Made by a program: the position numbers and the translations under genes
The notes under the pieces: model-generated
Told to the model about the DNA's origin: nothing
The model's database searches: none
Seen by the model: the letters and a program-made list of their open reading frames with translations, nothing else
Part shown: piece after piece, positions 1-64,000 of the stretch
Layout: each line of letters starts with the position of its first letter
How positions within the stretch are numbered: position 1 is the first letter of the stretch
NCBI RefSeq assembly: GCF_018122735.1
Contig: NZ_JAGRRD010000001.1
Span: 332,475-396,474, forward strand
DNA length: 64,000 nucleotides
Direction of reading: 5' to 3'
Source of the DNA: Azoarcus sp. L1K30
Lineage (GTDB): Bacteria > Pseudomonadota > Gammaproteobacteria > Burkholderiales > Rhodocyclaceae

Positions 1-48
1 CCACAGCGCGTCGCCCAGCGGGGTGTGGGCTATGAGAAGACGGTTCAT
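1..48 (-). CDS. tssI: N-terminus of probable VgrG spike protein (partial)
   Basis: Only the first 16 codons are in the window (MNRLLIAHTPLGDALW), running off the left edge. The HTPLG....LW pattern right after the start is typical of VgrG N-termini, which lead into the gp27-like hub domain. VgrG is the trimeric tip of the T6SS tube and commonly carries or recruits effectors. The position fits: last gene seen in the minus-strand arm that starts at tssA, 72 nt downstream of the OmpA-like lipoprotein gene. The ATG lacks a strong ribosome-binding site. The call rests on 16 residues plus context, so it is good but not certain. Confidence 0.6.
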   Translation of the reverse strand, partial: MNRLLIAHTPLGDALW

Positions 49-77
49 GGATGAATGTGCTCGACGAGGTTGTCGGT

Positions 78-99
78 CGGGCGCGCCTTGGCGCGCCCG
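78..99. repeat. GC-rich perfect hairpin between lipoprotein gene and vgrG
   Basis: A perfect inverted repeat with 10-nt arms (78-87 and 90-99) around a TT centre lies in the 72-nt gap upstream of the vgrG start. On the minus-strand transcript it is not followed by a U run, so it does not look like a simple terminator. It could slow or process the mRNA and so separate vgrG expression from the genes upstream; that role is inference. Confidence 0.5.
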
Positions 100-120
100 T
101 TCTGTCGTTGGTGCGAGGTC

Positions 121-687
121 TCAGAGGGCCGGGCGGATGAGGATGTCTACCCGGCGGTTGACCGCGCGGCCTTCGCGCGAGTCATTGGGGGCGATCGGCT
201 CGGCTTCGCCGTGGCCTTCGAAGGCGACACGCGATTCCTCGATGCCGAGCGCGATCAGAGCCTCGCTGACGGCCTTGGCGCGTTCGGTCGACAGGTTGAT
301 GTTGCGTTCGGGGCTGCCGAGATTGTCGGTATGGCCGATGACCAGAAGCGCCAGTGCCTTGCGCGGGGCAAGGCTTGCGGCAATGTGTTCGAGCACCGGC
401 AGCAGCTTGTCGTTGAGCTTGACGGTGGCGGTGCGAAAGGTCTGAGCCGAGCGGATCTGGACCAGCACGTCCTTGTTGCCGAGCTCGGTGACGCTCAGGT
501 GGGGATCGCGGCGCAGGGCTTCGATGGCTTCGAGGCGTTCGAGCTGCCACTGAGCCATGGCCTCCGCGGCGGGATCGGGCTTGACCTCGGGGGCGGGCTC
601 GGGTTCGGCCACGGGCTGAGTGGTGACGCAGGCACTCAGGACGAGCGACAGCGCGAGCGCGGGAAGAATCTTGGCGAGGGACAGCAT
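121..687 (-). CDS. OmpA-like peptidoglycan-binding lipoprotein of the T6SS locus
   Basis: 188 residues. A signal peptide ends in a lipobox (LSAC, Cys20), predicting a lipid-anchored envelope protein. A Pro/Glu-rich linker (about 25-45) follows. The C-terminal half (about 80-185) is an OmpA/Pal domain: it has VIGHTDNLGS, the NINLSTERAKAVSEAL helix and the GHGEAEPIAPND...NRRVDI ending that binds peptidoglycan. Such proteins in T6SS clusters are thought to help anchor the machine to the cell wall. TssL in this locus already carries its own OmpA domain, so this would be a second wall-binding element. It sits between the DUF5675 gene and vgrG in the left arm. The family is clear; the exact role is inferred. 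Confidence 0.85.
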   Translation of the reverse strand: MLSLAKILPALALSLVLSACVTTQPVAEPEPAPEVKPDPAAEAMAQWQLERLEAIEALRRDPHLSVTELGNKDVLVQIRSAQTFRTATVKLNDKLLPVLEHIAASLAPRKALALLVIGHTDNLGSPERNINLSTERAKAVSEALIALGIEESRVAFEGHGEAEPIAPNDSREGRAVNRRVDILIRPAL

Positions 688-750
688 GGGTAATCTACTC
701 CGGAAAGGGATGATGGCGGCGTATGGTGCGGACGGGGGCGGCCGTTGGGC

Positions 751-1188
751 CTAGTTCGAGTACATCGACGACACGATGACATTCACCTGATCGATGTCGA
801 CGCCGTTCAGGAAGTCCTTCAGTGCGTTCAGCGCGGCGACGCTGTTGGAGACGAAGTCGGTGCCCCGGGTCTTGCCGACCAGCAGGCAGCCGTCGGTGTT
901 CTCGGGGTAGTTGCCGTTGTGCATGAGGATATAGCGGCTCTGCGGCACGACGGCGTTGAACAGGTGCGGGACGGGGTTGTAGGGGGCGACGCCGCTGAGG
1001 CTGGAGTCGTGCCAACGCATCTGGTAGGTGCCTTCCGGGATGCGCAGGCGCAGGTTCGGCGTGCTCGAGTCCGGGCCCGGACGTTCGAGAATGAAGCCCT
1101 TGAGGTCGCCACCGTCGACGCTGTATTCGGAGATGGTGGACTGAGCGGTCTGCCACTTGCGGACGATTCTGATGAGGGTGTTTGCCAT
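751..1188 (-). CDS. DUF5675 family protein, candidate T6SS cargo
   Basis: 145 residues from the ATG at 1188; the open frame extends 17 codons upstream, but that stretch is unlike the domain. The whole protein matches the DUF5675 pattern: an ERPGPDS segment, IPEGTYQMRWHDS, then ILMHNGNYPENTDGCLLVG near residue 105. The His-Gly-Asn...Asp-Gly-Cys arrangement recalls the HG...GC signature of L,D-transpeptidase-like enzymes, but this is a resemblance only. There is no signal peptide, so the product is made in the cytoplasm. DUF5675 proteins are often encoded near phage tails and T6SS genes. Its place between hcp and vgrG, next to a gene for an exported protein, makes it a candidate effector. No activity is established. 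Confidence 0.75.
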   Translation of the reverse strand: MANTLIRIVRKWQTAQSTISEYSVDGGDLKGFILERPGPDSSTPNLRLRIPEGTYQMRWHDSSLSGVAPYNPVPHLFNAVVPQSRYILMHNGNYPENTDGCLLVGKTRGTDFVSNSVAALNALKDFLNGVDIDQVNVIVSSMYSN

Positions 1189-1250
1189 GGTCGAGTGCTT
1201 ACTTGAGGGTCGGTTGTTGCCGTGCGGAAAAGTGCGCACGGCGCCGGGGG

Positions 1251-2114
1251 TCAGTCGGGTTCCGCCACCTGGTCGCGCATGACATATCCGCGCGCGGGAT
1301 TGGCCGACGGGAGCGAGATTTCGATCCAGCGGTCGTCGTAGGTGGACAGTTTGTCGACAGTGGTGCCGGGATAACGGGTACCCAGAACGGGGCTTCCGGC
1401 ATCGGGACGGGCAAAGATCGGTACCGGTCGATTTGCGGCGGACACGATCAGCAGGCGCTGTGGCGGCAGCATGGCGCAGCCCTGATCGCCGCTCGCCAGG
1501 GCTTCGGGCAGCGCGGTGAGCACCTTGGAGCCGTCCGGGGTGAAGGCGGCAAGGTCGATGTAGTAGTGCGTGCGGTCGCAGTCGACGGCCGAGAGGATGT
1601 TGCCGGCGTTGAGCCTTCCCCTGATCAGGACGGTGCCTTCCTGGTAGCGCAGAAATGACTCGGGAATCTGCGCCGGCGGAAAAGTGGCCCGCAACAGGGC
1701 CTCGCCCGAAGCGGCTGAGAAATACGCAGGTTGCGCGGACTTGGGGTCGATCGAGGCAAAAATGTCGAAGTGTCTTGCATCCTGGCGGATACGGGCGTCA
1801 AGGACCGGGTCGGCAAGGTGCGGGAGGCGGTTGATCGCGTCCGCCTCGGCATGAAAGCGGAAGGACAGCCGCTTTTCCTGAATGCCCGTGACCGCATCGG
1901 GGGCGGGCGACCAGTAGGCCTGCAGATAGCCGTCGAGCTCGATCGTGCCGCTGACGCGGATGCGATCTTCGCTGCCCGGGTGGACGTCGAGTACCGCAAC
2001 CTGCGCTGTAGTGACAGGACTGCCAGCTGCCGCAGTGGCAGGGCCGGGGAGACTTGCTGTTGCCAGGACCAGACCGGCTATTGCCAGGGTCCGGGCTGTG
2101 ATCGATCGCATCAT
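1251..2114 (-). CDS. Secreted protein with C-terminal SH3-like domain (unknown function)
   Basis: 287 residues. The N-terminus is a Sec signal peptide (MMRS..., hydrophobic core, cleavage near ATAAAG at about 30), so the protein is periplasmic. The middle is not recognised; it has two cysteines (CDRTHYYIDL and DQGCAML) that could form a disulfide. Residues about 220-280 look like a bacterial SH3 domain (VPIFARPDAGSPVLG ... WIEISL ... GYVMRDQV), a fold that often binds peptidoglycan. It is transcribed from hcp towards the DUF5675 gene, 62 nt upstream of that gene. A periplasmic protein beside a possible cell-wall-acting effector could be its immunity protein, but a structural or accessory role is equally possible. 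Confidence 0.7.
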   Translation of the reverse strand: MMRSITARTLAIAGLVLATASLPGPATAAAGSPVTTAQVAVLDVHPGSEDRIRVSGTIELDGYLQAYWSPAPDAVTGIQEKRLSFRFHAEADAINRLPHLADPVLDARIRQDARHFDIFASIDPKSAQPAYFSAASGEALLRATFPPAQIPESFLRYQEGTVLIRGRLNAGNILSAVDCDRTHYYIDLAAFTPDGSKVLTALPEALASGDQGCAMLPPQRLLIVSAANRPVPIFARPDAGSPVLGTRYPGTTVDKLSTYDDRWIEISLPSANPARGYVMRDQVAEPD

Positions 2115-2319
2115 TGAGCGTCCGTATTGAATCCGGGTTGAGGGGGTGTGCGTTCGGCGCCATCGCGAAAACGCTGCGTGGACGCATCTTCGATGTTCTG
2201 TGCGGAGCGGGGGCGTACTTTCATTCGTCGTAGGGAAAACGGGCGCCTGGGCATGCGAATGCCGCCGCCCGCGGCCGGCGCGCTTGCACGCGTCGACCGC
2301 TGGCGGCGGCTGGTGTCGA

Positions 2320-2805
2320 TCAAGCCATGTTCTGCTTGACGTCCCAGGTGCCGGTCACCGAGGCGCCCATCGAGCCGTCGGCGTTCTGTTCCTTGACCTC
2401 GACCTTGATCTTCGAATACGAGATGGAGACGTTTTCGAGCACGCGCGCGGTATCGGTGGTGCCCGACGGTCCGGCGAAGGTGATGATGCAGTCGGTCAGG
2501 GTGATGTGCATGTATTCCTGCGAGCCGTCACCCGACTTGCAGCACGACACTTCGACCGAGCTCAGGTGCTTGCCCGATGCGCAGTACTGCATCAGGTTGG
2601 GCGTGGCCTTGTCGACGTAGTGGGTGAAGGTGATGGCGTCGAAGTTGGCCTTGCCGACGCCGCCGCCGCCGCCGGTGAACACCGACGAGGACTGCGACAC
2701 GGCGTAGTTGAACGACAGGACGTCGATCCAGCCGGCGTGTTTGGAGTCTTTGGATTCACCGTCGATGCCGGTGATCTTGATGTAGAAGTCCTGCAATGAT
2801 GCCAT
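2320..2805 (-). CDS. hcp: Hcp, T6SS inner-tube protein
   Basis: 161 residues, the usual Hcp length. Hcp hexameric rings stack into the tube that is fired into target cells and can carry effectors in its lumen. The sequence begins MASLQDFYIKITGIDGESKD and has the family features FTHYVDKATPNLMQYCASG and the C-terminal strand ISYSKIKVEV. A good ribosome-binding site (AGGAG, 7 nt before the ATG) fits high expression. The gene follows tssC after 64 nt that contain a small perfect hairpin, and precedes a secreted SH3-like protein gene. It is the only hcp in the window. Confidence 0.97.
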   Translation of the reverse strand: MASLQDFYIKITGIDGESKDSKHAGWIDVLSFNYAVSQSSSVFTGGGGGVGKANFDAITFTHYVDKATPNLMQYCASGKHLSSVEVSCCKSGDGSQEYMHITLTDCIITFAGPSGTTDTARVLENVSISYSKIKVEVKEQNADGSMGASVTGTWDVKQNMA

Positions 2806-2836
2806 TTGATAGCTCCTGTAAAGTCAGGTTGGTGTA

Positions 2837-2851
2837 ATTGGCCAGGCCAAT
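2837..2851. repeat. Perfect hairpin in the tssC-hcp spacer
   Basis: ATTGGCC and GGCCAAT face each other across one base in the leader just upstream of hcp, followed towards tssC by a weaker inverted pair CGGG/CCCG. On the minus-strand mRNA this stem-loop could act as a processing or 5'-stabilising element that raises hcp output above tssBC. It has no U tract, so it is not a terminator by sequence. Confidence 0.45.
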
Positions 2852-2869
2852 CGGGGTGCCCGATATGCG

Positions 2870-4372
2870 TTAGCTTGCGGACGATTCCTTCACCGAGGGC
2901 AGCTTGGATACGAGCCGCAGGCTCATGGTCAGGCCCTCGAGTTGATAGTGGGGACGGAGGAAGAACTTGGCCCCGTAGTAGCCCGGGTTGTCAGGGACTT
3001 CTTCGACGACGACTTCGGCGGCAGCAAGCGGCTTGCGTGCCTTGGTTTCCTGGCTCGAGTTCGACGGGTCGCCATCGACGTAATTCATGATCCAGTCGTT
3101 GAGCCAGCGCTGGACGTCGTCACGCTCCTTGAACGAGCCGATCTTGTCGCGCACGATGCACTTCAGGTAGTGGGCGAAGCGGCAGCAGGCGAAGAGATAA
3201 GGCAGGCGCGCGGCCAGATGGGCGTTGGCGCTGGCGTCGGGGTCGTAGTACTCGGCAGGCTTTTGCAGGCTCTGCGCGCCGATGAACGCCGCAACGTCGG
3301 TGTTCTTGCGATGGACCAGCGGCATGAAGCCGTTCTTGGCCAGCTCGGCCTCGCGTCGATCGGAGATGGCGATCTCGGTGGGGCACTTCATGTCGACGCC
3401 GCCGTCGTCGGTGGGGAAGGTGTGGCAGGGCAGGTCTTCGACCAGACCGCCGGATTCGACCCCGCGGATCGAGGTGGCCCAGCCGTAGTACTTGAAGCTG
3501 CGGTTGATGTTGACCGCCATGGCGTAGGCGGCGTTGACCCACAGGTACTTGCTGTGGTCCGCCCCCTCGGTGCGTTCCTCGAAGTCGAAGTCGTCGATCG
3601 GGTTGGTCTTGGCGCCGTAGGGCAGGCGGCCGAGGAAGCGCGGCATGGCGAGGCCGATGTAGCGCGAGTCGTCGGTGGCCCGCAGGCTGCGCCAAGGCGC
3701 GTATTCGGTGTTCTCGAAGATCTTGGTGAGGTCGCGCGGGTTGGCGAGCTCTTGCCAGGAGTTCATCTGCATGACCGCGGGGTCGGCGCCGGCGATGAAG
3801 GGGCAGTGCGCGGCGGCCGAGATCTTGGCCATTTCGCCGAGGAGTTCGACATCCGGTGCGCTGTGATCGAAGTGGTAGTCGCCGACCAGGCAGCCGTAGG
3901 GGGCGCCGCCGAGCTGGCCGTATTCCTCTTCATAGATGCGGCGGAAGATCGGGCCCTGATCCCAGCCGATCCCCTTGTGCCGCCGCAGGTTGCGATGCAG
4001 CTCTTTCTTGGAGATGTTCATGACCCGGATCTTGAGCATCTCGTCGGTTTCGGTGCTGTTGACCAGATAGTGCAGGCCGCGCCAGGTCGATTCGAGTTGC
4101 TGGAACTCGGGGTGGTGGATGATGTGGTCGATCTGTTCGCTGAGCTTGCGGTCGATCTCGGCGATGATGGCCTCGATGGAGCGGTAGGCGTCGCCGGAGA
4201 AGGTGACTGCCGAGCCCAGTGCCTGCTCGGCAAGCGTGCGCACGGCGCCTTCGACAGCGGTGCGTTGTTCGTCGGACTTGGGCTTGAACTCCTTCTCGAG
4301 CAGCATGGCCAGATCGGAGCCGCTCGTGGTGGTCTCTTGCTGGAGGTCAGTCAGGGTATCGGTTTGGCGCAT
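2870..4372 (-). CDS. tssC: TssC, contractile sheath large subunit
   Basis: 500 residues from the ATG at 4372, which lies 4 nt after the tssB stop; the longer open frame upstream is tssB in another frame. TssB and TssC assemble the cytoplasmic contractile sheath around the Hcp tube. Family marks include the start MRQTDTLTDLQQET, the EFQQLESTWRGLHYLV segment, RDLTKIFENTEYAPWRSLR, and the C-terminal HYQLEGLTMSLRLVSKLP. Length and start match the EvpB/VipB family. It is translationally close to tssB and sits upstream of hcp in the left arm. Confidence 0.97.
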   Translation of the reverse strand: MRQTDTLTDLQQETTTSGSDLAMLLEKEFKPKSDEQRTAVEGAVRTLAEQALGSAVTFSGDAYRSIEAIIAEIDRKLSEQIDHIIHHPEFQQLESTWRGLHYLVNSTETDEMLKIRVMNISKKELHRNLRRHKGIGWDQGPIFRRIYEEEYGQLGGAPYGCLVGDYHFDHSAPDVELLGEMAKISAAAHCPFIAGADPAVMQMNSWQELANPRDLTKIFENTEYAPWRSLRATDDSRYIGLAMPRFLGRLPYGAKTNPIDDFDFEERTEGADHSKYLWVNAAYAMAVNINRSFKYYGWATSIRGVESGGLVEDLPCHTFPTDDGGVDMKCPTEIAISDRREAELAKNGFMPLVHRKNTDVAAFIGAQSLQKPAEYYDPDASANAHLAARLPYLFACCRFAHYLKCIVRDKIGSFKERDDVQRWLNDWIMNYVDGDPSNSSQETKARKPLAAAEVVVEEVPDNPGYYGAKFFLRPHYQLEGLTMSLRLVSKLPSVKESSAS

Positions 4373-4376
4373 GGGA

Positions 4377-4931
4377 TCAGCTCTCCTGGTCCTTGTCGTC
4401 CTGCGGTGCAGGTGGGTTGGCGCGCGGAAGGCCGGCGAGGGCCTTGAGCAGGGTGGGGTCGCGCAGGACTTCGGCGAGCAGGTTTTCTGCGCCGCTCTTG
4501 CCGTCCATGTAGCTGAGCAGGTTGTTGAGCTCGGTACGCGCTTCGAGCAGACGGCGCAGCGGTTCGACCTTGCGCGCGACGGCGCCGGGGGAGAAGTCGT
4601 CCATGCTGTCGAAGGTAATATCGACGGCGATTTCACCTTCGTTGGTGAGGGTGTTGGAGACGGGGAAGGCGACCCGCGGTTTGACCGCTTTCATGCGGTC
4701 GTCGAAGTTGTCGATGTCGACCTCGAGAAACTTGCGCTCGGACACCGCCGGCAGCGCCTCGGCAGGCTTGCCGGAGAGGTTGGCCATGACGCCCATGACG
4801 AATGGGAGCTGCACCTTCTTTTCCGAGCCGTAGAGTTCGACGTCGTATTCGATCTGCACCCGGGGGGCGCGGTTGCGGCCGATGAACTTCTGGCCGCTCT
4901 TGCCTTTCGCTACGTCATTACGCGTTGCCAT
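4377..4931 (-). CDS. tssB: TssB, contractile sheath small subunit
   Basis: 184 residues, normal for TssB/VipA. It starts MATRNDVAKGKSGQKFIGRN; the typical VQIEYDVELYGSEKKVQLPF and the FLEVDIDNFDDRMKAVKPRV sheath segment follow. It pairs with TssC to build the sheath that contracts on firing and is disassembled by ClpV. It lies 38 nt after tssA and 4 nt before tssC, in the same transcript. Confidence 0.97.
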   Translation of the reverse strand: MATRNDVAKGKSGQKFIGRNRAPRVQIEYDVELYGSEKKVQLPFVMGVMANLSGKPAEALPAVSERKFLEVDIDNFDDRMKAVKPRVAFPVSNTLTNEGEIAVDITFDSMDDFSPGAVARKVEPLRRLLEARTELNNLLSYMDGKSGAENLLAEVLRDPTLLKALAGLPRANPPAPQDDKDQES

Positions 4932-4969
4932 GGTGTGCTTCCTGTCTGGTTGTCTGAAGTGGGGGAAGA

Positions 4970-6019
4970 TCAGTTGCCGGCACTCGAACCCGCGAGTTGC
5001 TTGAGTTGCGTCATGCCTTCGGGGGCGAGCTCGGCCATGATTTCGATGAAGTCGAGGTCGGCGAGACGCTCGATGCGCCGGATCAGCAGGGGCGCGGGAT
5101 GCGAGGGTTCGTGTTCTTCGAAGTAGCGCCTGGCGAGCGACAGCGCGCGGAAGGCGTCGGCCCGGCTGGAGATGTCGCCGAGTACCGACCTTGCGTTCCG
5201 GGATACCTGGGAGTCGGCGGCATTGGCGGTGCTGGCGGCATCGGGCAGGGCGTCGGCGGGCGCGTCGTCATGCGCGACGCCGCCACCTGTCGCGCGCTTG
5301 AGCCGAGCCAGCATGTCATGCAGGCGTGAGAGGTCGGGCCAGTATTCTGCTTCGACCTGCGCGCGCCACCGGGCTTCGATGTGTTCAAGGGTATCGGCCG
5401 CCTTCGCGATGGCGGCGAAGCGCTCGTCGTTGCCCTGGCGCTCGGCGTCGATGATGCGGGTGAGCTGGTCGAGCGAACCGACCTTTGCGCCCGTGGGCAA
5501 TTGCAGCCCGCGCAGCACGGCTTCGGCGTCATCCACGGTGATGACGCCGATCCGGCTTTCCATCAGGGTGGCCTGGCGCAACGCGCGGATGAGGCCGCCA
5601 GGGTCGGCGAGTGCGGCGACGGCGTTGGCCCTGGGCAGGGGGTCGTATTCCCCGTCGAAGCTGAGTCCGGGGTGGATTTCGGTCCAGTATCGAGACAACA
5701 GCTCGGCCACGACGTGGAGCCCCTGGCACAGCCCCGGGATGCCATGAACATGCGTGGCGGCGAGGACGACGGCGGCGGCAATCCGCAGGTCGCGCGTTTC
5801 GGCCAGCAGCGAGGTGCCGGTCTTGAGGACATTGCGCCAGTCGGGCTCGTAGGCCGGCAGGGTGCTGTCGCCGAGTTGCTGTTCCGGGCGCGCCAGCGCG
5901 AGATCGAAGAAGGCGGCGAAGCGCGGCGTGTATTCCAGGTCCGGACCGCATGCGCTGCCGTCGGCAACCACGTCACCCAGGATGGTGGGGGCGAAGATCG
6001 AGGCGATCGATTCGCTCAT
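4970..6019 (-). CDS. tssA: TssA, baseplate/sheath cap protein (short type)
   Basis: 349 residues with an ImpA N-terminal domain (PDLEYTPRFAAFFDLALARPEQQLGDST, the ...PDWRNVLKTGTSLLAETRDLRIA block and a HPGLSFDGEYDPLPRANAVAAL stretch, about 20-135). TssA helps recruit the baseplate and primes sheath polymerisation. The C-terminal part has SRADAFRALSLARRYFEEHEPSHPAPLLIRRIERL, as in other TssA proteins of about this length. It is the first gene of the minus-strand arm, so its promoter should lie in the divergent spacer 6020-6294. Confidence 0.93.
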   Translation of the reverse strand: MSESIASIFAPTILGDVVADGSACGPDLEYTPRFAAFFDLALARPEQQLGDSTLPAYEPDWRNVLKTGTSLLAETRDLRIAAAVVLAATHVHGIPGLCQGLHVVAELLSRYWTEIHPGLSFDGEYDPLPRANAVAALADPGGLIRALRQATLMESRIGVITVDDAEAVLRGLQLPTGAKVGSLDQLTRIIDAERQGNDERFAAIAKAADTLEHIEARWRAQVEAEYWPDLSRLHDMLARLKRATGGGVAHDDAPADALPDAASTANAADSQVSRNARSVLGDISSRADAFRALSLARRYFEEHEPSHPAPLLIRRIERLADLDFIEIMAELAPEGMTQLKQLAGSSAGN

Positions 6020-6294
6020 TGGGATCTCTCTCCGTGGAGGAGGCGCGAGACGGCGTCAGCCGCCAGGTCGGGGCATGTGTGCCGCGCTCGATGACTCACT
6101 TTGGGGCTCATGGCACGCATTGTTGTTCGGTAACGAAATGATAAATGTGTATCAGGGTGCGGATTCTGAATTCGACGCTATCAACATGTCAAGTGACAAT
6201 GCTTAAAGGATATACCAAGGTGATATGAAATGTTGCTATTTGCGGACGTGTTGGATATGCTCTCGGCGTCGTTCGAACTGGTGCGGTATCGGGT
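6020..6294. promoter_or_regulatory. Divergent control region between the two T6SS arms
   Basis: 275 bp without a credible gene, separating tssA (minus) from tssJ (plus). The half next to tssJ (about 6110-6240) is clearly more AT-rich than its surroundings and should hold both promoters. It contains an inverted repeat TGTCA-AG-TGACA at 6187-6198, which could be an operator. I could not fix -35/-10 pairs with confidence, and the one sigma-54-like stretch (TGGCACGC at 6111) has wrong -24/-12 spacing. Confidence 0.55.
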
Positions 6295-6813
6295 ATGAAA
6301 TCTGGATTTTCGAATCCCTCGGCATGGGGGTGGATGCTGTTGGCGTTGGTGCTGAGTGCGTGTTCCGGCAGCGTACGCAAGGAGCTCCCGGTGCCGTTCG
6401 AGCTGACCATCGTGGCGTCCGAGCGCCTGAATCCAACCGAGCTGGGGCGGCCGTCACCGGTTGTCGTGAAGGTGTTCGAGCTGGCCGACCGGGGGTTCTT
6501 CCGCTCTGCGGATATCTTCACGCTGCTGGGCGATGAGGGGGCTGCCCCCCATGCGGAGGTCATCGACGTACAGGGCTTCTCGATGATGCCGGGTGAAATC
6601 AGGGTGGTCCGGCGGTTGGCGACGCTGGGCGCCCGTTACATCGGTGTCGTGGCGGGCTACAGGGATGTCGAACGCTCGGTGTGGCGCGACGTGGCGGTGC
6701 TGCCGCCGCCGTACTACGCAGGCAGGCTGTGGTCGGACGGCGTGTCGCCCGAGCGCAAGTACGACGTTCTCGTCGGGGAGCGAGCAGTGACGATCAGGGA
6801 AACAACGAAATGA
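6295..6813 (+). CDS. tssJ: TssJ, outer-membrane lipoprotein of the T6SS membrane complex
   Basis: 172 residues. The signal sequence ends in a lipobox LSAC (Cys23), so the mature protein is lipidated and should sit in the outer membrane facing the periplasm. The rest is the TssJ beta-sandwich: LTIVASERLNPTELGRPSPV, VVKVFELADRGFFRSADIFTL, and the ARYIGVVAGYRDVERSVWR strand. TssJ binds the periplasmic part of TssM. It is the first gene of the right arm. The 158-nt gap to tssK contains a stem-loop. Confidence 0.94.
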   Translation: MKSGFSNPSAWGWMLLALVLSACSGSVRKELPVPFELTIVASERLNPTELGRPSPVVVKVFELADRGFFRSADIFTLLGDEGAAPHAEVIDVQGFSMMPGEIRVVRRLATLGARYIGVVAGYRDVERSVWRDVAVLPPPYYAGRLWSDGVSPERKYDVLVGERAVTIRETTK

Positions 6814-6869
6814 CTGCCTGAGCGCGGTTGTCCGGTCGATTTCAAGTGCCCGCTTTGCACGTTGTGTGG

Positions 6870-6903
6870 CGCCCCCGTTGCGGACTGTCGCATCGAGGGG
6901 GCG
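6870..6903. repeat. Stem-loop in the tssJ-tssK gap
   Basis: CGCCCCC (6870-6876) pairs with GGGGGCG (6897-6903), and inside it TGCG (6879-6882) pairs with CGCA (6889-6892). The gap is long (158 nt) for this otherwise tight arm. No U run follows, so partial attenuation or RNA processing is more likely than full termination. Confidence 0.4.
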
Positions 6904-6971
6904 GGCGGGAAAGCTCAATTGTCCAATCAGCGACGCGGTGGCGCGCTGTTCGGGATGCGTGCGGGATAGGT

Positions 6972-8312
6972 ATGAGTTTCAGGCACAAGGTGGTTTGGTC
7001 AGAGGGGATGTTTCTGCGTCCCCAGCATTTTCAGCAGCAGGAGCGTTACCTGGAGGCCTATGCGCACCTTCGTGTCTCGGCTCTGGGTGACTTCCAGTGG
7101 GGGTTCGTCGAATTGGAGATCGATGACGATGCCCTGGGTCTGGGGTGCGTTGCGGTACGTCGTGCCCGGGGTGTGTTGCCCGACGGGCTGCCTTTTTCGC
7201 TGCCGGCGGATGGGGCTGACGGACTGGCGATCGATATTCCGTCGGGCGCGCGCGACGTGAAGGTCTGCCTGGCGCTGCCGCCGGTGCGGGAGGGCAGCGA
7301 AGCGCTCATCTTCGACGACGATCCCAAGAGTAATGCGCGCTTCGTTGCGCGGCTGGAGGAGGTTGCCGACGCCAATGCGATGGGGCAGGCGGGGGCAGAG
7401 ATCCAGACCTCGAGAGCGCGTTTCAGGCTCTTGCTGGAGCCCGATGTGCCCGCGGGCTGGAGCACGCTCGGCGTGGTGCGCGTGCGTGAGCGGCTTGCCA
7501 ACAACCAGGTGAACCTGGACCACGACTATGTGCCGCCGATGCTGAGTTGCAGGCAGCATGCCATCCTGGACGGCTATGTTCGCGAGGTGGCGGGGCTGCT
7601 CGGGCAGCGTGGCGAGGCCTTGGCGCTGCGCGTGTCGTCCGCGGGCAGGGGCGGGGTATCCGAAATCGGTGATTTCCTGTTGCTGAAGCTGGTGAATCAC
7701 TGGCTGCCGTTCATGCTGCATCTGAATCAGAGCGAGGTCGTGCATCCGGAACGCCTCTTTTCCGAACTGCTGCGACTCGTCGGCGAACTGTCGGTATTTT
7801 CAAACCCGAACCGGCGACCGAATACCTACCCGGCCTATCGACATGACGATCTGCAGGCCTGCTTCGGACCCGTGATGGTCGACCTGCGGCGGGCGCTCGC
7901 GCTTGTGCTCGAGCAGACCGCACTGCGTATCGCGCTGGAGGAGCGCAAGTACGGGATCTGGACCGCGCTTGTCCCGGACCGCTTGTTGTTCAAGACCGCT
8001 TCTTTTGTCCTCGCCGCGCACGCAAACATGCCGCCGGAGCAGCTCCAGTCGCAGTTCCCGACGCAGGTGAAGGTCGGCACGGTCGAGAAGATCCGGGATC
8101 TGGTCAATCTGCACCTGCCGGGCGTTCGCCTGAAGCCGCTGCCGGTGGCGCCAAGGGAGTTGCCCTATCACGCGGGCTATCAGTATTTCGAACTCGATAC
8201 ACACCACGAATTGTGGAAAGAGCTCGAACGCAGCGCAGGAGTGGCCCTGCACATCGCGGGTGACTTCCCGTCACTGGAACTCGAATGCTGGGCGATCCGG
8301 CGCCAGGGCTGA
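6972..8312 (+). CDS. tssK: TssK, T6SS baseplate protein
   Basis: 446 residues from the ATG at 6972, where the family start MSFRHKVVWSEGMFLRPQHF begins; the 48 codons open upstream are not TssK. TssK trimers link the baseplate (TssEFG and VgrG) to the TssL/TssM membrane complex. Other family marks are QQQERYLEAYAHLR, LFSELLRLVGELSVFSNPNR and the C-terminal YFELDTHHELWKELERS. The usual TssK length is about 440-450. It is followed by tssL after 63 nt. Confidence 0.96.
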   Translation: MSFRHKVVWSEGMFLRPQHFQQQERYLEAYAHLRVSALGDFQWGFVELEIDDDALGLGCVAVRRARGVLPDGLPFSLPADGADGLAIDIPSGARDVKVCLALPPVREGSEALIFDDDPKSNARFVARLEEVADANAMGQAGAEIQTSRARFRLLLEPDVPAGWSTLGVVRVRERLANNQVNLDHDYVPPMLSCRQHAILDGYVREVAGLLGQRGEALALRVSSAGRGGVSEIGDFLLLKLVNHWLPFMLHLNQSEVVHPERLFSELLRLVGELSVFSNPNRRPNTYPAYRHDDLQACFGPVMVDLRRALALVLEQTALRIALEERKYGIWTALVPDRLLFKTASFVLAAHANMPPEQLQSQFPTQVKVGTVEKIRDLVNLHLPGVRLKPLPVAPRELPYHAGYQYFELDTHHELWKELERSAGVALHIAGDFPSLELECWAIRRQG

Positions 8313-8375
8313 GGCACAGAAACACATGGATGTTCGGTTGAGTCTTGTTGCAATCACGGCTGGAGGCGCCCGGCC

Positions 8376-9686
8376 GTGACTCAGAATAGTCTTCTTTTCG
8401 GGCTGGATGGCAGCGTACCGGGGGGGCAGCGGCACGAAAGCCGCGGCCCGACCCATCGTCAAGATGGCGAGCCGGTGAGTCTGCCGTCGTGGAGCGACAA
8501 TCCGCTCGTCGCGGCGGCAGACAAGTTGTTGAACCTGTTGTCCCGCATTCCGACCGTCACCAAGCTGGATGACCCCGGTACGCTGCGCGAGCGACTGCTT
8601 CACGAGTTGCGTGCGTTCGAGCAGCGTGCGCTGGCGGCAAATGTCTCGCGCGAGGAGGTCATCGGTGCGCGCTACTGCCTGTGCACTGCACTTGACGAGA
8701 TGGCGGCGCAGACGCCCTGGGGGAGCCAGGGGGTGTGGGGACGTCACAGCCTGCTTGTGACCTTCCACAACGAGACCTGGGGGGGGGAGAAGTACTACCA
8801 GTTGCTTGCCCGCCTGGCCCAGAATCCCGAACGACATCACAACCTGATCGAGTTGCTCTACTACTGCAACGCGCTGGGGTTCGAGGGCAAGTTCCGTGTG
8901 GTCGAGAACGGCCACTCGCAGCTCGAAATCCTGAAGCGCCGGGTTGCCGGTCTGCTGGGCGCCGGATCGGCGGGCTATGACCGTCGCTTGTCCCCCCATT
9001 GGGAAGGTGTGGCGACCACGCGCGACACCTGGCGCCTGGTTCCGGCCTGGGTGGTTGCGAGCATTTGCGCGTTTCTTGCGTTTCTGGCCTTCATGTGGTT
9101 CGTGTTTTCGCTTGCGCCACCGTCCGATGCGCTGTTTGCGCGGCTGGCGGGGCTCGACATTCCGCGCCCCGAGCTGAAGGCGGTGAGCGAGCCGCCACCG
9201 CCGCGGCTGCGCCGCTTTCTCGAAGCCGAGATCCGTGCCCGCATGCTCGAGGTGGAGGATCTGGCCGACCGAAGCGTCATTACGCTGGTGGGCGATGGCC
9301 TGTTCGATTCGGGCAGCGTCGACATCCAGGCGCGCTACTTGCCCGTGTTCGCCCGGATTGTCGATGCGCTCAACGAAGTGGGTGGCAGCATTCTGGTGAG
9401 CGGCTATACGGACAGCCGGCCGATGCGAAGCGTTCGCTTTCCTTCGAACTGGCACCTGTCCGAGGCGCGTGCCCGTGCGGTGGGCGAGCTGCTTGACGCC
9501 CGCCTTGCGGTGCGTGGCCGGGTCAGAACCGAAGGTCGCGGCGAGGCCGACCCGGTGGCGTCGAATGACACTGCGGAGGGGCGCGCGCGCAATCGTCGCG
9601 TGGTGCTGACGCTGATGCTGTCGGCCGAAGAGATTCATCGCCAGATCAACGTCGCAGCCTTGCCTGCCGCGGAGGCCGCGCAATGA
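8376..9686 (+). CDS. tssL: TssL with C-terminal OmpA domain
   Basis: 436 residues from a GTG start; tssM overlaps its stop by ATGA. Residues about 45-200 form the cytoplasmic DotU/IcmH domain (NPLVAAADKLLNLLSRIP, CLCTALDEMAAQTPWG, LLYYCNALGFEGKFRV). One membrane span follows at about 225-247 (VASICAFLAFLAFMWFVFSL). The periplasmic part ends in an OmpA domain (about 300-425: FDSGSVDIQARYLPVF, GYTDSRPM, GRGEADPVASND...NRRV). This makes an extended TssL that can hold peptidoglycan itself. TssL, TssM and TssJ form the trans-envelope complex. Confidence 0.95.
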   Translation: MTQNSLLFGLDGSVPGGQRHESRGPTHRQDGEPVSLPSWSDNPLVAAADKLLNLLSRIPTVTKLDDPGTLRERLLHELRAFEQRALAANVSREEVIGARYCLCTALDEMAAQTPWGSQGVWGRHSLLVTFHNETWGGEKYYQLLARLAQNPERHHNLIELLYYCNALGFEGKFRVVENGHSQLEILKRRVAGLLGAGSAGYDRRLSPHWEGVATTRDTWRLVPAWVVASICAFLAFLAFMWFVFSLAPPSDALFARLAGLDIPRPELKAVSEPPPPRLRRFLEAEIRARMLEVEDLADRSVITLVGDGLFDSGSVDIQARYLPVFARIVDALNEVGGSILVSGYTDSRPMRSVRFPSNWHLSEARARAVGELLDARLAVRGRVRTEGRGEADPVASNDTAEGRARNRRVVLTLMLSAEEIHRQINVAALPAAEAAQ

Positions 9687-12600
9687 TCTATTCCCTGTTT
9701 CGCCGCATGCTTTCGGCATTGCTGTCGCGTGCGTTCTGGACCGTGGTCGGGGTGGTGTTTGCATCCCTGCTGATCTGGTTCGTCGGCCCGATCGTGGCCT
9801 TCGGCGAGATTCGCCCGCTCGAGAGCGTGTCGGCCCGTATCTGGACGATTGTCGTCCTGGTCGCGTATTTCGTGCTGCGCTACTTCGTGCGCAGGTGGCG
9901 CAAAGGGGCGACCAATGCGCGGATTGCGGACCGCTTGAGAAATACCTTGCTGCCCACGCGCGCCGACGAGTCGGACGAGGCGCGCATGCTCCGCCAGCGC
10001 TTCGACGATGCCTTGAAGATTCTGCGCCATGCGCGATTTGCGAAAGGCGGCACTTCGTTCGTGTCGCGCTTGATGGGGGGCGGACGCTACCTGTATGAGT
10101 TGCCCTGGTACATCATCATCGGCGCGCCGGGGGCAGGAAAGACCACCGCATTGCTCAATTCGGGGCTGTCGTTTCCATTGGCCAAGTCGCATGGCAAGGG
10201 GGCGGTAAAGGGCGTTGGCGGCACACGCCATTGCGACTGGTGGTTCACCGACGAAGCGGTGTTGATCGATACCGCTGGTCGGTATACGACGCATGAAACC
10301 GATGCCGAGGCGGACAAGGCCGAATGGCAGAGCTTCATGGGGCTTCTGCGCAAGACGCGCGCGAGCCAGCCACTCAATGGTGTCCTGCTCACGCTTTCCG
10401 TGTCGGAACTGCTCGATGCCAGTGTCGAAGCGCGCAAGGCCCATGCCGAGACGCTGCGGATGCGGCTCGACGAGCTGCGTAACGATCTTGGCATCGAGTT
10501 CCCGGTGTATCTGCTGGTAAACAAGTGCGACCTGCTGTCCGGTTTCGACGAGTATTTTGCCGCGCTCGATCGCAGCGGGCGCGAGCAGGTGTGGGGTTTT
10601 ACCGCGCCCTATGCCGATGGCGCCGTCAATGTGCTGGATGCCGACGCGATCAATGGCGAGCTCGCTTTGCTCAAGAAGCGCGTGCACGAGGGCCTGGTCG
10701 ACACGCTGCAGGGCGAGCCGGAGTTGGGCCGACGCGCGCTCATCTATTCGTTTCCGCAGCAGTTTGCCTTGCTGTGCGATGTGATCGGCGAGGTTGCGGC
10801 GGCCGTGTTCGCCGATTCGAGGTTCTCCAGTGCGCCGCTGCTCAGAGGGGTGTATTTCACCAGCGGAACCCAGGAGGGCACGCCGCTCGACAGGGTGCTC
10901 TCCATCATGGGGGCGCCGGCGCCGCGTCCCGAACGGCGCGTGGCCGGTCAGGGGAAAAGCTATTTCCTGAACGAGCTGCTGACGCATGTCGTCTTCGAAG
11001 AGGCGCACCTGGCGGGGAAGAACCGGCGTGTGAGCCGTCGGCAGCGTCTGCTTGCGATCTCTGCATATGGCCTCAGTGCCGTCCTGCTCGTCGGTGCGCT
11101 GGCAGCCTGGACGGTGAGTTATCGCAATAACCTTGCCTACCTTGCCGAGGTCGATAGCAAGACGGCACGTCTCGAAGCCCATTTGCAGGCGCTCTCGCCA
11201 GAGGTCGACGGCAATCTCTATGCGCTGCTGGGTACGCTTTCCGAAGCCGAATCGGTTGCCGATGCCACGGCCTTCCCGGTGGCCCAGCCTCTGCTTGCGT
11301 GGACCTTCGGTCTGTACCAGGGAGACAAGCTGCAGGCCGGCGCGCGTCCGGTGTACGAGGCATTGCTGCGGGAGCGTCTTGCGCCTGCCTTGAACGTACG
11401 CCTTGAGAATCTGCTCAGGACGGTGGCGGTCGAGGACCTCGAGTTCGCCTACGAGATTCTCAAGGCCTACCTGATGCTGCACGACCCCGCCCATTTCAAC
11501 GCCGACGAATTCAAGGCCTTCGTCATGGCCGATTGGGACTACAACATGCCTGCCGGTGCCGCTGCCGGCGAGCGGGCAGCGCTCGAGCGCCACGTCAGCG
11601 CGCTGGCCAGCCTCGGTAGCGTCGCCTCGGGGACGGCGGTGAATGATGCGCTGGTGGCATCGACCCGGGCCAGGCTGTCGCAGTACTCGTCGGCGCAACG
11701 AACCTATCGGCGTCTGGTACGCGCATTGACGAAGAATGCACTGCCCGATTTCTCGGTGGGCGGCACGGTCGGGCCCGGCGCGCCGACCGTTTTCCGCCGG
11801 GTGAGCGGGCGCCCGCTCACCGACGGGGTCGCTTCGCTGTACACCTACCGCGGCTACCACGAACTGTTCGAGAAAGAGGTCGCGAATGTCCTGCGCTACG
11901 TCGGCAAGGATGAATCGTGGGTGCTGGGCGTTTCCGAGAAAAATGCCAAGGACCGCGCCGAGGCACTGGCCAGCGGCGAATTGGCGCTGGAGGTCAAGCG
12001 TCTGTACATGTGGGACTACGTCGCGCGTTGGGAACAGTTTCTCGACGATGTCGACATCGTTGCGCCGACCACACTCAGCGCGGCAACCGAGCTTGCGAGG
12101 ATTCTCTCGTCGCCGGATTCGCCATTGTCCCGGCTGATGCTTGCGGTCGTGCGCGAAACGACCCTGCTCAAGCAGGACAAGAACGATGCCCGCGCCGAGT
12201 ATTCGATGCTCGACCGCGTGCGGCGCACGGCGAAGGCGACCAGCGACGATGTGACCCGGATCGTGGGGCCCAGCGCGCTGCCCGGAAGAATCGGCCCGGC
12301 CGAGCGCCCCGAACTGATCGTGGACAATCGCTTCGAGTCCCTGCGCCGGTCCGTGGGCACGGGGACGGACGGTTCTGCCGCATTGGGGGGCTCAGCCCAG
12401 GGTCTGTCCGAGTTGTATCTGTTGCTGAGTTCGGCCGAGGCCGCGCGGGCAGGCGGCTACCCGCCCCCGAGCAGCGATCTGCCGGCGCGCCTGCAGGCCG
12501 ATGCCGCACGCCTGCCGCAGCCGGGACGGCGCCTGCTGGAGACGCTCGCGAACTCGGGGGCCACGCTGGTGGCACGTGAAACCCGCGTGGCCAAGAGCAA

Positions 12601-13288
12601 GCAGTTGGTCGGCACCGTCACGCGCAGTTGCCGCGAGGCGATCGAGGGGCGCTATCCGTTTGCGCAAGGGGTGTCCAGCGAGGTGGCGGTGGGCGACTTT
12701 ACCCGTCTGTTCGGTCCTGGCGGCATGTTCGACAGCTATTTTCAGACTGAACTCGCGCCCTTCGTCGATGCCTCGACCAACCCATGGAGATTGCGTCCCG
12801 GCGCTCAGGGGGGGCTTGGTGCGGGGGGCGCGTTGAGTGCATTCGAGCGCGCGGACGTCATCAAGGACGTGTTCTTCCGCAGTGGCTCGGGGGCGCCGAC
12901 GGTGACCGTCATCATCAAACCCATCGTGATGGATGCGTCGATCACCAGCCTGGTACTGGATGTGGATGGACAGGTTGTGCGTTACCAGCACGGGCCGCAG
13001 GTCGGCCACACGCTGCGGTGGCCCGGCCCCAAGGGCAGCAACCAGATCCGGGTGGCCATGGAGCCCGCGCTGGCGGGGCAGTCGTCGGGTCTGGTCGTCG
13101 ACGGGCCATGGGCGCTGCACAGGCTGTTGGACAAAGCGGAAATCATCGCTGGCGACAGCCCCGAGCGTTTTCGGGCAGTGCTCGACGTCGGTGGCCGCCA
13201 TGCGACTTTCGAGATTGCTGCCAGCAGTGTGAAGAATCCGTTCCGCCTGAAGGAAATGAGGGAGTTCAAATGTCCGACAGGTCTGTGA
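9683..13288 (+). CDS. tssM: TssM, IcmF-family inner-membrane protein
   Basis: 1201 residues, normal for TssM. Two N-terminal membrane spans (about 15-38 and 50-75) and a third near 455-477 (LLAISAYGLSAVLLVGALAAW) bracket a cytoplasmic NTPase-like domain with an intact Walker A (GAPGAGKT, about 146-153) and LIDTAGRY as the next switch-like motif. The long C-terminal part is periplasmic and contacts TssJ; it ends with the TssM/IcmF C-terminal beta domain (FFRSGSGAPTVTVIIKPIVM onward). Its start overlaps the tssL stop by 4 nt. A 42-codon frame begins inside its last codons and ends on the tssF start. Confidence 0.97.
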   Translation: MIYSLFRRMLSALLSRAFWTVVGVVFASLLIWFVGPIVAFGEIRPLESVSARIWTIVVLVAYFVLRYFVRRWRKGATNARIADRLRNTLLPTRADESDEARMLRQRFDDALKILRHARFAKGGTSFVSRLMGGGRYLYELPWYIIIGAPGAGKTTALLNSGLSFPLAKSHGKGAVKGVGGTRHCDWWFTDEAVLIDTAGRYTTHETDAEADKAEWQSFMGLLRKTRASQPLNGVLLTLSVSELLDASVEARKAHAETLRMRLDELRNDLGIEFPVYLLVNKCDLLSGFDEYFAALDRSGREQVWGFTAPYADGAVNVLDADAINGELALLKKRVHEGLVDTLQGEPELGRRALIYSFPQQFALLCDVIGEVAAAVFADSRFSSAPLLRGVYFTSGTQEGTPLDRVLSIMGAPAPRPERRVAGQGKSYFLNELLTHVVFEEAHLAGKNRRVSRRQRLLAISAYGLSAVLLVGALAAWTVSYRNNLAYLAEVDSKTARLEAHLQALSPEVDGNLYALLGTLSEAESVADATAFPVAQPLLAWTFGLYQGDKLQAGARPVYEALLRERLAPALNVRLENLLRTVAVEDLEFAYEILKAYLMLHDPAHFNADEFKAFVMADWDYNMPAGAAAGERAALERHVSALASLGSVASGTAVNDALVASTRARLSQYSSAQRTYRRLVRALTKNALPDFSVGGTVGPGAPTVFRRVSGRPLTDGVASLYTYRGYHELFEKEVANVLRYVGKDESWVLGVSEKNAKDRAEALASGELALEVKRLYMWDYVARWEQFLDDVDIVAPTTLSAATELARILSSPDSPLSRLMLAVVRETTLLKQDKNDARAEYSMLDRVRRTAKATSDDVTRIVGPSALPGRIGPAERPELIVDNRFESLRRSVGTGTDGSAALGGSAQGLSELYLLLSSAEAARAGGYPPPSSDLPARLQADAARLPQPGRRLLETLANSGATLVARETRVAKSKQLVGTVTRSCREAIEGRYPFAQGVSSEVAVGDFTRLFGPGGMFDSYFQTELAPFVDASTNPWRLRPGAQGGLGAGGALSAFERADVIKDVFFRSGSGAPTVTVIIKPIVMDASITSLVLDVDGQVVRYQHGPQVGHTLRWPGPKGSNQIRVAMEPALAGQSSGLVVDGPWALHRLLDKAEIIAGDSPERFRAVLDVGGRHATFEIAASSVKNPFRLKEMREFKCPTGL

Positions 13289-13398
13289 GCGTGGCTTCCC
13301 GTCGTGGCGGGCACTCGGTGCCGGTGCGGCAGGGGCGGGGCCGCAACAGCATTCGTTCGAAGTGCCCGATCGTGTCAGCGTTGGGCGGTCCTGTATGA
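13270..13398 (+). CDS. Possible 42-residue bridging peptide between tssM and tssF
   Basis: An ATG inside the end of tssM, preceded by a good ribosome-binding site (GAGGGAG, 5 nt before), opens 42 codons whose TGA overlaps the tssF ATG (ATGA at 13395). The peptide is Arg/Ser-rich with no recognised domain. It fills an otherwise unexplained 106-nt gap and would couple translation of tssM to tssF. It may be a leader-like coupling frame or the remnant of a lost gene. Low confidence that the peptide itself matters. Confidence 0.3.
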   Translation: MSDRSVSVASRRGGHSVPVRQGRGRNSIRSKCPIVSALGGPV

Positions 13399-15269
13399 AT
13401 TCGGAATTTCTCGACTATTACAACAAGGAGCTCGGCTACCTGAGGGAGATGGGGAGCGAGTTCGCCGCCGCCTTCCCGAAGGTCGCGTCCCGCCTCGGCA
13501 TGCAGGGCGAGACCGTGGCCGATCCCTACGTGGAGCGCCTGCTGGAGGGCTTTGCCTTCCTCGCGGCGCGTATCCACGTGAAGCTCGATGCCGAGTTTCC
13601 CCGCTTTTCCCAGCGCCTGCTGGAGGTGGTCTACCCGCACTACCTCGCGCCGACGCCATCGATGGCGATCGTCCAGATGGTGCCGGACGAGCAGCAGGGC
13701 GAGGACAAGCAGTCGGGCGGGATGCTGATTCCGCGCGCAACTCGTGTCAGTACTGCGGCGGTGCCCGGGACGCAGACACCGTGTACCTTCACCACCGGCC
13801 AGGATGTCGAGGTGTGGCCGATCGACATGCTCGATGCCACGGCCGAACTGCCGGGCGAGGACTTGGGTAATCTGCGGCTCGAAGGCACGGAGCCGGTGAA
13901 GGGCGTCATTCGCCTGCAGTTGCGATACCGTCAGAACGACCCCGCATTGCGTGGGTGTCCCGATCGCCTGACGTTCCACATCGCTGCGGAAGAGCCGGAC
14001 GCCAGTACCTTGTACGAGGCCGTCGTCGCGCATGGACTGGGCGTCGTCGTCAGGGAGCGTTTCGGTCGTGGCGTACGAACGGTGCTGGGTCGAAGCGCGA
14101 TCAGGCCGGAAGGCTTCGGTGCCGATCAGGCCTTGCTGCCGACGGACAGTCGCGTGTTTCAGGGCTACCGGCTGCTGCACGAGTATTTTGCCTTCCCGCG
14201 GCGCTACCTGTTCTTTTCGCTGTCGGGCCTGGCCAAGGGGCTGCGGCGGATCGACGAGGCCCACTTCGAGTTGTTGATCCTGCTCGATTGCGATCCTGCG
14301 ACGCTGGGACTGCAGGTCAGCCGCAAGGACTTCGAACTCAACTGCGTGCCGGTCATCAATCTGTTTCCCGCACCGGGAAACCGGCTCCTGGTCGGGCCGG
14401 AGACGCTGGAGCACCATGTGGTGGCCGACCGCACCCGGCCACTGGATTTCGAGGTCTATCGCGTCGACGCGGTCGATGGTTTCGATCGTGGCAATGACCC
14501 GGTGCGAACATTCCGTCCCTTCTATCATTACATCGCGCCCGATTGCAGTGGTACGGGCGAGGCTTTCTTCTCCGTGAGACGTGCCCCCAGGCGGATTTCA
14601 GAGCCGGCCAAGCGCAGCGGGGGGCGCTCGGGCTACCTGGGTTCGGAGGTCTATCTGTCGCTGGTCGATACCAGGGAGGCGCCGTGGCCCGAGCGCATCG
14701 ACCAGCTCACCGTCGATCTGTTGCTGACCAACCGGGATTTGCCCTTGTTGCTGCCGACCGGGGACGTGCTGCGCCTGGAGGTCGATGCCGGACTGCCGGT
14801 TCATGGACGGTTGATCAAGGGGCCGACGCGGCCGCGCAACCCGGTCGCCGAGCGCGAAATGACCTGGCGCCTGATCAGTCACCTGTCGCTCAACTATCTG
14901 GCGCTGCGCGACATGGATCCGGCCAGCGGCGCGGGCCTGCTGCGTGAGTTGCTGGGTCTGTATGCGACGCTGGCAGACCCGGTGGTGGCGCGCCAGGCCG
15001 ATTCGATCACCGCCACCGACACGCGCGCAGTCAACCGTCGCCTGCCGGTCAGCGGCCCGCTGGTGTTCGGGCGGGGAGTGGCGGTGTCGGTCACGGTCGA
15101 TGAGCAGCCCTTCGCCGGTGGCAGTCCCTATCTGTTTGGTGCCGTGCTCGAGCAGTTCCTGTCGCGTCATGTGTCGATGAACATGTTCTGTGAGCTCGAG
15201 TTGGTGAGCACGACCAGAGGCAGTCTGGCGAAATGGCCGCCGCGCTGGGGAGGACGTCCCGATGTCTGA
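13395..15269 (+). CDS. tssF: TssF, T6SS baseplate wedge protein
   Basis: 624 residues from the ATG at 13395, giving the family start MNSEFLDYYNKELGYLREMG. TssF with TssG forms the baseplate wedge around VgrG, joined by TssE and TssK. Marks include FAAAFPKVASRLGM, DPYVERLLEGFAFLAARIHVKLD, FSQRLLEVVYPHYLAPTPSM, and the C-terminal LEQFLSRHVSMNMFCELELVS. The next gene, tssG, overlaps its end by 8 nt, as usual for this pair. Confidence 0.96.
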   Translation: MNSEFLDYYNKELGYLREMGSEFAAAFPKVASRLGMQGETVADPYVERLLEGFAFLAARIHVKLDAEFPRFSQRLLEVVYPHYLAPTPSMAIVQMVPDEQQGEDKQSGGMLIPRATRVSTAAVPGTQTPCTFTTGQDVEVWPIDMLDATAELPGEDLGNLRLEGTEPVKGVIRLQLRYRQNDPALRGCPDRLTFHIAAEEPDASTLYEAVVAHGLGVVVRERFGRGVRTVLGRSAIRPEGFGADQALLPTDSRVFQGYRLLHEYFAFPRRYLFFSLSGLAKGLRRIDEAHFELLILLDCDPATLGLQVSRKDFELNCVPVINLFPAPGNRLLVGPETLEHHVVADRTRPLDFEVYRVDAVDGFDRGNDPVRTFRPFYHYIAPDCSGTGEAFFSVRRAPRRISEPAKRSGGRSGYLGSEVYLSLVDTREAPWPERIDQLTVDLLLTNRDLPLLLPTGDVLRLEVDAGLPVHGRLIKGPTRPRNPVAEREMTWRLISHLSLNYLALRDMDPASGAGLLRELLGLYATLADPVVARQADSITATDTRAVNRRLPVSGPLVFGRGVAVSVTVDEQPFAGGSPYLFGAVLEQFLSRHVSMNMFCELELVSTTRGSLAKWPPRWGGRPDV

Positions 15270-16335
15270 ATCACGCGCGGTCCGCGCGGGCGAGATTCCG
15301 TATCGGCGTGTGCTGGAGTCCGAGCCGTGGCGGGTGGACTGGTTCAACGCGCTGCGCTGGTTCGATGCCCGGCATTCGGACAAACCGCGCTTCGGCAGGG
15401 CGTTCCGGCCGGGTGACGAGTCGATCCGGGTGAGCCAGCCGCCATCCCTGCAGTTTGCCCCCGCTGCGGTCTCGGGCTTCGGCCATGACCGTGCCGGGCG
15501 TGTCCGGATCGAGCAGCTCGGGTTCGGGCTCTTCGGGCCGAACGGCCCTTTGCCGCTGCATCTGACCGAGCATGTGCGCAGCCTGAGTGCGCTCGACAAG
15601 GATGAGTCGCTGTGCGCCTTCGTCGACATGTTCCATCACCGCTTCGCCATGCTCTTTTACCGCGCGTGGGCCAGTTCGCAGTCCGCCGCCAGCCTGGACC
15701 GGGATGATGAGGACCGATTCGGAACCTACGTCGCGAGCCTCATCGGCTATGGCGAAGCGGCCGCTACCGGGCGCGACGCCGTTCCCGATCGGGCGAGGCG
15801 CTTCATGGCCGGGCATCTGGTGCGGACGACACGCAACCCGGAAGGATTGAAATCCATTCTCTCGAGCTATTTCGGCTGTCCGTTCCGCGTCGAGGAGTGG
15901 GTGGCACATTGGCTTGAGCTGGCACCGGAGGATCAGTCGGCGCTGGGCTCGGTGGCGGCACATTCGGGCTTGGGGACTGGGGCCGTGTGCGGCGCGCGGG
16001 TGCCCGACCGGCGGCATCGTTTCCGCCTTCATGCCGGGCCCTTGTCCATCGCCGAATACCGCCGCTTCCTGCCCGCGGGCGATTGGCATAGGGCCGTCCG
16101 GGATTGGGTGAGGAACTACATCGGCTTCGAACTGAGCTGGGACCTGCGACTTGTTCTGCGGCGCGACGAGGTGCCAAGGACGGCGCTGGGGGGCGGGGAG
16201 CGATTGGGGTGGACGACGTGGTTGGGTACGCGGCTCCACGAAGCCGACCGAGGGGATCTCGTTCTCGATTGCGAGCGATCGGGCAGCGCCGTGCGGCCCG
16301 CCGACGCGTCGGGCGCGCAGTCAGAAATTCACTGA
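15262..16335 (+). CDS. tssG: TssG, T6SS baseplate wedge protein
   Basis: 357 residues. Family marks: WRVDWFNALRWFDARHSDKP, FGLFGPNGPLPLHLTEHVRS, LDMFHHRFAMLFYRAW (with F in place of L at the start), the GHLVRTTRNPEGLKSILSSYF segment and a C-terminal LGWTTWLG. TssG scaffolds two TssF copies in each wedge. It overlaps tssF by 8 nt, and clpV begins 16 nt after its stop. Confidence 0.95.
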   Translation: MSESRAVRAGEIPYRRVLESEPWRVDWFNALRWFDARHSDKPRFGRAFRPGDESIRVSQPPSLQFAPAAVSGFGHDRAGRVRIEQLGFGLFGPNGPLPLHLTEHVRSLSALDKDESLCAFVDMFHHRFAMLFYRAWASSQSAASLDRDDEDRFGTYVASLIGYGEAAATGRDAVPDRARRFMAGHLVRTTRNPEGLKSILSSYFGCPFRVEEWVAHWLELAPEDQSALGSVAAHSGLGTGAVCGARVPDRRHRFRLHAGPLSIAEYRRFLPAGDWHRAVRDWVRNYIGFELSWDLRLVLRRDEVPRTALGGGERLGWTTWLGTRLHEADRGDLVLDCERSGSAVRPADASGAQSEIH

Positions 16336-16351
16336 AATAGAGGAAGTCATC

Positions 16352-19192
16352 ATGACCACAGTCAGCCGAGTTGCGCTGTTTGGAAAACTGAACTCGCTGT
16401 TGTACAAGGCGATCGAGGCGGCGACGGTGCTCGCCAAGCTGCGCGGCAACCCGACCGTCGAGCTGAGCCACTGGCTCTATCAGTTGCTGCAGCTCGACGA
16501 TAGTGACCTGCACCGTATCCTGAAGGCTTCGGGATGCGATCACGGACGTTTGCTCGCACAGTTGCTGGCGTCGCTGGAGCGCCTGCCTGCGGGCGCGAAC
16601 GGCATCGAGGATCTGTCCGGCGACATCGATCTGGCGGTCGAGCGTGCGTGGATACAGGCTTCGGTGCGCTTTGGTGCATCTGCCGTGCGCAGCAGCCATC
16701 TGGCAATCGCGTTGCTCGCCGATCGCCGCCTGCGGGAGGTCGTGATGTCGGTGTCGCGCGAGTTCGCCGCCATCGATCCGACCGCGCTCGGGGACAAGCT
16801 TGCCGGGCTTCTCGCCAACAGTCCGGAGAACGCGAGCGGCGCAGCGGAACAGGCCTATGGCGGCGCGCTGGCGGCCCCGGGAGAGACGGCGGGCGCGACT
16901 GCGCCGGCGGTCATGGGGCGCGGCGAGGCGCTCAAGCGCTACACCGTCGATCTGACCGCGCGTGCGCGTGCGGGTGAAATCGATCCCGTCACTGGCCGCG
17001 ATGATGAGATCCGCCAGGTGATCGACATCCTGATGCGGCGCCGTCAGAACAATCCCATCCTGACCGGGGAGGCGGGCGTGGGCAAGACCGCGGTGGCGGA
17101 GGGCTTTGCACTGCGGATCGCGAGCGGGGAGGTGCCGCCGCCCCTGCGCGATGTCGAGCTGAGGTCGCTCGACATCGGCCTGCTGCAGGCCGGTGCGAGC
17201 ATGAAGGGCGAGTTCGAGCAGCGCCTGCGGCAATTGATCGAGGAAGTGCAGCAATCCGAGCGTCCGGTGATCCTGTTCATCGACGAGATCCACACGCTGG
17301 TTGGCGCGGGTGGGGCGTCCGGTACCGGCGATGCGGCGAACCTCCTCAAGCCGGCCCTGGCGCGCGGGACGCTGCGCACGGTCGGGGCGACGACCTGGAG
17401 CGAATACAAGCGCTACATCGAGAAGGATCCTGCCTTGACCCGTCGTTTCCAGGTGGTGCAGGTGCACGAGCCGGACGAGGAGCAGGCCGCCGCCATGCTG
17501 CGGGGCGTGGTCGCTGCGCTGGAAAAACACCATGGGGTGAGCATTCTGGACGAGGCCGTAGCGGCCGCCGTGAGCCTGTCCCACCGCTACATTCCCGCGC
17601 GCCAGCTGCCCGACAAGGCGGTCGCCTTGCTCGATACGGCTTCGGCGCGGGTTGCGATCAGCCTGAACGCCATGCCGGCGGCGCTCGAAGATGTAAAACG
17701 GCGCATCGAGGTCAATGCGACGGAGCGCGCCCGCTTGTTGCAGGAGTGTGCCGTTGGCCTGGACCATGCGGAGCGCATCGCGAAGATCGACGCCGTGCTG
17801 GCAGGCCTGAATGAAGAGGCGGATGCGCTCGAGCAGCGCTGGGTCGAGGAGCGCGAACTGGTCGAGCGTATCGTCAGCCTGCGAAAGTCGCTCCTGGCGC
17901 CCCCGAGCGCGAAAGAGGGCGCGGGCAGCCCCGAACAGGCCGGGTCCGACGAGGGCGTGCATTCGTGCGATGAACCGGAGGCCGCGCCGAGCCTGGGTCG
18001 CGCCGATCTGATCGAGCTGGAGGCACAGCTCAGGCTGATCCGGGGCGAGTGTCCGCTGGTGTCATCGGCGGTGGATGAGCAGGTGGTGGCAACGGTGGTG
18101 GCGGACTGGACCGGTATTCCGGTGGGCAGAATGGTGCGCGATGAACTCAAGAGCGTGCTTGAACTCGCCGACCATCTGGAGGCGCGGGTGGTGGGGCAGC
18201 GCCACGCGCTGGAAACCGTGGCGCGCAGGATTCAGACGGCCCGTGCGCGGCTTTCCGATCCGGTCAAGCCGGTCGGTGTCTTCCTGTTGTGCGGCCCGTC
18301 CGGCGTGGGCAAGACAGAAACCGCGCTGGCGCTGGCCGAAGCCTTGTACGGCGGGGAGCAGAACCTGATTTCGGTCAACATGAGCGAGTTCCAGGAGGCG
18401 CACACCGTGTCGACGCTGAAAGGGGCGCCGCCGGGCTATGTGGGTTTCGGCGAGGGCGGGGTGCTGACCGAAGCGGTGCGGCGCCGACCCTACAGCGTGG
18501 TGCTGCTGGACGAAGTGGAAAAAGCGCATCCGGACGTGCACGAGATCTTCTACCAGGTGTTCGACAAGGGGCGCATGGAGGATGGAGAGGGGCGCGAGAT
18601 CGACTTTCGCAATACCGTGATCCTGCTGACCTCGAATATCGGAACCGAGCTGATTGCCGCCATGTGCCAGGATCCGGCGCAGCAGCCCGAGCCCGAGGCG
18701 CTGGCCGACGCACTGCGTACCGAACTGCTCGAGGTGTTCCCGCCTGCACTGCTTGGCCGGCTGATTGTGGTGCCCTATGTGCCGCTTTCGGAGGACACGC
18801 TGGCGCGCATCGTCAGGTTGCAGCTCGATCGCGTCCGGGCCCGCGTGACGAGCGCACACGGCTCGCGCTTCGAGTATGACGAGCGCGCCGTGCAGCTGGT
18901 GATCGATCGGTGCAACGTGGCGGCATCGGGCGGGCGGATGATCGACGCCGTGCTCACCCATTCGGTGCTGCCGGAGATCAGCCGGACCTTCCTGGGTGCG
19001 ATGGTGGATGGGCAGCCGATCGTGGATGTCCGTCTGTCTGCGGACGAGGGCGGCTTCGCGCTTGCGTTCGACCATGGCGATCGCGAAGTGGCGGCTGAAG
19101 ACGCGCTTGATGCCAGCATCGACTTGGAGCGCGCGCAAGCGCCTGCTCCTGGACGGGACGGCAATCAGTTGATAGACGAAACGGTGGCTTGA
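16352..19192 (+). CDS. clpV: ClpV (TssH), AAA+ ATPase that recycles the contracted sheath
   Basis: 946 residues from the ATG at 16352, preceded by GAGGAAG; the 67 codons open upstream are the tssG overlap in another frame. An N-domain (about 10-150) that reads the contracted sheath is followed by two AAA+ modules. The first has Walker A GEAGVGKT and Walker [17 protein letters not shown]. The second has GPSGVGKTE, the pore/linker [13 protein letters not shown] and [14 protein letters not shown]. The linker between the modules contains a shorter, more divergent coiled coil than ClpB. The true ClpB is encoded separately at 51464, which supports this one being ClpV. Its stop is 1 nt before the kinase start. 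Confidence 0.96.
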   Translation: MTTVSRVALFGKLNSLLYKAIEAATVLAKLRGNPTVELSHWLYQLLQLDDSDLHRILKASGCDHGRLLAQLLASLERLPAGANGIEDLSGDIDLAVERAWIQASVRFGASAVRSSHLAIALLADRRLREVVMSVSREFAAIDPTALGDKLAGLLANSPENASGAAEQAYGGALAAPGETAGATAPAVMGRGEALKRYTVDLTARARAGEIDPVTGRDDEIRQVIDILMRRRQNNPILTGEAGVGKTAVAEGFALRIASGEVPPPLRDVELRSLDIGLLQAGASMKGEFEQRLRQLIEEVQQSERPVILFIDEIHTLVGAGGASGTGDAANLLKPALARGTLRTVGATTWSEYKRYIEKDPALTRRFQVVQVHEPDEEQAAAMLRGVVAALEKHHGVSILDEAVAAAVSLSHRYIPARQLPDKAVALLDTASARVAISLNAMPAALEDVKRRIEVNATERARLLQECAVGLDHAERIAKIDAVLAGLNEEADALEQRWVEERELVERIVSLRKSLLAPPSAKEGAGSPEQAGSDEGVHSCDEPEAAPSLGRADLIELEAQLRLIRGECPLVSSAVDEQVVATVVADWTGIPVGRMVRDELKSVLELADHLEARVVGQRHALETVARRIQTARARLSDPVKPVGVFLLCGPSGVGKTETALALAEALYGGEQNLISVNMSEFQEAHTVSTLKGAPPGYVGFGEGGVLTEAVRRRPYSVVLLDEVEKAHPDVHEIFYQVFDKGRMEDGEGREIDFRNTVILLTSNIGTELIAAMCQDPAQQPEPEALADALRTELLEVFPPALLGRLIVVPYVPLSEDTLARIVRLQLDRVRARVTSAHGSRFEYDERAVQLVIDRCNVAASGGRMIDAVLTHSVLPEISRTFLGAMVDGQPIVDVRLSADEGGFALAFDHGDREVAAEDALDASIDLERAQAPAPGRDGNQLIDETVA

Positions 19193-19193
19193 G

Positions 19194-21149
19194 ATGACGA
19201 CGACCCCGTTTCAGAAGTTGAAGCCGACTGCCATCCACCCGCTCAATGCCCTTGGGGCGGGGATGCGATTGCAGGAGTTCGAAATCCGCACGGTGATCGG
19301 CGAAGGTGGGTTCGGTATCGTCTATCACGCGTTCGACACCTTGCTCGAGCGCGATGTTGCGATCAAGGAGTATCTGCCGGTCAGTCACGCGGTACGGGCG
19401 AACGATGGCAGCGTGGTGGCGCGTTCCGAGCGCCATGCGGAAACCTTCGCCAAGGGCTTGATGTATTTCCTGTCCGAGGCACGCATGCTCGCCCGCTTCA
19501 AGCATGCGGCACTGGTCGAGGTGTTTCGGTTCTGGGAAGAGAACGGTACGGCCTACATGGTCATGCCGTATTACCGGGGAAGTTCATTGAACCAGATGAT
19601 CCAGGCAGGTTTTCGTGTCGAGAACGAAGACGAGTTGATGGCCTTTCTCGATCCGCTCATGCAGGGCTTGAAGCAACTGCATGAGGCCAGTTGCTTCCAT
19701 CGCGACATCGCGACCGACAACATCCTGATGCTGGAGAGCGGTGAGCCCGTGCTGCTCGACTTCGGTGCCGCGCGTTCGATTCTGGTGGGCGAGGCGGAGC
19801 ACTCCACCGTGATCCTGAAACCGGGATTCGCACCCGTCGAGCAGTACAGCAATGACAGGCAGCTCGCACCCCAGGGCGCATGGACCGACTTGTATGCGCT
19901 TTGTGCGGTGGCTTACCAGTTGATTACGGGCGACATGCCGGTGATGTCGGTCGCGCGAATCATGCGCGATCCGTTGGTGCCTTTGAGTACGCGAGCGCCG
20001 GCAGGCTTCAGTGCCGAGGTGCTGCATGCGATCGATTGCGGGATGAAGGTGGATCCGGCCAGCCGCCCTCAGTCCGTCGATGAACTCTTCGAATTGTTGC
20101 ATGCTTCGGCAGCAGCGGGCCGAGATGGCGTGGGCTTCGCCCCCGACCTTGCCGCTCCGGTGGAACGCCCGGCGGCAGTGGCGCCTCCGACCGCATCGCC
20201 TGATCCTGTCACGCATGGGCGTGCCGACCACTCCGCCACGGCGTCGGGACGTGCGCAGGTGAGCGACCCAGGCGGCCGGGCGGATCGCGCGCCTCCTCGG
20301 TCGACGCCAATCTCGACCGTGCGTCCGGCTTCCGTGCCGCAACGCCAGTCGGCATTGTGGCGCGTGCTCGGTGCGGCGGGCGCGATCGGGGCGCTTGCCG
20401 GCTGCGTTCTGATCTATCAATCCATGAACAGCGAGCCGACATCGCTCGATGACGGCGTGGCCATCGCCGCAACCGAGCAGCAAGCCATGCCTTTTGGCAT
20501 TCAGCCTGCGCCGGCCGGCGCGAATGCCGAAGTGGCGCGCGCCGCCGATTCTCCGTCCACCGCTGCCTCGGTCTCCGCGCCGATGCACGAGGTGATCGCC
20601 CATGATGAGGCTGTGACACCGGGCGCGAGCGTGGAGCGCGGATCAGCGCCGCCAATCGTGCTGGCGGCCGAGCAGGGGCCGGGTGCCGGCCCGGCAGCAG
20701 TGAGCCCGGCCACGGTTGCCGCGGCAGCTCAGACCGCTGCGTCTCAGCCGGCAAGCGCGCCGGAGGCGCCGCCGGTAGGCAAGGTCGTCGATGCGGGCGT
20801 CGTTGGTCGCGGCGAGGTCAGGCAGGTGGCACTACAGGGCACCGAGGTGCCCGCCGGCGCGACGTCGGTTCCAGCTGTCCCCGCAGCGGAAGGCGCGGCG
20901 ACGGAGGCGACCGATGCGACCCGGCAGGTGCTCGATCATGGCGTGGTGGAGGTCACGGTTGCGCCCTGGGGCAACGTCTATCTGAACGGTCAGCTGGTCG
21001 GCGTTGCGCCACCACGGGTGCAGATCGAAGCCGCGCTGGGGGCGAACGAGGTCGTGATCAGCAATGAGACGCACCCGCCGCGGACGGTCAGCCTGTTCGT
21101 CGAGGCCGGAAAAACTTATCGGATCCGTCATGACTTTACGAAGCAGTGA
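19194..21149 (+). CDS. ppkA: PpkA-like membrane Ser/Thr kinase with periplasmic PEGA domain
   Basis: 651 residues. The N-terminal kinase domain (about 25-290) has the glycine loop GEGGFGIVYHAF, catalytic Lys58 (VAIKEYL), HRDIATDN (Asp171, Asn176) and DFGAAR (Asp189). HRDIATDN replaces the classical HRDLKPEN but keeps the catalytic residues, as in related bacterial kinases. A Pro/Ala-rich linker leads to one membrane span (about 388-408). The outer part is a long Ala-rich tether ending in a PEGA domain (about 583-648). PpkA-type kinases phosphorylate the FHA protein to switch on T6SS assembly. The PEGA domain may sense the wall. It stands in an unbroken row with the FHA and PP2C genes. Confidence 0.9.
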   Translation: MTTTPFQKLKPTAIHPLNALGAGMRLQEFEIRTVIGEGGFGIVYHAFDTLLERDVAIKEYLPVSHAVRANDGSVVARSERHAETFAKGLMYFLSEARMLARFKHAALVEVFRFWEENGTAYMVMPYYRGSSLNQMIQAGFRVENEDELMAFLDPLMQGLKQLHEASCFHRDIATDNILMLESGEPVLLDFGAARSILVGEAEHSTVILKPGFAPVEQYSNDRQLAPQGAWTDLYALCAVAYQLITGDMPVMSVARIMRDPLVPLSTRAPAGFSAEVLHAIDCGMKVDPASRPQSVDELFELLHASAAAGRDGVGFAPDLAAPVERPAAVAPPTASPDPVTHGRADHSATASGRAQVSDPGGRADRAPPRSTPISTVRPASVPQRQSALWRVLGAAGAIGALAGCVLIYQSMNSEPTSLDDGVAIAATEQQAMPFGIQPAPAGANAEVARAADSPSTAASVSAPMHEVIAHDEAVTPGASVERGSAPPIVLAAEQGPGAGPAAVSPATVAAAAQTAASQPASAPEAPPVGKVVDAGVVGRGEVRQVALQGTEVPAGATSVPAVPAAEGAATEATDATRQVLDHGVVEVTVAPWGNVYLNGQLVGVAPPRVQIEAALGANEVVISNETHPPRTVSLFVEAGKTYRIRHDFTKQ

Positions 21150-21636
21150 GGCGTCTCGCCGTGCGTCCGTGTCTGTCTTATGCGGATTGATGTCTTTGGC
21201 AATATTGGGCGGATGTTCGATCCTGTTCGACTCGCCTTCGGCCGATGACGTGCCGTCGGTGTCGATCGACCACGTGATGGTGCGAAAGGCGCGCGAGACA
21301 AGCGCCGGGGGTACGTTTCCCATTGGCGGTGGCATCGGCGCTGGCGCTCCGGCGAACGATCAGGCAATGGCGTCCGCGCTCTCGATCGAGACGGGACGCA
21401 GCGGTTCCGACGCGTCCTTCCTTGTGATTGAAACCAGCGTGACCGGCGAGGTCTTCGTGGACGGACAGGCAATCGGCCTGGTCCAGGACGCGAGCCGTGC
21501 CCGCCTCGTCACGCTGATCCCGGGCAAGCACGAAGTCCGGGTGGAGCGCTTGCATGCAGCGCCGGTGCTCGCGCAGTTCTATATCGATTCGGGAGAGCGC
21601 ATTACCTTGCGCTGGGAATCCCGCCAGTCACGATAA
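21130..21636 (+). CDS. Small lipoprotein next to the T6SS kinase, PEGA-like C-terminus
   Basis: 168 residues from the ATG at 21130, which overlaps the kinase end by 20 nt. A signal region ends in LGGC (Cys about 31), a lipobox, so the product should be lipid-anchored in the envelope. The C-terminal 70 residues (VIETSVTGEVFVDGQAIGLV ... VTLIPGKHEVRVERL) resemble a PEGA repeat, like the outer domain of the kinase encoded just upstream. I do not recognise a named family. Its position suggests it works with the kinase, perhaps as a sensor partner in place of the TagQRST proteins used in some T6SS loci. That is inference. Confidence 0.7.
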   Translation: MTLRSSEASRRASVSVLCGLMSLAILGGCSILFDSPSADDVPSVSIDHVMVRKARETSAGGTFPIGGGIGAGAPANDQAMASALSIETGRSGSDASFLVIETSVTGEVFVDGQAIGLVQDASRARLVTLIPGKHEVRVERLHAAPVLAQFYIDSGERITLRWESRQSR

Positions 21637-21648
21637 GTGGATCCTTCC

Positions 21649-23430
21649 ATGCTTGAAATTGTTGCCATTACCTATAACGACATTGCGCCGGTTCTGCCGA
21701 TTGCGGCGGTTTTGCCCGACTCCGGTGGGACGATCGGGCGTGACGAGCGCAATACCGTCGTGTTGCCCGACCCGATGCGCGTGGTATCGAGACGCCATCT
21801 CGAACTGCTGTGTGCGCCAGACGGCATGTCCCTCACCAACATCAGCGAATCGAATGCTGCGCTGGTCAACGATGTTTCGCTGGCCCCGGGGGCGAGCTGT
21901 CGCGTCGTCATCGGGGACCGGGTCACCGTGGGATGCTATGTGCTCGAGATTCGTGAGCATCGGGGCGAGGATACGCGCTGCGCGGACGGTGGCGACCTCA
22001 TTGTGCGCGACTCTCCTGCAAGGTCGGTGGCGGCCGAGTACGAAGCCAGTGGGCGTGGCGGAATCGGGTCCGTCGAGGCGGAGATCGCTTCCCTGTGCGG
22101 CGGGACACCGCTGGCCGCAGCTGGCGTGACCGATGCTGATGCAACTGCGGATGCAAATGTCGATGCCATTCTCGAGACTCGCAGCGTCCGGATGTCGGAC
22201 ATCGATCCACTGGGTGAGGCATGGACGCACGGGGTCGATCTGGTGGATCTGTCGGGCAAGGGCGATGCCCTGGTTCGTGGCATCGACGACAATGCGCTGG
22301 CTCAGTCTCTTGTGCTCGACCCTTCCGCATCCACTGCCCGAGCGGTCCTGTCCGAGACGTCATCGGATCCGCTGGAGATCTTCGGCGCAGTGGACGGAGT
22401 CGATCTAGACCTGGCCGACATGGGCATCCTGCAGCACCCCAAGCCATCGAGCGAAAGCCATAGCGTCAATCACCGTGTCGAATTGAGCACACCCTTCGTT
22501 CTCCCGGTATCGGAAGCAGCGGCAGAGGGGCATTGGGCGGACGCGTCCTCAGCGTCGGACTCGGCGGCCGCGGCGGGTGTGCGGCCGACAGCATTCATCC
22601 CGGACGACGATTTCCTGAACGTCGCCGATGTGGTGGCGGCCCCTGCGAGTGCGGAGGCGAAGCCGAATGGCGGCGTTGCGGGCCGCCAGGGCGCGTTCAG
22701 CCAGGATCGTGGCGAACGGCTCCCGCCGGTTGGGGCGGTACCACCGCGAAGACCCCAGGCCGCGGCGCCCAAGGCATCACGGGTTGCTGACAACGCGGAC
22801 ACGGCAGCCAATGTCAATGAACTCTACCAGGCGCTTCTTGAAGGACTGGGGATCGACGCGCTACCGGACAGGCACGCGATCGATCCCGATTTCATGCGCC
22901 TGATCGGCCAATTGCTCAAGGCCACCACACATGGAACGGTGCGCCTGATGTCGGCGAGGGCGGCGGTCAAGCGCGAAGTCAGGGCGAACGTGACGGTGAT
23001 TGCGCCAGTGAAGAACAACCCGCTGAAGTTCTCGCCCGATGGGGAAGTGGCCATGATGTACCTGCTTGGTCGTCCCTACCCGGGGTTCATGGGGGCACTC
23101 GAGGCCATCGATGAGGCCTATGGGGATCTCTATGCGCACCAGGTGGGCATGGTTTCGGGAATGCGCTCGGCACTCGGACATGTACTGGAGCGCTTCGATC
23201 CGGAGGCGATTTCACGCAACGCCAATACCAACGGCTTGATCGAAGGGCTACTGTCCGTGGGACGGAAGGCGCGGCTGTGGGACGCCTACGGACGATATTT
23301 CGAGAATACGCGCGAGTTGGCGGAGGATCGCTTCCAGGAGTTCTTTGGTGCCGCATTTCTCGAGGCCTATGAGGAGGTTTCTCAGGCGCGCGCTTCGTCG
23401 GGCTCGAACGGCGATCAGGGAGCGGCTTGA
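21649..23430 (+). CDS. tagH: T6SS-associated FHA domain protein
   Basis: 593 residues from the ATG at 21649, which has an AAGTGG ribosome-binding site 8 nt before it; an in-frame GTG at 21637 is less likely. The N-terminal FHA domain (about 15-105) has GTIGRDERNTVVLPDP, VSRRHLEL and a following Asn, the phosphothreonine-binding set. A long acidic, low-complexity middle (about 110-380) precedes the conserved T6SS-FHA C-terminal domain (about 385-585, with FMRLIGQLLKATTHGTVRLM and NNPLKFSPDGEVAMMYLLG). In known systems this protein is the kinase substrate that triggers assembly. The stop overlaps the start of the PP2C phosphatase gene. Confidence 0.93.
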   Translation: MLEIVAITYNDIAPVLPIAAVLPDSGGTIGRDERNTVVLPDPMRVVSRRHLELLCAPDGMSLTNISESNAALVNDVSLAPGASCRVVIGDRVTVGCYVLEIREHRGEDTRCADGGDLIVRDSPARSVAAEYEASGRGGIGSVEAEIASLCGGTPLAAAGVTDADATADANVDAILETRSVRMSDIDPLGEAWTHGVDLVDLSGKGDALVRGIDDNALAQSLVLDPSASTARAVLSETSSDPLEIFGAVDGVDLDLADMGILQHPKPSSESHSVNHRVELSTPFVLPVSEAAAEGHWADASSASDSAAAAGVRPTAFIPDDDFLNVADVVAAPASAEAKPNGGVAGRQGAFSQDRGERLPPVGAVPPRRPQAAAPKASRVADNADTAANVNELYQALLEGLGIDALPDRHAIDPDFMRLIGQLLKATTHGTVRLMSARAAVKREVRANVTVIAPVKNNPLKFSPDGEVAMMYLLGRPYPGFMGALEAIDEAYGDLYAHQVGMVSGMRSALGHVLERFDPEAISRNANTNGLIEGLLSVGRKARLWDAYGRYFENTRELAEDRFQEFFGAAFLEAYEEVSQARASSGSNGDQGAA

Positions 23431-24242
23431 TGCATCTGGCGATTGCACACTGCACGGACGAAGGCGGGCAGGCCTCCAACGATGACTTCGTGGGATTCTG
23501 TGCCACCGAGGAGATCGGCTGTTTCGTTCTCGCCGATGGTACCGGAGGGTACCGGGGTGGCGCCCTTGCCGCTCGCACCGTTGTGAACGAGGTCCTGCGG
23601 CGCTTTCGTGAGTCGCCCGTCCACCATTGCACCTGCGCCGACTGGAGCCTCGAGATTGCACGCGATGCCCTGCTCAGGGCGAGGGCCGCTCATCCGCAGA
23701 TGTCGGAGATGAACACCACCTTGGCGACCTTGCTGATCGACCTGAACGCCGGTCAGGCCTGCTGGGGGCATCTTGGAGACAGCCGCATCTATCTTTTTCG
23801 CAATGGACGGGCACGTTTGCTGACACACGATCACAGCGTCGTTCAGGCCATGCTGGATGCGGGTTACACGCGGGAACCGATTCGCGGCAGTGCATACCGC
23901 AATGCGCTCTATGCATCGGTGGGGTCGGAGGAAATGCCGCCGACCGCACTTGGCGCCGAACCGCTCGTTCTGGCCGAGGGCGATGTCTTTCTGCTGTGCA
24001 GTGACGGATTCTGGGACGCGCTCGACGAATACGGCATGGAGGCAACATTGCAGGACGCCGAGACGCCCGAGGCCTGGGTACAGGTCATGGTCGACATGAT
24101 CAGGAAAGAGGGGGGGACGGTGGACGACAACTTCAGCGCACTGGCAGTGTGGGTGGGAAAGAGGATATCCGTTACCCGGATTCTGGGCGCGCCCGCACCG
24201 TCCATCTCTGCCGTATCGACTGCCGGGGCACGTGGAGAATGA
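23430..24242 (+). CDS. pppA: PppA-like PP2C Ser/Thr phosphatase
   Basis: 270 residues from the ATG at 23430, overlapping the tagH stop. The PP2C metal-binding motifs are present in order: an early SNDD, LADGTGGYRGG, LGDSRIYLF, CSDGFWDAL and the final DDNFSALAV. PppA dephosphorylates the FHA protein and shuts T6SS assembly down, opposing PpkA. Its stop overlaps the tagF start (ATGA). The start sequence MHLAIAHCTDEGG is shorter than in many PP2C proteins but includes the first strand. Confidence 0.93.
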   Translation: MHLAIAHCTDEGGQASNDDFVGFCATEEIGCFVLADGTGGYRGGALAARTVVNEVLRRFRESPVHHCTCADWSLEIARDALLRARAAHPQMSEMNTTLATLLIDLNAGQACWGHLGDSRIYLFRNGRARLLTHDHSVVQAMLDAGYTREPIRGSAYRNALYASVGSEEMPPTALGAEPLVLAEGDVFLLCSDGFWDALDEYGMEATLQDAETPEAWVQVMVDMIRKEGGTVDDNFSALAVWVGKRISVTRILGAPAPSISAVSTAGARGE

Positions 24243-24952
24243 GGTTTCCGTTCTCGCGCCGTGAGGAGGAGCCGGTGCTGGGCTGGTTCGGAAAACTCCC
24301 CGCTGTGGGTGACTTTGCCGGGCGGGGCCTGTCCGTGTCGCTGCGTGAAAGCGTCGGGGGATGGTGCGAAGATGGTATGAAGGCGCTGGTCGATCGCGGC
24401 GGTGTCGATTGGCGTGAGGCCTACCTGGTCTCGCCTGTATGGCACTTCGTCATGAATGCCGGCCTATGGCACGACGGTGCGCTGACCGGCTGCTTTGCGC
24501 CGAGCATTGATCGCATCGGTCGATGCTCGCCGTTGATCGTATTGCGCTCCTTCGACCCGGCGCGGATCACGGACATCTTGCCGCCGACGAGCGATTGGTT
24601 GTACGCGGTCGACCGCCTGATTCGCCAAGTCGTCGGTGATGGGCTTCCGGTCGACGCGGTGCTGCCGGCGCTCGAGTTGGCCACCGATGCGGACAGGCAG
24701 GTGGGCGTGGGGGCGGAGGGGACGGGCGGTATTCTTGCCGATCTCGGTATCGAGGCGGCGCCCCTGTCCGGGGCTGCATGGTTCTCATGGCCCGGGCTCA
24801 AGACGCAATTCGGCGAACGGCGCATGACGAGCTACTGGTGGGCCGAGCCCTCACCCAAGAAGCCGCCGCTGCAATTCATTCATGGTGGAATGCCGGATGC
24901 GGCGCTGTTCGCGCTGCTGATGGGAGGATGGGTCGGGCGTGAGCACACATGA
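24239..24952 (+). CDS. tagF: TagF, T6SS post-translational repressor (DUF2094)
   Basis: 237 residues from the ATG at 24239, overlapping the pppA stop. The family start is clear (LGWFGKLPAVGDFAGRGLS), followed by YLVSPVWHFVMNAGLW, the SIDRIGRCSPLIVL core and the C-terminal TSYWWAEPSPKKPPLQFIHG. TagF restrains T6SS assembly independently of the phosphorylation switch by acting on the FHA protein or the membrane complex. In some bacteria it is fused to PppA; here the two are adjacent and overlapping. Confidence 0.93.
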   Translation: MRFPFSRREEEPVLGWFGKLPAVGDFAGRGLSVSLRESVGGWCEDGMKALVDRGGVDWREAYLVSPVWHFVMNAGLWHDGALTGCFAPSIDRIGRCSPLIVLRSFDPARITDILPPTSDWLYAVDRLIRQVVGDGLPVDAVLPALELATDADRQVGVGAEGTGGILADLGIEAAPLSGAAWFSWPGLKTQFGERRMTSYWWAEPSPKKPPLQFIHGGMPDAALFALLMGGWVGREHT

Positions 24953-25460
24953 CACAACGACCGTGAGCCGTGCCGGTTTTCTGCCTGCGCTCCTCGACCG
25001 CCTCACCGAACCCACGGCGGAGGCGGCCGCGCCCGGGCGGGCACAGGGGCGTGCGGCCTACCAGGAATCGGTGCTGAGAGACCTGCGCTGGCTGCTGAAC
25101 AGTACGACGGCATTCCACCGAGGCGAGTTGCGCGCATTTCCCCACGCATCGCACTCGGTCGTCAACTTCGGCATTCCCTGTGCGACGGGCCTGCATCGCT
25201 CCGAAAAGGAGGCGCAGGAACTCGCCAAGGGGATCGAACAGGCCATTCTCCGGTTCGAACCGCGAATTCTCGCGGAATCGCTGATCGTCGAGGTCGTCCC
25301 CGAACAGGAGGGAAAATCGCACGCCCATCTCTTGCTGAGAATTCACGCGGCATTCTGGTTCGAACCGCACCCGATCGAGCTTTCGATCCGGGCACGTTGG
25401 CATGTCGAAGGTGGATCGGTTGAGGTCGAGAGCATCTCGGAAAGAGCCGGGCGACGCTAG
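24939..25460 (+). CDS. tssE: TssE, T6SS baseplate protein (gp25-like)
   Basis: 173 residues from a GTG that overlaps the tagF end by 14 nt. The gp25-like core is clear: SVLRDLRWLLNSTTAF, VVNFGIPCATGL, IEQAILRFEPRIL and the C-terminal LSIRARWHVEGG. TssE joins the baseplate and helps start sheath growth. It is the last gene of the right arm, away from tssABC and tssFG where it is often found. It is the final core component needed for a complete set. Confidence 0.93.
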   Translation: MSTHDTTTVSRAGFLPALLDRLTEPTAEAAAPGRAQGRAAYQESVLRDLRWLLNSTTAFHRGELRAFPHASHSVVNFGIPCATGLHRSEKEAQELAKGIEQAILRFEPRILAESLIVEVVPEQEGKSHAHLLLRIHAAFWFEPHPIELSIRARWHVEGGSVEVESISERAGRR

Positions 25461-25517
25461 ATGGTGCGGATGGCCAGGCCGGCGCATGCGCGTGCGCCGA
25501 GCATCAAACGATGGGCT

Positions 25518-26522
25518 TCACGCCGGCCATAACGGCGGCTCATCCATCAGCGCAATCTGTTCGCGCAGCTCGAGGACACGGTCCTGCCAGTAGCGCTGGG
25601 TGTTGAACCAGGGAAACGCCGAGGTGAATGCGGGGTCGTTCCAGCGCCGCGCGAGCCATGCCGAATAGTGGATCAGGCGCAGCGTACGCAGGGCCTCGAT
25701 GAGGTGAAGTTCGCGCGGTGCGAAGTCCATGAAATCTTCGTAGCCGGCGAGCACGTCGGCCAGCTGCCTGACCTGTTCGTGGCGCTCTCCGGAGAGCAGC
25801 ATCCACAGATCCTGCACCGCCGGCCCCATGCGTGCATCGTCGAAATCGACGAACTGCGGACCGCTGGATTCGCCTTGTTGCCACAGGACGTTCCCCATGT
25901 GGCAGTCGCCATGCAGGCGCAGTGAGGTGGTTTTGCCTGCGCGCTCGAAGCAGCGGCGCACGCCGTCGAGCGCCTGGTCGACCGTGCTCTTCCACGCCGG
26001 CAGGATATCGGGCGGAATGAAATCGTGTGCGAGCAACCAGTTGCGTGGCTCCTCGCCGAAGCTGGCGATATCCAGCGTCGGGCGCGCCTTGAAGGGGCGC
26101 AGCGCGCCGACAGCGTGGATGCGGCCGATGAAACGGCCCAACCACTCCAGCGTCGCCGGGTCGGAGAGCTCTGGCGCACGGCCGCTGAGGCGCTCGAACA
26201 GCGTGAAGCGCATGCCGGCGTGGGCATGCAGGGTGCTGCCGCGGATGATGATGGGTTGCGCTACCGGGATCTCGCGTTCGGCGAGTTCGGCGGTGAATGC
26301 GTGCTCTTCGAGGATGGCGGCGTCGGTCCACCGGGCCGGGCGGTAGAACTTGACCACCTGCATCGGTCCGTCCTCGATGCCGATCTGATAGACGCGGTTT
26401 TCATAGCTGTTGAGCGCCAGCAGCCTGCCATCGGGCCGCAGGCCGACGCTCTCGAGCGCGTCGAGAACGAAGTCCGGGGTCAGCCCCGCGAACGGGGCTT
26501 GACTGTCTGCGGCCTTCGGCAC
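25518..26522 (-). CDS. srkA: SrkA stress response kinase (YihE family)
   Basis: 334 residues. It starts with GTG directly after the deaD TGA, so the two are translationally coupled. It belongs to the aminoglycoside-phosphotransferase-like kinases: ALNSYENRVYQIGIED with VVKFYRP (nucleotide Lys), the catalytic LRLHGDCHMGNVLWQ loop and VDFDDARMGPAVQDLWML. SrkA phosphorylates proteins on Ser/Thr and protects against stress-induced cell death in E. coli. It is convergent with tssE; 57 nt separate them. Confidence 0.93.
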   Translation of the reverse strand: MPKAADSQAPFAGLTPDFVLDALESVGLRPDGRLLALNSYENRVYQIGIEDGPMQVVKFYRPARWTDAAILEEHAFTAELAEREIPVAQPIIIRGSTLHAHAGMRFTLFERLSGRAPELSDPATLEWLGRFIGRIHAVGALRPFKARPTLDIASFGEEPRNWLLAHDFIPPDILPAWKSTVDQALDGVRRCFERAGKTTSLRLHGDCHMGNVLWQQGESSGPQFVDFDDARMGPAVQDLWMLLSGERHEQVRQLADVLAGYEDFMDFAPRELHLIEALRTLRLIHYSAWLARRWNDPAFTSAFPWFNTQRYWQDRVLELREQIALMDEPPLWPA

Positions 26523-28529
26523 TCAGTCTTCCCTGCGCTTCTTGGGCTTGTCCGCCGAGTAGGGGGCAGAGCGCCCGGGGCCGGCACGTCCGGGACCGCG
26601 CTCGTCCTTGCGCGGGGCGCCGGCCCACGGTTTGGCCGGTGCGCCGGGTTTGCCGTAGCCGCCCGTGGGCTTGTTGCCCCATGCCGGCTTGCCTTCGCCG
26701 CCGGCAGGGCGCGGTGGCCGACGCTCGTAGCCACTGTCTTCACGGCGCGGTTCGTGTTCGCGGCGGGCGCCATGCTCTGGCCGTGGCGCGCGCGGGCGCT
26801 CCGGCGTGGCGAGTGCTTCGGCGTCGGTCAGCGGACGGATGTTGAGCGTGCACTGCTTGACGCGGGTACGCTTGAGCACACTCAGGAGGTCGTCGGGCAG
26901 GTTGGCCGGCAGCTCGACGGTGGAGAAATCGTTGAAAAGATGGATCTGGCCGATGAAGCGACCGTCGATGCCGCCTTCGTTGGCGATGGCACCGACGATT
27001 TCCTTGGGGGTCGCGCCCTGGTTGCGGCCGACCTCGATGCGATAACGTGCCAATGCGCCATCCGCGAAGGAGCGGCGACGGGCGAGGATCTCGTCGCGAT
27101 TCGGACGTTGCGTGCGTTCGCGTGCGGCACCGGTGGTGAAGACCTCCTCGCGTGGCGGGCGACCGCCGGCACTGCTGGGCGCGGTGGCCAGGTCCCAGCC
27201 ACGTCCCGACTCTTCGACCTGCAGCGGGCGCTCACGCTGGGCGAGAAAGGCGAGGGCGGCAGCAATCTCGTGGGCGTCGAGTTCATTCTCTTCGACGAGG
27301 CCATTGACGACGTCCATGAAGAAACCGAGATCCTGATTGCCCAGGGTGTCGAGCACCAGTTGCTTGAACTGGTTCACCCGCAGCGTGGACACTTCCTCAC
27401 GGCTGGGTAGTGCAATCGGTTCAATGGGCTGGCGGGTGGCGCGCTCGATGGTCTTGAGCATGCGCGTCTCGCGCGGCGCCACGAACAGGATCGCCGAGCC
27501 TTCGCGGCCGGCGCGCCCGGTTCTGCCGATCCGGTGCACATAGGCCTCGGTGTCGTAGGGAATGTCGTAGTTGATGACATGGCTCACGCGCGGCACATCG
27601 ATACCGCGGGCGGCGACGTCGGTGGCGACGACGATATCGAGGCTGCCGTTCTTAAGCTGTTCGATGACGCGTTCGCGCAGGCCCTGGGTCATGTCGCCAT
27701 TAAGCGCGGCCGCGGCATAGCCGCGGGCGGCGAGCTTGTCGGCGAGCTCCTCGGTCGCGATCTTGGTGCGGACGAAGGCGATGGCCGCGTCAAAGGACTC
27801 CTCCGCATCGAGGATGCGGGTCAGGGCGTCGAGCTTGTCCACGCCGCGCACCAGCCAGTAGCGCTGACGAATCTTGGCCACGGTGGACGTGGATGCGCGA
27901 ATCTTGATCTCTTCCGGTTCGCGCAGATGGCGACGCGCCACGTCGCGAATGACGTTGGGCATGGTGGCCGAGAACAGCGCCGTCTGGCGGGTTGCCGGGG
28001 TGTGATCCAGAATCCACTCGACGTCGTCGATGAAGCCCATGCGCAGCATTTCGTCGGCTTCGTCGAGAATCAGCATCTTGAGTGCATCGAGCTTGAGGCT
28101 GCCGCGTTCGAGGTGATCCATGACCCGGCCCGGCGTACCGACGATGACCTGGGCACCGCGCGACAGCTGGCGCAGCTGCACCACCATGCTCTGCCCACCG
28201 TAGACCGGCAGTACATGGAAGCCCTTCAGGTGGTGGGCGTACTTGGCAAAGGCCTCGGCCACCTGGATGGCGAGTTCGCGCGTAGGCGTGAGCACCAGGA
28301 CCTGGGGGCGGGTGTCGGCGACGTCGAGCATGGCCAGCGTCGGCAACGCGAAGGCGGCCGTCTTGCCGGTACCGGTCTGGGCTTCGCCGAGAAGGTCGCG
28401 TCCGGCCAGCAGGTGCGGGATGCACGCGGCCTGGATCGGGGACGGCGTTTCGTAGCCGACTTCGGCAAGCGCCGAGAGCAGATTGTCGGGCAGGCCCAGC
28501 TGGGCAAAGGATTCGATGGATTCAGTCAT
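26523..28529 (-). CDS. deaD: DeaD/CsdA-type DEAD-box RNA helicase
   Basis: 668 residues, slightly longer than E. coli DeaD. Motifs in order: Q motif region GYETPSPIQAACIPHLL, AQTGTGKT, PTRELAIQV, TPGRVMDHL, ILDEADEML, SATMP, ATDVAARGIDVPRVSHVINY and HRIGRTGRAG. The extension includes a DbpA-type RNA-binding domain (about 485-565) and a basic, Gly/Arg/Pro-rich tail. It unwinds RNA in ribosome assembly and mRNA turnover, especially in the cold. It lies 142 nt downstream of the cspA gene and behind its terminator, in the same direction. Confidence 0.95.
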   Translation of the reverse strand: MTESIESFAQLGLPDNLLSALAEVGYETPSPIQAACIPHLLAGRDLLGEAQTGTGKTAAFALPTLAMLDVADTRPQVLVLTPTRELAIQVAEAFAKYAHHLKGFHVLPVYGGQSMVVQLRQLSRGAQVIVGTPGRVMDHLERGSLKLDALKMLILDEADEMLRMGFIDDVEWILDHTPATRQTALFSATMPNVIRDVARRHLREPEEIKIRASTSTVAKIRQRYWLVRGVDKLDALTRILDAEESFDAAIAFVRTKIATEELADKLAARGYAAAALNGDMTQGLRERVIEQLKNGSLDIVVATDVAARGIDVPRVSHVINYDIPYDTEAYVHRIGRTGRAGREGSAILFVAPRETRMLKTIERATRQPIEPIALPSREEVSTLRVNQFKQLVLDTLGNQDLGFFMDVVNGLVEENELDAHEIAAALAFLAQRERPLQVEESGRGWDLATAPSSAGGRPPREEVFTTGAARERTQRPNRDEILARRRSFADGALARYRIEVGRNQGATPKEIVGAIANEGGIDGRFIGQIHLFNDFSTVELPANLPDDLLSVLKRTRVKQCTLNIRPLTDAEALATPERPRAPRPEHGARREHEPRREDSGYERRPPRPAGGEGKPAWGNKPTGGYGKPGAPAKPWAGAPRKDERGPGRAGPGRSAPYSADKPKKRRED

Positions 28530-28618
28530 GGCAAAGGGTGAAACTCAGTGAGGCCGGGGCCAGGGGGCGCGGTGATCTGCAGCCTGAACAATGTCCAAGT
28601 ATGGCTGGCCGGCACCAC

Positions 28619-28649
28619 AAAAACAAAAACGCGGCCCGCAGGCCGCGTT
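28619..28649 (-). terminator. Rho-independent terminator of cspA
   Basis: A perfect 9-bp stem (28628-28636 with 28641-28649) around the loop CGCA is followed on the minus strand by a U-rich run broken by one G. It sits 22 nt after the cspA stop and upstream of deaD, so deaD needs its own promoter or read-through. Confidence 0.9.
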
Positions 28650-28671
28650 ATGCGTAATCAGAAAGAACTGA

Positions 28672-28881
28672 TCAGAGCGGGCGAATGTTGGCTGCCTGCA
28701 GGCCCTTGGGGCCGTTCTTGACTTCGAATTCGACGCGTTGGTTCTCGGCCAGGCTCTTGAAGCCCTTGCCTTGAATTTCGCTGAAGTGAGCGAACAGGTC
28801 GTCACCGCCCTGTTCCGGAGTGATGAAGCCGAAGCCCTTGGCGTCGTTGAACCACTTGACGGTACCGGTTTGAGTGCTCAT
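28672..28881 (-). CDS. cspA: CspA-family cold shock protein
   Basis: 69 residues from the ATG at 28881, preceded by AAGGAA. A single cold-shock domain fills the protein: [19 protein letters not shown] carries RNP1 (KGFGFI), then [10 protein letters not shown] (RNP2) and [17 protein letters not shown]. It binds single-stranded RNA and DNA and melts RNA structure. The upstream leader is long and has a GNRA-capped hairpin. The next gene downstream encodes the DeaD helicase, a functional partner in cold adaptation. Confidence 0.96.
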
Positions 28882-29196
28882 TTTGCGTTCCTTAAAAACA
28901 TGAATAAGGGCTTTCGCCCGGAGTGCAGGAACGATCAAGAAACAAGTATCGAGGGAATCAAACCGTAAAGTTCGCGGAACGAACACGCGGAAACGACACC
29001 ACAAAGACAACTGCTTGAATCGACTGCGACGCCACAATACACGTTTTTACTGGGGTGTGGGGTTTTTTTTAATGTTCGGATTGTTGTCCGGGATATGACG
29101 GAGACGATGCTGCAATGCATCGTCGTGAGCGGGCGCGCTCAAGGATGGCCCGATGATGGGATAATGCAGCCCCTTTTCCGTTTGTCCGGATTTCCG
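28882..29196. promoter_or_regulatory. Divergent region with long cspA leader
   Basis: 315 bp without a gene between cspA (minus) and the GTPase gene (plus). The cspA side holds a hairpin GGGC-GAAA-GCCC (28908-28919), 27 nt upstream of the cspA start, a plausible part of a structured cold-shock 5' UTR. Towards the other side are a run of eight T (about 29063-29070) and a perfect inverted repeat GACGATGC/GCATCGTC (29103-29124). GATAAT at about 29160 is a possible -10 for the plus-strand gene. Individual promoters are not fixed. Confidence 0.5.
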
Positions 29197-30123
29197 ATGC
29201 CCATCCAGTGGTTCCCTGGCCATATGAATTCTGCGCGGCGCAAGGCCGCGGAGACGCTGGCCGCGATCGATGTCGTCATCGAGGTCACCGACGCCCGCCT
29301 GCCCGAGGCCAGCAGCAACCCGATGATCGGCGAATTGCGCCGGTTTCGTAACCGTCCGTGCCTCAAGCTGCTGAACAAGGCCGACCTCGCCGACCCGCAG
29401 GCGACCCAGGCATGGATGGACTTCTACAACCGCCAGCCGGGGGTGAAGGCGGTGGCGATCTCGGCCAAGAAGCCGGCGGACGTGGCCCGCATCACCGGCC
29501 TGTGCCGGCAGTTGGCCCCCCATCGCAGCGACAACATCAAGCCACTGCGCATGATCCTGATGGGGATCCCCAACGTGGGTAAATCCACGCTGATGAATGC
29601 ACTGATCAAGCGCAAGGTGGCCAAGGTGGGGGACGAACCTGCAGTGACCAAGAGTCAGCAGACGCTGGACCTTGGTCCCGGGCTGACGCTCACCGACACG
29701 CCCGGACTGATGTGGCCCAAGATCGATCATGACGCCGACGGCTTCATGCTCGCCGCGAGCCACGCGATCGGCCGCAATGCGGTGATCGACGAAGAGGTTG
29801 CAGCCTTTCTCGGCGAAGTGCTGCTGCGCCGCTATCCGGCCCTGCTCGCGGCGCGTTACCGCATCGATCCGTCCACGCTCGACGGCCCGGCACTGGTCGA
29901 AGAGGTCGGGCGCCGTCGCGGCTGCCTGCAGAAGGGCGGCGGGCTCGATCTGGAGAAGGCTGCGCAGATCCTGTTGCTCGACTATCGCAGCGGTGCGCTG
30001 GGCCGGATCAGTCTCGAGACGCCGGACAGCCGCGGCGAGATGCTGGCGGCGGCGCTGGCGAACGGTCCCGCACCGGTGAATCCCGATCTTGCTCGGAATG
30101 ACGACGAGGACGAAGACGAGTAG
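29197..30123 (+). CDS. rbgA: RbgA/YlqF-type ribosome assembly GTPase
   Basis: 308 residues from the ATG at 29197, where the family start MPIQWFPGHMNSARRKA begins. The GTPase motifs are circularly permuted: LLNKADL (G4) comes first, then GIPNVGKST (G1) and DTPG (G3). RbgA-type GTPases act late in large ribosomal subunit assembly. The C-terminal domain (about 200-290) is present, and the tail is acidic (DDEDEDE). It is convergent with the small gene at 30165. Confidence 0.93.
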   Translation: MPIQWFPGHMNSARRKAAETLAAIDVVIEVTDARLPEASSNPMIGELRRFRNRPCLKLLNKADLADPQATQAWMDFYNRQPGVKAVAISAKKPADVARITGLCRQLAPHRSDNIKPLRMILMGIPNVGKSTLMNALIKRKVAKVGDEPAVTKSQQTLDLGPGLTLTDTPGLMWPKIDHDADGFMLAASHAIGRNAVIDEEVAAFLGEVLLRRYPALLAARYRIDPSTLDGPALVEEVGRRRGCLQKGGGLDLEKAAQILLLDYRSGALGRISLETPDSRGEMLAAALANGPAPVNPDLARNDDEDEDE

Positions 30124-30164
30124 CGCTGCCCTGGACGGCTTACGGCTGCCGTGCAGCGGTGCCC

Positions 30165-30389
30165 TCAGGTGCTGGCCGCGTCGATCGGCCTGATTTCGAC
30201 CCACTGCAGCCATTGTCCGCAAGCGTTGCGCGGTCCACGCAGCGAACCGTGCCATGGCCCCTCGGTGCATTTTCCACGATTGTTGGCAGGGTCGAGTTCG
30301 ACGCTGTGGCCGTCTTCGCCTAGCCTGCGCATGCCTGCCCAGCGCTGGCAGGTCGGGCAGCGGCCCAACTCGGCAATATCGACGGCCAC
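30165..30389 (-). CDS. Small Cys-containing protein coupled to YitT (unknown)
   Basis: 74 residues from a GTG that begins 2 nt after the yitT-like stop. It has a CPTC pair at residues 11-14 and further cysteines at about 41 and 57, which could bind a metal such as zinc. The sequence has good codon use and no Met start; the longer frame upstream is a shadow of the YitT gene. Not recognised. The tight spacing suggests translation from the YitT message. Real but uncharacterised is my best reading. Confidence 0.6.
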   Translation of the reverse strand: MAVDIAELGRCPTCQRWAGMRRLGEDGHSVELDPANNRGKCTEGPWHGSLRGPRNACGQWLQWVEIRPIDAAST

Positions 30390-30391
30390 GC

Positions 30392-31033
30392 TCAGATTCC
30401 GAAATAGCGGCCGGGACGGTGGTTGACCGCGATGACGAAATTCACCGCCACTGCGCCCAGCACCGATAGCCCCACCAGACGGGCATCCACCGCCAGCAGC
30501 GACAATGCCATGATCACACAGTCCGCCGCCATCTGCACCCAGCCGGCCCGCCAGCCCTTGCGCTGTTGCAGGTAGATCGCCAGGACACCGACGCCCCCCA
30601 GGCTGGAGCGGTGCCGAATGAGCATCAGCAAGCCGGTGCCGGCAAGCAGCCCGCCCATGACTGCTGCAAAGACCGGGTCGACGCGGGCAATGCTGAGCAG
30701 GCTGGGCAGCCACTCGGTACACACCGAGAGCAGCAGCACGGTACAAAAGGTCTTGAGCGTGAATTCGCGCCCGAGCGCGCGCAGTGCAAACACGTAGAAG
30801 GGCAGGTTGATGGCGAAGAAGACCGGCCCGAATGGCAGCTCGAAAGCGTAGTGGATCAGGAAGGCCAGACCGGCCGTGCCGCCGGTGAGCATGCCTGCAT
30901 CGCGAAAGAACGAGATCGACAGGGCAAGAAACAGGGTGCCGACGAGCAGGCCCTGTACGTCGTCGAGCAGGCCGTGACGGGCGGGCGGTTCCGCGGTGGT
31001 GTTTGAGCTGACGTTCGATGGAACCTTGGACAT
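30392..31033 (-). CDS. YitT family membrane protein
   Basis: 213 residues with about five to six hydrophobic spans, matching the YitT/DUF161 family: LLVGTLFLALSISFFRDAGM, LTGGTAGLAFLIHYAF, LPFYVFALRALGREFTLKT and the HRSSLGGVGVLAIYLQQR segment. An inner-membrane location is predicted; family function is poorly defined. It ends 2 nt before the GTG of the small Cys-containing protein. Confidence 0.88.
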   Translation of the reverse strand: MSKVPSNVSSNTTAEPPARHGLLDDVQGLLVGTLFLALSISFFRDAGMLTGGTAGLAFLIHYAFELPFGPVFFAINLPFYVFALRALGREFTLKTFCTVLLLSVCTEWLPSLLSIARVDPVFAAVMGGLLAGTGLLMLIRHRSSLGGVGVLAIYLQQRKGWRAGWVQMAADCVIMALSLLAVDARLVGLSVLGAVAVNFVIAVNHRPGRYFGI

Positions 31034-31150
31034 GACGACCTGAGCGCGGGGTTGTGCTGCGATGATAACGGTTCGGTGGCCGTCTCGTAGCGCGGGATTT
31101 CCGTCATGTTCGTCGTCGTGGCCGTTGCGCGTACAGGTCTGACGGGGCGC

Positions 31151-31447
31151 TCAGATCTGCTGGCCGGATTCGTCAAACTCGATCGACGTGGTTTCGTCAT
31201 CGATATCCGTGATTTCCGCCTGTTTCAGCGTGCCGTTGTCGTGATAGACGTAACGATGCACGAGTTCGGTCTCGCCATAGGCCAGTTTTTCGAAGCCGAC
31301 AAGGCGATCGGCCTCGTCGAAGTGGCCCTGGAAGTAGGTATTGCGGTTGTCGAGTTCGTTCGCGCCGAGTTCATTGACCAGCTTGAACGGAAGCTTGACG
31401 CCGCTGTAAGTGACGAAATAGCGTGTGGTGCGTGAAGATGTGCTCAT
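31151..31447 (-). CDS. DUF6156 family protein
   Basis: 98 residues from the ATG at 31447; the open frame extends 19 codons upstream without family similarity. The sequence starts MSTSSRTTRYFVTYSGVKLP and contains FKLVNELGANELDNRNTYFQ and a Tyr-rich VHRYVYHDNG, then an acidic C-terminus, consistent with DUF6156. No signal or membrane segment. Function unknown. It is divergent from the NafY/NifX-like gene, and the 279-nt spacer between them carries that gene's predicted promoter. Confidence 0.7.
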   Translation of the reverse strand: MSTSSRTTRYFVTYSGVKLPFKLVNELGANELDNRNTYFQGHFDEADRLVGFEKLAYGETELVHRYVYHDNGTLKQAEITDIDDETTSIEFDESGQQI

Positions 31448-31571
31448 GGCCTTTCTGCCTGTAGGGTTAATCGGGCAATGATTGCATACAGGCAGGGTCG
31501 CCACAAACAGGGGGGCGCAGGCGCGGTGCGCGAGGGCAGTGCGTCACGGCGTGACGCCTTGAACGGGAAAT

Positions 31572-31587
31572 TGTCGAGAATCATACA
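31572..31587 (+). promoter_or_regulatory. Predicted NifA upstream activator site (TGT-N10-ACA)
   Basis: A perfect TGT-N10-ACA sits 87 nt upstream of the -24 element of a sigma-54 promoter, within the normal range for NifA binding. The motif is short and could occur by chance; the pairing with the promoter and the NafY/NifX-like gene makes it credible. Confidence 0.6.
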
Positions 31588-31589
31588 CA

Positions 31590-31611
31590 GAAGGATGCAT
31601 ATGCATTCTTC
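31590..31611. repeat. 22-bp near-perfect palindrome upstream of NafY/NifX-like gene
   Basis: The central ATGCATATGCAT is fully self-complementary, and GAAG/CTTC pair outside it with one mismatched pair between. It begins 3 nt after the NifA-type site. It could be a second regulator's operator. Confidence 0.5.
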
Positions 31612-31623
31612 GAGGTAAATTTT

Positions 31624-31647
31624 TATCCATGAATAATCATATGGATA
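31624..31647. repeat. AT-rich inverted repeat upstream of sigma-54 promoter
   Basis: TATCCAT (31624-31630) and ATGGATA (31641-31647) face each other across 10 nt in an AT-rich stretch between the activator site and the -24/-12 promoter. This is where an IHF-type bend or an extra regulator would be expected; I cannot assign it. Confidence 0.4.
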
Positions 31648-31673
31648 CGGATATTTCTCGAATTTGGAAGAAC

Positions 31674-31689
31674 TGGCACTCAATCTGCT
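31674..31689 (+). promoter_or_regulatory. Predicted sigma-54 (-24/-12) promoter
   Basis: TGGCAC-N5-CTGCT, with the GG and GC exactly 10 nt apart, matches the RpoN consensus except for one T in the -12 box. Transcription would begin near 31700, about 27 nt before the ATG of the NafY/NifX-like gene. A purine-rich stretch GAGGAG just before the ATG serves as ribosome-binding site. Confidence 0.75.
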
Positions 31690-31726
31690 GGAAGGAGGAT
31701 AACCCCGACCAAGAGGAGCCTGCCCC

Positions 31727-32461
31727 ATGCAACAGAGCGCATTGCCCATTACCCGCGACGCCGCGCTGCGCGTTGCCCTTGCAGCCCGGGCCATGCCCGG
31801 AATCAGCCTGGCACAACTGATCGATGTGCTGCTCAATCGCCTTGGCAGCGACCGGATTGATGTCGACGAACTACGTACGGTTACGGTCACGGACCTCAAG
31901 ACCGCCTTTGCCAGCGCCGATGGGGAGGAAGACGGAGAGGATATCGGCATTGGCCTGGAGGCGATGAAGCTCGCTGTGCGCATCTTGTGGGGCGATACCG
32001 AGGGCGATCCGCTACCGCCGGTGCAGGAATACGTTGACGGCGACATGCCGGGATCGGTGCGGGTGGCATTGGCCTCCGATAGCGGCGAAGCATTGAACGG
32101 ACACTTCGGTTCCTGTATTCGCTATCTGGTGTACCAGGTGTCGACGACGGAGATTCGCCTGGTGGGTATTCGCGACGCGCTAGAGGCCGATTTCGCCGAG
32201 GACAAGAATGGCTTTCGCGTGCAGTTGATTTCGGACTGCCATGTCCTCTACGTCGTCTCGATCGGCGGTCCCGCAGCGGCGAAGGTGATCAAGGGCAATA
32301 TCTATCCGATCAAGCGTATCGAAGGCGGGCCTGCGGTCGAGGTCATGGCCGAATTCCAGGGCGTGATGAACGGCTCGCCTCCGCCATGGCTGGCGAAGAT
32401 TCTCGGTGTCAGCGCCGAGCGGCGACTGCGCAACTACAACGCTGCGCTGGTCGAGGAGTGA
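31727..32461 (+). CDS. NafY/NifX-like FeMo-cofactor-binding protein
   Basis: 244 residues in two parts. Residues about 10-85 look like the NafY N-terminal domain, which binds apo-dinitrogenase (PGISLAQLIDVLLNRLGSDRI, LRTVTVTDLKTAFA). Residues about 108-225 are the NifX/NafY cofactor-binding domain: VRVALASDSGEALNGHFGSC, the YLVYQVSTTEIRLVGIRDA strand and an Ile-Gly-Gly-Pro-Ala loop. Such proteins hold FeMo-co or its precursor and keep apo-dinitrogenase ready during nitrogenase maturation. No other nif gene is in the window, so this is an isolated copy. A predicted NifA/sigma-54 promoter upstream supports a nitrogen-fixation role. A small gene follows after 4 nt. NafY versus a NifX paralogue cannot be settled here. 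Confidence 0.82.
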   Translation: MQQSALPITRDAALRVALAARAMPGISLAQLIDVLLNRLGSDRIDVDELRTVTVTDLKTAFASADGEEDGEDIGIGLEAMKLAVRILWGDTEGDPLPPVQEYVDGDMPGSVRVALASDSGEALNGHFGSCIRYLVYQVSTTEIRLVGIRDALEADFAEDKNGFRVQLISDCHVLYVVSIGGPAAAKVIKGNIYPIKRIEGGPAVEVMAEFQGVMNGSPPPWLAKILGVSAERRLRNYNAALVEE

Positions 32462-32465
32462 GATC

Positions 32466-32732
32466 GTGGCCGACAAGGACTATCAGCGTATCGTTTCCGA
32501 CCTGATCGCCAACGCCGTTTCCACCAGTCGTGTGGCGGGTGAAAACGGGCGTATCACGCGCCTCGTCGCCGGCAGCATCGGCCGCTTTGCAGCCGAGTTG
32601 AAGGTGGGCAATCAAGCGGCCGAAGCCGATGCCTTGCTCGCCCATGCGCTTCAGCTGCTCGACGAAAGCGAAGGGGCGGAGGTCGTGCCGGCGCTCACCG
32701 CCGCGGTCGAGGCGATGGCGACGATGCGCTGA
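32466..32732 (+). CDS. Small protein co-transcribed with NafY/NifX-like gene (unknown)
   Basis: 88 residues from a GTG 4 nt after the preceding stop. It is soluble, Ala-rich and predicted mostly helical (YQRIVSDLIANAVSTSRVAG, ADALLAHALQLLDESEGAEV). I do not recognise a family. Given its operon it is presumably made under the same nitrogen-linked control and may assist the NafY/NifX-like protein. The codon use and tight spacing argue for a real gene. Confidence 0.6.
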   Translation: MADKDYQRIVSDLIANAVSTSRVAGENGRITRLVAGSIGRFAAELKVGNQAAEADALLAHALQLLDESEGAEVVPALTAAVEAMATMR

Positions 32733-32819
32733 AATGCCGGCTGTGCGTCCTGTTTCCAGTGGGGCGGGGTAAAATCCGCGCCCCGGAGCCATTTATTGCC
32801 GCCAGTGTGCGGCCACCCC

Positions 32820-33020
32820 ATGGAAGAGCGCATCGAACGACTCGAATCGAAACTGATGTTCGCCGAGGATCTGCTCGACGAACTCAACCGTACGGTGTAT
32901 CGCCAGCAGCAACAGATCGATCTGCTGCAGCAGCACCTGCGGCAACTCGCTCAGCAACTGCAGTCCGCCCAGCCGCCCGGACGCCTGAGTCCCGAAGACG
33001 AGGTGCCACCGCACTATTGA
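32820..33020 (+). CDS. slyX: SlyX family protein
   Basis: 66 residues from the ATG at 32820 (MEERIERLESKLMFAEDLLD). Heptad-like coiled coil through about residue 45 (TVYRQQQQIDLLQQHLRQLA), then the typical SlyX ending with PPHY. Function unclear in the family. It overlaps the end of the convergent rlhA by 7 nt. Confidence 0.92.
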   Translation: MEERIERLESKLMFAEDLLDELNRTVYRQQQQIDLLQQHLRQLAQQLQSAQPPGRLSPEDEVPPHY

Positions 33021-34981
33021 GCGGTGAAGCCGGCGCCGGGGCGCGTTGGGTGGAAGCTGATTTTCTGCGGGGCGACCTGCGCCTGCAGCCTGGCGACATG
33101 CGGTTTGAGCTCACCCATCACATGCATCTCGCAGCGCTTGCAGTCGAAGCGCAAGGTGAGTGTTTCGTTGCCGTTGATCAGCGTCATCGGGTCGGGCCGA
33201 ATGCCTTTCACTTCCTTGGGGCACAGGTTGAAGCTGTAGCGCAGGCAGTGCTTGGTGATCATCACGGACACTTCGCCGTGCTCTTCGTTGGCTTCGTAGG
33301 CAGCGTCGATCAGCTTGACCCCGTGCCTGACGTAGAAGTCGCGGGCTTTTTCGTTGAGCACGTTGGCGAGATAACTCAGCGAGTCCTCCGGGAACGGCAC
33401 TGGCGGCTCGACAGGGGCCGCGCGCAGCGGGCGGACGTGGGCGCGCTGACGCACGGCTTCCAGCTGCTCGACGGCGTCGCGGCGTAGCGCATTGAGTGCC
33501 GAGGCTGGCAGGAAGGGCGCGTCGGCGACATCGAGCGTGATTTCTTGTGCCGTGAAGATCGTGTTGCCAAGCTTCGCGATGTGGTCGCGGATCGTGCTCC
33601 GTGCGCGTTCGGCGTGCTGTGCGGCTTCGTGCGCTGCCTGGATGGCAGCCGTCGCGGTCACGCCGTCCTCGTCGGTCAGGGTCAGCGCGTAGCCATCGGA
33701 CGTCGCGAAAAAGCGTGCGTCCACCGTGATGCGGCGATCGGCGGATTTCTTTTCCAGCGCACGCTCGAAAGCCTGATCGTGGTTGCGGAACACCGAAGTG
33801 CCCGGCACCAGGTCGGCCGGCAGGGCGTCGGCGGTAAACACGCGATCCACGCCTTCGCCGGCGGCGTCATGCTCGGCGCGGTTGATGCGCAGGCCGGTGA
33901 GCTCGCCCCTGGCGTCGTACCAGGTGAGGCCGTCGCCGTTATTGATTGGTGCCACACGCTCGATCTCGAAGAACTTGTGTGTCTTGCTGTCGATGCGGGT
34001 GACGCGGCCGATCGCTTCACCGACGAACTTGGGCGACTCGAAGGCTTCGATGCCGTGCTGGCGCTTGTTGGTGAAGTAGTCGGTGTAGCCGCGATTGAAG
34101 GTCTTCTCCGCCTGCGGCGTGAACAGGAAGGTGCTGCGTCCGCTCGAGGCCCGCTGCCAGGCCGGGCCGTCGGTATCGGGATGTTCGATGATGTCGTCGA
34201 GCAACTGCCGGTAATGGGCGGTGATGTTCTTGACGTAGGAGAGGTCCTTGTAGCGGCCCTCGATCTTGAACGAGCTCACGCCGGCCGCAGCCAGGGTGCG
34301 CAGGTTGGCGCTCTGGTTGTTGTCCTTCATCGACAGCATGTGCTGGTCGCGCGCGATGATCTTGCCGTCCTTGTCGGCGAGGTCGTAGGGCAGACGACAG
34401 GCCTGCGAGCATTCACCGCGGTTGGCGCTGCGTCCGGTGTGGGCGTGGCTGATGTAGCACTGGCCGCTGAAGGCTACGCACAGTGCGCCGTGCACGAAAT
34501 ATTCCAGCTGGCACGTGGTGGCGGCGGCGATCTTCTTCACTTCGTCCAGCGTCAGCTCGCGCGCGAGCACGATCTGCGAAAAACCGACATCCTGCAGGAA
34601 GCGGGCCTTGGCGGCATTGCGGATGTCCGTCTGGGTGCTGGCGTGGAGCTGGATCGGCGGCAGGTCGAGTTCGAGCAGGCCCATGTCCTGCACGATCAGG
34701 GCGTCGGCCCCGGCATCGTGGAGTTGCCACACGAGCTGGCGTGCGGGTTCGAGTTCGTCGTCGCGCAGGATCGTGTTGAGCGCCACGAACACGCGCGCGT
34801 GAAAGCGGTGAGCGTGCGCGACCAGACGTGCGATGTCCTGGACGGTGTTTTCCGCCGCTGCGCGCGCGCCGAACGACGGTCCGCCGATATAGACGGCATC
34901 TGCCCCGTGGGTGATGGCCTCGATGCCGAAATCGGCATTCTTGGCCGGGGACAGGAGTTCGAGATGATGGCGGGTGTTCAT
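33014..34981 (-). CDS. rlhA: RlhA-type 23S rRNA C2501 hydroxylase (peptidase U32 family)
   Basis: 655 residues, matching E. coli RlhA/YdcP (about 650) and not the shorter TrhP/YegQ (about 450). The U32 core is in the N-terminal half: LELLSPAKNADFGIEAI, HGADAVYIGGPSFGAR, YFVHGALCVAFSGQCYISHA, then the cysteine-rich GRSANRGECSQACRLPYDL and FKIEGRYKDLSYVKNI. A second cysteine set lies at the C-terminus (NLCPKEVKG, FDCKRCEMHVMGELKPH). RlhA uses iron-sulfur chemistry with prephenate to hydroxylate C2501. Convergent with slyX, 7-nt overlap. Confidence 0.85.
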   Translation of the reverse strand: MNTRHHLELLSPAKNADFGIEAITHGADAVYIGGPSFGARAAAENTVQDIARLVAHAHRFHARVFVALNTILRDDELEPARQLVWQLHDAGADALIVQDMGLLELDLPPIQLHASTQTDIRNAAKARFLQDVGFSQIVLARELTLDEVKKIAAATTCQLEYFVHGALCVAFSGQCYISHAHTGRSANRGECSQACRLPYDLADKDGKIIARDQHMLSMKDNNQSANLRTLAAAGVSSFKIEGRYKDLSYVKNITAHYRQLLDDIIEHPDTDGPAWQRASSGRSTFLFTPQAEKTFNRGYTDYFTNKRQHGIEAFESPKFVGEAIGRVTRIDSKTHKFFEIERVAPINNGDGLTWYDARGELTGLRINRAEHDAAGEGVDRVFTADALPADLVPGTSVFRNHDQAFERALEKKSADRRITVDARFFATSDGYALTLTDEDGVTATAAIQAAHEAAQHAERARSTIRDHIAKLGNTIFTAQEITLDVADAPFLPASALNALRRDAVEQLEAVRQRAHVRPLRAAPVEPPVPFPEDSLSYLANVLNEKARDFYVRHGVKLIDAAYEANEEHGEVSVMITKHCLRYSFNLCPKEVKGIRPDPMTLINGNETLTLRFDCKRCEMHVMGELKPHVARLQAQVAPQKISFHPTRPGAGFTAQ

Positions 34982-35041
34982 CGGTGTGGTTGAGGCAAGC
35001 GCTTGAGCGGAAAGGCGGTAATGATACCGGTTCGCGATTTC

Positions 35042-35434
35042 TCAGGCGCGCCTTTCTGCCTGCCCGCCGTCTGTATTCCGCGCCACCGACGGGGGGCGCA
35101 GCGACGCAAACAGGCGCAGTGCGAGCCCTGCGGCGAGCAGTCCGATGGCGTCGGCAAGCCAGTCCCAGACGTCGCCGACGCGATAGGTGGTGAATGACTG
35201 GGCGATTTCCATCGCGGCGCCATAGATCAGCAGACCGATGGCCAGCCGAAACAGACGATCCCGCCAGCCCAGGCTGCCCAGCACCATCAGCCCGGCGAAC
35301 AGCACCGCATGTTCGATCTTGTCCTGCCAGCTGACGATCTGTATCAGCTCGGGGGCAGGGCGCAGGGCGAGCCAGAAGGCGCCGATCAGGGCGAGAGCGA
35401 ACAGCCCTCGATAAAGGCGCGAAGAACGATGCAT
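35042..35434 (-). CDS. VanZ family membrane protein
   Basis: 130 residues from the ATG at 35434. Four hydrophobic spans and the VanZ signature: SWQDKIEHAVLFAGLMVLGS, YGAAMEIAQSF and YRVGDVWDWLADAIGLLAAG. Function unknown; the family is named from a glycopeptide-resistance accessory gene, which does not imply resistance here. It follows the multispan membrane protein by 50 nt and may share its transcript. A much longer open frame upstream is a shadow. Confidence 0.85.
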   Translation of the reverse strand: MHRSSRLYRGLFALALIGAFWLALRPAPELIQIVSWQDKIEHAVLFAGLMVLGSLGWRDRLFRLAIGLLIYGAAMEIAQSFTTYRVGDVWDWLADAIGLLAAGLALRLFASLRPPSVARNTDGGQAERRA

Positions 35435-35484
35435 CGTGTCGGGAGGCAATCGGATGCCTGATGGTTGGTCAGGCCCGGATTCTA

Positions 35485-36780
35485 TCAGGCGGGTGTGACG
35501 GACAGTCCGGCCCGGGGAAGATGGGCGCGCCACTTGCGCACGACATGAACGAGATTGAGCTGCAAAAAGACGAACTCGACGATCAGCATGATGCCGGCGA
35601 CGGGTCCCAGAGGCGGCGCAAGTCCTGCCGCGAGCAGGGTCGCGAGTGCCGCCGCATGGACCCTGAGTTGCGTTCTGGCGCGCACGTCGGGGAGCAGCTT
35701 CTTGACATTGGGGGCCTTGATGCCGGCCTGGGTGAGATGAAGCCAGGCCAGGAAGGGCACGATCTTGTACAGCATGGCACTGGTTGCGCCGCCGAACCCG
35801 CCATGCAGGATCAGGATACCTGCGAGCACCGGCCAGTGGTCCGCGTCGGAGGGGTGGGGGAAGGCCAGCAGCGCGGCGCCGGCCGCGAGTGCCAGCATGG
35901 CCAGGCGGAACGCGCGAAACGAGGCGTCGGGCGTGCTGCGTCGCGAACGCGCCTGCTGCCGCAGCGTGATCACGGCAAAGCCGGTCGCGGCGCCGATCAG
36001 GCACACCGACATCGTGGCCGCCAGCGTGGTGACGTTCGCGACGAGGGCGACCGACCAGGCCGCGAGCAGGACGGTCACCGTCGGGGCCCAGTAGCGGGTG
36101 AGGCGCGCCGGATAGGCCGGCGTGATCTGGAACATCGGTACCACCACCCAGCTCGTGGCCGCCAGCAGCAGGCCTGCCCAGTCCAGCAGGGCCCAGGTAG
36201 CGTGGAGATTGACCGCGACGGCAAGCGGCAGCGGCGCGCCGCGTCCAAGCCCGAGTTCGAGGACCAGCGACAGCCCCAGCAGCAGTGCGACCGTGAGCCC
36301 GCCCAGCGCCAGTCGCAGATCGCGTGGGGTGTGGCTTGCCATGCGTGTTTTCGGCGCGCGGATCGCCGCCAACGCCGCACTGCATAGAAATCCGGTCACG
36401 CCGAGCCCGAGAAAGGTCGCGCCGCCAAGCAGCAGCGAGGGGCGGCCGAACTGGAATCCGGCCGTCAGTCCGATCGCGCCGAGATTGAGGCCGATATGCG
36501 TGAGGCGTGCAGTACGCAGCGGGGCGGTCAGCGTGATGCCTGCCACCACGGGCAGGATCTGGATCAGGGCGCCGAGCATGATCTGCAGCAGGAAGCCCAC
36601 CGCCAGCAGATGCACCAGGGCGAGCGTGCCCGGTGTCCACCTCGATGCCAGCAGACCGCCATCGACAATCAGCAGCAAGCCTGCGGCAATGCCGAACAGC
36701 GGCGCGGTGAGGAAGAACCTCAGCGGCGCGCTGAAGGGGGGCGTGGCGTCGTAACCGAGGCCGGGATTGGCGCCGCTCAT
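35485..36780 (-). CDS. Multispan membrane protein of the hemerythrin operon (NnrS/oxidase-like)
   Basis: 431 residues from the ATG at 36780, which overlaps the DUF2249 stop (ATGA). About twelve hydrophobic spans. Several His residues sit in or next to spans (LALVHLLAVGFLLQIMLGAL, NLHATWALLDWAGLLLAATS, GGFGGATSAMLYKIVPFLAW), a layout seen in NnrS and heme-copper-oxidase-like proteins. I cannot assign a substrate or cofactor. The operon (hemerythrin, DUF2249, this gene) and an FNR/Dnr-type box upstream point to nitrogen-oxide or low-oxygen physiology. Confidence 0.7.
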   Translation of the reverse strand: MSGANPGLGYDATPPFSAPLRFFLTAPLFGIAAGLLLIVDGGLLASRWTPGTLALVHLLAVGFLLQIMLGALIQILPVVAGITLTAPLRTARLTHIGLNLGAIGLTAGFQFGRPSLLLGGATFLGLGVTGFLCSAALAAIRAPKTRMASHTPRDLRLALGGLTVALLLGLSLVLELGLGRGAPLPLAVAVNLHATWALLDWAGLLLAATSWVVVPMFQITPAYPARLTRYWAPTVTVLLAAWSVALVANVTTLAATMSVCLIGAATGFAVITLRQQARSRRSTPDASFRAFRLAMLALAAGAALLAFPHPSDADHWPVLAGILILHGGFGGATSAMLYKIVPFLAWLHLTQAGIKAPNVKKLLPDVRARTQLRVHAAALATLLAAGLAPPLGPVAGIMLIVEFVFLQLNLVHVVRKWRAHLPRAGLSVTPA

Positions 36781-36998
36781 CGACGTTCGATCAACACCTC
36801 GACCGCGCCGTCTGCCCGGATCTGCGGTGTGTAGGCATAACCGTCGCGCTCGAGAATGCGAAACAGCGGATGAGGCATGCGATCGAGCAGGAGCAGTATC
36901 GATCCGCCCGCGCCGAGATCGGCCACGGCTTCCAGGGCCATTTCGAACGGGGCCGGAGGCTCCAGGCCGCGCGCGTCCACCAGGATGGGGGCGCTCAT
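36777..36998 (-). CDS. DUF2249 domain protein
   Basis: 73 residues from the ATG at 36998, which overlaps the hemerythrin stop; its own stop overlaps the next ATG. It is a small TusA-like DUF2249 domain: ILVDARGLEPPAPFEMALEA, then LLLLDRMPHPLFRILERDGY and VEVLIERR. The EPP motif stands where TusA has a catalytic CPxP cysteine, so sulfur transfer is unlikely. DUF2249 genes are often near hemerythrin and denitrification genes. Confidence 0.85.
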   Translation of the reverse strand: MSAPILVDARGLEPPAPFEMALEAVADLGAGGSILLLLDRMPHPLFRILERDGYAYTPQIRADGAVEVLIERR

Positions 36999-37462
36999 GC
37001 CGCCACTCCATGCGTGGCGCGCGCGTGCAGCGTGGTGTCGAGCGCGGCCGCGAGCGCATCGCGCTCGAGGGCAAGGCGATCGTCGCACATGGGGTAGAGG
37101 ATGTTCTCTTCCTTCATGTTGTGCTGCTGGATCATGATCATCAAGGTTTCGGCTTCGCCGCCAAAATCATCGGCTTCACCGGCATCGATGGCGGCGGACA
37201 TGGCGTCGAGGAAGGTGCGCATTTCCGCGTGCTCTGCCCGCATCACCGCGGTCGGCCCGGCACTGAATCCGGTTACCGCCTCAAAGCGGGGAAACAACTG
37301 CGTCTCTTCGGCCCTGAAATGCAGCTCGAGCGCATCGGCGAAGTTTCGCATGGCGGTTCTCGCGGCCGACCAGTCGCCCGCTGCAACATGCGTTTCGACC
37401 CGGGCGAAGAGGTGGTCGCAGGCGCGGTGATCGTCGGTCATCAGGGTGGAGAGTGTGCTCAT
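36995..37462 (-). CDS. Hemerythrin HHE-domain protein
   Basis: 155 residues from the ATG at 37462, which has a good ribosome-binding site (AAGGAG); an extension of 30 codons upstream is less likely. The di-iron ligand pattern of a four-helix HHE domain is present: DDHRACDHLFARVETHV, ALELHFRAEETQLFPRFE, AEHAEMRTFLDAM and IQQHNMKEENILYPMCD. Such proteins bind O2 or NO at a di-iron site and help in nitrosative stress or iron-centre repair. First gene of a three-gene overlapping operon, with an FNR/Dnr-type box 53 nt before the start. Confidence 0.92.
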   Translation of the reverse strand: MSTLSTLMTDDHRACDHLFARVETHVAAGDWSAARTAMRNFADALELHFRAEETQLFPRFEAVTGFSAGPTAVMRAEHAEMRTFLDAMSAAIDAGEADDFGGEAETLMIMIQQHNMKEENILYPMCDDRLALERDALAAALDTTLHARATHGVAA

Positions 37463-37514
37463 CGGGGCTCCTTCGGCAATGGAGTCGATTTTCCGCATCG
37501 ATGCCGGTACCACC

Positions 37515-37528
37515 TTGATGCGGGTCAA
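37515..37528. promoter_or_regulatory. FNR/Dnr-type binding box
   Basis: TTGAT-GCGG-GTCAA is a symmetrical match to the FNR/Anr/Dnr consensus TTGAT-N4-ATCAA with one change. It lies in the 157-nt divergent spacer, 53 nt before the hemerythrin start and 92 nt before the MFS start, so it may control either or both. Low-oxygen or NO-responsive activation is predicted. Confidence 0.65.
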
Positions 37529-37619
37529 GACGCCCATGACGACCTCCGCCACAAAGCGGCCCGCTGCACGCCTAATGCAGGCAGAATGCCGCCTTTGCCT
37601 TGATTGTCGGGGTGCTGAA

Positions 37620-38840
37620 ATGAGTGCTGCGCATGCCCCGGGCAGCTGGGGGCGGATCTTCCTGCCTTTCGCGCTGGGCTATTACCTCTCCTATCTGCTG
37701 CGTACCGTGAATGCGGTCATCTCGCCCGCCCTGAGCGGGGAGCTGGGTCTGTCGGCGGCCGACCTCGGACTGTTGACCAGTACCTATTTTCTCTCGTTCG
37801 GCCTGGCGCAGATTCCGGTCGGCATCGCGCTCGACCGCTTCGGGCCACGACGGGTGGAAGGCGGACTGATGCTGCTCACCGCACTTGGCGCCGTGGCCTT
37901 TGCCGTGGGCGATTCGCTGGCCGCACTGGGCGGTGCGCGGGCGCTGATCGGCGTCGGCGTGTCGGCCTGCCTGATGGGCGCCTTGAAGGGCTTCGCGATG
38001 TGGTACCCGGTCGAGCGTCAGAGCTCGATGACCGGATACATCATGGCCGCGGGGGCACTTGGCGCCCTGACCGCGAGCGCCCCGGTCGAGGCACTGCTGC
38101 CGTTGATGGGGTGGCGCGGCGTGTTCTGGATCATCGCCGGGCTGGCGCTGACGATTTCGGCATGGATCTTCATGTCCCTGCCCGACGAGGCCAGCCATGC
38201 CGGCGGCGAGAGCATCGGGGCCGCACTGCGCTCGGCCGCGCGCATCTTTCCGGCGCCGGCCTTTCTGCGCTTTGCCGCTTCGTCGATGTTCTTTACCGGT
38301 GGTTTCATGGCGATGCAGAGTCTGTGGGCGGTGCCGTGGATGATGCATGTGAGTGGTCTGACGCTGGCGCAGGCGGCTGCCTATCTGGTTGCGCTCAATG
38401 TCGGCATGCTCTGCGGACAATTGTCGATCGGCGTGCTTGGTGCCCGCCTGGCCCACAATGGCGTGCGTCCGCTCAACCTGCTGCAATTCGGCTATGCAGG
38501 GATGCTCGTGGTGCAATTATGCATCCTGTTCGACCTGGGGCCGCTGCTGCTGCTGTGGTTCCTGCTCGGCGTCCTGTCCTCGGTGAATGCACAGACCTAC
38601 CTGGCGACGGCAGCGAATTTTCCTCGGCAGGTCTTTGCCCGCGTGTCGACGTCGATCAACCTGATGGCCTTCGCCGGCGCTTTTGCCGTGCAGTGGGGGC
38701 TGGGACTGGCGCTCGACGCGCTGCAGGGCGCGGGGCGGACGATGCCTGCCTCCCTGTCGATCGCCTTTGGCGGGCTGATCGCGGTGCAGGTGCTTGCCTA
38801 TCTGCCGCTGCTGCCATGGAAGCGCGGCACCAGACCATGA
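37620..38840 (+). CDS. MFS transporter
   Basis: 406 residues from the ATG at 37620; upstream in-frame codons do not look like the family. Twelve predicted spans, with the MFS loop motif in the 2-3 loop (VGIALDRFGPRRVEGGLMLL) and typical packing (LIGVGVSACLMGALKGFAMW, WRGVFWIIAGLALTISAWIF). It transports a small solute across the inner membrane; the substrate is not evident. It is divergent from the hemerythrin operon and shares the spacer with the FNR/Dnr-type box. It is convergent with the LpxH-like gene 9 nt away. Confidence 0.88.
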   Translation: MSAAHAPGSWGRIFLPFALGYYLSYLLRTVNAVISPALSGELGLSAADLGLLTSTYFLSFGLAQIPVGIALDRFGPRRVEGGLMLLTALGAVAFAVGDSLAALGGARALIGVGVSACLMGALKGFAMWYPVERQSSMTGYIMAAGALGALTASAPVEALLPLMGWRGVFWIIAGLALTISAWIFMSLPDEASHAGGESIGAALRSAARIFPAPAFLRFAASSMFFTGGFMAMQSLWAVPWMMHVSGLTLAQAAAYLVALNVGMLCGQLSIGVLGARLAHNGVRPLNLLQFGYAGMLVVQLCILFDLGPLLLLWFLLGVLSSVNAQTYLATAANFPRQVFARVSTSINLMAFAGAFAVQWGLGLALDALQGAGRTMPASLSIAFGGLIAVQVLAYLPLLPWKRGTRP

Positions 38841-38849
38841 GCGCAGGCG

Positions 38850-39674
38850 TCAGGAGGCGAGCCCTTCAGGCTGCGTGGTGGTACTTGCCGTCTGCTCCGC
38901 TTTTGGCGCAGGCAGCGCCGTGACGGCATGGTGTTCCCCGCGCCAGTGGATCAACTCGAGGCGGCCATCGAGATGCTCGACGATGGCGGTGCAACTGTCG
39001 ACCCAGTCGCCGCAGTTCACGTAGGTCAGATCATCGGACTCGCGGATCGTGGCCCAGTGGATATGGCCGCAGATCACGCCATCGACGCCGCGTTCGCGTG
39101 CGCCATGCATCACCGAATCCTCGAAATCGAAGATGAAGCTGACCGCAGTCTTCACCTTTCGCTTGGCGTAGCCGGCCAGCGACCAGTAGCCGGAGATGCC
39201 CAGACGCCGACGGATGCGCGACAGCCCGCCATTGATGCGCACGAGGGCGTTGTAGGCGACATCGCCGAGCACGGCGACCCAGCGATGATGGCGCGTGACC
39301 TGATCATATTCGTCGCCGTGCAGTAACAGGAAGCGGCGTCCGTCGGCGGTTTCGTGGATCCAGTCGTTTTCGAGCTGGATGTCGCCGAAGGTGATGCCGA
39401 TGTATTCGCGCAGGGCTTCGTCATGGTTGCCGGGGATGAAAATCACCCGCGTGCCTTTGCGCGCGCGTCGCAGCACCTTCTGCACCACGGTATTCTGCGT
39501 ACGCGTCCAGTGGATGCTGCGGCTCATCGACCAGAAGTCGACGATGTCGCCGATCAGGAACAGGTTCTCGGACTCGTGGTAGCGCAGGAAGTCGAGCAGA
39601 CGCTCTGCCTGGCAGCCGCGTGTGCCGAGGTGGATGTCCGATAGGAAGATCGAGCGAAGCTGTTTTTCCTGCAT
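38850..39674 (-). CDS. UDP-2,3-diacylglucosamine diphosphatase-like metallophosphatase
   Basis: 274 residues. Calcineurin-type metal motifs in order: SDIHLGTRG, GDIVDFW, GNHDEAL, LLLHGDEYD and GHIHWA. The layout matches the LpxH-like family (LpxH2) and is longer than classical LpxH (about 240). It would hydrolyse UDP-2,3-diacylglucosamine in lipid A synthesis. A role as a general metallophosphoesterase remains possible. Next to it lies the HI0933-type flavoprotein gene, 72 nt away. Confidence 0.82.
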   Translation of the reverse strand: MQEKQLRSIFLSDIHLGTRGCQAERLLDFLRYHESENLFLIGDIVDFWSMSRSIHWTRTQNTVVQKVLRRARKGTRVIFIPGNHDEALREYIGITFGDIQLENDWIHETADGRRFLLLHGDEYDQVTRHHRWVAVLGDVAYNALVRINGGLSRIRRRLGISGYWSLAGYAKRKVKTAVSFIFDFEDSVMHGARERGVDGVICGHIHWATIRESDDLTYVNCGDWVDSCTAIVEHLDGRLELIHWRGEHHAVTALPAPKAEQTASTTTQPEGLAS

Positions 39675-39746
39675 GGGCAGTCTGGGGCGAAAGGGCGCCG
39701 CCCAGCTTGGCGCAAGCGTGTGACAGGGCGATGAAAATGCGCCTGC

Positions 39747-40955
39747 TCAGGCGTGCTGACCCGCGGCGTAGCCGGACGACCAGGCCCACTGGAAGTTGTA
39801 GCCGCCAAGGTGACCGGTGACGTCCATGACTTCGCCCACGAAATACAGGCCCGGCACCGCGCGCGCCTCCATGGTTTTCGACGACAGCGCATGGGTATCG
39901 ACGCCGCCAAGCGTCACCTCAGCTTTGGCATAGCCCTGGGTGCCAGAAGGCACGAGCTGCCAATCGGCCAGGGTGGCGGCGATCTGCCGCAAGTCGGTAT
40001 GGCGGAAGGTGTTGACCGGACCTTCCCACCCTTGCAGCGCGCACAGCGCGTGGGCAAAACGCCGTGGCAGGTGGGCAGACAGCAGGTTGGCGAGCAGCCC
40101 GCGCTCGCCAGCGTGAGCCAGCAACCATGATTCCGCGTCGATGCCGGGCAACAGGTTGAGACTGACCGGTGCCCAGTCGGCCTGGTCATAGGCCTGCGCC
40201 TGCCAGTAGCTGGAGGCCTGCAGGATGGACGGGCCCGACAAGCCGCGATGGGTGATCAGCGCAGCTTCGCGAAAGGCCGGGCCGCGGCAGGAGGCCTCGA
40301 CCTCGAATGAGGCGCCCGCGAGCGGCGCGAGGCGGGACAACGTTTCTGGCGGCAGCGTGAGCGGCACCAGCGCCGGGCGGGGCGGGATGACCGATATGCC
40401 GAACTGTTCCGCGATGTGGTAGCCAAACGGACTGGCGCCGATCTTGGGGATGGACAGTCCGCCGGTCGCGATCACCAGGCTGTGGGCGTAGAATTGGCCC
40501 AAGCTGGTGGCAATGCTGAAGCGATCATGTTCGCCGTCCGTGGCTTCGATCGAGTGCACGGTTGCCGGCATGCCCCACCGCACGGCGCCTTCCTCACATT
40601 CGGCGCGCAGCATGTCGATGATCTGTTGCGCGGAATCGTCACAAAACAGTTGTCCCCAGTCACGCTCGTGATAAGAAATCCCATGGCGTTCGACAAGGTC
40701 TATAAAATCGCGCGCCGTGTAGCGTGAAAGCGCGGAACGGACGAAATGCGGGTTGCGGCACAGGAAGTGTTCGGCGGTAACGCGGCGATTGGTGAAGTTG
40801 CAGCGGCCGCCGCCGGAGATGCGGATCTTTTCGGCAAGTTTGGTGGCGTGGTCGAGCAGCAGCACGCGGCGTCCGCGCTGTCCGGCGGTGGCTGCGCACA
40901 TCATGCCTGCCGCACCGGCGCCGATGACTACGAGGTCGAAGCGTTGCTCTGCCAC
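39747..40955 (-). CDS. HI0933/YhiN-type FAD-dependent flavoprotein
   Basis: 402 residues if started at the GTG at 40955 (VAEQRFDLVVIGAGAAGMMC). The frame is open to 41111, but that start would overlap the divergent gene and puts 52 unlikely residues before the Rossmann fold. FAD-binding motifs: VIGAGAAGMMCA, KIRISGGGRCNFTN, LVIATGGLSIPKIGASPFGY and the C-terminal LYFVGEVMDVTGHLGGYNFQ. Family members are predicted oxidoreductases of unknown substrate. Start is the least sure point. Confidence 0.85.
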   Translation of the reverse strand: MAEQRFDLVVIGAGAAGMMCAATAGQRGRRVLLLDHATKLAEKIRISGGGRCNFTNRRVTAEHFLCRNPHFVRSALSRYTARDFIDLVERHGISYHERDWGQLFCDDSAQQIIDMLRAECEEGAVRWGMPATVHSIEATDGEHDRFSIATSLGQFYAHSLVIATGGLSIPKIGASPFGYHIAEQFGISVIPPRPALVPLTLPPETLSRLAPLAGASFEVEASCRGPAFREAALITHRGLSGPSILQASSYWQAQAYDQADWAPVSLNLLPGIDAESWLLAHAGERGLLANLLSAHLPRRFAHALCALQGWEGPVNTFRHTDLRQIAATLADWQLVPSGTQGYAKAEVTLGGVDTHALSSKTMEARAVPGLYFVGEVMDVTGHLGGYNFQWAWSSGYAAGQHA

Positions 40956-41098
40956 AATGGTGCCCGTTGCATTGAAAGCGGCGCAGAATACGCCCGGCGG
41001 CGACCCGCGGCAAACCTGAAGGCTTCTGGCTGGGAATTTTCCGGCCAGAAGTGTGTTGATTGAATTGAGAGCGGTTTTCCAGCAAGTGGAGCATGTGA

Positions 41099-44000
41099 AT
41101 GTCTGATTCAACCCCCGGCCCGATTCCGCAACCCCGTCTGCAGCGCCTGCTTCGGCCGGCGAAGTGGGGGGTGGGTGTCCTGCTGGCCGTGGCCGCGATC
41201 GGATTCGGCGTGGTGCCGCCGGTGGCGCGGCATTATGCGATCAAGATCGGGGGAGAGATGCTGGGGCGTGAGGTCGCGATCGACGGCGTCATGTTCAACC
41301 CCTTCACGCTTGCCACCGAGGTGCGCGGTGTCAGGGTGATGTCCGCCGACGGCCAGCAGCCCGATCTGTCGGTAGCGCGCGTGGATGCCAATTTCGAGCT
41401 CGAATCCATCATACGCGGCGGACCGGTGCTGCATTCGTTCGCGGTCGACGGTCTGCAGCTTGCGGTGGTAAGGCTGCCCGAGGGTCGGCACAACTGGTCG
41501 GACGTCCTCGAACGTCTTGACGAGCAGCCCGAGCGCGAAGGCGAAATGCATTTTTCGGTGGGCAACATTCAGGTCAGCAACAGCCGGGTTACCGTCGACG
41601 ACAAGGTCACCGGTCTGCGCAACGAACTTACTGACATCCAGGTCGGCGTGCCTTTCGTCTCAAATCTTCCGGTCAAGGTGGACGTGTTCGTCGAACCTGC
41701 GCTGTCGGCCATGCTCAATGGACAGCCGCTCGGCATCAGTGGCCGCAGCAAGCCTTTCAGCGATGAACGCGAGACGGTTGTAGACCTGACGCTGAAGCAC
41801 TTCGAACTGTCGCCGTGGATGGCCTATCTCCCGTTCGAACCCGCATTCAAGCTGCCTTCGGGCGTGCTCGGTGCCGATCTGCAGCTGAGCTTTCGGCAGC
41901 CGGTGGATGCTTCGCCGGTCGTGGCGTTGAGTGGTCAGGTGCAGATTGATCAACTGCTCATCCAGGACAAGGCGGGGCAGCCGGCCTTGAGCGCTGCCGA
42001 GTTCGGTATCGAGCTGGCGGATGTGCAGCCGCTGGTGAATCGCTACCAGTTCAGCAAGTTGCGCCTGATGCAGCCCGAAGTCGATCTGGTACGTCTGGCC
42101 GATGGCGGCATCAATCTCATGCAGATGCTTCCTCAGCCGTCGAAGAAGGTGCAGGCAAAGAAGGCGGCTGGCACGGCCAAGGTGGCGAAGAAGGTGGCAG
42201 ACACACCTGCCGGGACGCCGCCCGCGACGGCCGCTGCGCAGCCTGGACAGATAGACTTTCTGCTCGCTTCGGCGCGCATTCGCGATGGCGTGCTCCGTTT
42301 CGAGGATCGCACCGTTGCGGGGCCATTCAAGACCCGCATCGACGCGATCAATCTCGATCTGCGCGATCTGTCTACTACCGGTGACATGCCCGCGGAAATC
42401 CGGCTCGACTACGTCAGCGAGGCCGGCGAGAAGCTCGTGCATCAGGACAGTCTGCGGCTGGTGCCCTTCGAACTCGACGGCAGCGTGACGGTAGAGCAGC
42501 TGCTGCCGGCGCGCTACGCGCCATACCTAGCTGCGGTGCTGCCCAATGGCGAGGTGCGGGGCGGCCGCATCGATGGCGCGTTGCGCTACAAGGTGGCATT
42601 GAAGGGCGACGAGCCGCAGGTTGAGCTCAATGCCGAGGCGCTGACGCTGAAGGATTTCGTGTTCGGCCTCAAGGGCGAAAAGGGGGCCGCGGTGAAGGTG
42701 CCCGAGCTCAATATCCGCAATGCGCAAGTGCAGTCAGGCGCGCGCAAGGTGAGCATCGGCGAGCTCGAGCTCAAGCGCGCGGCAGTGTCGACCATCCGTC
42801 AGCGTAATGGCGATTTCGATCTGATGGCGCTGGGTGCAAAGGCCGGAGGATCATCGTCGGCCAAGCCCCAGGGCGACAAGCCCTGGATTGTTACCGTGGG
42901 CAAGCTCGGTCTCGATGGCGCCTCCGTCCGTGTGGAGGATCGCAGTGCCGGCAAGCCGGTCGTGCTGCAGGCCGATGGCATCATGCTCAAGGTGGAGGAT
43001 TTCTCGTCCGCGAAAGGTACGACGCTCAAACTCGACCTGAAAAGCCGTATCAACGAGCGCGGCAAGATCGGTGCCGCGGGTAGCCTGTCTCTGGATCCGC
43101 TCAAGACCGCACTCGCGCTTGAAGTAGATGATGTCGACCTGCTGCCGCTGCAGCCCTATGTGCTCGAAGAGACCAAGATCGCCATCTCGCGAGGCAGCCT
43201 GAGCACGAAGGGAAAGCTGGTGCTGGCCTCGGCCCGTGACGGAGGCCTCGAGGGACGCTTCAGTGGCGATCTCGGGGTGGCCGACTTCTCCTCGGTCGAT
43301 CGCCTGAATTCGACCGATTTCGTGCGATGGCGCGCGCTCAATCTGAATGACGTCGACCTGCACCTGTCGCCCTTCGCGCTGAGCATTCGCGATGTCGCGC
43401 TGAGCGACTTCTACACCCGGCTGATCCTGAGTGCGCAGGGCAAGCTGAATCTGCGCGAACTGCAGCCCGAAGCCGAGGCGGCTGCATCCGAGCGGGCGAA
43501 GGCGGAAGCCGCGCTTGCAGATGGCCAGGCGCAGCGAGCGGCAGCGCCGATCAAGATCGGCCGGATCAGCGTCAAGGGGGGTAACATCGCTTTCAGCGAC
43601 CGCTTCGTGCGTCCCAACTACGACGCGAACCTCACCGGGATGAGTGGGGAGCTGAGCGGACTGTCCTCCGATCCGAAGACGATCGCGAAACTCAAGTTGC
43701 AAGGCAAGGTCGACAAGTCTGCCCCGGTATCGATCAGTGGCGAACTGAACCCCTTTCGCCAGGACCAGTATCTGAACATCGGTGCGTCGGTCAAGGATTT
43801 CGAACTGACGGGCCTGTCCGGGTATTCGGGCAAGTACGTCGGCTATGGTATCGAGCGCGGCAAGCTGTCGGCGCAGGTGAACTACAGGATCGAGGCGCGC
43901 AAGCTGTCGGCGACGAACAATATCTTTCTCGATCAGCTGACGTTTGGCGAGGCCGTTGACAGTCCGGATGCGGTCAAGCTGCCGATACAGCTTGCGGTGT

Positions 44001-44722
44001 CGCTGCTCAAGAACAGTCGCGGCGAGATCAACCTCGATCTGCCGGTGAGCGGCACCATGGACGACCCCGACTTCAGCGTTGGTGGCTTGGTGGTGCGTGC
44101 GCTGTTCAATCTCATCGGCAAGGCCATCACCTCGCCCTTCGCGCTGCTGGGGTCGGTCGTCAGCGGGGGCGAGAACCTGTCCCGGATCGAGTTCGATCCC
44201 GGTGTGGCGCAGCCCGGCCCGGCGCAGATCGAGAAGCTGACCACTTTGGCGAAGGCGATGGTCGAACGTGAGGGCTTGCGCCTGGATATCGTTGGCCAGG
44301 CCGATGCGGCGACGGACGTGGAGGGGATTCGCCACGAGAAGCTGCTCGACAAATTGCGCGCGGTCAAACTCAAGGCCATGCTCAAGCGTGGCGAGTCGCC
44401 GCCACCGCTGGCGGAGATCGGGATTGCCGAGGACGAATACCCGGTGCTGTTGAAAGCCTTGTACGACGAGACCGACATCGAGAAGCCGCGCAACTTTTTC
44501 GGTATTGCCAAGACCTTGCCGGTCGCAGAGATGGAAGCGCTGTTGCTGCCCACGATCAAGGTCGATGACGAGGATGTCCAGGCCCTGGCCCAGCAGCGTG
44601 CGCAGGTAGTGCGTGAGTGGCTGGTGACGAATGGACAGGTTCCGGCCGAACGCGTCTTCATGGTCAAGCCCAAGGCCGACAAGGTGGCGTCGGGACGACT
44701 GGTGCTGTTTTCCCTGCGGTAA
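41099..44722 (+). CDS. Giant DUF748/AsmA-like envelope protein
   Basis: 1207 residues. One N-terminal membrane span (about 25-48) is followed by a long beta-rich periplasmic region with the AsmA/DUF748 pattern of repeated layers ([60 protein letters not shown]). An Ala/Lys linker occurs near 345-385. The C-terminal DUF748 section (about 925-1060: [40 protein letters not shown]) comes before an OmpA-like tail. AsmA-like proteins are thought to bridge the membranes and move phospholipids. Divergent from the flavoprotein gene and followed by phhB after 14 nt. Confidence 0.85.
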
Positions 44723-44736
44723 GTGCGGAGGCTGCG

Positions 44737-45030
44737 ATGAAACTGGACGATGCGGAGCGGGCGATGGCGTTGGCCGGATTGCCGGCGTGGACGATGGTGG
44801 ACGGGCGGGATGCGATCGAGCGCGAGTTCAGGTTCGCCGATTTCAATGCGGCCTTCGGCTTCATGAGCAGGGTCGCGCTGCAGGCCGAGAAGCTGGACCA
44901 CCATCCGGAATGGTTCAACGTCTATAACCGTGTGAAGGTCGTGCTCAGTACGCATGATGTCGGTGGCCTGAGCCGGAAGGATGTGGCGCTGGCTACCTTC
45001 ATGGATGGCGTCGCCTCAGGGCAGCGCTGA
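44737..45030 (+). CDS. phhB: Pterin-4a-carbinolamine dehydratase
   Basis: 97 residues from the ATG at 44737. The family signature [20 protein letters not shown] and [15 protein letters not shown] includes the paired active-site histidines (His55-His56) and a third at His73. It dehydrates 4a-hydroxytetrahydropterin to recycle the cofactor of aromatic amino acid hydroxylases; no hydroxylase gene is in the window. It is convergent with imuB. Confidence 0.93.
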
Positions 45031-45071
45031 GGGCGGAGGCCTTGGTCCGGCGGCGGGCCGGGCCTGGCGAT

Positions 45072-46630
45072 TCAGCCGAAATAGCCTTGCAGATACCAGT
45101 CGCGGGGCGAATCGAGCTTGCGGTATACCCACCACAGTGCGCCGTTGGCGTGACGTGCCAGATAGTAGTCGCGACGCACGTCGTGACCATCCCACCAGCC
45201 TTGTTCGATGCGTTCAGGACCGCGCAGCAGCTTGATCTGGCGCGGATCGTCGATGCGTTGGGGCGCATCGAGCAGCCATAGCGGCCGCTGGGTATCGACC
45301 CGAGCCCTTGCCGATACCCGTGCGGCCTTGTTCGCGGTATTCGGCGCGCTGCCGTGCCAGGCCCGTTCCGGGCGCCAGTCCGGCTTCGGCGCGATCTGTC
45401 TCACGCCATCATCCCCCAGTCTCGCCCGCAGCCGCTCGAGTAGCAGCAAGGCATTCTCGCGTGCGGTCGCCGCGTCGCCGAAGAGGTCATCCGATCTTGC
45501 CGCGAGCGCGCGCGGGGCGTTGGCGATCAGCTCGAGGCCATCGACCGGCGCGGGCAGTTTCAGTGCGGCAAGGCGTTCGCGCGCGAGCAGATTGAATCGG
45601 GCCTCGTCGCGGCTGGGGGTGCCGGTGAGAATGTCGAGGGTCGAGGCCGGACGGCGTTCATGCAGCAGTAGGAGCTGGCAGTGGTCAATGCCGGCATGGC
45701 GGGCGGCAAGCCAGCTCGCCAGCCCGGCAAACAGGCGACGGGCGGCGAACAGCAGCGGTTCGGTGCTGGTGGTCGCGAGCGCAAGGCTGATGTGGCTGCT
45801 GTAGCTGGGCGGCGGGAGGTAGGCTTCACGCAGGTCGTGTTCTTCGCCATAGGCGCGGGCGAGGGCGTCGATGACGGCTGTGGCCTGACGACGGGCGAGT
45901 CCGGCGGCGGGCAGGGCACGGACCTCACCCAGTGTGCGCAGGCCGAGGCCGCTCAACAAGTCGAGCTGGGTCTGGCCGATGTTCCCGCGGTCGGCCAGGG
46001 CGCTCAGCGGCAAGGCATCGAGGCGCTGCTGCCAGGCGGCGGGCGGCTTGGTACAGGCCGCGGCGGGATTGCGCCCCGCTTCGCGCGCAAACCAGCGTGC
46101 GGCCAATGGCGTGGGGGCATCGGCGATGGCGGGGGTGAGACCTTGGCGTTGCAGGCCTTCGAGCAGTGCGTGCCTGAGCGCATCGAGACCGCCGAACAGG
46201 CGCAGGCAGGAGGCGACTTCCAGCACGATGCCGTCGGGCGGGTCGAGACAGACGCGGGCGCTGAAGGCGCCTGCCCAGGCCGCCACATCCTGCAGCAGGG
46301 CGGCTTCCTTGTCGGGTGTGCGTGGCACCAGATTGAGTTCGGGCACCATGGCCAACGCGCTGGTCACGCTTTGTCCGGCCTGTATGCCACGGGCGGCGGC
46401 GGCGGGGGCGACGGCGATGACGTGGGGGCGTATATAGATTGTTTTTCTGAGAGGAGCCGTACACGACAGAGAACCCACGTAGCGTCTCCGTCGGAAGCGT
46501 CAGAAGGGAATAAGAGACAGACGTGGGGGCGGGGGCGGCTTTCGGTGATGGCGATCAGTTCCGGCGCGGCCTGCCCACGCAGGTGAAGCTGCAAGGGTAA
46601 TCCGGGAAAAACCAGTGCCAGCCACAGCAT
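45072..46630 (-). CDS. imuB: ImuB, Y-family polymerase-like SOS protein (frame broken by adapter-like insert)
   Basis: As written the gene is in two frames: 46630-46520 encodes MLWLALVFPGLPLQLHLRGQ and on to SRPRPHV, and 46421-45072 continues from HVIAVAPAAAARGIQAGQSV to the end. Both pieces end or begin at the same PHV. A 101-nt segment (46420-46520) separates them; deleting it leaves 485 codons in one frame with typical ImuB sequence. ImuB lacks polymerase catalytic acidic residues and acts as a scaffold with ImuA and DnaE2 in mutagenic lesion bypass. Residues about 195-230 carry the HhH/little-finger entry (TLGEVRALPAAGLARRQATA). dnaE2 does not follow here; phhB is next and convergent. Confidence 0.85.
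46420..46520. other. 101-nt insert with Nextera/Tn5 adapter-like sequence (likely assembly artefact)
   Basis: The last 33 nt (46488-46520) match the Illumina Nextera read-1 transposase adapter at 28 positions: 12 of 14 in the TCGTCGGCAGCGTC part and 16 of 19 in the mosaic end AGATGTGTATAAGAGACAG. The segment before it (about 46451-46475) weakly resembles the P5 flow-cell arm. A 12-nt genomic word, GACGTGGGGGCG, appears on both sides (46419-46430 and 46520-46531), so removal of 101 nt gives continuous genome and restores imuB. This is best read as uncut adapter in the assembly, not as a biological insertion. Confidence 0.85.
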
Positions 46631-46648
46631 GATGCGCAGCCCGTCCGC

Positions 46649-47278
46649 TCAGAGACTGTCGTCGTGCAGTGACAGCAGCACTGGCGCGTGTGCCAGCGGC
46701 CCCCGGCGCTTGAGCAGATCGATGCGCAGGGCGCCGTGCTGGGGCGACAGGGCCAGCCGTAGCGGAGCCGGCGAGGGCTGGCGTGCGCTGGCGCATGGGC
46801 GGAACAGGAAGAGTGGTGTCGCGCCGGATTCCGCCGCCAGCTGCAAGCGCCGCAGCCCCGCCACGTCGACATGCGGCAGCCACGCCAGCACCATGCTGCA
46901 CGTGGCCGAACCCAGTGCCTGACGCGTGGCCCACAGTGCCTCGTCGGGGGTGGGCGGATTGATCAGCAGCAGGCTTTCCAGATCGACACCTGCGGCCTGC
47001 AGGGCTGGCGCATAGGGGTGTTGTGGTGGGCCGATCCAGACCTGCCAGCGTCCTGCCTCGGCACGCCGCAGCAAGGGTAGCAGCAGCGACAGCTCACCCA
47101 CTCCGGGCTGGTCGACCAGCAGTTCGGTGATGGCCGCACCGGGCCAGCCGCCACCGGGCAACTGCGCATCGAGCGCAGCATGGCCGGTTGGCAGGATGGG
47201 GCCGCCCTGGCCCGCCAGCTGCCGTCCATGCCAGACCAGTCCGGCAGGCAGGGTGGCAAGGGCGGATGCGGCGCTCAT
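46649..47278 (-). CDS. imuA: ImuA, RecA-like SOS accessory protein
   Basis: 209 residues. The ImuA/SulA-like layout is clear: ILPTGHAALDAQLPGGGWPG, AAITELLVDQPGVGELSLLL, WIGPPQHPYAPALQAAGVDL and ATCSMVLAWLPHVDVAGLRR. The RecA-like core has no good Walker A. ImuA works with ImuB and DnaE2 in translesion synthesis. It lies 82 nt after lexA and 18 nt before imuB in one direction. I see no second LexA box in front of it, so it probably depends on the lexA promoter. Confidence 0.9.
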   Translation of the reverse strand: MSAASALATLPAGLVWHGRQLAGQGGPILPTGHAALDAQLPGGGWPGAAITELLVDQPGVGELSLLLPLLRRAEAGRWQVWIGPPQHPYAPALQAAGVDLESLLLINPPTPDEALWATRQALGSATCSMVLAWLPHVDVAGLRRLQLAAESGATPLFLFRPCASARQPSPAPLRLALSPQHGALRIDLLKRRGPLAHAPVLLSLHDDSL

Positions 47279-47360
47279 GATGGCGGATGGAGTGTGGCGG
47301 ATGGAGTGGCGGGCCGGAGGCGGGCAAGGGCGGACAGCTCGGCTGTGCCGGTCGCCCGGC

Positions 47361-47969
47361 TCAGTGGTCCTTGCGGATCAGGCCGACCATGATGCCTTCG
47401 ATGACGAGATGGTTGCGTTGCGGGTCGACCACGATGGGGGCGAAGTCCGGGTTGGCTGGCAGCAGTTCCACATGGCGGCCCTTGCGCTGCAGGGTCTTGA
47501 CGGTGACTTCGTCATCGATGCGGGCGACCACGATCTGACCATTGCGTGCCTCGCCTGCGCGATGCACGGCGATCAGGTCGCCGTCGAGAATGCCGGCATC
47601 GCGCATGCTCATGCCGCGTACCCGCAGCAGGTAATCCGCGCGCGGGGAAAACAGTGCGGGATCGAGCTGGAAATGCTGCTCGACATGCTCAGCGGCAAGA
47701 ATCGGGCTGCCTGCCGCAACCCTGCCGACCAGCGGCAGGCCCAGCGCCTGGGCCAGTCGGATGCCGCGTGCCCGGCCTTCTTCGAGCAGGATGGCGCCCT
47801 TGGCCGCCAGTGCGCGCAGATGCGACTCTGCTGCATTGGGCGAGCGAAAGCCGAATGCGGTGCATACTTCGAGCCGGGTAGGCGGACGCCCCTCGCTTTC
47901 CACCGTCTGGCGGATGAAGTCGAGGATCTCCTGCTGGCGTGCAGTGAGGTTTTCGCTGCGGGTATTCAT
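47361..47969 (-). CDS. lexA: LexA, SOS repressor
   Basis: 202 residues from the ATG at 47969 (AGGAG 6 nt before); an ATG two codons earlier is too close to that site. The N-terminal winged helix ([40 protein letters not shown]) binds DNA. The self-cleavage site is Ala86-Gly87 ([11 protein letters not shown]), with catalytic Ser121 ([10 protein letters not shown]) and Lys158 ([10 protein letters not shown]). RecA-DNA filaments trigger its self-cleavage on DNA damage. A perfect CTGT-N8-ACAG box lies just upstream, so it represses itself and probably imuA-imuB. Confidence 0.96.
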
Positions 47970-47988
47970 GTCCATCTCCTGATGTCGG

Positions 47989-48004
47989 CTGTAATTTTAA
48001 ACAG
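47989..48004. promoter_or_regulatory. LexA (SOS) box
   Basis: CTGT-AATTTTAA-ACAG is a perfect match to the CTGT-N8-ACAG consensus, with an AT-only centre, 20 nt before the lexA start. It explains SOS autoregulation of the lexA-imuA-imuB unit. Confidence 0.92.
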
Positions 48005-48224
48005 TAAATCGGGGCCTGCAAATCTTTATCAGCAAACAGCGAATGACGCACTGCGTCTTGAGCATGGCGCCGGACTGGGCTATTGATGATTCAGGAACGT
48101 ATTTTCGTTGCCTGGCGTGCCATAACCAGAAAGGAGCGATGTCATGCTTGTCGAGCCCCGATCACAGTCCGGTAGAGTTCGCACCGCCACTCCGCTAGAA
48201 TCCCGAGCACGTCAGGGAGAATCA

Positions 48225-48695
48225 ATGCTGCAGAGCGGAGACATCGCCCCCGCTTTCTGTTTGCCGGATGCAGACATGGAGACATTCGATCTCCTGTCCG
48301 CACGCGGCAGGCAGCGCGTGATTCTCTACTTTTACCCGCGTGACAACACCCCCGGCTGTACGCTGCAGGCTGCCGACTTCAGTGACCACGAAGACGAGTT
48401 TGCCCGCTGTGACTGCATTGTCGTGGGTGTCAGTCCCGACGACTGTCTTACGCATGCCGAGTTTCGGGACGCGCACGGACTGGCGGTCCGGCTGCTGTCG
48501 GATACGGATATGGACGTGGCCCGCCTCTACGATGTGTGGCAGGCAAGAGAAGTCGACGGGGTAAAGAAGATGGGCGTGGCGCGGACAACCTTCATCATCG
48601 ACAAGGAGGGTGTCATCCGTCACGTGCTCCGTGATGTCACGCCCCGCGGCCATGTGGCTGCGGTACTCAAACTGGTCAAGGAACTGGATACATAG
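48225..48695 (+). CDS. bcp: Bcp-type peroxiredoxin
   Basis: 156 residues from the ATG at 48225, after AGGGAG. The BCP/PrxQ core is clear: FYPRDNTPGCTLQAADFSDH with peroxidatic Cys45, then VVGVSPDDCLTHAEFRDAHG and ARTTFIIDKEGVIRHVLRDV. It reduces hydroperoxides with thioredoxin. An in-frame ATG at 48144 has an even better ribosome-binding site (AAGGAG) and would add 27 residues outside the fold, so a longer form cannot be ruled out. slyD starts directly after its stop. Confidence 0.92.
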   Translation: MLQSGDIAPAFCLPDADMETFDLLSARGRQRVILYFYPRDNTPGCTLQAADFSDHEDEFARCDCIVVGVSPDDCLTHAEFRDAHGLAVRLLSDTDMDVARLYDVWQAREVDGVKKMGVARTTFIIDKEGVIRHVLRDVTPRGHVAAVLKLVKELDT

Positions 48696-48696
48696 C

Positions 48697-49182
48697 ATGC
48701 AAACGGAAATTGCAAAGAACAGCGTCGTCACCCTGAAGTACACCGTGACCGACCCCGACGGTGCGGTGATCGACGATGGTCAGCATCCGCTGGTTTATCT
48801 TCATGGCGGTTACGACGGCATCTTCCCGATGCTCGAAGAAGCGCTGCACGGCAAGAAGCTGGGCGAGAACTTCAAGATCAAGCTGCAGCCGGAAGACGCT
48901 TTCGGTGACTACGATGAAGAGCTGGTGTTGGTCGAGGATGCCAAGCTGTTTCCCGACAACATCGAGGTGGGGATGTCGTTCGAACGCGTGAGCGACGACG
49001 GCGAGGAAGAGATCATCTACCGCATTACCGACATTGCCGAAGGCAAGGTGGTGGTCGATGGTAATCATCCGCTGGCCGGCATTGCGCTGATTTTCGACGT
49101 GACGGTGGCGGAGGTGCGCGCCGGTACTGCAGAGGAAATCTCCCATGGACACGTCCATGGTGCAGGCGGACATCATCACTGA
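48697..49182 (+). CDS. slyD: SlyD, FKBP-type peptidyl-prolyl isomerase
   Basis: 161 residues, starting 1 nt after the bcp stop. The FKBP domain is interrupted by the insert-in-flap region as in SlyD: VVTLKYTVTDPDGAVIDDGQ, YLHGGYDGIFPMLEEALHGK, the flap ELVLVEDAKLFPDNIEVGM and VDGNHPLAGIALIFDVTVAE. The C-terminal His-rich tail (HGHVHGAGGHHH) would bind nickel or other metal ions. It acts in protein folding and metal handling, e.g. hydrogenase maturation. A terminator follows. Confidence 0.95.
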   Translation: MQTEIAKNSVVTLKYTVTDPDGAVIDDGQHPLVYLHGGYDGIFPMLEEALHGKKLGENFKIKLQPEDAFGDYDEELVLVEDAKLFPDNIEVGMSFERVSDDGEEEIIYRITDIAEGKVVVDGNHPLAGIALIFDVTVAEVRAGTAEEISHGHVHGAGGHHH

Positions 49183-49191
49183 TCGCCTGAC

Positions 49192-49213
49192 GGGCCGCAG
49201 CTGCGGCCCTTTT
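49192..49213 (+). terminator. Rho-independent terminator after slyD
   Basis: A perfect 18-nt palindrome GGGCCGCAG/CTGCGGCCC is followed by TTTT, 9 nt after the slyD stop. It ends the bcp-slyD unit before the ABC gene at 49243. Confidence 0.85.
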
Positions 49214-49242
49214 CATATCTGATTGCCGATGGCCTTGCTGGC

Positions 49243-51330
49243 ATGATCGATACGGTGCTCGAAGCCGGCGACACGGAGGATGGCGTGCGCCCGGTTTCTG
49301 CCGGGCCGCTGCTCAGGGTCGAGGGCTTGAAGGTCGTGATCCGTTCAGGCGGCAGGGCGGTGCGGCCGGTCGATGGCGTCAGCTTTTCGATTGCGGCAGG
49401 CGAGACCTTCGCCCTGCTTGGCGAGTCAGGCTGTGGCAAGTCGATGACGGCGCTCGCCATCAATCGGCTCCTGCCAGACGCGGCGGTCATCGAAGGCGGT
49501 GAGGTGAGCCTGGGCGGTGACGACATTCTGCGTCTGCCCGAGACCCGGATGCGCTCGGTGCGCGGCGGACGGGTGGGGATGGTCTTCCAGGAGCCGGCCA
49601 CCAGTCTCAATCCGGTGATGACGGTCGGTGCCCAGATCTGCGAGGCGCTGCAGTTGCATCGCAAGCTCGGGGCTGCGGCTGCGCGCGCCGAGGCGCGCCT
49701 GCTGCTGGAGTCCGTCGGCATCCCGGGCGCCGACAGCCGGCTCGACGACTACCCTTTCCAGTTTTCCGGCGGCATGAAGCAGCGCGTGATGATTGCCATG
49801 GCGCTGGCGGGTCGCCCCGAGCTGCTGATTGCCGACGAGCCGACGACTGCGCTCGATGTGACCATCCAGGCCCAGGTGCTCGACCTGCTGGCCGGTTTGC
49901 AGGCCGAGCGTGGCATGGCCATGTTGCTGATCACCCATGACCTGGGTGTGGTGGCACGCATGGCGCACGGCGTTGGTGTCATGTATGCGGGGGAACTGGT
50001 CGAGACCGGCCCCCGCCAGGCCTTTTTCCAGACGCCGCTGCATCCCTATGCGCGCAAGTTGTTCGCGGCCCTGCCCGACGGCGCACGGCGAGGCAGCATG
50101 CTCGATGCGCCCGTCGGCAGCGTGCCGGCACTCGATCAGGCCTTTACCGGCTGTCGCTTTGCCGAGCGCTGCGCCCAGGCCTTCGATCGCTGCGACGATG
50201 AGTCGCCAAGGTGGCAGCAGGTCGGTTCGCAGGCGGTTCGATGTCATCTGTACGATGCGGACAGCGTGCCGCGTCCACTGCATCGAACGTCCGGCGCGGC
50301 ATTCGGTCAGGCCGATGCCAGCGCCGGCACGCCGTTGATCGAGGTGCGCGATCTGGCGGTGCATTTTCCGGTGCGCAAGGGCGTGTTGCGCCGGGTCGTG
50401 GGCCAGGTGCGCGCGGTCGACGGCGTCAGTCTGCGCCTCGGTGCCGGGCGCACGCTCGCGCTGGTGGGCGAATCCGGCTGTGGCAAGACCACCGTGGGCA
50501 AAGCCATTCTGCAACTCAACGCGGCTTCCGCAGGCGCGGTTTTCTACAAGGGTGAAAACCAGACTGGCTTGACGCGCGAGGCATTGATGCCGATGCGGCG
50601 CGCGGTGCAGATGGTGTTTCAGGACCCGTTCGCCTCGCTCAACCCGCGTCTGCGTGTCGGCGAAATCATCGAGGAGGGCATGGTCAGTCTCGGCGTGGCC
50701 GGTGACGGTCCATCCCGTCGCCGGACCGTGGATGCACTGCTCGAGCGTATCGGCCTGTCGGCGTCGATGCGCTGGCGCTATCCACATGAGTTTTCAGGCG
50801 GTCAGCGCCAGCGTATCGCCATTGCGCGCGCGCTCGCCGTGTCGCCCGACGTCATTGTCTGCGACGAGCCGACCAGCGCGCTCGACGTGTCGGTGCAGGC
50901 GCAGCTGCTCAACCTGATGCGCGAACTGCAGCGTGAACGCGGGCTGGCCTACCTGTTCATCACCCACAATCTGGCGGTGGTCGAATATCTCGCCGACGAG
51001 GTGGCGGTGATGTACCTCGGCCGTATCGTCGAGCATGGTCCGGCAGCGCGTGTACTCGGCGCACCGGCGCATCCCTATACCCGCGCATTGCTCGATGCCG
51101 TGCCCAAGATCAGCGCGGGCAGCAGTGACAGCCTGCCCGCACTCGCGGTGGCAAGCGATCTGCCGTCGCCGCTCGATCCGCCCGCGGGCTGTCACTTTCA
51201 TCCGCGTTGCGGGCTTGCCAGCGATATCTGCCGGGTCTCCTATCCGGCTGAGCGGAGCATGGGGGGCGGGCACAGGGTGCGCTGCCACTGGGCCGATGCG
51301 TCTGCGCGGGGACTGCGTCGGCCGGATTGA
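49243..51330 (+). CDS. Double-ATPase peptide-type ABC transporter protein
   Basis: 695 residues: two complete ABC domains in one chain, as in YejF/GsiA. The first has [16 protein letters not shown] and [12 protein letters not shown]. The second has [16 protein letters not shown] and [12 protein letters not shown]. Each ends in the oligopeptide C-terminal extension with a four-cysteine-like cluster ([28 protein letters not shown]). It should power import of peptides or similar solutes, but no permease or binding-protein gene is nearby, so it serves partners encoded elsewhere. The start codon is ATG; no strong ribosome-binding site is seen. Confidence 0.9.
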
Positions 51331-51401
51331 TCGCGGCGGGCGCCGATTGCCTGATCCGGGTAATCCGGTCGCGCATCGACCCAGGCTTTCGTGTTTTCGC
51401 T

Positions 51402-51429
51402 CTTGAACTGCACGTGTTTCGCCCCACAT
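51402..51429 (+). promoter_or_regulatory. Sigma-32 heat-shock promoter of clpB
   Basis: CTTGAA (51402-51407), a 14-nt spacer and CCCCACAT (51422-51429) match the RpoH consensus with one change. Transcription would start near 51436, giving a short leader to the ATG at 51464. Confidence 0.85.
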
Positions 51430-51463
51430 GGGAGACAACCCGAATTCATCAAGGATGTCAGCC

Positions 51464-54046
<2,583 letters not shown>

Positions 54047-54070
54047 GCATTGTTTCTGACCGCGTCGTGC

Positions 54071-54112
54071 AAGGGCTTGTCGCCGGAACGCCGGCGGCAG
54101 GCCCTTGTCTTT
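54071..54112 (+). terminator. Rho-independent terminator of clpB
   Basis: A 16-bp stem (54071-54086 with 54091-54106, two G-U pairs) around the loop AACG is followed by TTGTCTTT-type sequence, 24 nt after the clpB stop. The opposite strand lacks a U run, so it serves clpB and not the convergent GGDEF-EAL gene. Confidence 0.8.
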
Positions 54113-57100
54113 ACGCGGTTTGTTGGCGCGCCTCGACCCAGGCTTCGAAATCCGCCGTGGTAAGTGGTCTGGAAAACAGGAAACCTTGCAGCGAGTGGCA
54201 GCCACGCTCGAGCAGATAATCGCGCTGCTCGATGGTTTCGACCCCTTCTGCAACGACTTCCAGGCCGAGATCGCGCGCCAGGGACAACGTTGCCGACGTG
54301 ACCGCCGCGTCTTCCTGGTCGCCAGGCAGGTCTTTGACGAAAGAGCGGTCGATCTTCAGGCGCCGGATCGGCAGGCGTTTCAGATAGGCAAGACAGGAGT
54401 AGCCGGTGCCGAAATCGTCCAGTGCGAGCGTGAGCCCCATGTCACGCAGGCACAGAAGGCGTTCGGTGAGCGTATTGCCCGGCTGCATCAGCGCGCTCTC
54501 GGTAATTTCGAGTTCGATGCGGTGGGGATTGGCGCCGGTTTCGGCGAGCGCATGACGTACGGTGTCGACGAAATCGGCCTTGATGAACTGGAGTGCCGAA
54601 ATATTGATGGCCACCTGCAACTCGCTGAGTCCGCTCCTTTGCCATTGCGCCTGCTGGCGGCAGGCTTCATGCAGCACCCAGTTGCCCAACGGCAGAATCA
54701 GGCCGGAGTGTTCGGCGATGGGGATGAACTGCACGGGCGGCACCAGTCCGAGATCGGGGTGGTTCCAGCGCACCAACGCCTCGCAACCATTGATACGGCC
54801 GCTGCCAGCATCGATCTGCGGCTGGTAGTGCAGCACCAGTTCGTTGCGCTCGATGCCTCGGCGCAGGGCGTTTTCCAGCATCAGCCGCTCGAATGCCCGC
54901 GCATTCATGTCCTGCACGAAGAACTCGAACTGGTTGCGTCCCGCTGCCTTGGCGCCGTACATCGCCGTGTCGGCGTGCTTGAGCAAGGTATCGATGTCGT
55001 CGCCGTCGGTAGGGTAAATGGCAATGCCGATGCTGACCGAGGTCGACAGTTCGTGTTCGCCGATATGAATTGGCGCGTCGAGCGTTTCGATCAGCTTGCG
55101 TGCAACCAGCGCCGCATCGTCGGGTGAAGAGATCCTTGGCAGCATGGCAACGAATTCATCGCCTCCGACGCGGGCAAGCGTATCTTCCTCGCGCAGACAG
55201 CCGCTCAGTCTGCGTGCAACGGCGGACAGCATGCGGTCGCCCACCGGATGGCCCAATGAATCGTTGATGGTCTTGAAGTTGTCAAGATCCAGAAACAGGA
55301 TCGCAAGCATTTCGCCGTGGCGGCGCGCGCCGATCAGCGTGTTACGGGCCTGATTGGTCCATGCGCTGCGATTGGGCAGTCCGGTGAGCGGATCGAAGTG
55401 TGCCAGATACTGAATATGGGCTTCGGCCTCACGCTGGGCACTGACGTCCTGTGCGGTGCCGCGAATGCGGTGGAGGCGATGATCCTGCCATTCGCTTTCG
55501 ATCTGAATCTGGACGATGCCCGATCCGGCCTCCACCAGGTTGCAGTCGAAGGCGGCATGTCCAGGGGCTTCGGAAACGCGGGCGATGGCGCGCCTGAGGC
55601 GGCCCTGATCGGTTTCCGAGAGGCTGCCGATCAGATCGTCGAGCGTATTCAGCGACGCGGGTTTGCGCTTGAGGATCTGGTAGAGCTCGTCCGAAACACT
55701 GAGCCGGGTGCCACTGTGGTCGATTTCCCAGCTACCGAGCCGGGCAATGCGCTGAGCTTCGGCAAGCGCGTCCTGCTGCCCGCGCAGACGATCGGTGGCA
55801 CTTTGCAGTTCGGCGGTGCGGTGCTCGACCAGCGCGGCAATGCGGCGGGTGTGGCCGGTGGTGATCAGCAGGAAGGCGCCGAGCATGCCCACCGCCAGCA
55901 GTCCGACGGCCACCGTACTCCAGGCTGCCCAGCTGCGCGTCGCGTCGATGTACCCGGGAGTTGCGTTCAGGCGCAGCTCCCATTGCCGACTGGCAAACAC
56001 GATGGGCAATGCGCGTCGAACGGGATGCAACAGCCAATCGGCGGTGTCGCATCCTTCCGCGCCGGACAGACGGCGATTGGCTGGGGATGCGTTCAAGTCG
56101 ATCAGACAGAGTTCGATGCCGATGTCGTGCGCCTGCTCGACTGCCGAAGCCATCGAATCGTCCATGCGGAAGGCGGCCGAGACGACACCGACAAGCGAGC
56201 CGACCTGACCTGCGTCGTCGGCCTTGCGGAACGTGGCGAGATAGACGACGACGCCCCGCTGCACCTGTTGTTCCTGAACCAGACGAATGGCCTCGGATGC
56301 TACGGGAAAGCCTGTTTGTCGCGTGGCCTCGATCGCACTCGCCGTTGCAGGCAGCGAGGCGGGGTTGAGGCCCAGTGCCTTCCTGTTCAGCGCCAAAGGC
56401 TCGACGTAGGTGATTGGAAAATACTCTTCCGCCGAAGGCGCGGGAAAGGTCTCCCCGCGGGCGTCGCGTCCAAGGATGCGGAAGTCCGCGTGTTCGGTGA
56501 GCTGAATCCGTTTCTCGAACTGGCTTCTTTCCGCATCGCGCACGAGCGGGCTCCAGCCAAAGTTCTGCGTGCCCGGGTAGCGCTCCAGCCATGGTGTGAC
56601 GAAATCGTGGAATTCGCTGCTGGTGACCTCGCTGCTGACCGCGATGAAGCGTTCGATGGACAGCAGCATGTCGATTTGCACCTCCAGCCGCTTGCGCACC
56701 GTGCTGGCAACATGCTCGACGTCGCGGTTGAACTGTGTGTGCACCCGCAGAGCCTCCCAGTTGCTGACGGCGTGAATGGCGAATGCGAGCAGCGCAATGG
56801 CAAGGGTGAGCGGCACGATGACACCGAGCCTGCGTGGGCGCCAGTCTTCGGCTGGGCGGCCGAAGAGGACGAACATCAGGGGCGCCGAGATGATGACGCC
56901 GACGGTGTCGCCGATCCACCAGTTCCACCAGTTGAACGGGAGGTCGTCGGTTGCGATGGTGCCGGCCAGGTGCAGGATGGGGATGGAGATGCTGGGACTG
57001 ACCAGGCAACTCAGCGGCGCCACCACGCCGAGGAAACGCAGGATGTGCCGCGGCGAGCCCAGCGCGTTGGGAAAACCAATCAAACGTTGCGCGAGCCAGG

Positions 57101-57389
57101 CGCCAAACAGGGCCTGAAGCGTGGCGCCCACCGGGACCATGGCAGAACCCCACCACGCGGTGTCGGGAGCATTGCTCTGTGCAAGTGCAGCGATATTGAC
57201 CAGTAGCGACCCGATGAACACTGCCGGCCACAAGCGGATGCCAAAAATCAGCAGCGCAGTGAGCGCGATCCCGGCGGCGGGAAAGAATGGCGCGGCATAG
57301 CCCGGCGGGACCGCGAGTTGGAGCGCCAGCCAGCCGGTGAGGGTGTAGGCAAGTGTGAGGGCGGTGAGCCGGATCAGGTTGGCGTGCAT
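54111..57389 (-). CDS. MASE1-CHASE-PAS-GGDEF-EAL cyclic-di-GMP protein
   Basis: 1092 residues from the ATG at 57389. Order: MASE1 membrane sensor (about 1-280, eight or so spans, LPFNWWNWWIGDTVGVIISA), CHASE domain (about 305-500, WLERYPGTQNFGWSPLVRDA), a membrane span (about 535-560), PAS (about 590-685), GGDEF (about 700-850, RVGGDEFVAMLP intact) and EAL (about 860-1085). EAL residues are all present: EALVRWNHPD, the Asn in AINISALQF, DDFGTGYSCLAYLKRLP, and VVAEGVET. It could both make and degrade cyclic di-GMP in response to an envelope or ligand signal. Which activity dominates cannot be read. The alpha/beta hydrolase gene is divergent, 68 nt away. Confidence 0.93.
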   Translation of the reverse strand: MHANLIRLTALTLAYTLTGWLALQLAVPPGYAAPFFPAAGIALTALLIFGIRLWPAVFIGSLLVNIAALAQSNAPDTAWWGSAMVPVGATLQALFGAWLAQRLIGFPNALGSPRHILRFLGVVAPLSCLVSPSISIPILHLAGTIATDDLPFNWWNWWIGDTVGVIISAPLMFVLFGRPAEDWRPRRLGVIVPLTLAIALLAFAIHAVSNWEALRVHTQFNRDVEHVASTVRKRLEVQIDMLLSIERFIAVSSEVTSSEFHDFVTPWLERYPGTQNFGWSPLVRDAERSQFEKRIQLTEHADFRILGRDARGETFPAPSAEEYFPITYVEPLALNRKALGLNPASLPATASAIEATRQTGFPVASEAIRLVQEQQVQRGVVVYLATFRKADDAGQVGSLVGVVSAAFRMDDSMASAVEQAHDIGIELCLIDLNASPANRRLSGAEGCDTADWLLHPVRRALPIVFASRQWELRLNATPGYIDATRSWAAWSTVAVGLLAVGMLGAFLLITTGHTRRIAALVEHRTAELQSATDRLRGQQDALAEAQRIARLGSWEIDHSGTRLSVSDELYQILKRKPASLNTLDDLIGSLSETDQGRLRRAIARVSEAPGHAAFDCNLVEAGSGIVQIQIESEWQDHRLHRIRGTAQDVSAQREAEAHIQYLAHFDPLTGLPNRSAWTNQARNTLIGARRHGEMLAILFLDLDNFKTINDSLGHPVGDRMLSAVARRLSGCLREEDTLARVGGDEFVAMLPRISSPDDAALVARKLIETLDAPIHIGEHELSTSVSIGIAIYPTDGDDIDTLLKHADTAMYGAKAAGRNQFEFFVQDMNARAFERLMLENALRRGIERNELVLHYQPQIDAGSGRINGCEALVRWNHPDLGLVPPVQFIPIAEHSGLILPLGNWVLHEACRQQAQWQRSGLSELQVAINISALQFIKADFVDTVRHALAETGANPHRIELEITESALMQPGNTLTERLLCLRDMGLTLALDDFGTGYSCLAYLKRLPIRRLKIDRSFVKDLPGDQEDAAVTSATLSLARDLGLEVVAEGVETIEQRDYLLERGCHSLQGFLFSRPLTTADFEAWVEARQQTA

Positions 57390-57457
57390 GGGGCCGAAGT
57401 ATATCCAAGCGATATGGCCTTGCGCGAAGAGCGCCGCCGGTTTGCTATCATCGACCG

Positions 57458-58333
57458 ATGAAAACAAGTCGAAGCCGGTTTCTCGATGTGCGCGGCCTGC
57501 GCTATCACCTGCGGGAGTGGGGTGAGGAGGGGCGTCCGGTGCTGTTTCTGCTGCACGGCTGGATGGATGTGTCGGCATCATTCCAGTTCGTGGTCGATGC
57601 ACTGGAGCAGGACTGGCACGTCATCGCGCCGGACTGGCGCGGATTCGGTCTGAGCCAATGGTGCGGGGACGCGTATTGGTTTCCCGATTACTTCGCCGAC
57701 CTCGATTCGATTCTCGACCAGTTGCTCCCAACTGGTGCGGCGACGCTGATCGGGCACAGCATGGGCGGCAATGTGGCGCTGATGTATGCCGGCATCCGCC
57801 CGGCACGCGTCGATCGGGTGGTGTTGCTCGATGCGTTCGGCTTGACCGATCGCTCGTCGGAGGAGGCGCCGGGGCGCTACGAGAAGTGGCTGCACGATCT
57901 GCGCGTGCCGGCACAGTTCCGCCCCTACGACGATTACGCGGCGCTTGCCGCCCGCCTGCGTCGGGATAATCCCCGGCTGGACGCCGGTCGTGCGGGCTGG
58001 CTGGCCCGCCACCTCGGCGAGGATGACGGCACTGGCGCGGTCCGGCTCGCGGGCGACCCCGCGCATCGTCGCATCAACCCCGTACTGTACCGGCGGGCGG
58101 AAGCGGAAGCATGCTGGCGCCGGGTGGCTGCGCCGGTGTTGTGGGTGGAGCCCGAGGATCAGTCGCTGCGCCAGCACATCGGTGTGGACGACGACACCTA
58201 TGCCGGCGCCAAGGCCTGCCTGCGCAACGTGCGCGTGGAGTGGGTTGCCGATTCGGGACACAATGTCCATCACGATCAACCCCAGCGCGTCGCCGGAATC
58301 ATTGAAGCGTTCCTGCAGTCTGTTACTGGATGA
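57458..58333 (+). CDS. Alpha/beta hydrolase
   Basis: 291 residues. Oxyanion region LLHGWMDVSASFQFVV, nucleophile elbow LIGHSMGGNVALMYAG (Ser), an acid near VLWVEPEDQS and the C-terminal ADSGHNVHHDQPQRVA (His). The catalytic triad is therefore complete. Substrate unknown; family members include esterases and epoxide- or haloacid-acting enzymes. Its stop overlaps the upstream leader of the PHP gene. Confidence 0.88.
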   Translation: MKTSRSRFLDVRGLRYHLREWGEEGRPVLFLLHGWMDVSASFQFVVDALEQDWHVIAPDWRGFGLSQWCGDAYWFPDYFADLDSILDQLLPTGAATLIGHSMGGNVALMYAGIRPARVDRVVLLDAFGLTDRSSEEAPGRYEKWLHDLRVPAQFRPYDDYAALAARLRRDNPRLDAGRAGWLARHLGEDDGTGAVRLAGDPAHRRINPVLYRRAEAEACWRRVAAPVLWVEPEDQSLRQHIGVDDDTYAGAKACLRNVRVEWVADSGHNVHHDQPQRVAGIIEAFLQSVTG

Positions 58334-58347
58334 AGGGAGAAACTTCG

Positions 58348-59178
58348 ATGAATGCGGACCTGCACTGCCATTCCACCGTGTCCGACGGCTGGCTCGATCC
58401 CGAGGCCGTGGTGCGGCGTGCCGCGGCCAATGGCGTCGAGCTGCTTGCGCTGACCGATCACGACGAGATCGGCGGGCTGGAGCAGGCCAGTCGGGTGGCG
58501 GCCGAGCTGGGGGTTCGCTTTGTCGACGGGGTGGAGATCTCGACGTCCTTTTGTGGTGAAACGATCCACATCGTCGGGCTGGGTTTCGACCGCACGCACC
58601 CGGTGCTGATTGCAGGCTTGCGTCAGGTCCGCAGCGGGCGTGATGCGCGCGCGCTGCGCATCTCGGCGGCGCTGGAGATGGTCGGCATTCACGATGCACT
58701 GGCCGGCGCGAGGCAGTTTGCACGCAATCCCGCACTGGTCAGTCGCGCGCACTTTGCCCGCCACCTGGTGGCAGCTGGGATCATGCCCGACGTCAGGACG
58801 GTGTTCGATCACTATCTCGTACGCGGCAAGCCGGGATTCGTCGAACACGAATGGGCCAGTATCGAGGAGGCGACGGGGTGGATTTGTGCCGCCGGCGGCA
58901 TTGCCGTCATCGCCCACCCGGCCAGATATCGCTTGTCGTCAGCAAACCTGGCGTTGCTGTTCGATCGCTTCATCGCCGCCGGTGGTGAAGGCGTCGAAGT
59001 CGTGTCCGGTGCGCATTCCGAGGACGAAATGCGTCGTTTCGCCACCATTGCCCGTCAACGTGGATTGCTGGCTTCGCGGGCGTCGGATTTTCATGGCGAG
59101 CAGGAGAGTCCGGTCGACCTCGGATGCTGCAATCCGCTGCCCTCGGATCTGACGCCGGTGTGGTCTCGTCTGTGCTGA
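58348..59178 (+). CDS. PHP-domain nucleotide phosphoesterase (RnmA/YciV family)
   Basis: 276 residues from the ATG at 58348, preceded by AAGGGAG. The PHP metal motifs are present: DLHCHSTVSDGWLDP, LALTDHDEIGGLE, VEISTSFCGETIHIVGLGF, an internal VIAHPARYRL and a final DFHG. Members of this family remove 3'-phosphates from 3',5'-nucleoside bisphosphates and trim 5' ends of rRNA. The next gene downstream is yciO, and the same neighbours occur in E. coli (yciV, yciO, trp region), which supports the call. Confidence 0.88.
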   Translation: MNADLHCHSTVSDGWLDPEAVVRRAAANGVELLALTDHDEIGGLEQASRVAAELGVRFVDGVEISTSFCGETIHIVGLGFDRTHPVLIAGLRQVRSGRDARALRISAALEMVGIHDALAGARQFARNPALVSRAHFARHLVAAGIMPDVRTVFDHYLVRGKPGFVEHEWASIEEATGWICAAGGIAVIAHPARYRLSSANLALLFDRFIAAGGEGVEVVSGAHSEDEMRRFATIARQRGLLASRASDFHGEQESPVDLGCCNPLPSDLTPVWSRLC

Positions 59179-59201
59179 ACAACTGAGAACAAGAAAGGAA
59201 T

Positions 59202-59834
59202 ATGGCTCAATTTTTTTCGCTCCATCCCGAGCAGCCGCAGGCCCGACTCATCCGGCAAGCCGCAGAGATCATCCGCGGCGGCGGACTGGTCGTTTTTCCG
59301 ACCGATTCTGCCTACGCGCTGGCCGGACACACCGGCGACGCCGCCCTGCTCGAGCGCATACGGCGCATTCGTGGTGTCGACGAGCGACATCATTTCACCC
59401 TGCTGTGTCGCGATCTGTCCGAGATCTCGACCTATGCGCGGGTGGACAACAGCCAGTACCGCTTGCTCAAGGCCACCACGCCCGGACCCTATACCTTCAT
59501 CCTGGAAGGGACGCGGGAGTTGCCACGACGCCTGCTGCACCCGAAGCGCAAGACGATCGGCCTGCGCGTGCCGGAGCACGTGGTGGTGTCCGCCTTGCTC
59601 GACGAACTCGACGAACCGCTGCTGTCTTCAACCTTGCTCATGCCAGGCGAAGATCTGCCGCTTACGGATGCCGAAGAGATTCGTGAGCGCCTCGAGAAGC
59701 AGGTAGATCTCGTGATCGAAGCCGGATTCTGCGGTCCCGAGGCCACGACCGTGATCGATCTCACCGGTGGTGCGCCCACTCTGGTGCGCGCGGGTCGCGG
59801 TGCGCTCGCCCCGTTCGGTATCGAGGAGGATTAG
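59202..59834 (+). CDS. yciO: YciO, Sua5/YrdC-family protein
   Basis: 210 residues. YrdC-type core: GGLVVFPTDSAYALAGHTGD, an RIRGVDERHHFTLLCRDLSE stretch, TPGPYTFILEGTRELPRRLL and KTIGLRVPEHVV. YciO resembles threonylcarbamoyl-AMP synthases (TsaC/Sua5) that act in tRNA t6A formation, but it is regarded as a separate, poorly active branch. It lies between the PHP gene and the M50 peptidase gene. Confidence 0.88.
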   Translation: MAQFFSLHPEQPQARLIRQAAEIIRGGGLVVFPTDSAYALAGHTGDAALLERIRRIRGVDERHHFTLLCRDLSEISTYARVDNSQYRLLKATTPGPYTFILEGTRELPRRLLHPKRKTIGLRVPEHVVVSALLDELDEPLLSSTLLMPGEDLPLTDAEEIRERLEKQVDLVIEAGFCGPEATTVIDLTGGAPTLVRAGRGALAPFGIEED

Positions 59835-59876
59835 GGCGGCCTCTGCTAGAATGCAGGCCTTTGTGCCTACGCTCTC

Positions 59877-60536
59877 ATGGAATCGCTGATCTCCAACCTG
59901 GCTATCTGGGCCTTGCCGGTGCTGCTCGCCATCACCCTGCATGAGGCGGCGCACGGCTATGTGGCACGGTATTTCGGTGACCCGACGGCCGATCTGGCCG
60001 GGCGCATCACGCTCAATCCGTTGCGCCACATAGACCCGGTAGGCACGATCCTGCTGCCCGCGGGCATCCTTGGCCTGAGCGTGCTGTTTGGCGGCAGTGG
60101 CATTCTTTTTGGTTGGGCCAAGCCGGTACCGGTCGACTTCAACCGCTTGCGCAGGCCGAAGGCGGACATGTTGTGGGTTGCCGCGGCAGGTCCCTTCGTC
60201 AATCTGCTGATGGCGATCGGATGGGCTATCCTGTTCAAGATCGCCATCAGCCTGTCGCCCGGCGCCTACACCATTCCAATGATGAAAATGGCCGATGCCG
60301 GGATGCAGATCAACGGCATCCTGATGCTGCTCAACCTGCTGCCCATCCCGCCACTGGATGGCGGTCGGATTGCGGTCAGCCTGCTGCCAAACCGGCTGGC
60401 CTGGCAGTTCTCGCGGCTCGAGCCCTACGGTTTTCCGATTCTGCTGCTGTTGCTGTTCACCGGTGCGCTTGGTGCCATTCTCGGCCCCCTGCTTGCCGTC
60501 TTTCGCTACTTTCTCGCCCTGTTTATCGGACCCTGA
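59877..60536 (+). CDS. Site-2 protease-like M50 membrane peptidase
   Basis: 219 residues, about five to six spans. The zinc site HEAAH (LAITLHEAAHGYVARYFGD) and the downstream NLLPIPPLDGGRI with its Asp are both intact, so it should be active. It would cleave membrane proteins within the bilayer. It is a short form without PDZ domains. It sits 8 nt before trpS. Confidence 0.9.
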   Translation: MESLISNLAIWALPVLLAITLHEAAHGYVARYFGDPTADLAGRITLNPLRHIDPVGTILLPAGILGLSVLFGGSGILFGWAKPVPVDFNRLRRPKADMLWVAAAGPFVNLLMAIGWAILFKIAISLSPGAYTIPMMKMADAGMQINGILMLLNLLPIPPLDGGRIAVSLLPNRLAWQFSRLEPYGFPILLLLLFTGALGAILGPLLAVFRYFLALFIGP

Positions 60537-60544
60537 GACATACC

Positions 60545-61747
60545 ATGTACGCTGAACGCGTTCTCTCCGGCATGCGCCCGACCGGACGTCTGCACCTTGG
60601 CCATTACCATGGCGTGCTGAAGAATTGGGTCAGGCTGCAGGAGATGCACCCCTGCCTGTTTTTCGTGGCCGACTGGCATGCGCTGACGACCGCTTACGAT
60701 ACGCCGCAGGTGGTCGAGGAAAACGTGTGGGAGATGGTCATCGACTGGCTGGCAGCCGGCGTGGACCCGTCACAGGCCACGCTGTTCATCCAGTCGCGCG
60801 TGCCTGAGCATGCGGAGATGCATCTGCTGCTGTCGATGATGTGTCCGCTGGGATGGCTCGAGCGCGTGCCGAGCTTCAAGGACCAGCAGGAACGTCAGGG
60901 GGGCAAGGATCTCGGTACCTATGGTTTTCTCGGCTACCCGTTGCTGCAGGCCGCCGACATCCTCGTCTATCGGGCAGACAGCGTGCCGGTGGGTGAAGAC
61001 CAGGTGCCGCACGTGGAGTTGACGCGCGAAGTGGCCAGACGCTTCAATCACCTGTATGGGCGCGAGCCGGATTTTGAGGACAAGGCGCGGGAGGCAGTGC
61101 GCAAACTCGGTGCCAAGCGCGCCCGCATGTATGCTGAATTGCGCGTCCGCTTTCAGCAGGAGGGGGAAGAGGATGCGCTCGAACAGGCGAAAGCGCTGCT
61201 CGATGAAACCCAGAACCTGAGCCTCGGAGATCGTGAGCGCCTGTACGGGTATCTCGAGGGTGAGGGCAAGATGATCCTGGTCGAACCGGATGCGCTGTTG
61301 ACCGACGCGCCGCGGATTCCGGGCCTGGATGGCCTGAAGATGTCGAAGTCGCGCAGCAACACGATTTTCCTGCGCGAGGACGATGACAGCATTGCTCGCA
61401 AGATCCGCACCATGCAGACCGACCCGGCGCGTGCGCGCCGTACGGATCCGGGGACGCCGGAAAAGTGTCCGGTGTGGCAGTTCCACCTGGTCTATTCGGA
61501 TGATCGGACCCGCGAATGGGTGCAGACCGGGTGCCGCAGCGCGGGTATCGGCTGCATCGAATGCAAGCAGCCGGTCATCGATGCGGTGATTGAAGAACAG
61601 GCGGATCTGCGCGAACGCGCCAGGCCTTACGAAGAAGACCCTGCGCTGGTGCGCAACATTCTCGCCGATGGATGCGAGCGCGCGCGCAAGCTGGCGCAGG
61701 AGACGATGCGCGACGTACGTGAAGCCATGGGGCTGAGTTACGGCTGA
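60545..61747 (+). CDS. trpS: Tryptophanyl-tRNA synthetase
   Basis: 400 residues from the ATG at 60545 (MYAERVLSGMRPTGRLHLGH); the frame is open far upstream, but that is a shadow of the peptidase gene. Class I signatures: HLGHYHG and KMSKS (DGLKMSKSRSNTIFL). It charges tRNA-Trp. This is a longer type, with CPVWQFHLVYSD and the CIECKQPVID segment found in several proteobacterial enzymes. It lies in a co-directional row that ends with scpA, scpB and an rluB-type gene. Confidence 0.96.
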   Translation: MYAERVLSGMRPTGRLHLGHYHGVLKNWVRLQEMHPCLFFVADWHALTTAYDTPQVVEENVWEMVIDWLAAGVDPSQATLFIQSRVPEHAEMHLLLSMMCPLGWLERVPSFKDQQERQGGKDLGTYGFLGYPLLQAADILVYRADSVPVGEDQVPHVELTREVARRFNHLYGREPDFEDKAREAVRKLGAKRARMYAELRVRFQQEGEEDALEQAKALLDETQNLSLGDRERLYGYLEGEGKMILVEPDALLTDAPRIPGLDGLKMSKSRSNTIFLREDDDSIARKIRTMQTDPARARRTDPGTPEKCPVWQFHLVYSDDRTREWVQTGCRSAGIGCIECKQPVIDAVIEEQADLRERARPYEEDPALVRNILADGCERARKLAQETMRDVREAMGLSYG

Positions 61748-61810
61748 GCGGGATGAAGTGTTGCTGCCCATGCTTGCGGAAGCGGACGGGTGCAAGTAGT
61801 GGAGGCTGAA

Positions 61811-62641
61811 ATGAACCTGCCGCTGGCGCTGGCGCCGGTCGAATTCATCGACGACAAGGCGGCGATTGCACGTCTTTACGGCGAGCCCATGCTCGAACTG
61901 CCGAAAGACCTGTATATTCCGCCCGACGCGCTGCAGATCATTCTCGATGCGTTCGAGGGGCCGCTGGATCTTCTTCTGTACCTGATCCGCCGGGCAAATC
62001 TCGACGTTCTGGATATACCGATGGCGCCGCTGACGGTGCAATATCTGCAGTACATCGAGGCAATGCGGGCCAGTAACCTCGATCTGGCGGCAGATTATCT
62101 GCTGATGGCCGCCATGCTGCTCGAGATCAAATCGCGCATGCTGTTGCCGCGGCCAGCTCGGGAGGATGCCGAAGAGGCGGATCCGCGCGCCGAACTGGTG
62201 CGCCGTTTGCTCGAATACGAGCAGACCAAGCTCGCAGCGGCACGGCTCGATTCGATGCCGCGGGTGGAGCGCGATTTCGAATGGGTCAGTGTGTTCGTTG
62301 CCGAAAAGGTGGTCGAGCGCCTGCCCGATGTAACGCTGCACGATCTGCAGTTGTCATGGCTGCGCATCATGAAGAAGGCGCGCCTGAACCAGCATCACCG
62401 GGTGGGTCGTGAGCAGCTTTCGGTGCGCGAGCACATGACGGCGATCTTGCGCAAGCTCGATGGCGGCACCTTCGTCGTCTTCGATACGCTGTTCGAGCCC
62501 GATCTGGGGCCGGCAGGGGTGGTGGTGAGCTTTCTGGCGGTGCTCGAACTGGTCAAGGAACGGCTGGTCGACGTGACGCAAAACGAGGCCTTTGCGCCGA
62601 TTTACGTGAAGTTGGCTGATGGATCGTGCGATAACGCCTGA
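61811..62641 (+). CDS. scpA: ScpA, segregation and condensation protein A
   Basis: 276 residues from the ATG at 61811, which has GGAGG 5 nt before it; an in-frame GTG at 61790 is weaker. ScpA kleisin features: [40 protein letters not shown] and [20 protein letters not shown], with a winged-helix C-terminus. ScpA and ScpB join SMC to compact and separate chromosomes. It overlaps scpB by 23 nt. Confidence 0.95.
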
Positions 62642-63221
62642 ACTGTGCAAATGCATCATCGAAACGGCGTTGCTGGCTGCGTCCGCACCGTTGTCGGTGA
62701 GCGCATTGCGCGGGCTGTTCGACGAGGATCCGGGGCCCGATCTGGTGCGACGCCTGGTGGATGAGTTGCGTGCCGACTGGGATGATGCTGCTCGGGGGGT
62801 GGAGCTGGTGCAGCTGGCGGGTGGCTGGCGTTTCCAGACCCGCCCGGCGTTTCAGGTCTACCTGGATCGGCTCAAGGAGGAAAAGCCGCCGCGGTATTCG
62901 CGTGCGGTTATGGAAACATTGGCAATCATTGCCTATCGCCAGCCGGTGACGCGCGGCGACATCGAGGATATCCGCGGTGTCACCGTGTCGCCCGGCGTGT
63001 TGAAGACCCTGGAATCCCGTGGCTGGATCGACGTCGTCGGTCACCGCGACACGCCCGGCAGGCCGGCCTTGTTCGCGACCACGAGACGATTCCTGGATGA
63101 CATGGGCCTGCGCAGTCTCACCGAGCTGCCGGCTCTCACCGAAATCGAAAGGATCATGGATCTTGTCGACACCACGCAAATCCAGGCGGCCGATGCGGCC
63201 GCCGACCAAGAAACCGACTGA
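62619..63221 (+). CDS. scpB: ScpB, segregation and condensation protein B
   Basis: 200 residues, overlapping scpA. Two winged-helix parts: [20 protein letters not shown], and [20 protein letters not shown] with [20 protein letters not shown] and [20 protein letters not shown]. ScpB dimers bind ScpA in the SMC complex. An rluB-type gene starts inside its 3' end, at 63193. Confidence 0.95.
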
Positions 63222-64000
63222 GTCGGGCAGCGCCGGCCCGCGTCGCGGCGAGCGGCGCGAGCACGCCGAAGACGACTTCGCGCCGGCCATGCGGCCCGAT
63301 GCGCACAAGTCGGCGCTCGGCACGCCCGCGGGCATGACGCTGGAAGGACCGGGGCGAGAGCGTCGCCGCGGCACGGGGCAGGGGGCACCAGCCACGTTCA
63401 CCGAACCTGAACGCCTGCAGAAGGTGCTGGCCCAGGCCGGCGTGGCCTCGCGCCGGGAAATCGAAGAGCTCGTCGTGGCCGGGCGAATCTCGGTAAACGG
63501 CCTGCCGGCCTCGCTCGGGCAGAAGATCGGGCCGGGTGACCGCGTGAAACTCAACGGTAAGCTGATTCCGCTGCGCTTCGTGCAACGGACGCCACGGGTG
63601 CTTATCTATCACAAGCCGGAAGGCGAAATCGTGTCGCGCGACGACCCTGAAGGCCGTCCCACCGTCTTCGAGCGCCTGCCGGTGCTGCGCAAGGGGCGCT
63701 GGCTGGCCGTCGGCCGGCTGGACTTCAATACGTCGGGTCTGCTGCTGTTCACCAGCGACGGCGATCTGGCCAACAAGCTGATGCATCCGCGCTACGAGAT
63801 CGACCGGCAGTACGCCGTCCGTCTGCTGGGGGAGCTCACCGAGGAGCAGGCCAGGCAGTTGGTGGACGGGATCGAGCTCGACGACGGGCCGGCACGCTTC
63901 AATTCGCTTCAGGCAGCCGGTGGCGAGGGCGTCAATCACTGGTATCACGTCACCCTCTCCGAGGGGCGCAATCGAGAGGTGCGGCGCATGTTCGAGGCCA
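63193..64000 (+). CDS. rluB: RluB/RsuA-family pseudouridine synthase (partial, 3' end outside window)
   Basis: 269 codons from the ATG at 63193, which overlaps the scpB end by 29 nt, and open to the window edge. A charged N-terminal extension (about 1-70) leads into an S4 RNA-binding domain ([32 protein letters not shown]) and the catalytic domain with [20 protein letters not shown] (catalytic Asp), then [19 protein letters not shown]. Members change uridine to pseudouridine; RluB acts at 23S rRNA U2605, close to RsuA and RluE. The gene follows scpAB, as often seen. Confidence 0.93.

Follow-up and report, generated by a model that had tools for sequence, protein, structure and literature searches.

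Two described systems bear on the interrupted imuB gene of Azoarcus sp. L1K30. In Nextera contamination, the Tn5 mosaic end comes first and is followed by read-1, i5 and P5 in that order. Technical pseudogenes of bacterial assemblies (PMC11017572) are genes that seem to be broken by sequencing or assembly. The stretch of 89 nt that interrupts imuB is almost certainly an untrimmed Illumina Nextera read-through adapter fused into the scaffold, and the break would hence be technical.

The split imuB gene and its intact relatives

The window, i.e., the whole stretch of 64,000 nucleotides analysed here, sits in contig C1 of an assembly of 4,978,121 bases in six contigs. On its minus strand, lexA (47361-47975; NCBIfam TIGR00498, 234.5 bits against a cut-off of 110.95, and Pfam) is followed by imuA (46649-47278; NCBIfam NF033429 ImuA, 226.5 bits against a cut-off of 150), which lies upstream of imuB (46630 down to 45072). 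On the same strand, imuB is present as two pieces: an N-terminal one of 37 codons (46520-46630), starting with the ATG at 46630-46628 and ending in RPHV, and a C-terminal one (45072-46430), opening with a second RPHV and matching Pfam IMS. As neither the C-terminal piece nor the intact congener copy L047 has an NCBIfam match at E<=0.001, the name imuB is based on Pfam IMS and on the position behind imuA.

The two pieces are separated by the foreign insert of 89 nt (46431-46519, minus strand), which would comprise read-through adapter and a low-quality tail. On either side of it stands one copy of a 12-nt genomic word, GACGTGGGGGCG (46419-46430 and 46520-46531), forming an exact direct repeat with a spacing of 101 nt, as the sequence-only reading had described. 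Base 46520 is common to the adapter end and the repeat. A spacing of 101 is not divisible by 3, and the two ImuB pieces are therefore in different frames, in both of which the minus-strand translation of GACGTGGGGGCG is RPHV. The open reading frame that begins with the ATG (46364-46630, minus strand, 88 aa) corresponds to ImuB over its first 37 aa only; beyond 46520, it reaches 46364 only via the insert and out-of-frame sequence. The other one (45072-46478, minus strand, 468 aa), in which Pfam IMS matches at 4.5e-07, has a GTG start inside the insert, which encodes its residues 1-16. The start of this call at 46478 is false.

With the ImuB of L019 (record titled Azoarcus sp. MAG) as the query, all four congeners searched gave a single unbroken match, from residue 1 to 485 or from 2 to 484. 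The query evidently comes from one of them, G003, whose match is 100% identical to it, and this leaves three independent congeners. The strain's own genome gave two pieces, 1-45 and 34-485. At the family level, ImuB matches at E<=1e-10 were obtained in 27 of 41 genomes (40 drawn from the family, and L1K30) and none in the other 14; among the 26 other matching family genomes, 18 have a single unbroken match (start at residue 1-2, end at 484-485), and eight have partial or multiple ones, with pieces on different contigs in three.

One explanation of the break is that a true frameshift or deletion is hidden by the adapter and that imuB is really defective, and the assembly is indeed unreliable for the bases at the junction. 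Against this, the window's two ImuB pieces, aligned as separate rows, tile the congeners gap-free over 485 columns, with no residue missing or extra, RPHV at both boundaries and an overlap of RPHV only, and a hidden mutation thus appears very improbable. In the earlier statement that deletion of 101 nt joins the two frames without losing a residue, the residues at the boundary were given as PHV instead of RPHV.

ImuB generally has DnaE2 as its partner. A DnaE2-type polymerase is encoded outside the window, at C1:597036-600212 (NF004225, 1421.9 bits, cut-off 939; this model matches 13 of 14 control genomes, above the cut-off in two). Its gene is located about 218 kb from imuB and is not adjacent to it.

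Adapter features of the insert

The match to the Nextera read-1 adapter, which lies on the minus strand as the reverse complement, occupies 46488-46520. Compared on the plus strand with the read-1 oligo, these positions agree at 28 of 33, which is the figure given by the sequence-only reading, and the best sites of 200 shuffled windows (approximately dinucleotide-preserving) reach 20.3 on average and 23 at most. No second scar was found in the window, where the next read-1 match is 19/33 and the read-2 oligo does not exceed 20/34. Within the same stretch, the 19-bp Tn5 mosaic end (46502-46520, minus strand, 3 mismatches) is the sole match at <=3 mismatches in the window, and none was obtained in 100 shuffles.

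The similarity extends beyond the mosaic end and read-1 sequence. When the first 75 nt of the insert are globally aligned with the P5-side Nextera adapter, the score is 28.0; none of 1000 shuffles exceeds 9.5. An origin from the P7 side was also considered and rejected, the P7 arm scoring 9.5 (with a maximum of 12.0 in its own shuffles) against 28.0 for P5. In the i5 index slot (46480-46487, minus strand), S503 is the best of 18 Nextera i5 indices compared, with 6 of 8 positions; when the slot was tried at three offsets, this 6/8 was reached at the expected one and the two others gave at most 4/8.

Over the 49 outermost bases of the insert, the fit to the adapter's P5 end is weak. Past the index, 46451-46479 (minus strand) is probably the P5 flow-cell end, badly read: it agrees in register at 14 of 29 positions, a weak match that was equalled by 290 of 20000 shuffles. 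The gapped score, 7.0, is also weak, being attained in 35 plain and 171 dinucleotide shuffles (5000 of each kind), and the controls score 6.0 (reversed) and 6.5 (P7 tail). Over the full P5-side arm, 48 of 70 positions match in register. Further on, a tail of 20 nt containing AAAAA (46431-46450, minus strand) is what reads running past the end of the molecule would give.

Further scars in the assembly and search of relatives

An assembly-wide search for the mosaic end, which had been suggested at four mismatches, was run with at most three. It gave six places, including the imuB scar, and none with the reversed-pattern control. The expectation of similar scars elsewhere was thus borne out, by four strong and one weak further matches. 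Among the four strong sister scars, three adjoin N gaps, one of these being of P7 type, and one is without N. The scar at C1:3094839-3094891 (L005; P5 arm 92%) adjoins 100 N and contains an exact S503, as does the scar at C1:3925368-3925421 (L001; P5 arm 87%), which has an AAAA run further on and no N within 3 kb. The scar at C1:3934281-3934309 (L002; P5 arm 90%) also adjoins 100 N, and the P7-arm scar at C1:4585408-4585475 (L006; query 3-69 of 71, 76%) ends in GAAA at 10 N. The weak one, at C1:2972087-2972105 (L004; E=0.047), has an alignment score of 9.5 against a shuffle maximum of 7.0 and no N within 3 kb. The 64-kb window contains no N, and the imuB scar adjoins none; a further 100-N scaffold gap is found a few hundred bases ahead of the window start (at 1773-1872 of L018, around C1:332103-332116).

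When the genome was searched with the P5 arm, four places were obtained at E<=3.0e-4, among them the imuB scar. Furthermore, the 11-mer CTGTCTCTTAT has three exact occurrences in the genome, all of them inside scars. A lower P5-arm match, L011, corresponds once more to the weak scar L004. Of the other lower P5-arm matches, of 14-19 nt (L012-L018), the three that were inspected, L012, L013 and L014, are ordinary-looking genome. Of the lower P7-arm matches (L001 and L021-L025), L022 and L001 belong to the scars described above, and L021, the one inspected among the other four, is ordinary-looking. We also considered whether high local GC causes the contig breaks: in stretches that include the scar bases themselves, local GC is above the 3-kb GC in five of the six scars, the imuB scar being the exception (0.62 vs 0.68), and we draw no conclusion from this.

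Several frames lie next to the sister scars. L001 (from 1501 of C1:3923868-3926886) is at the edge of a minus-strand frame (362-1507) with a Pro/Ala-rich region, which reads like an alpha-type carbonic anhydrase, a name taken from the translation alone. At L004 (C1:2970587-2973605, from 1501), the frame switches within a TIR-domain-like protein, and L006 (C1:4583906-4586924, 1501-1580) is inside an HTH/RodZ-type-like frame, both named by reading. Gene calls adjacent to L005 (C1:3093374-3096392) and L002 (C1:3932791-3935809) may be wrongly truncated or extended.

A real small insertion, either a MITE or an IS4/IS50-type remnant, that disrupted imuB with a 12-bp target duplication has to be weighed against these results. 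One end of the insert is Tn5-type-like, and the direct repeat on both flanks fits a target-site duplication, but an overlap of contigs accounts for this repeat equally well. Moreover, no inverted repeat is found in 46300-46650 (0 pairs; seed 8, minimum 10), the match runs beyond the mosaic end into synthetic read-1 sequence and i5 index, and the three sister scars at N gaps, one of them with a P7 arm, are not what such an insertion would produce. In addition, a search of 60 relatives with the P5 arm returned nothing at E<=0.01. Taken together, these points make a real insertion highly unlikely. As for the repeat, L001 has no flanking direct repeat of at least 9 nt and L004 has one of 10 nt, at a distance; with nothing comparable at these two other N-free scars, the 12-nt repeat is not general to scars.

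The insert could otherwise be a real short element resembling a Tn5 end, of which this strain would carry copies in several genes; we give this hardly any credence. The 89-nt insert is absent from all four congeners. The P7 arm matches one of the 60 relatives (G017, 26 nt, 92%, E 4.5e-4), in a sequence without mosaic end that was judged, on reading, to be ordinary or chance sequence and was rejected as adapter.

Origin of the scar and comparison with known systems

An adapter read-through could have produced the scar as follows. A short tagmented fragment would have ended within imuB, and a minus-strand read would have passed from genomic DNA into the mosaic end and on through the read-1 site and i5 index as far as the P5 end. 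Past the P5 end, it would have given noise with a short A run, the quality dropping along the read. The untrimmed reads would then have lengthened one contig, with which the neighbouring contig had only 12 nt in common, and a scaffolding or gap-closing step would have abutted the contigs without merging their shared bases. Such an end-to-end join would leave the 12-nt word twice, copy 1 at 46419-46430 being, as we infer, the contig overlap.

The view that imuB is split by an adapter artefact, already put forward in the sequence-only reading, is supported by the sister scars and by the unbroken ImuB of the congeners. Our verdict is that the break almost certainly reflects no mutation, no mobile element and no SOS defect, and no statement on SOS mutagenesis should be drawn from it. 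This guards against wrongly reporting that an SOS mutagenesis gene of the strain is broken, and it marks five further sites of the assembly at which gene calls beside scars are suspect. It also indicates that a misread adapter can persist in an assembly listed at completeness 100 and contamination 0.05.

When set beside the technical pseudogenes of bacterial assemblies (PMC11017572), the imuB case is one in which the cause is adapter sequence. With respect to Nextera contamination, the index common to other scars and the sister scars located at scaffold gaps are as expected. Over the full arm, about one base in three differs from the Nextera sequence, and this may be why screening missed the adapter. 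The parts of the insert nevertheless follow one another in the order of the Nextera arm.
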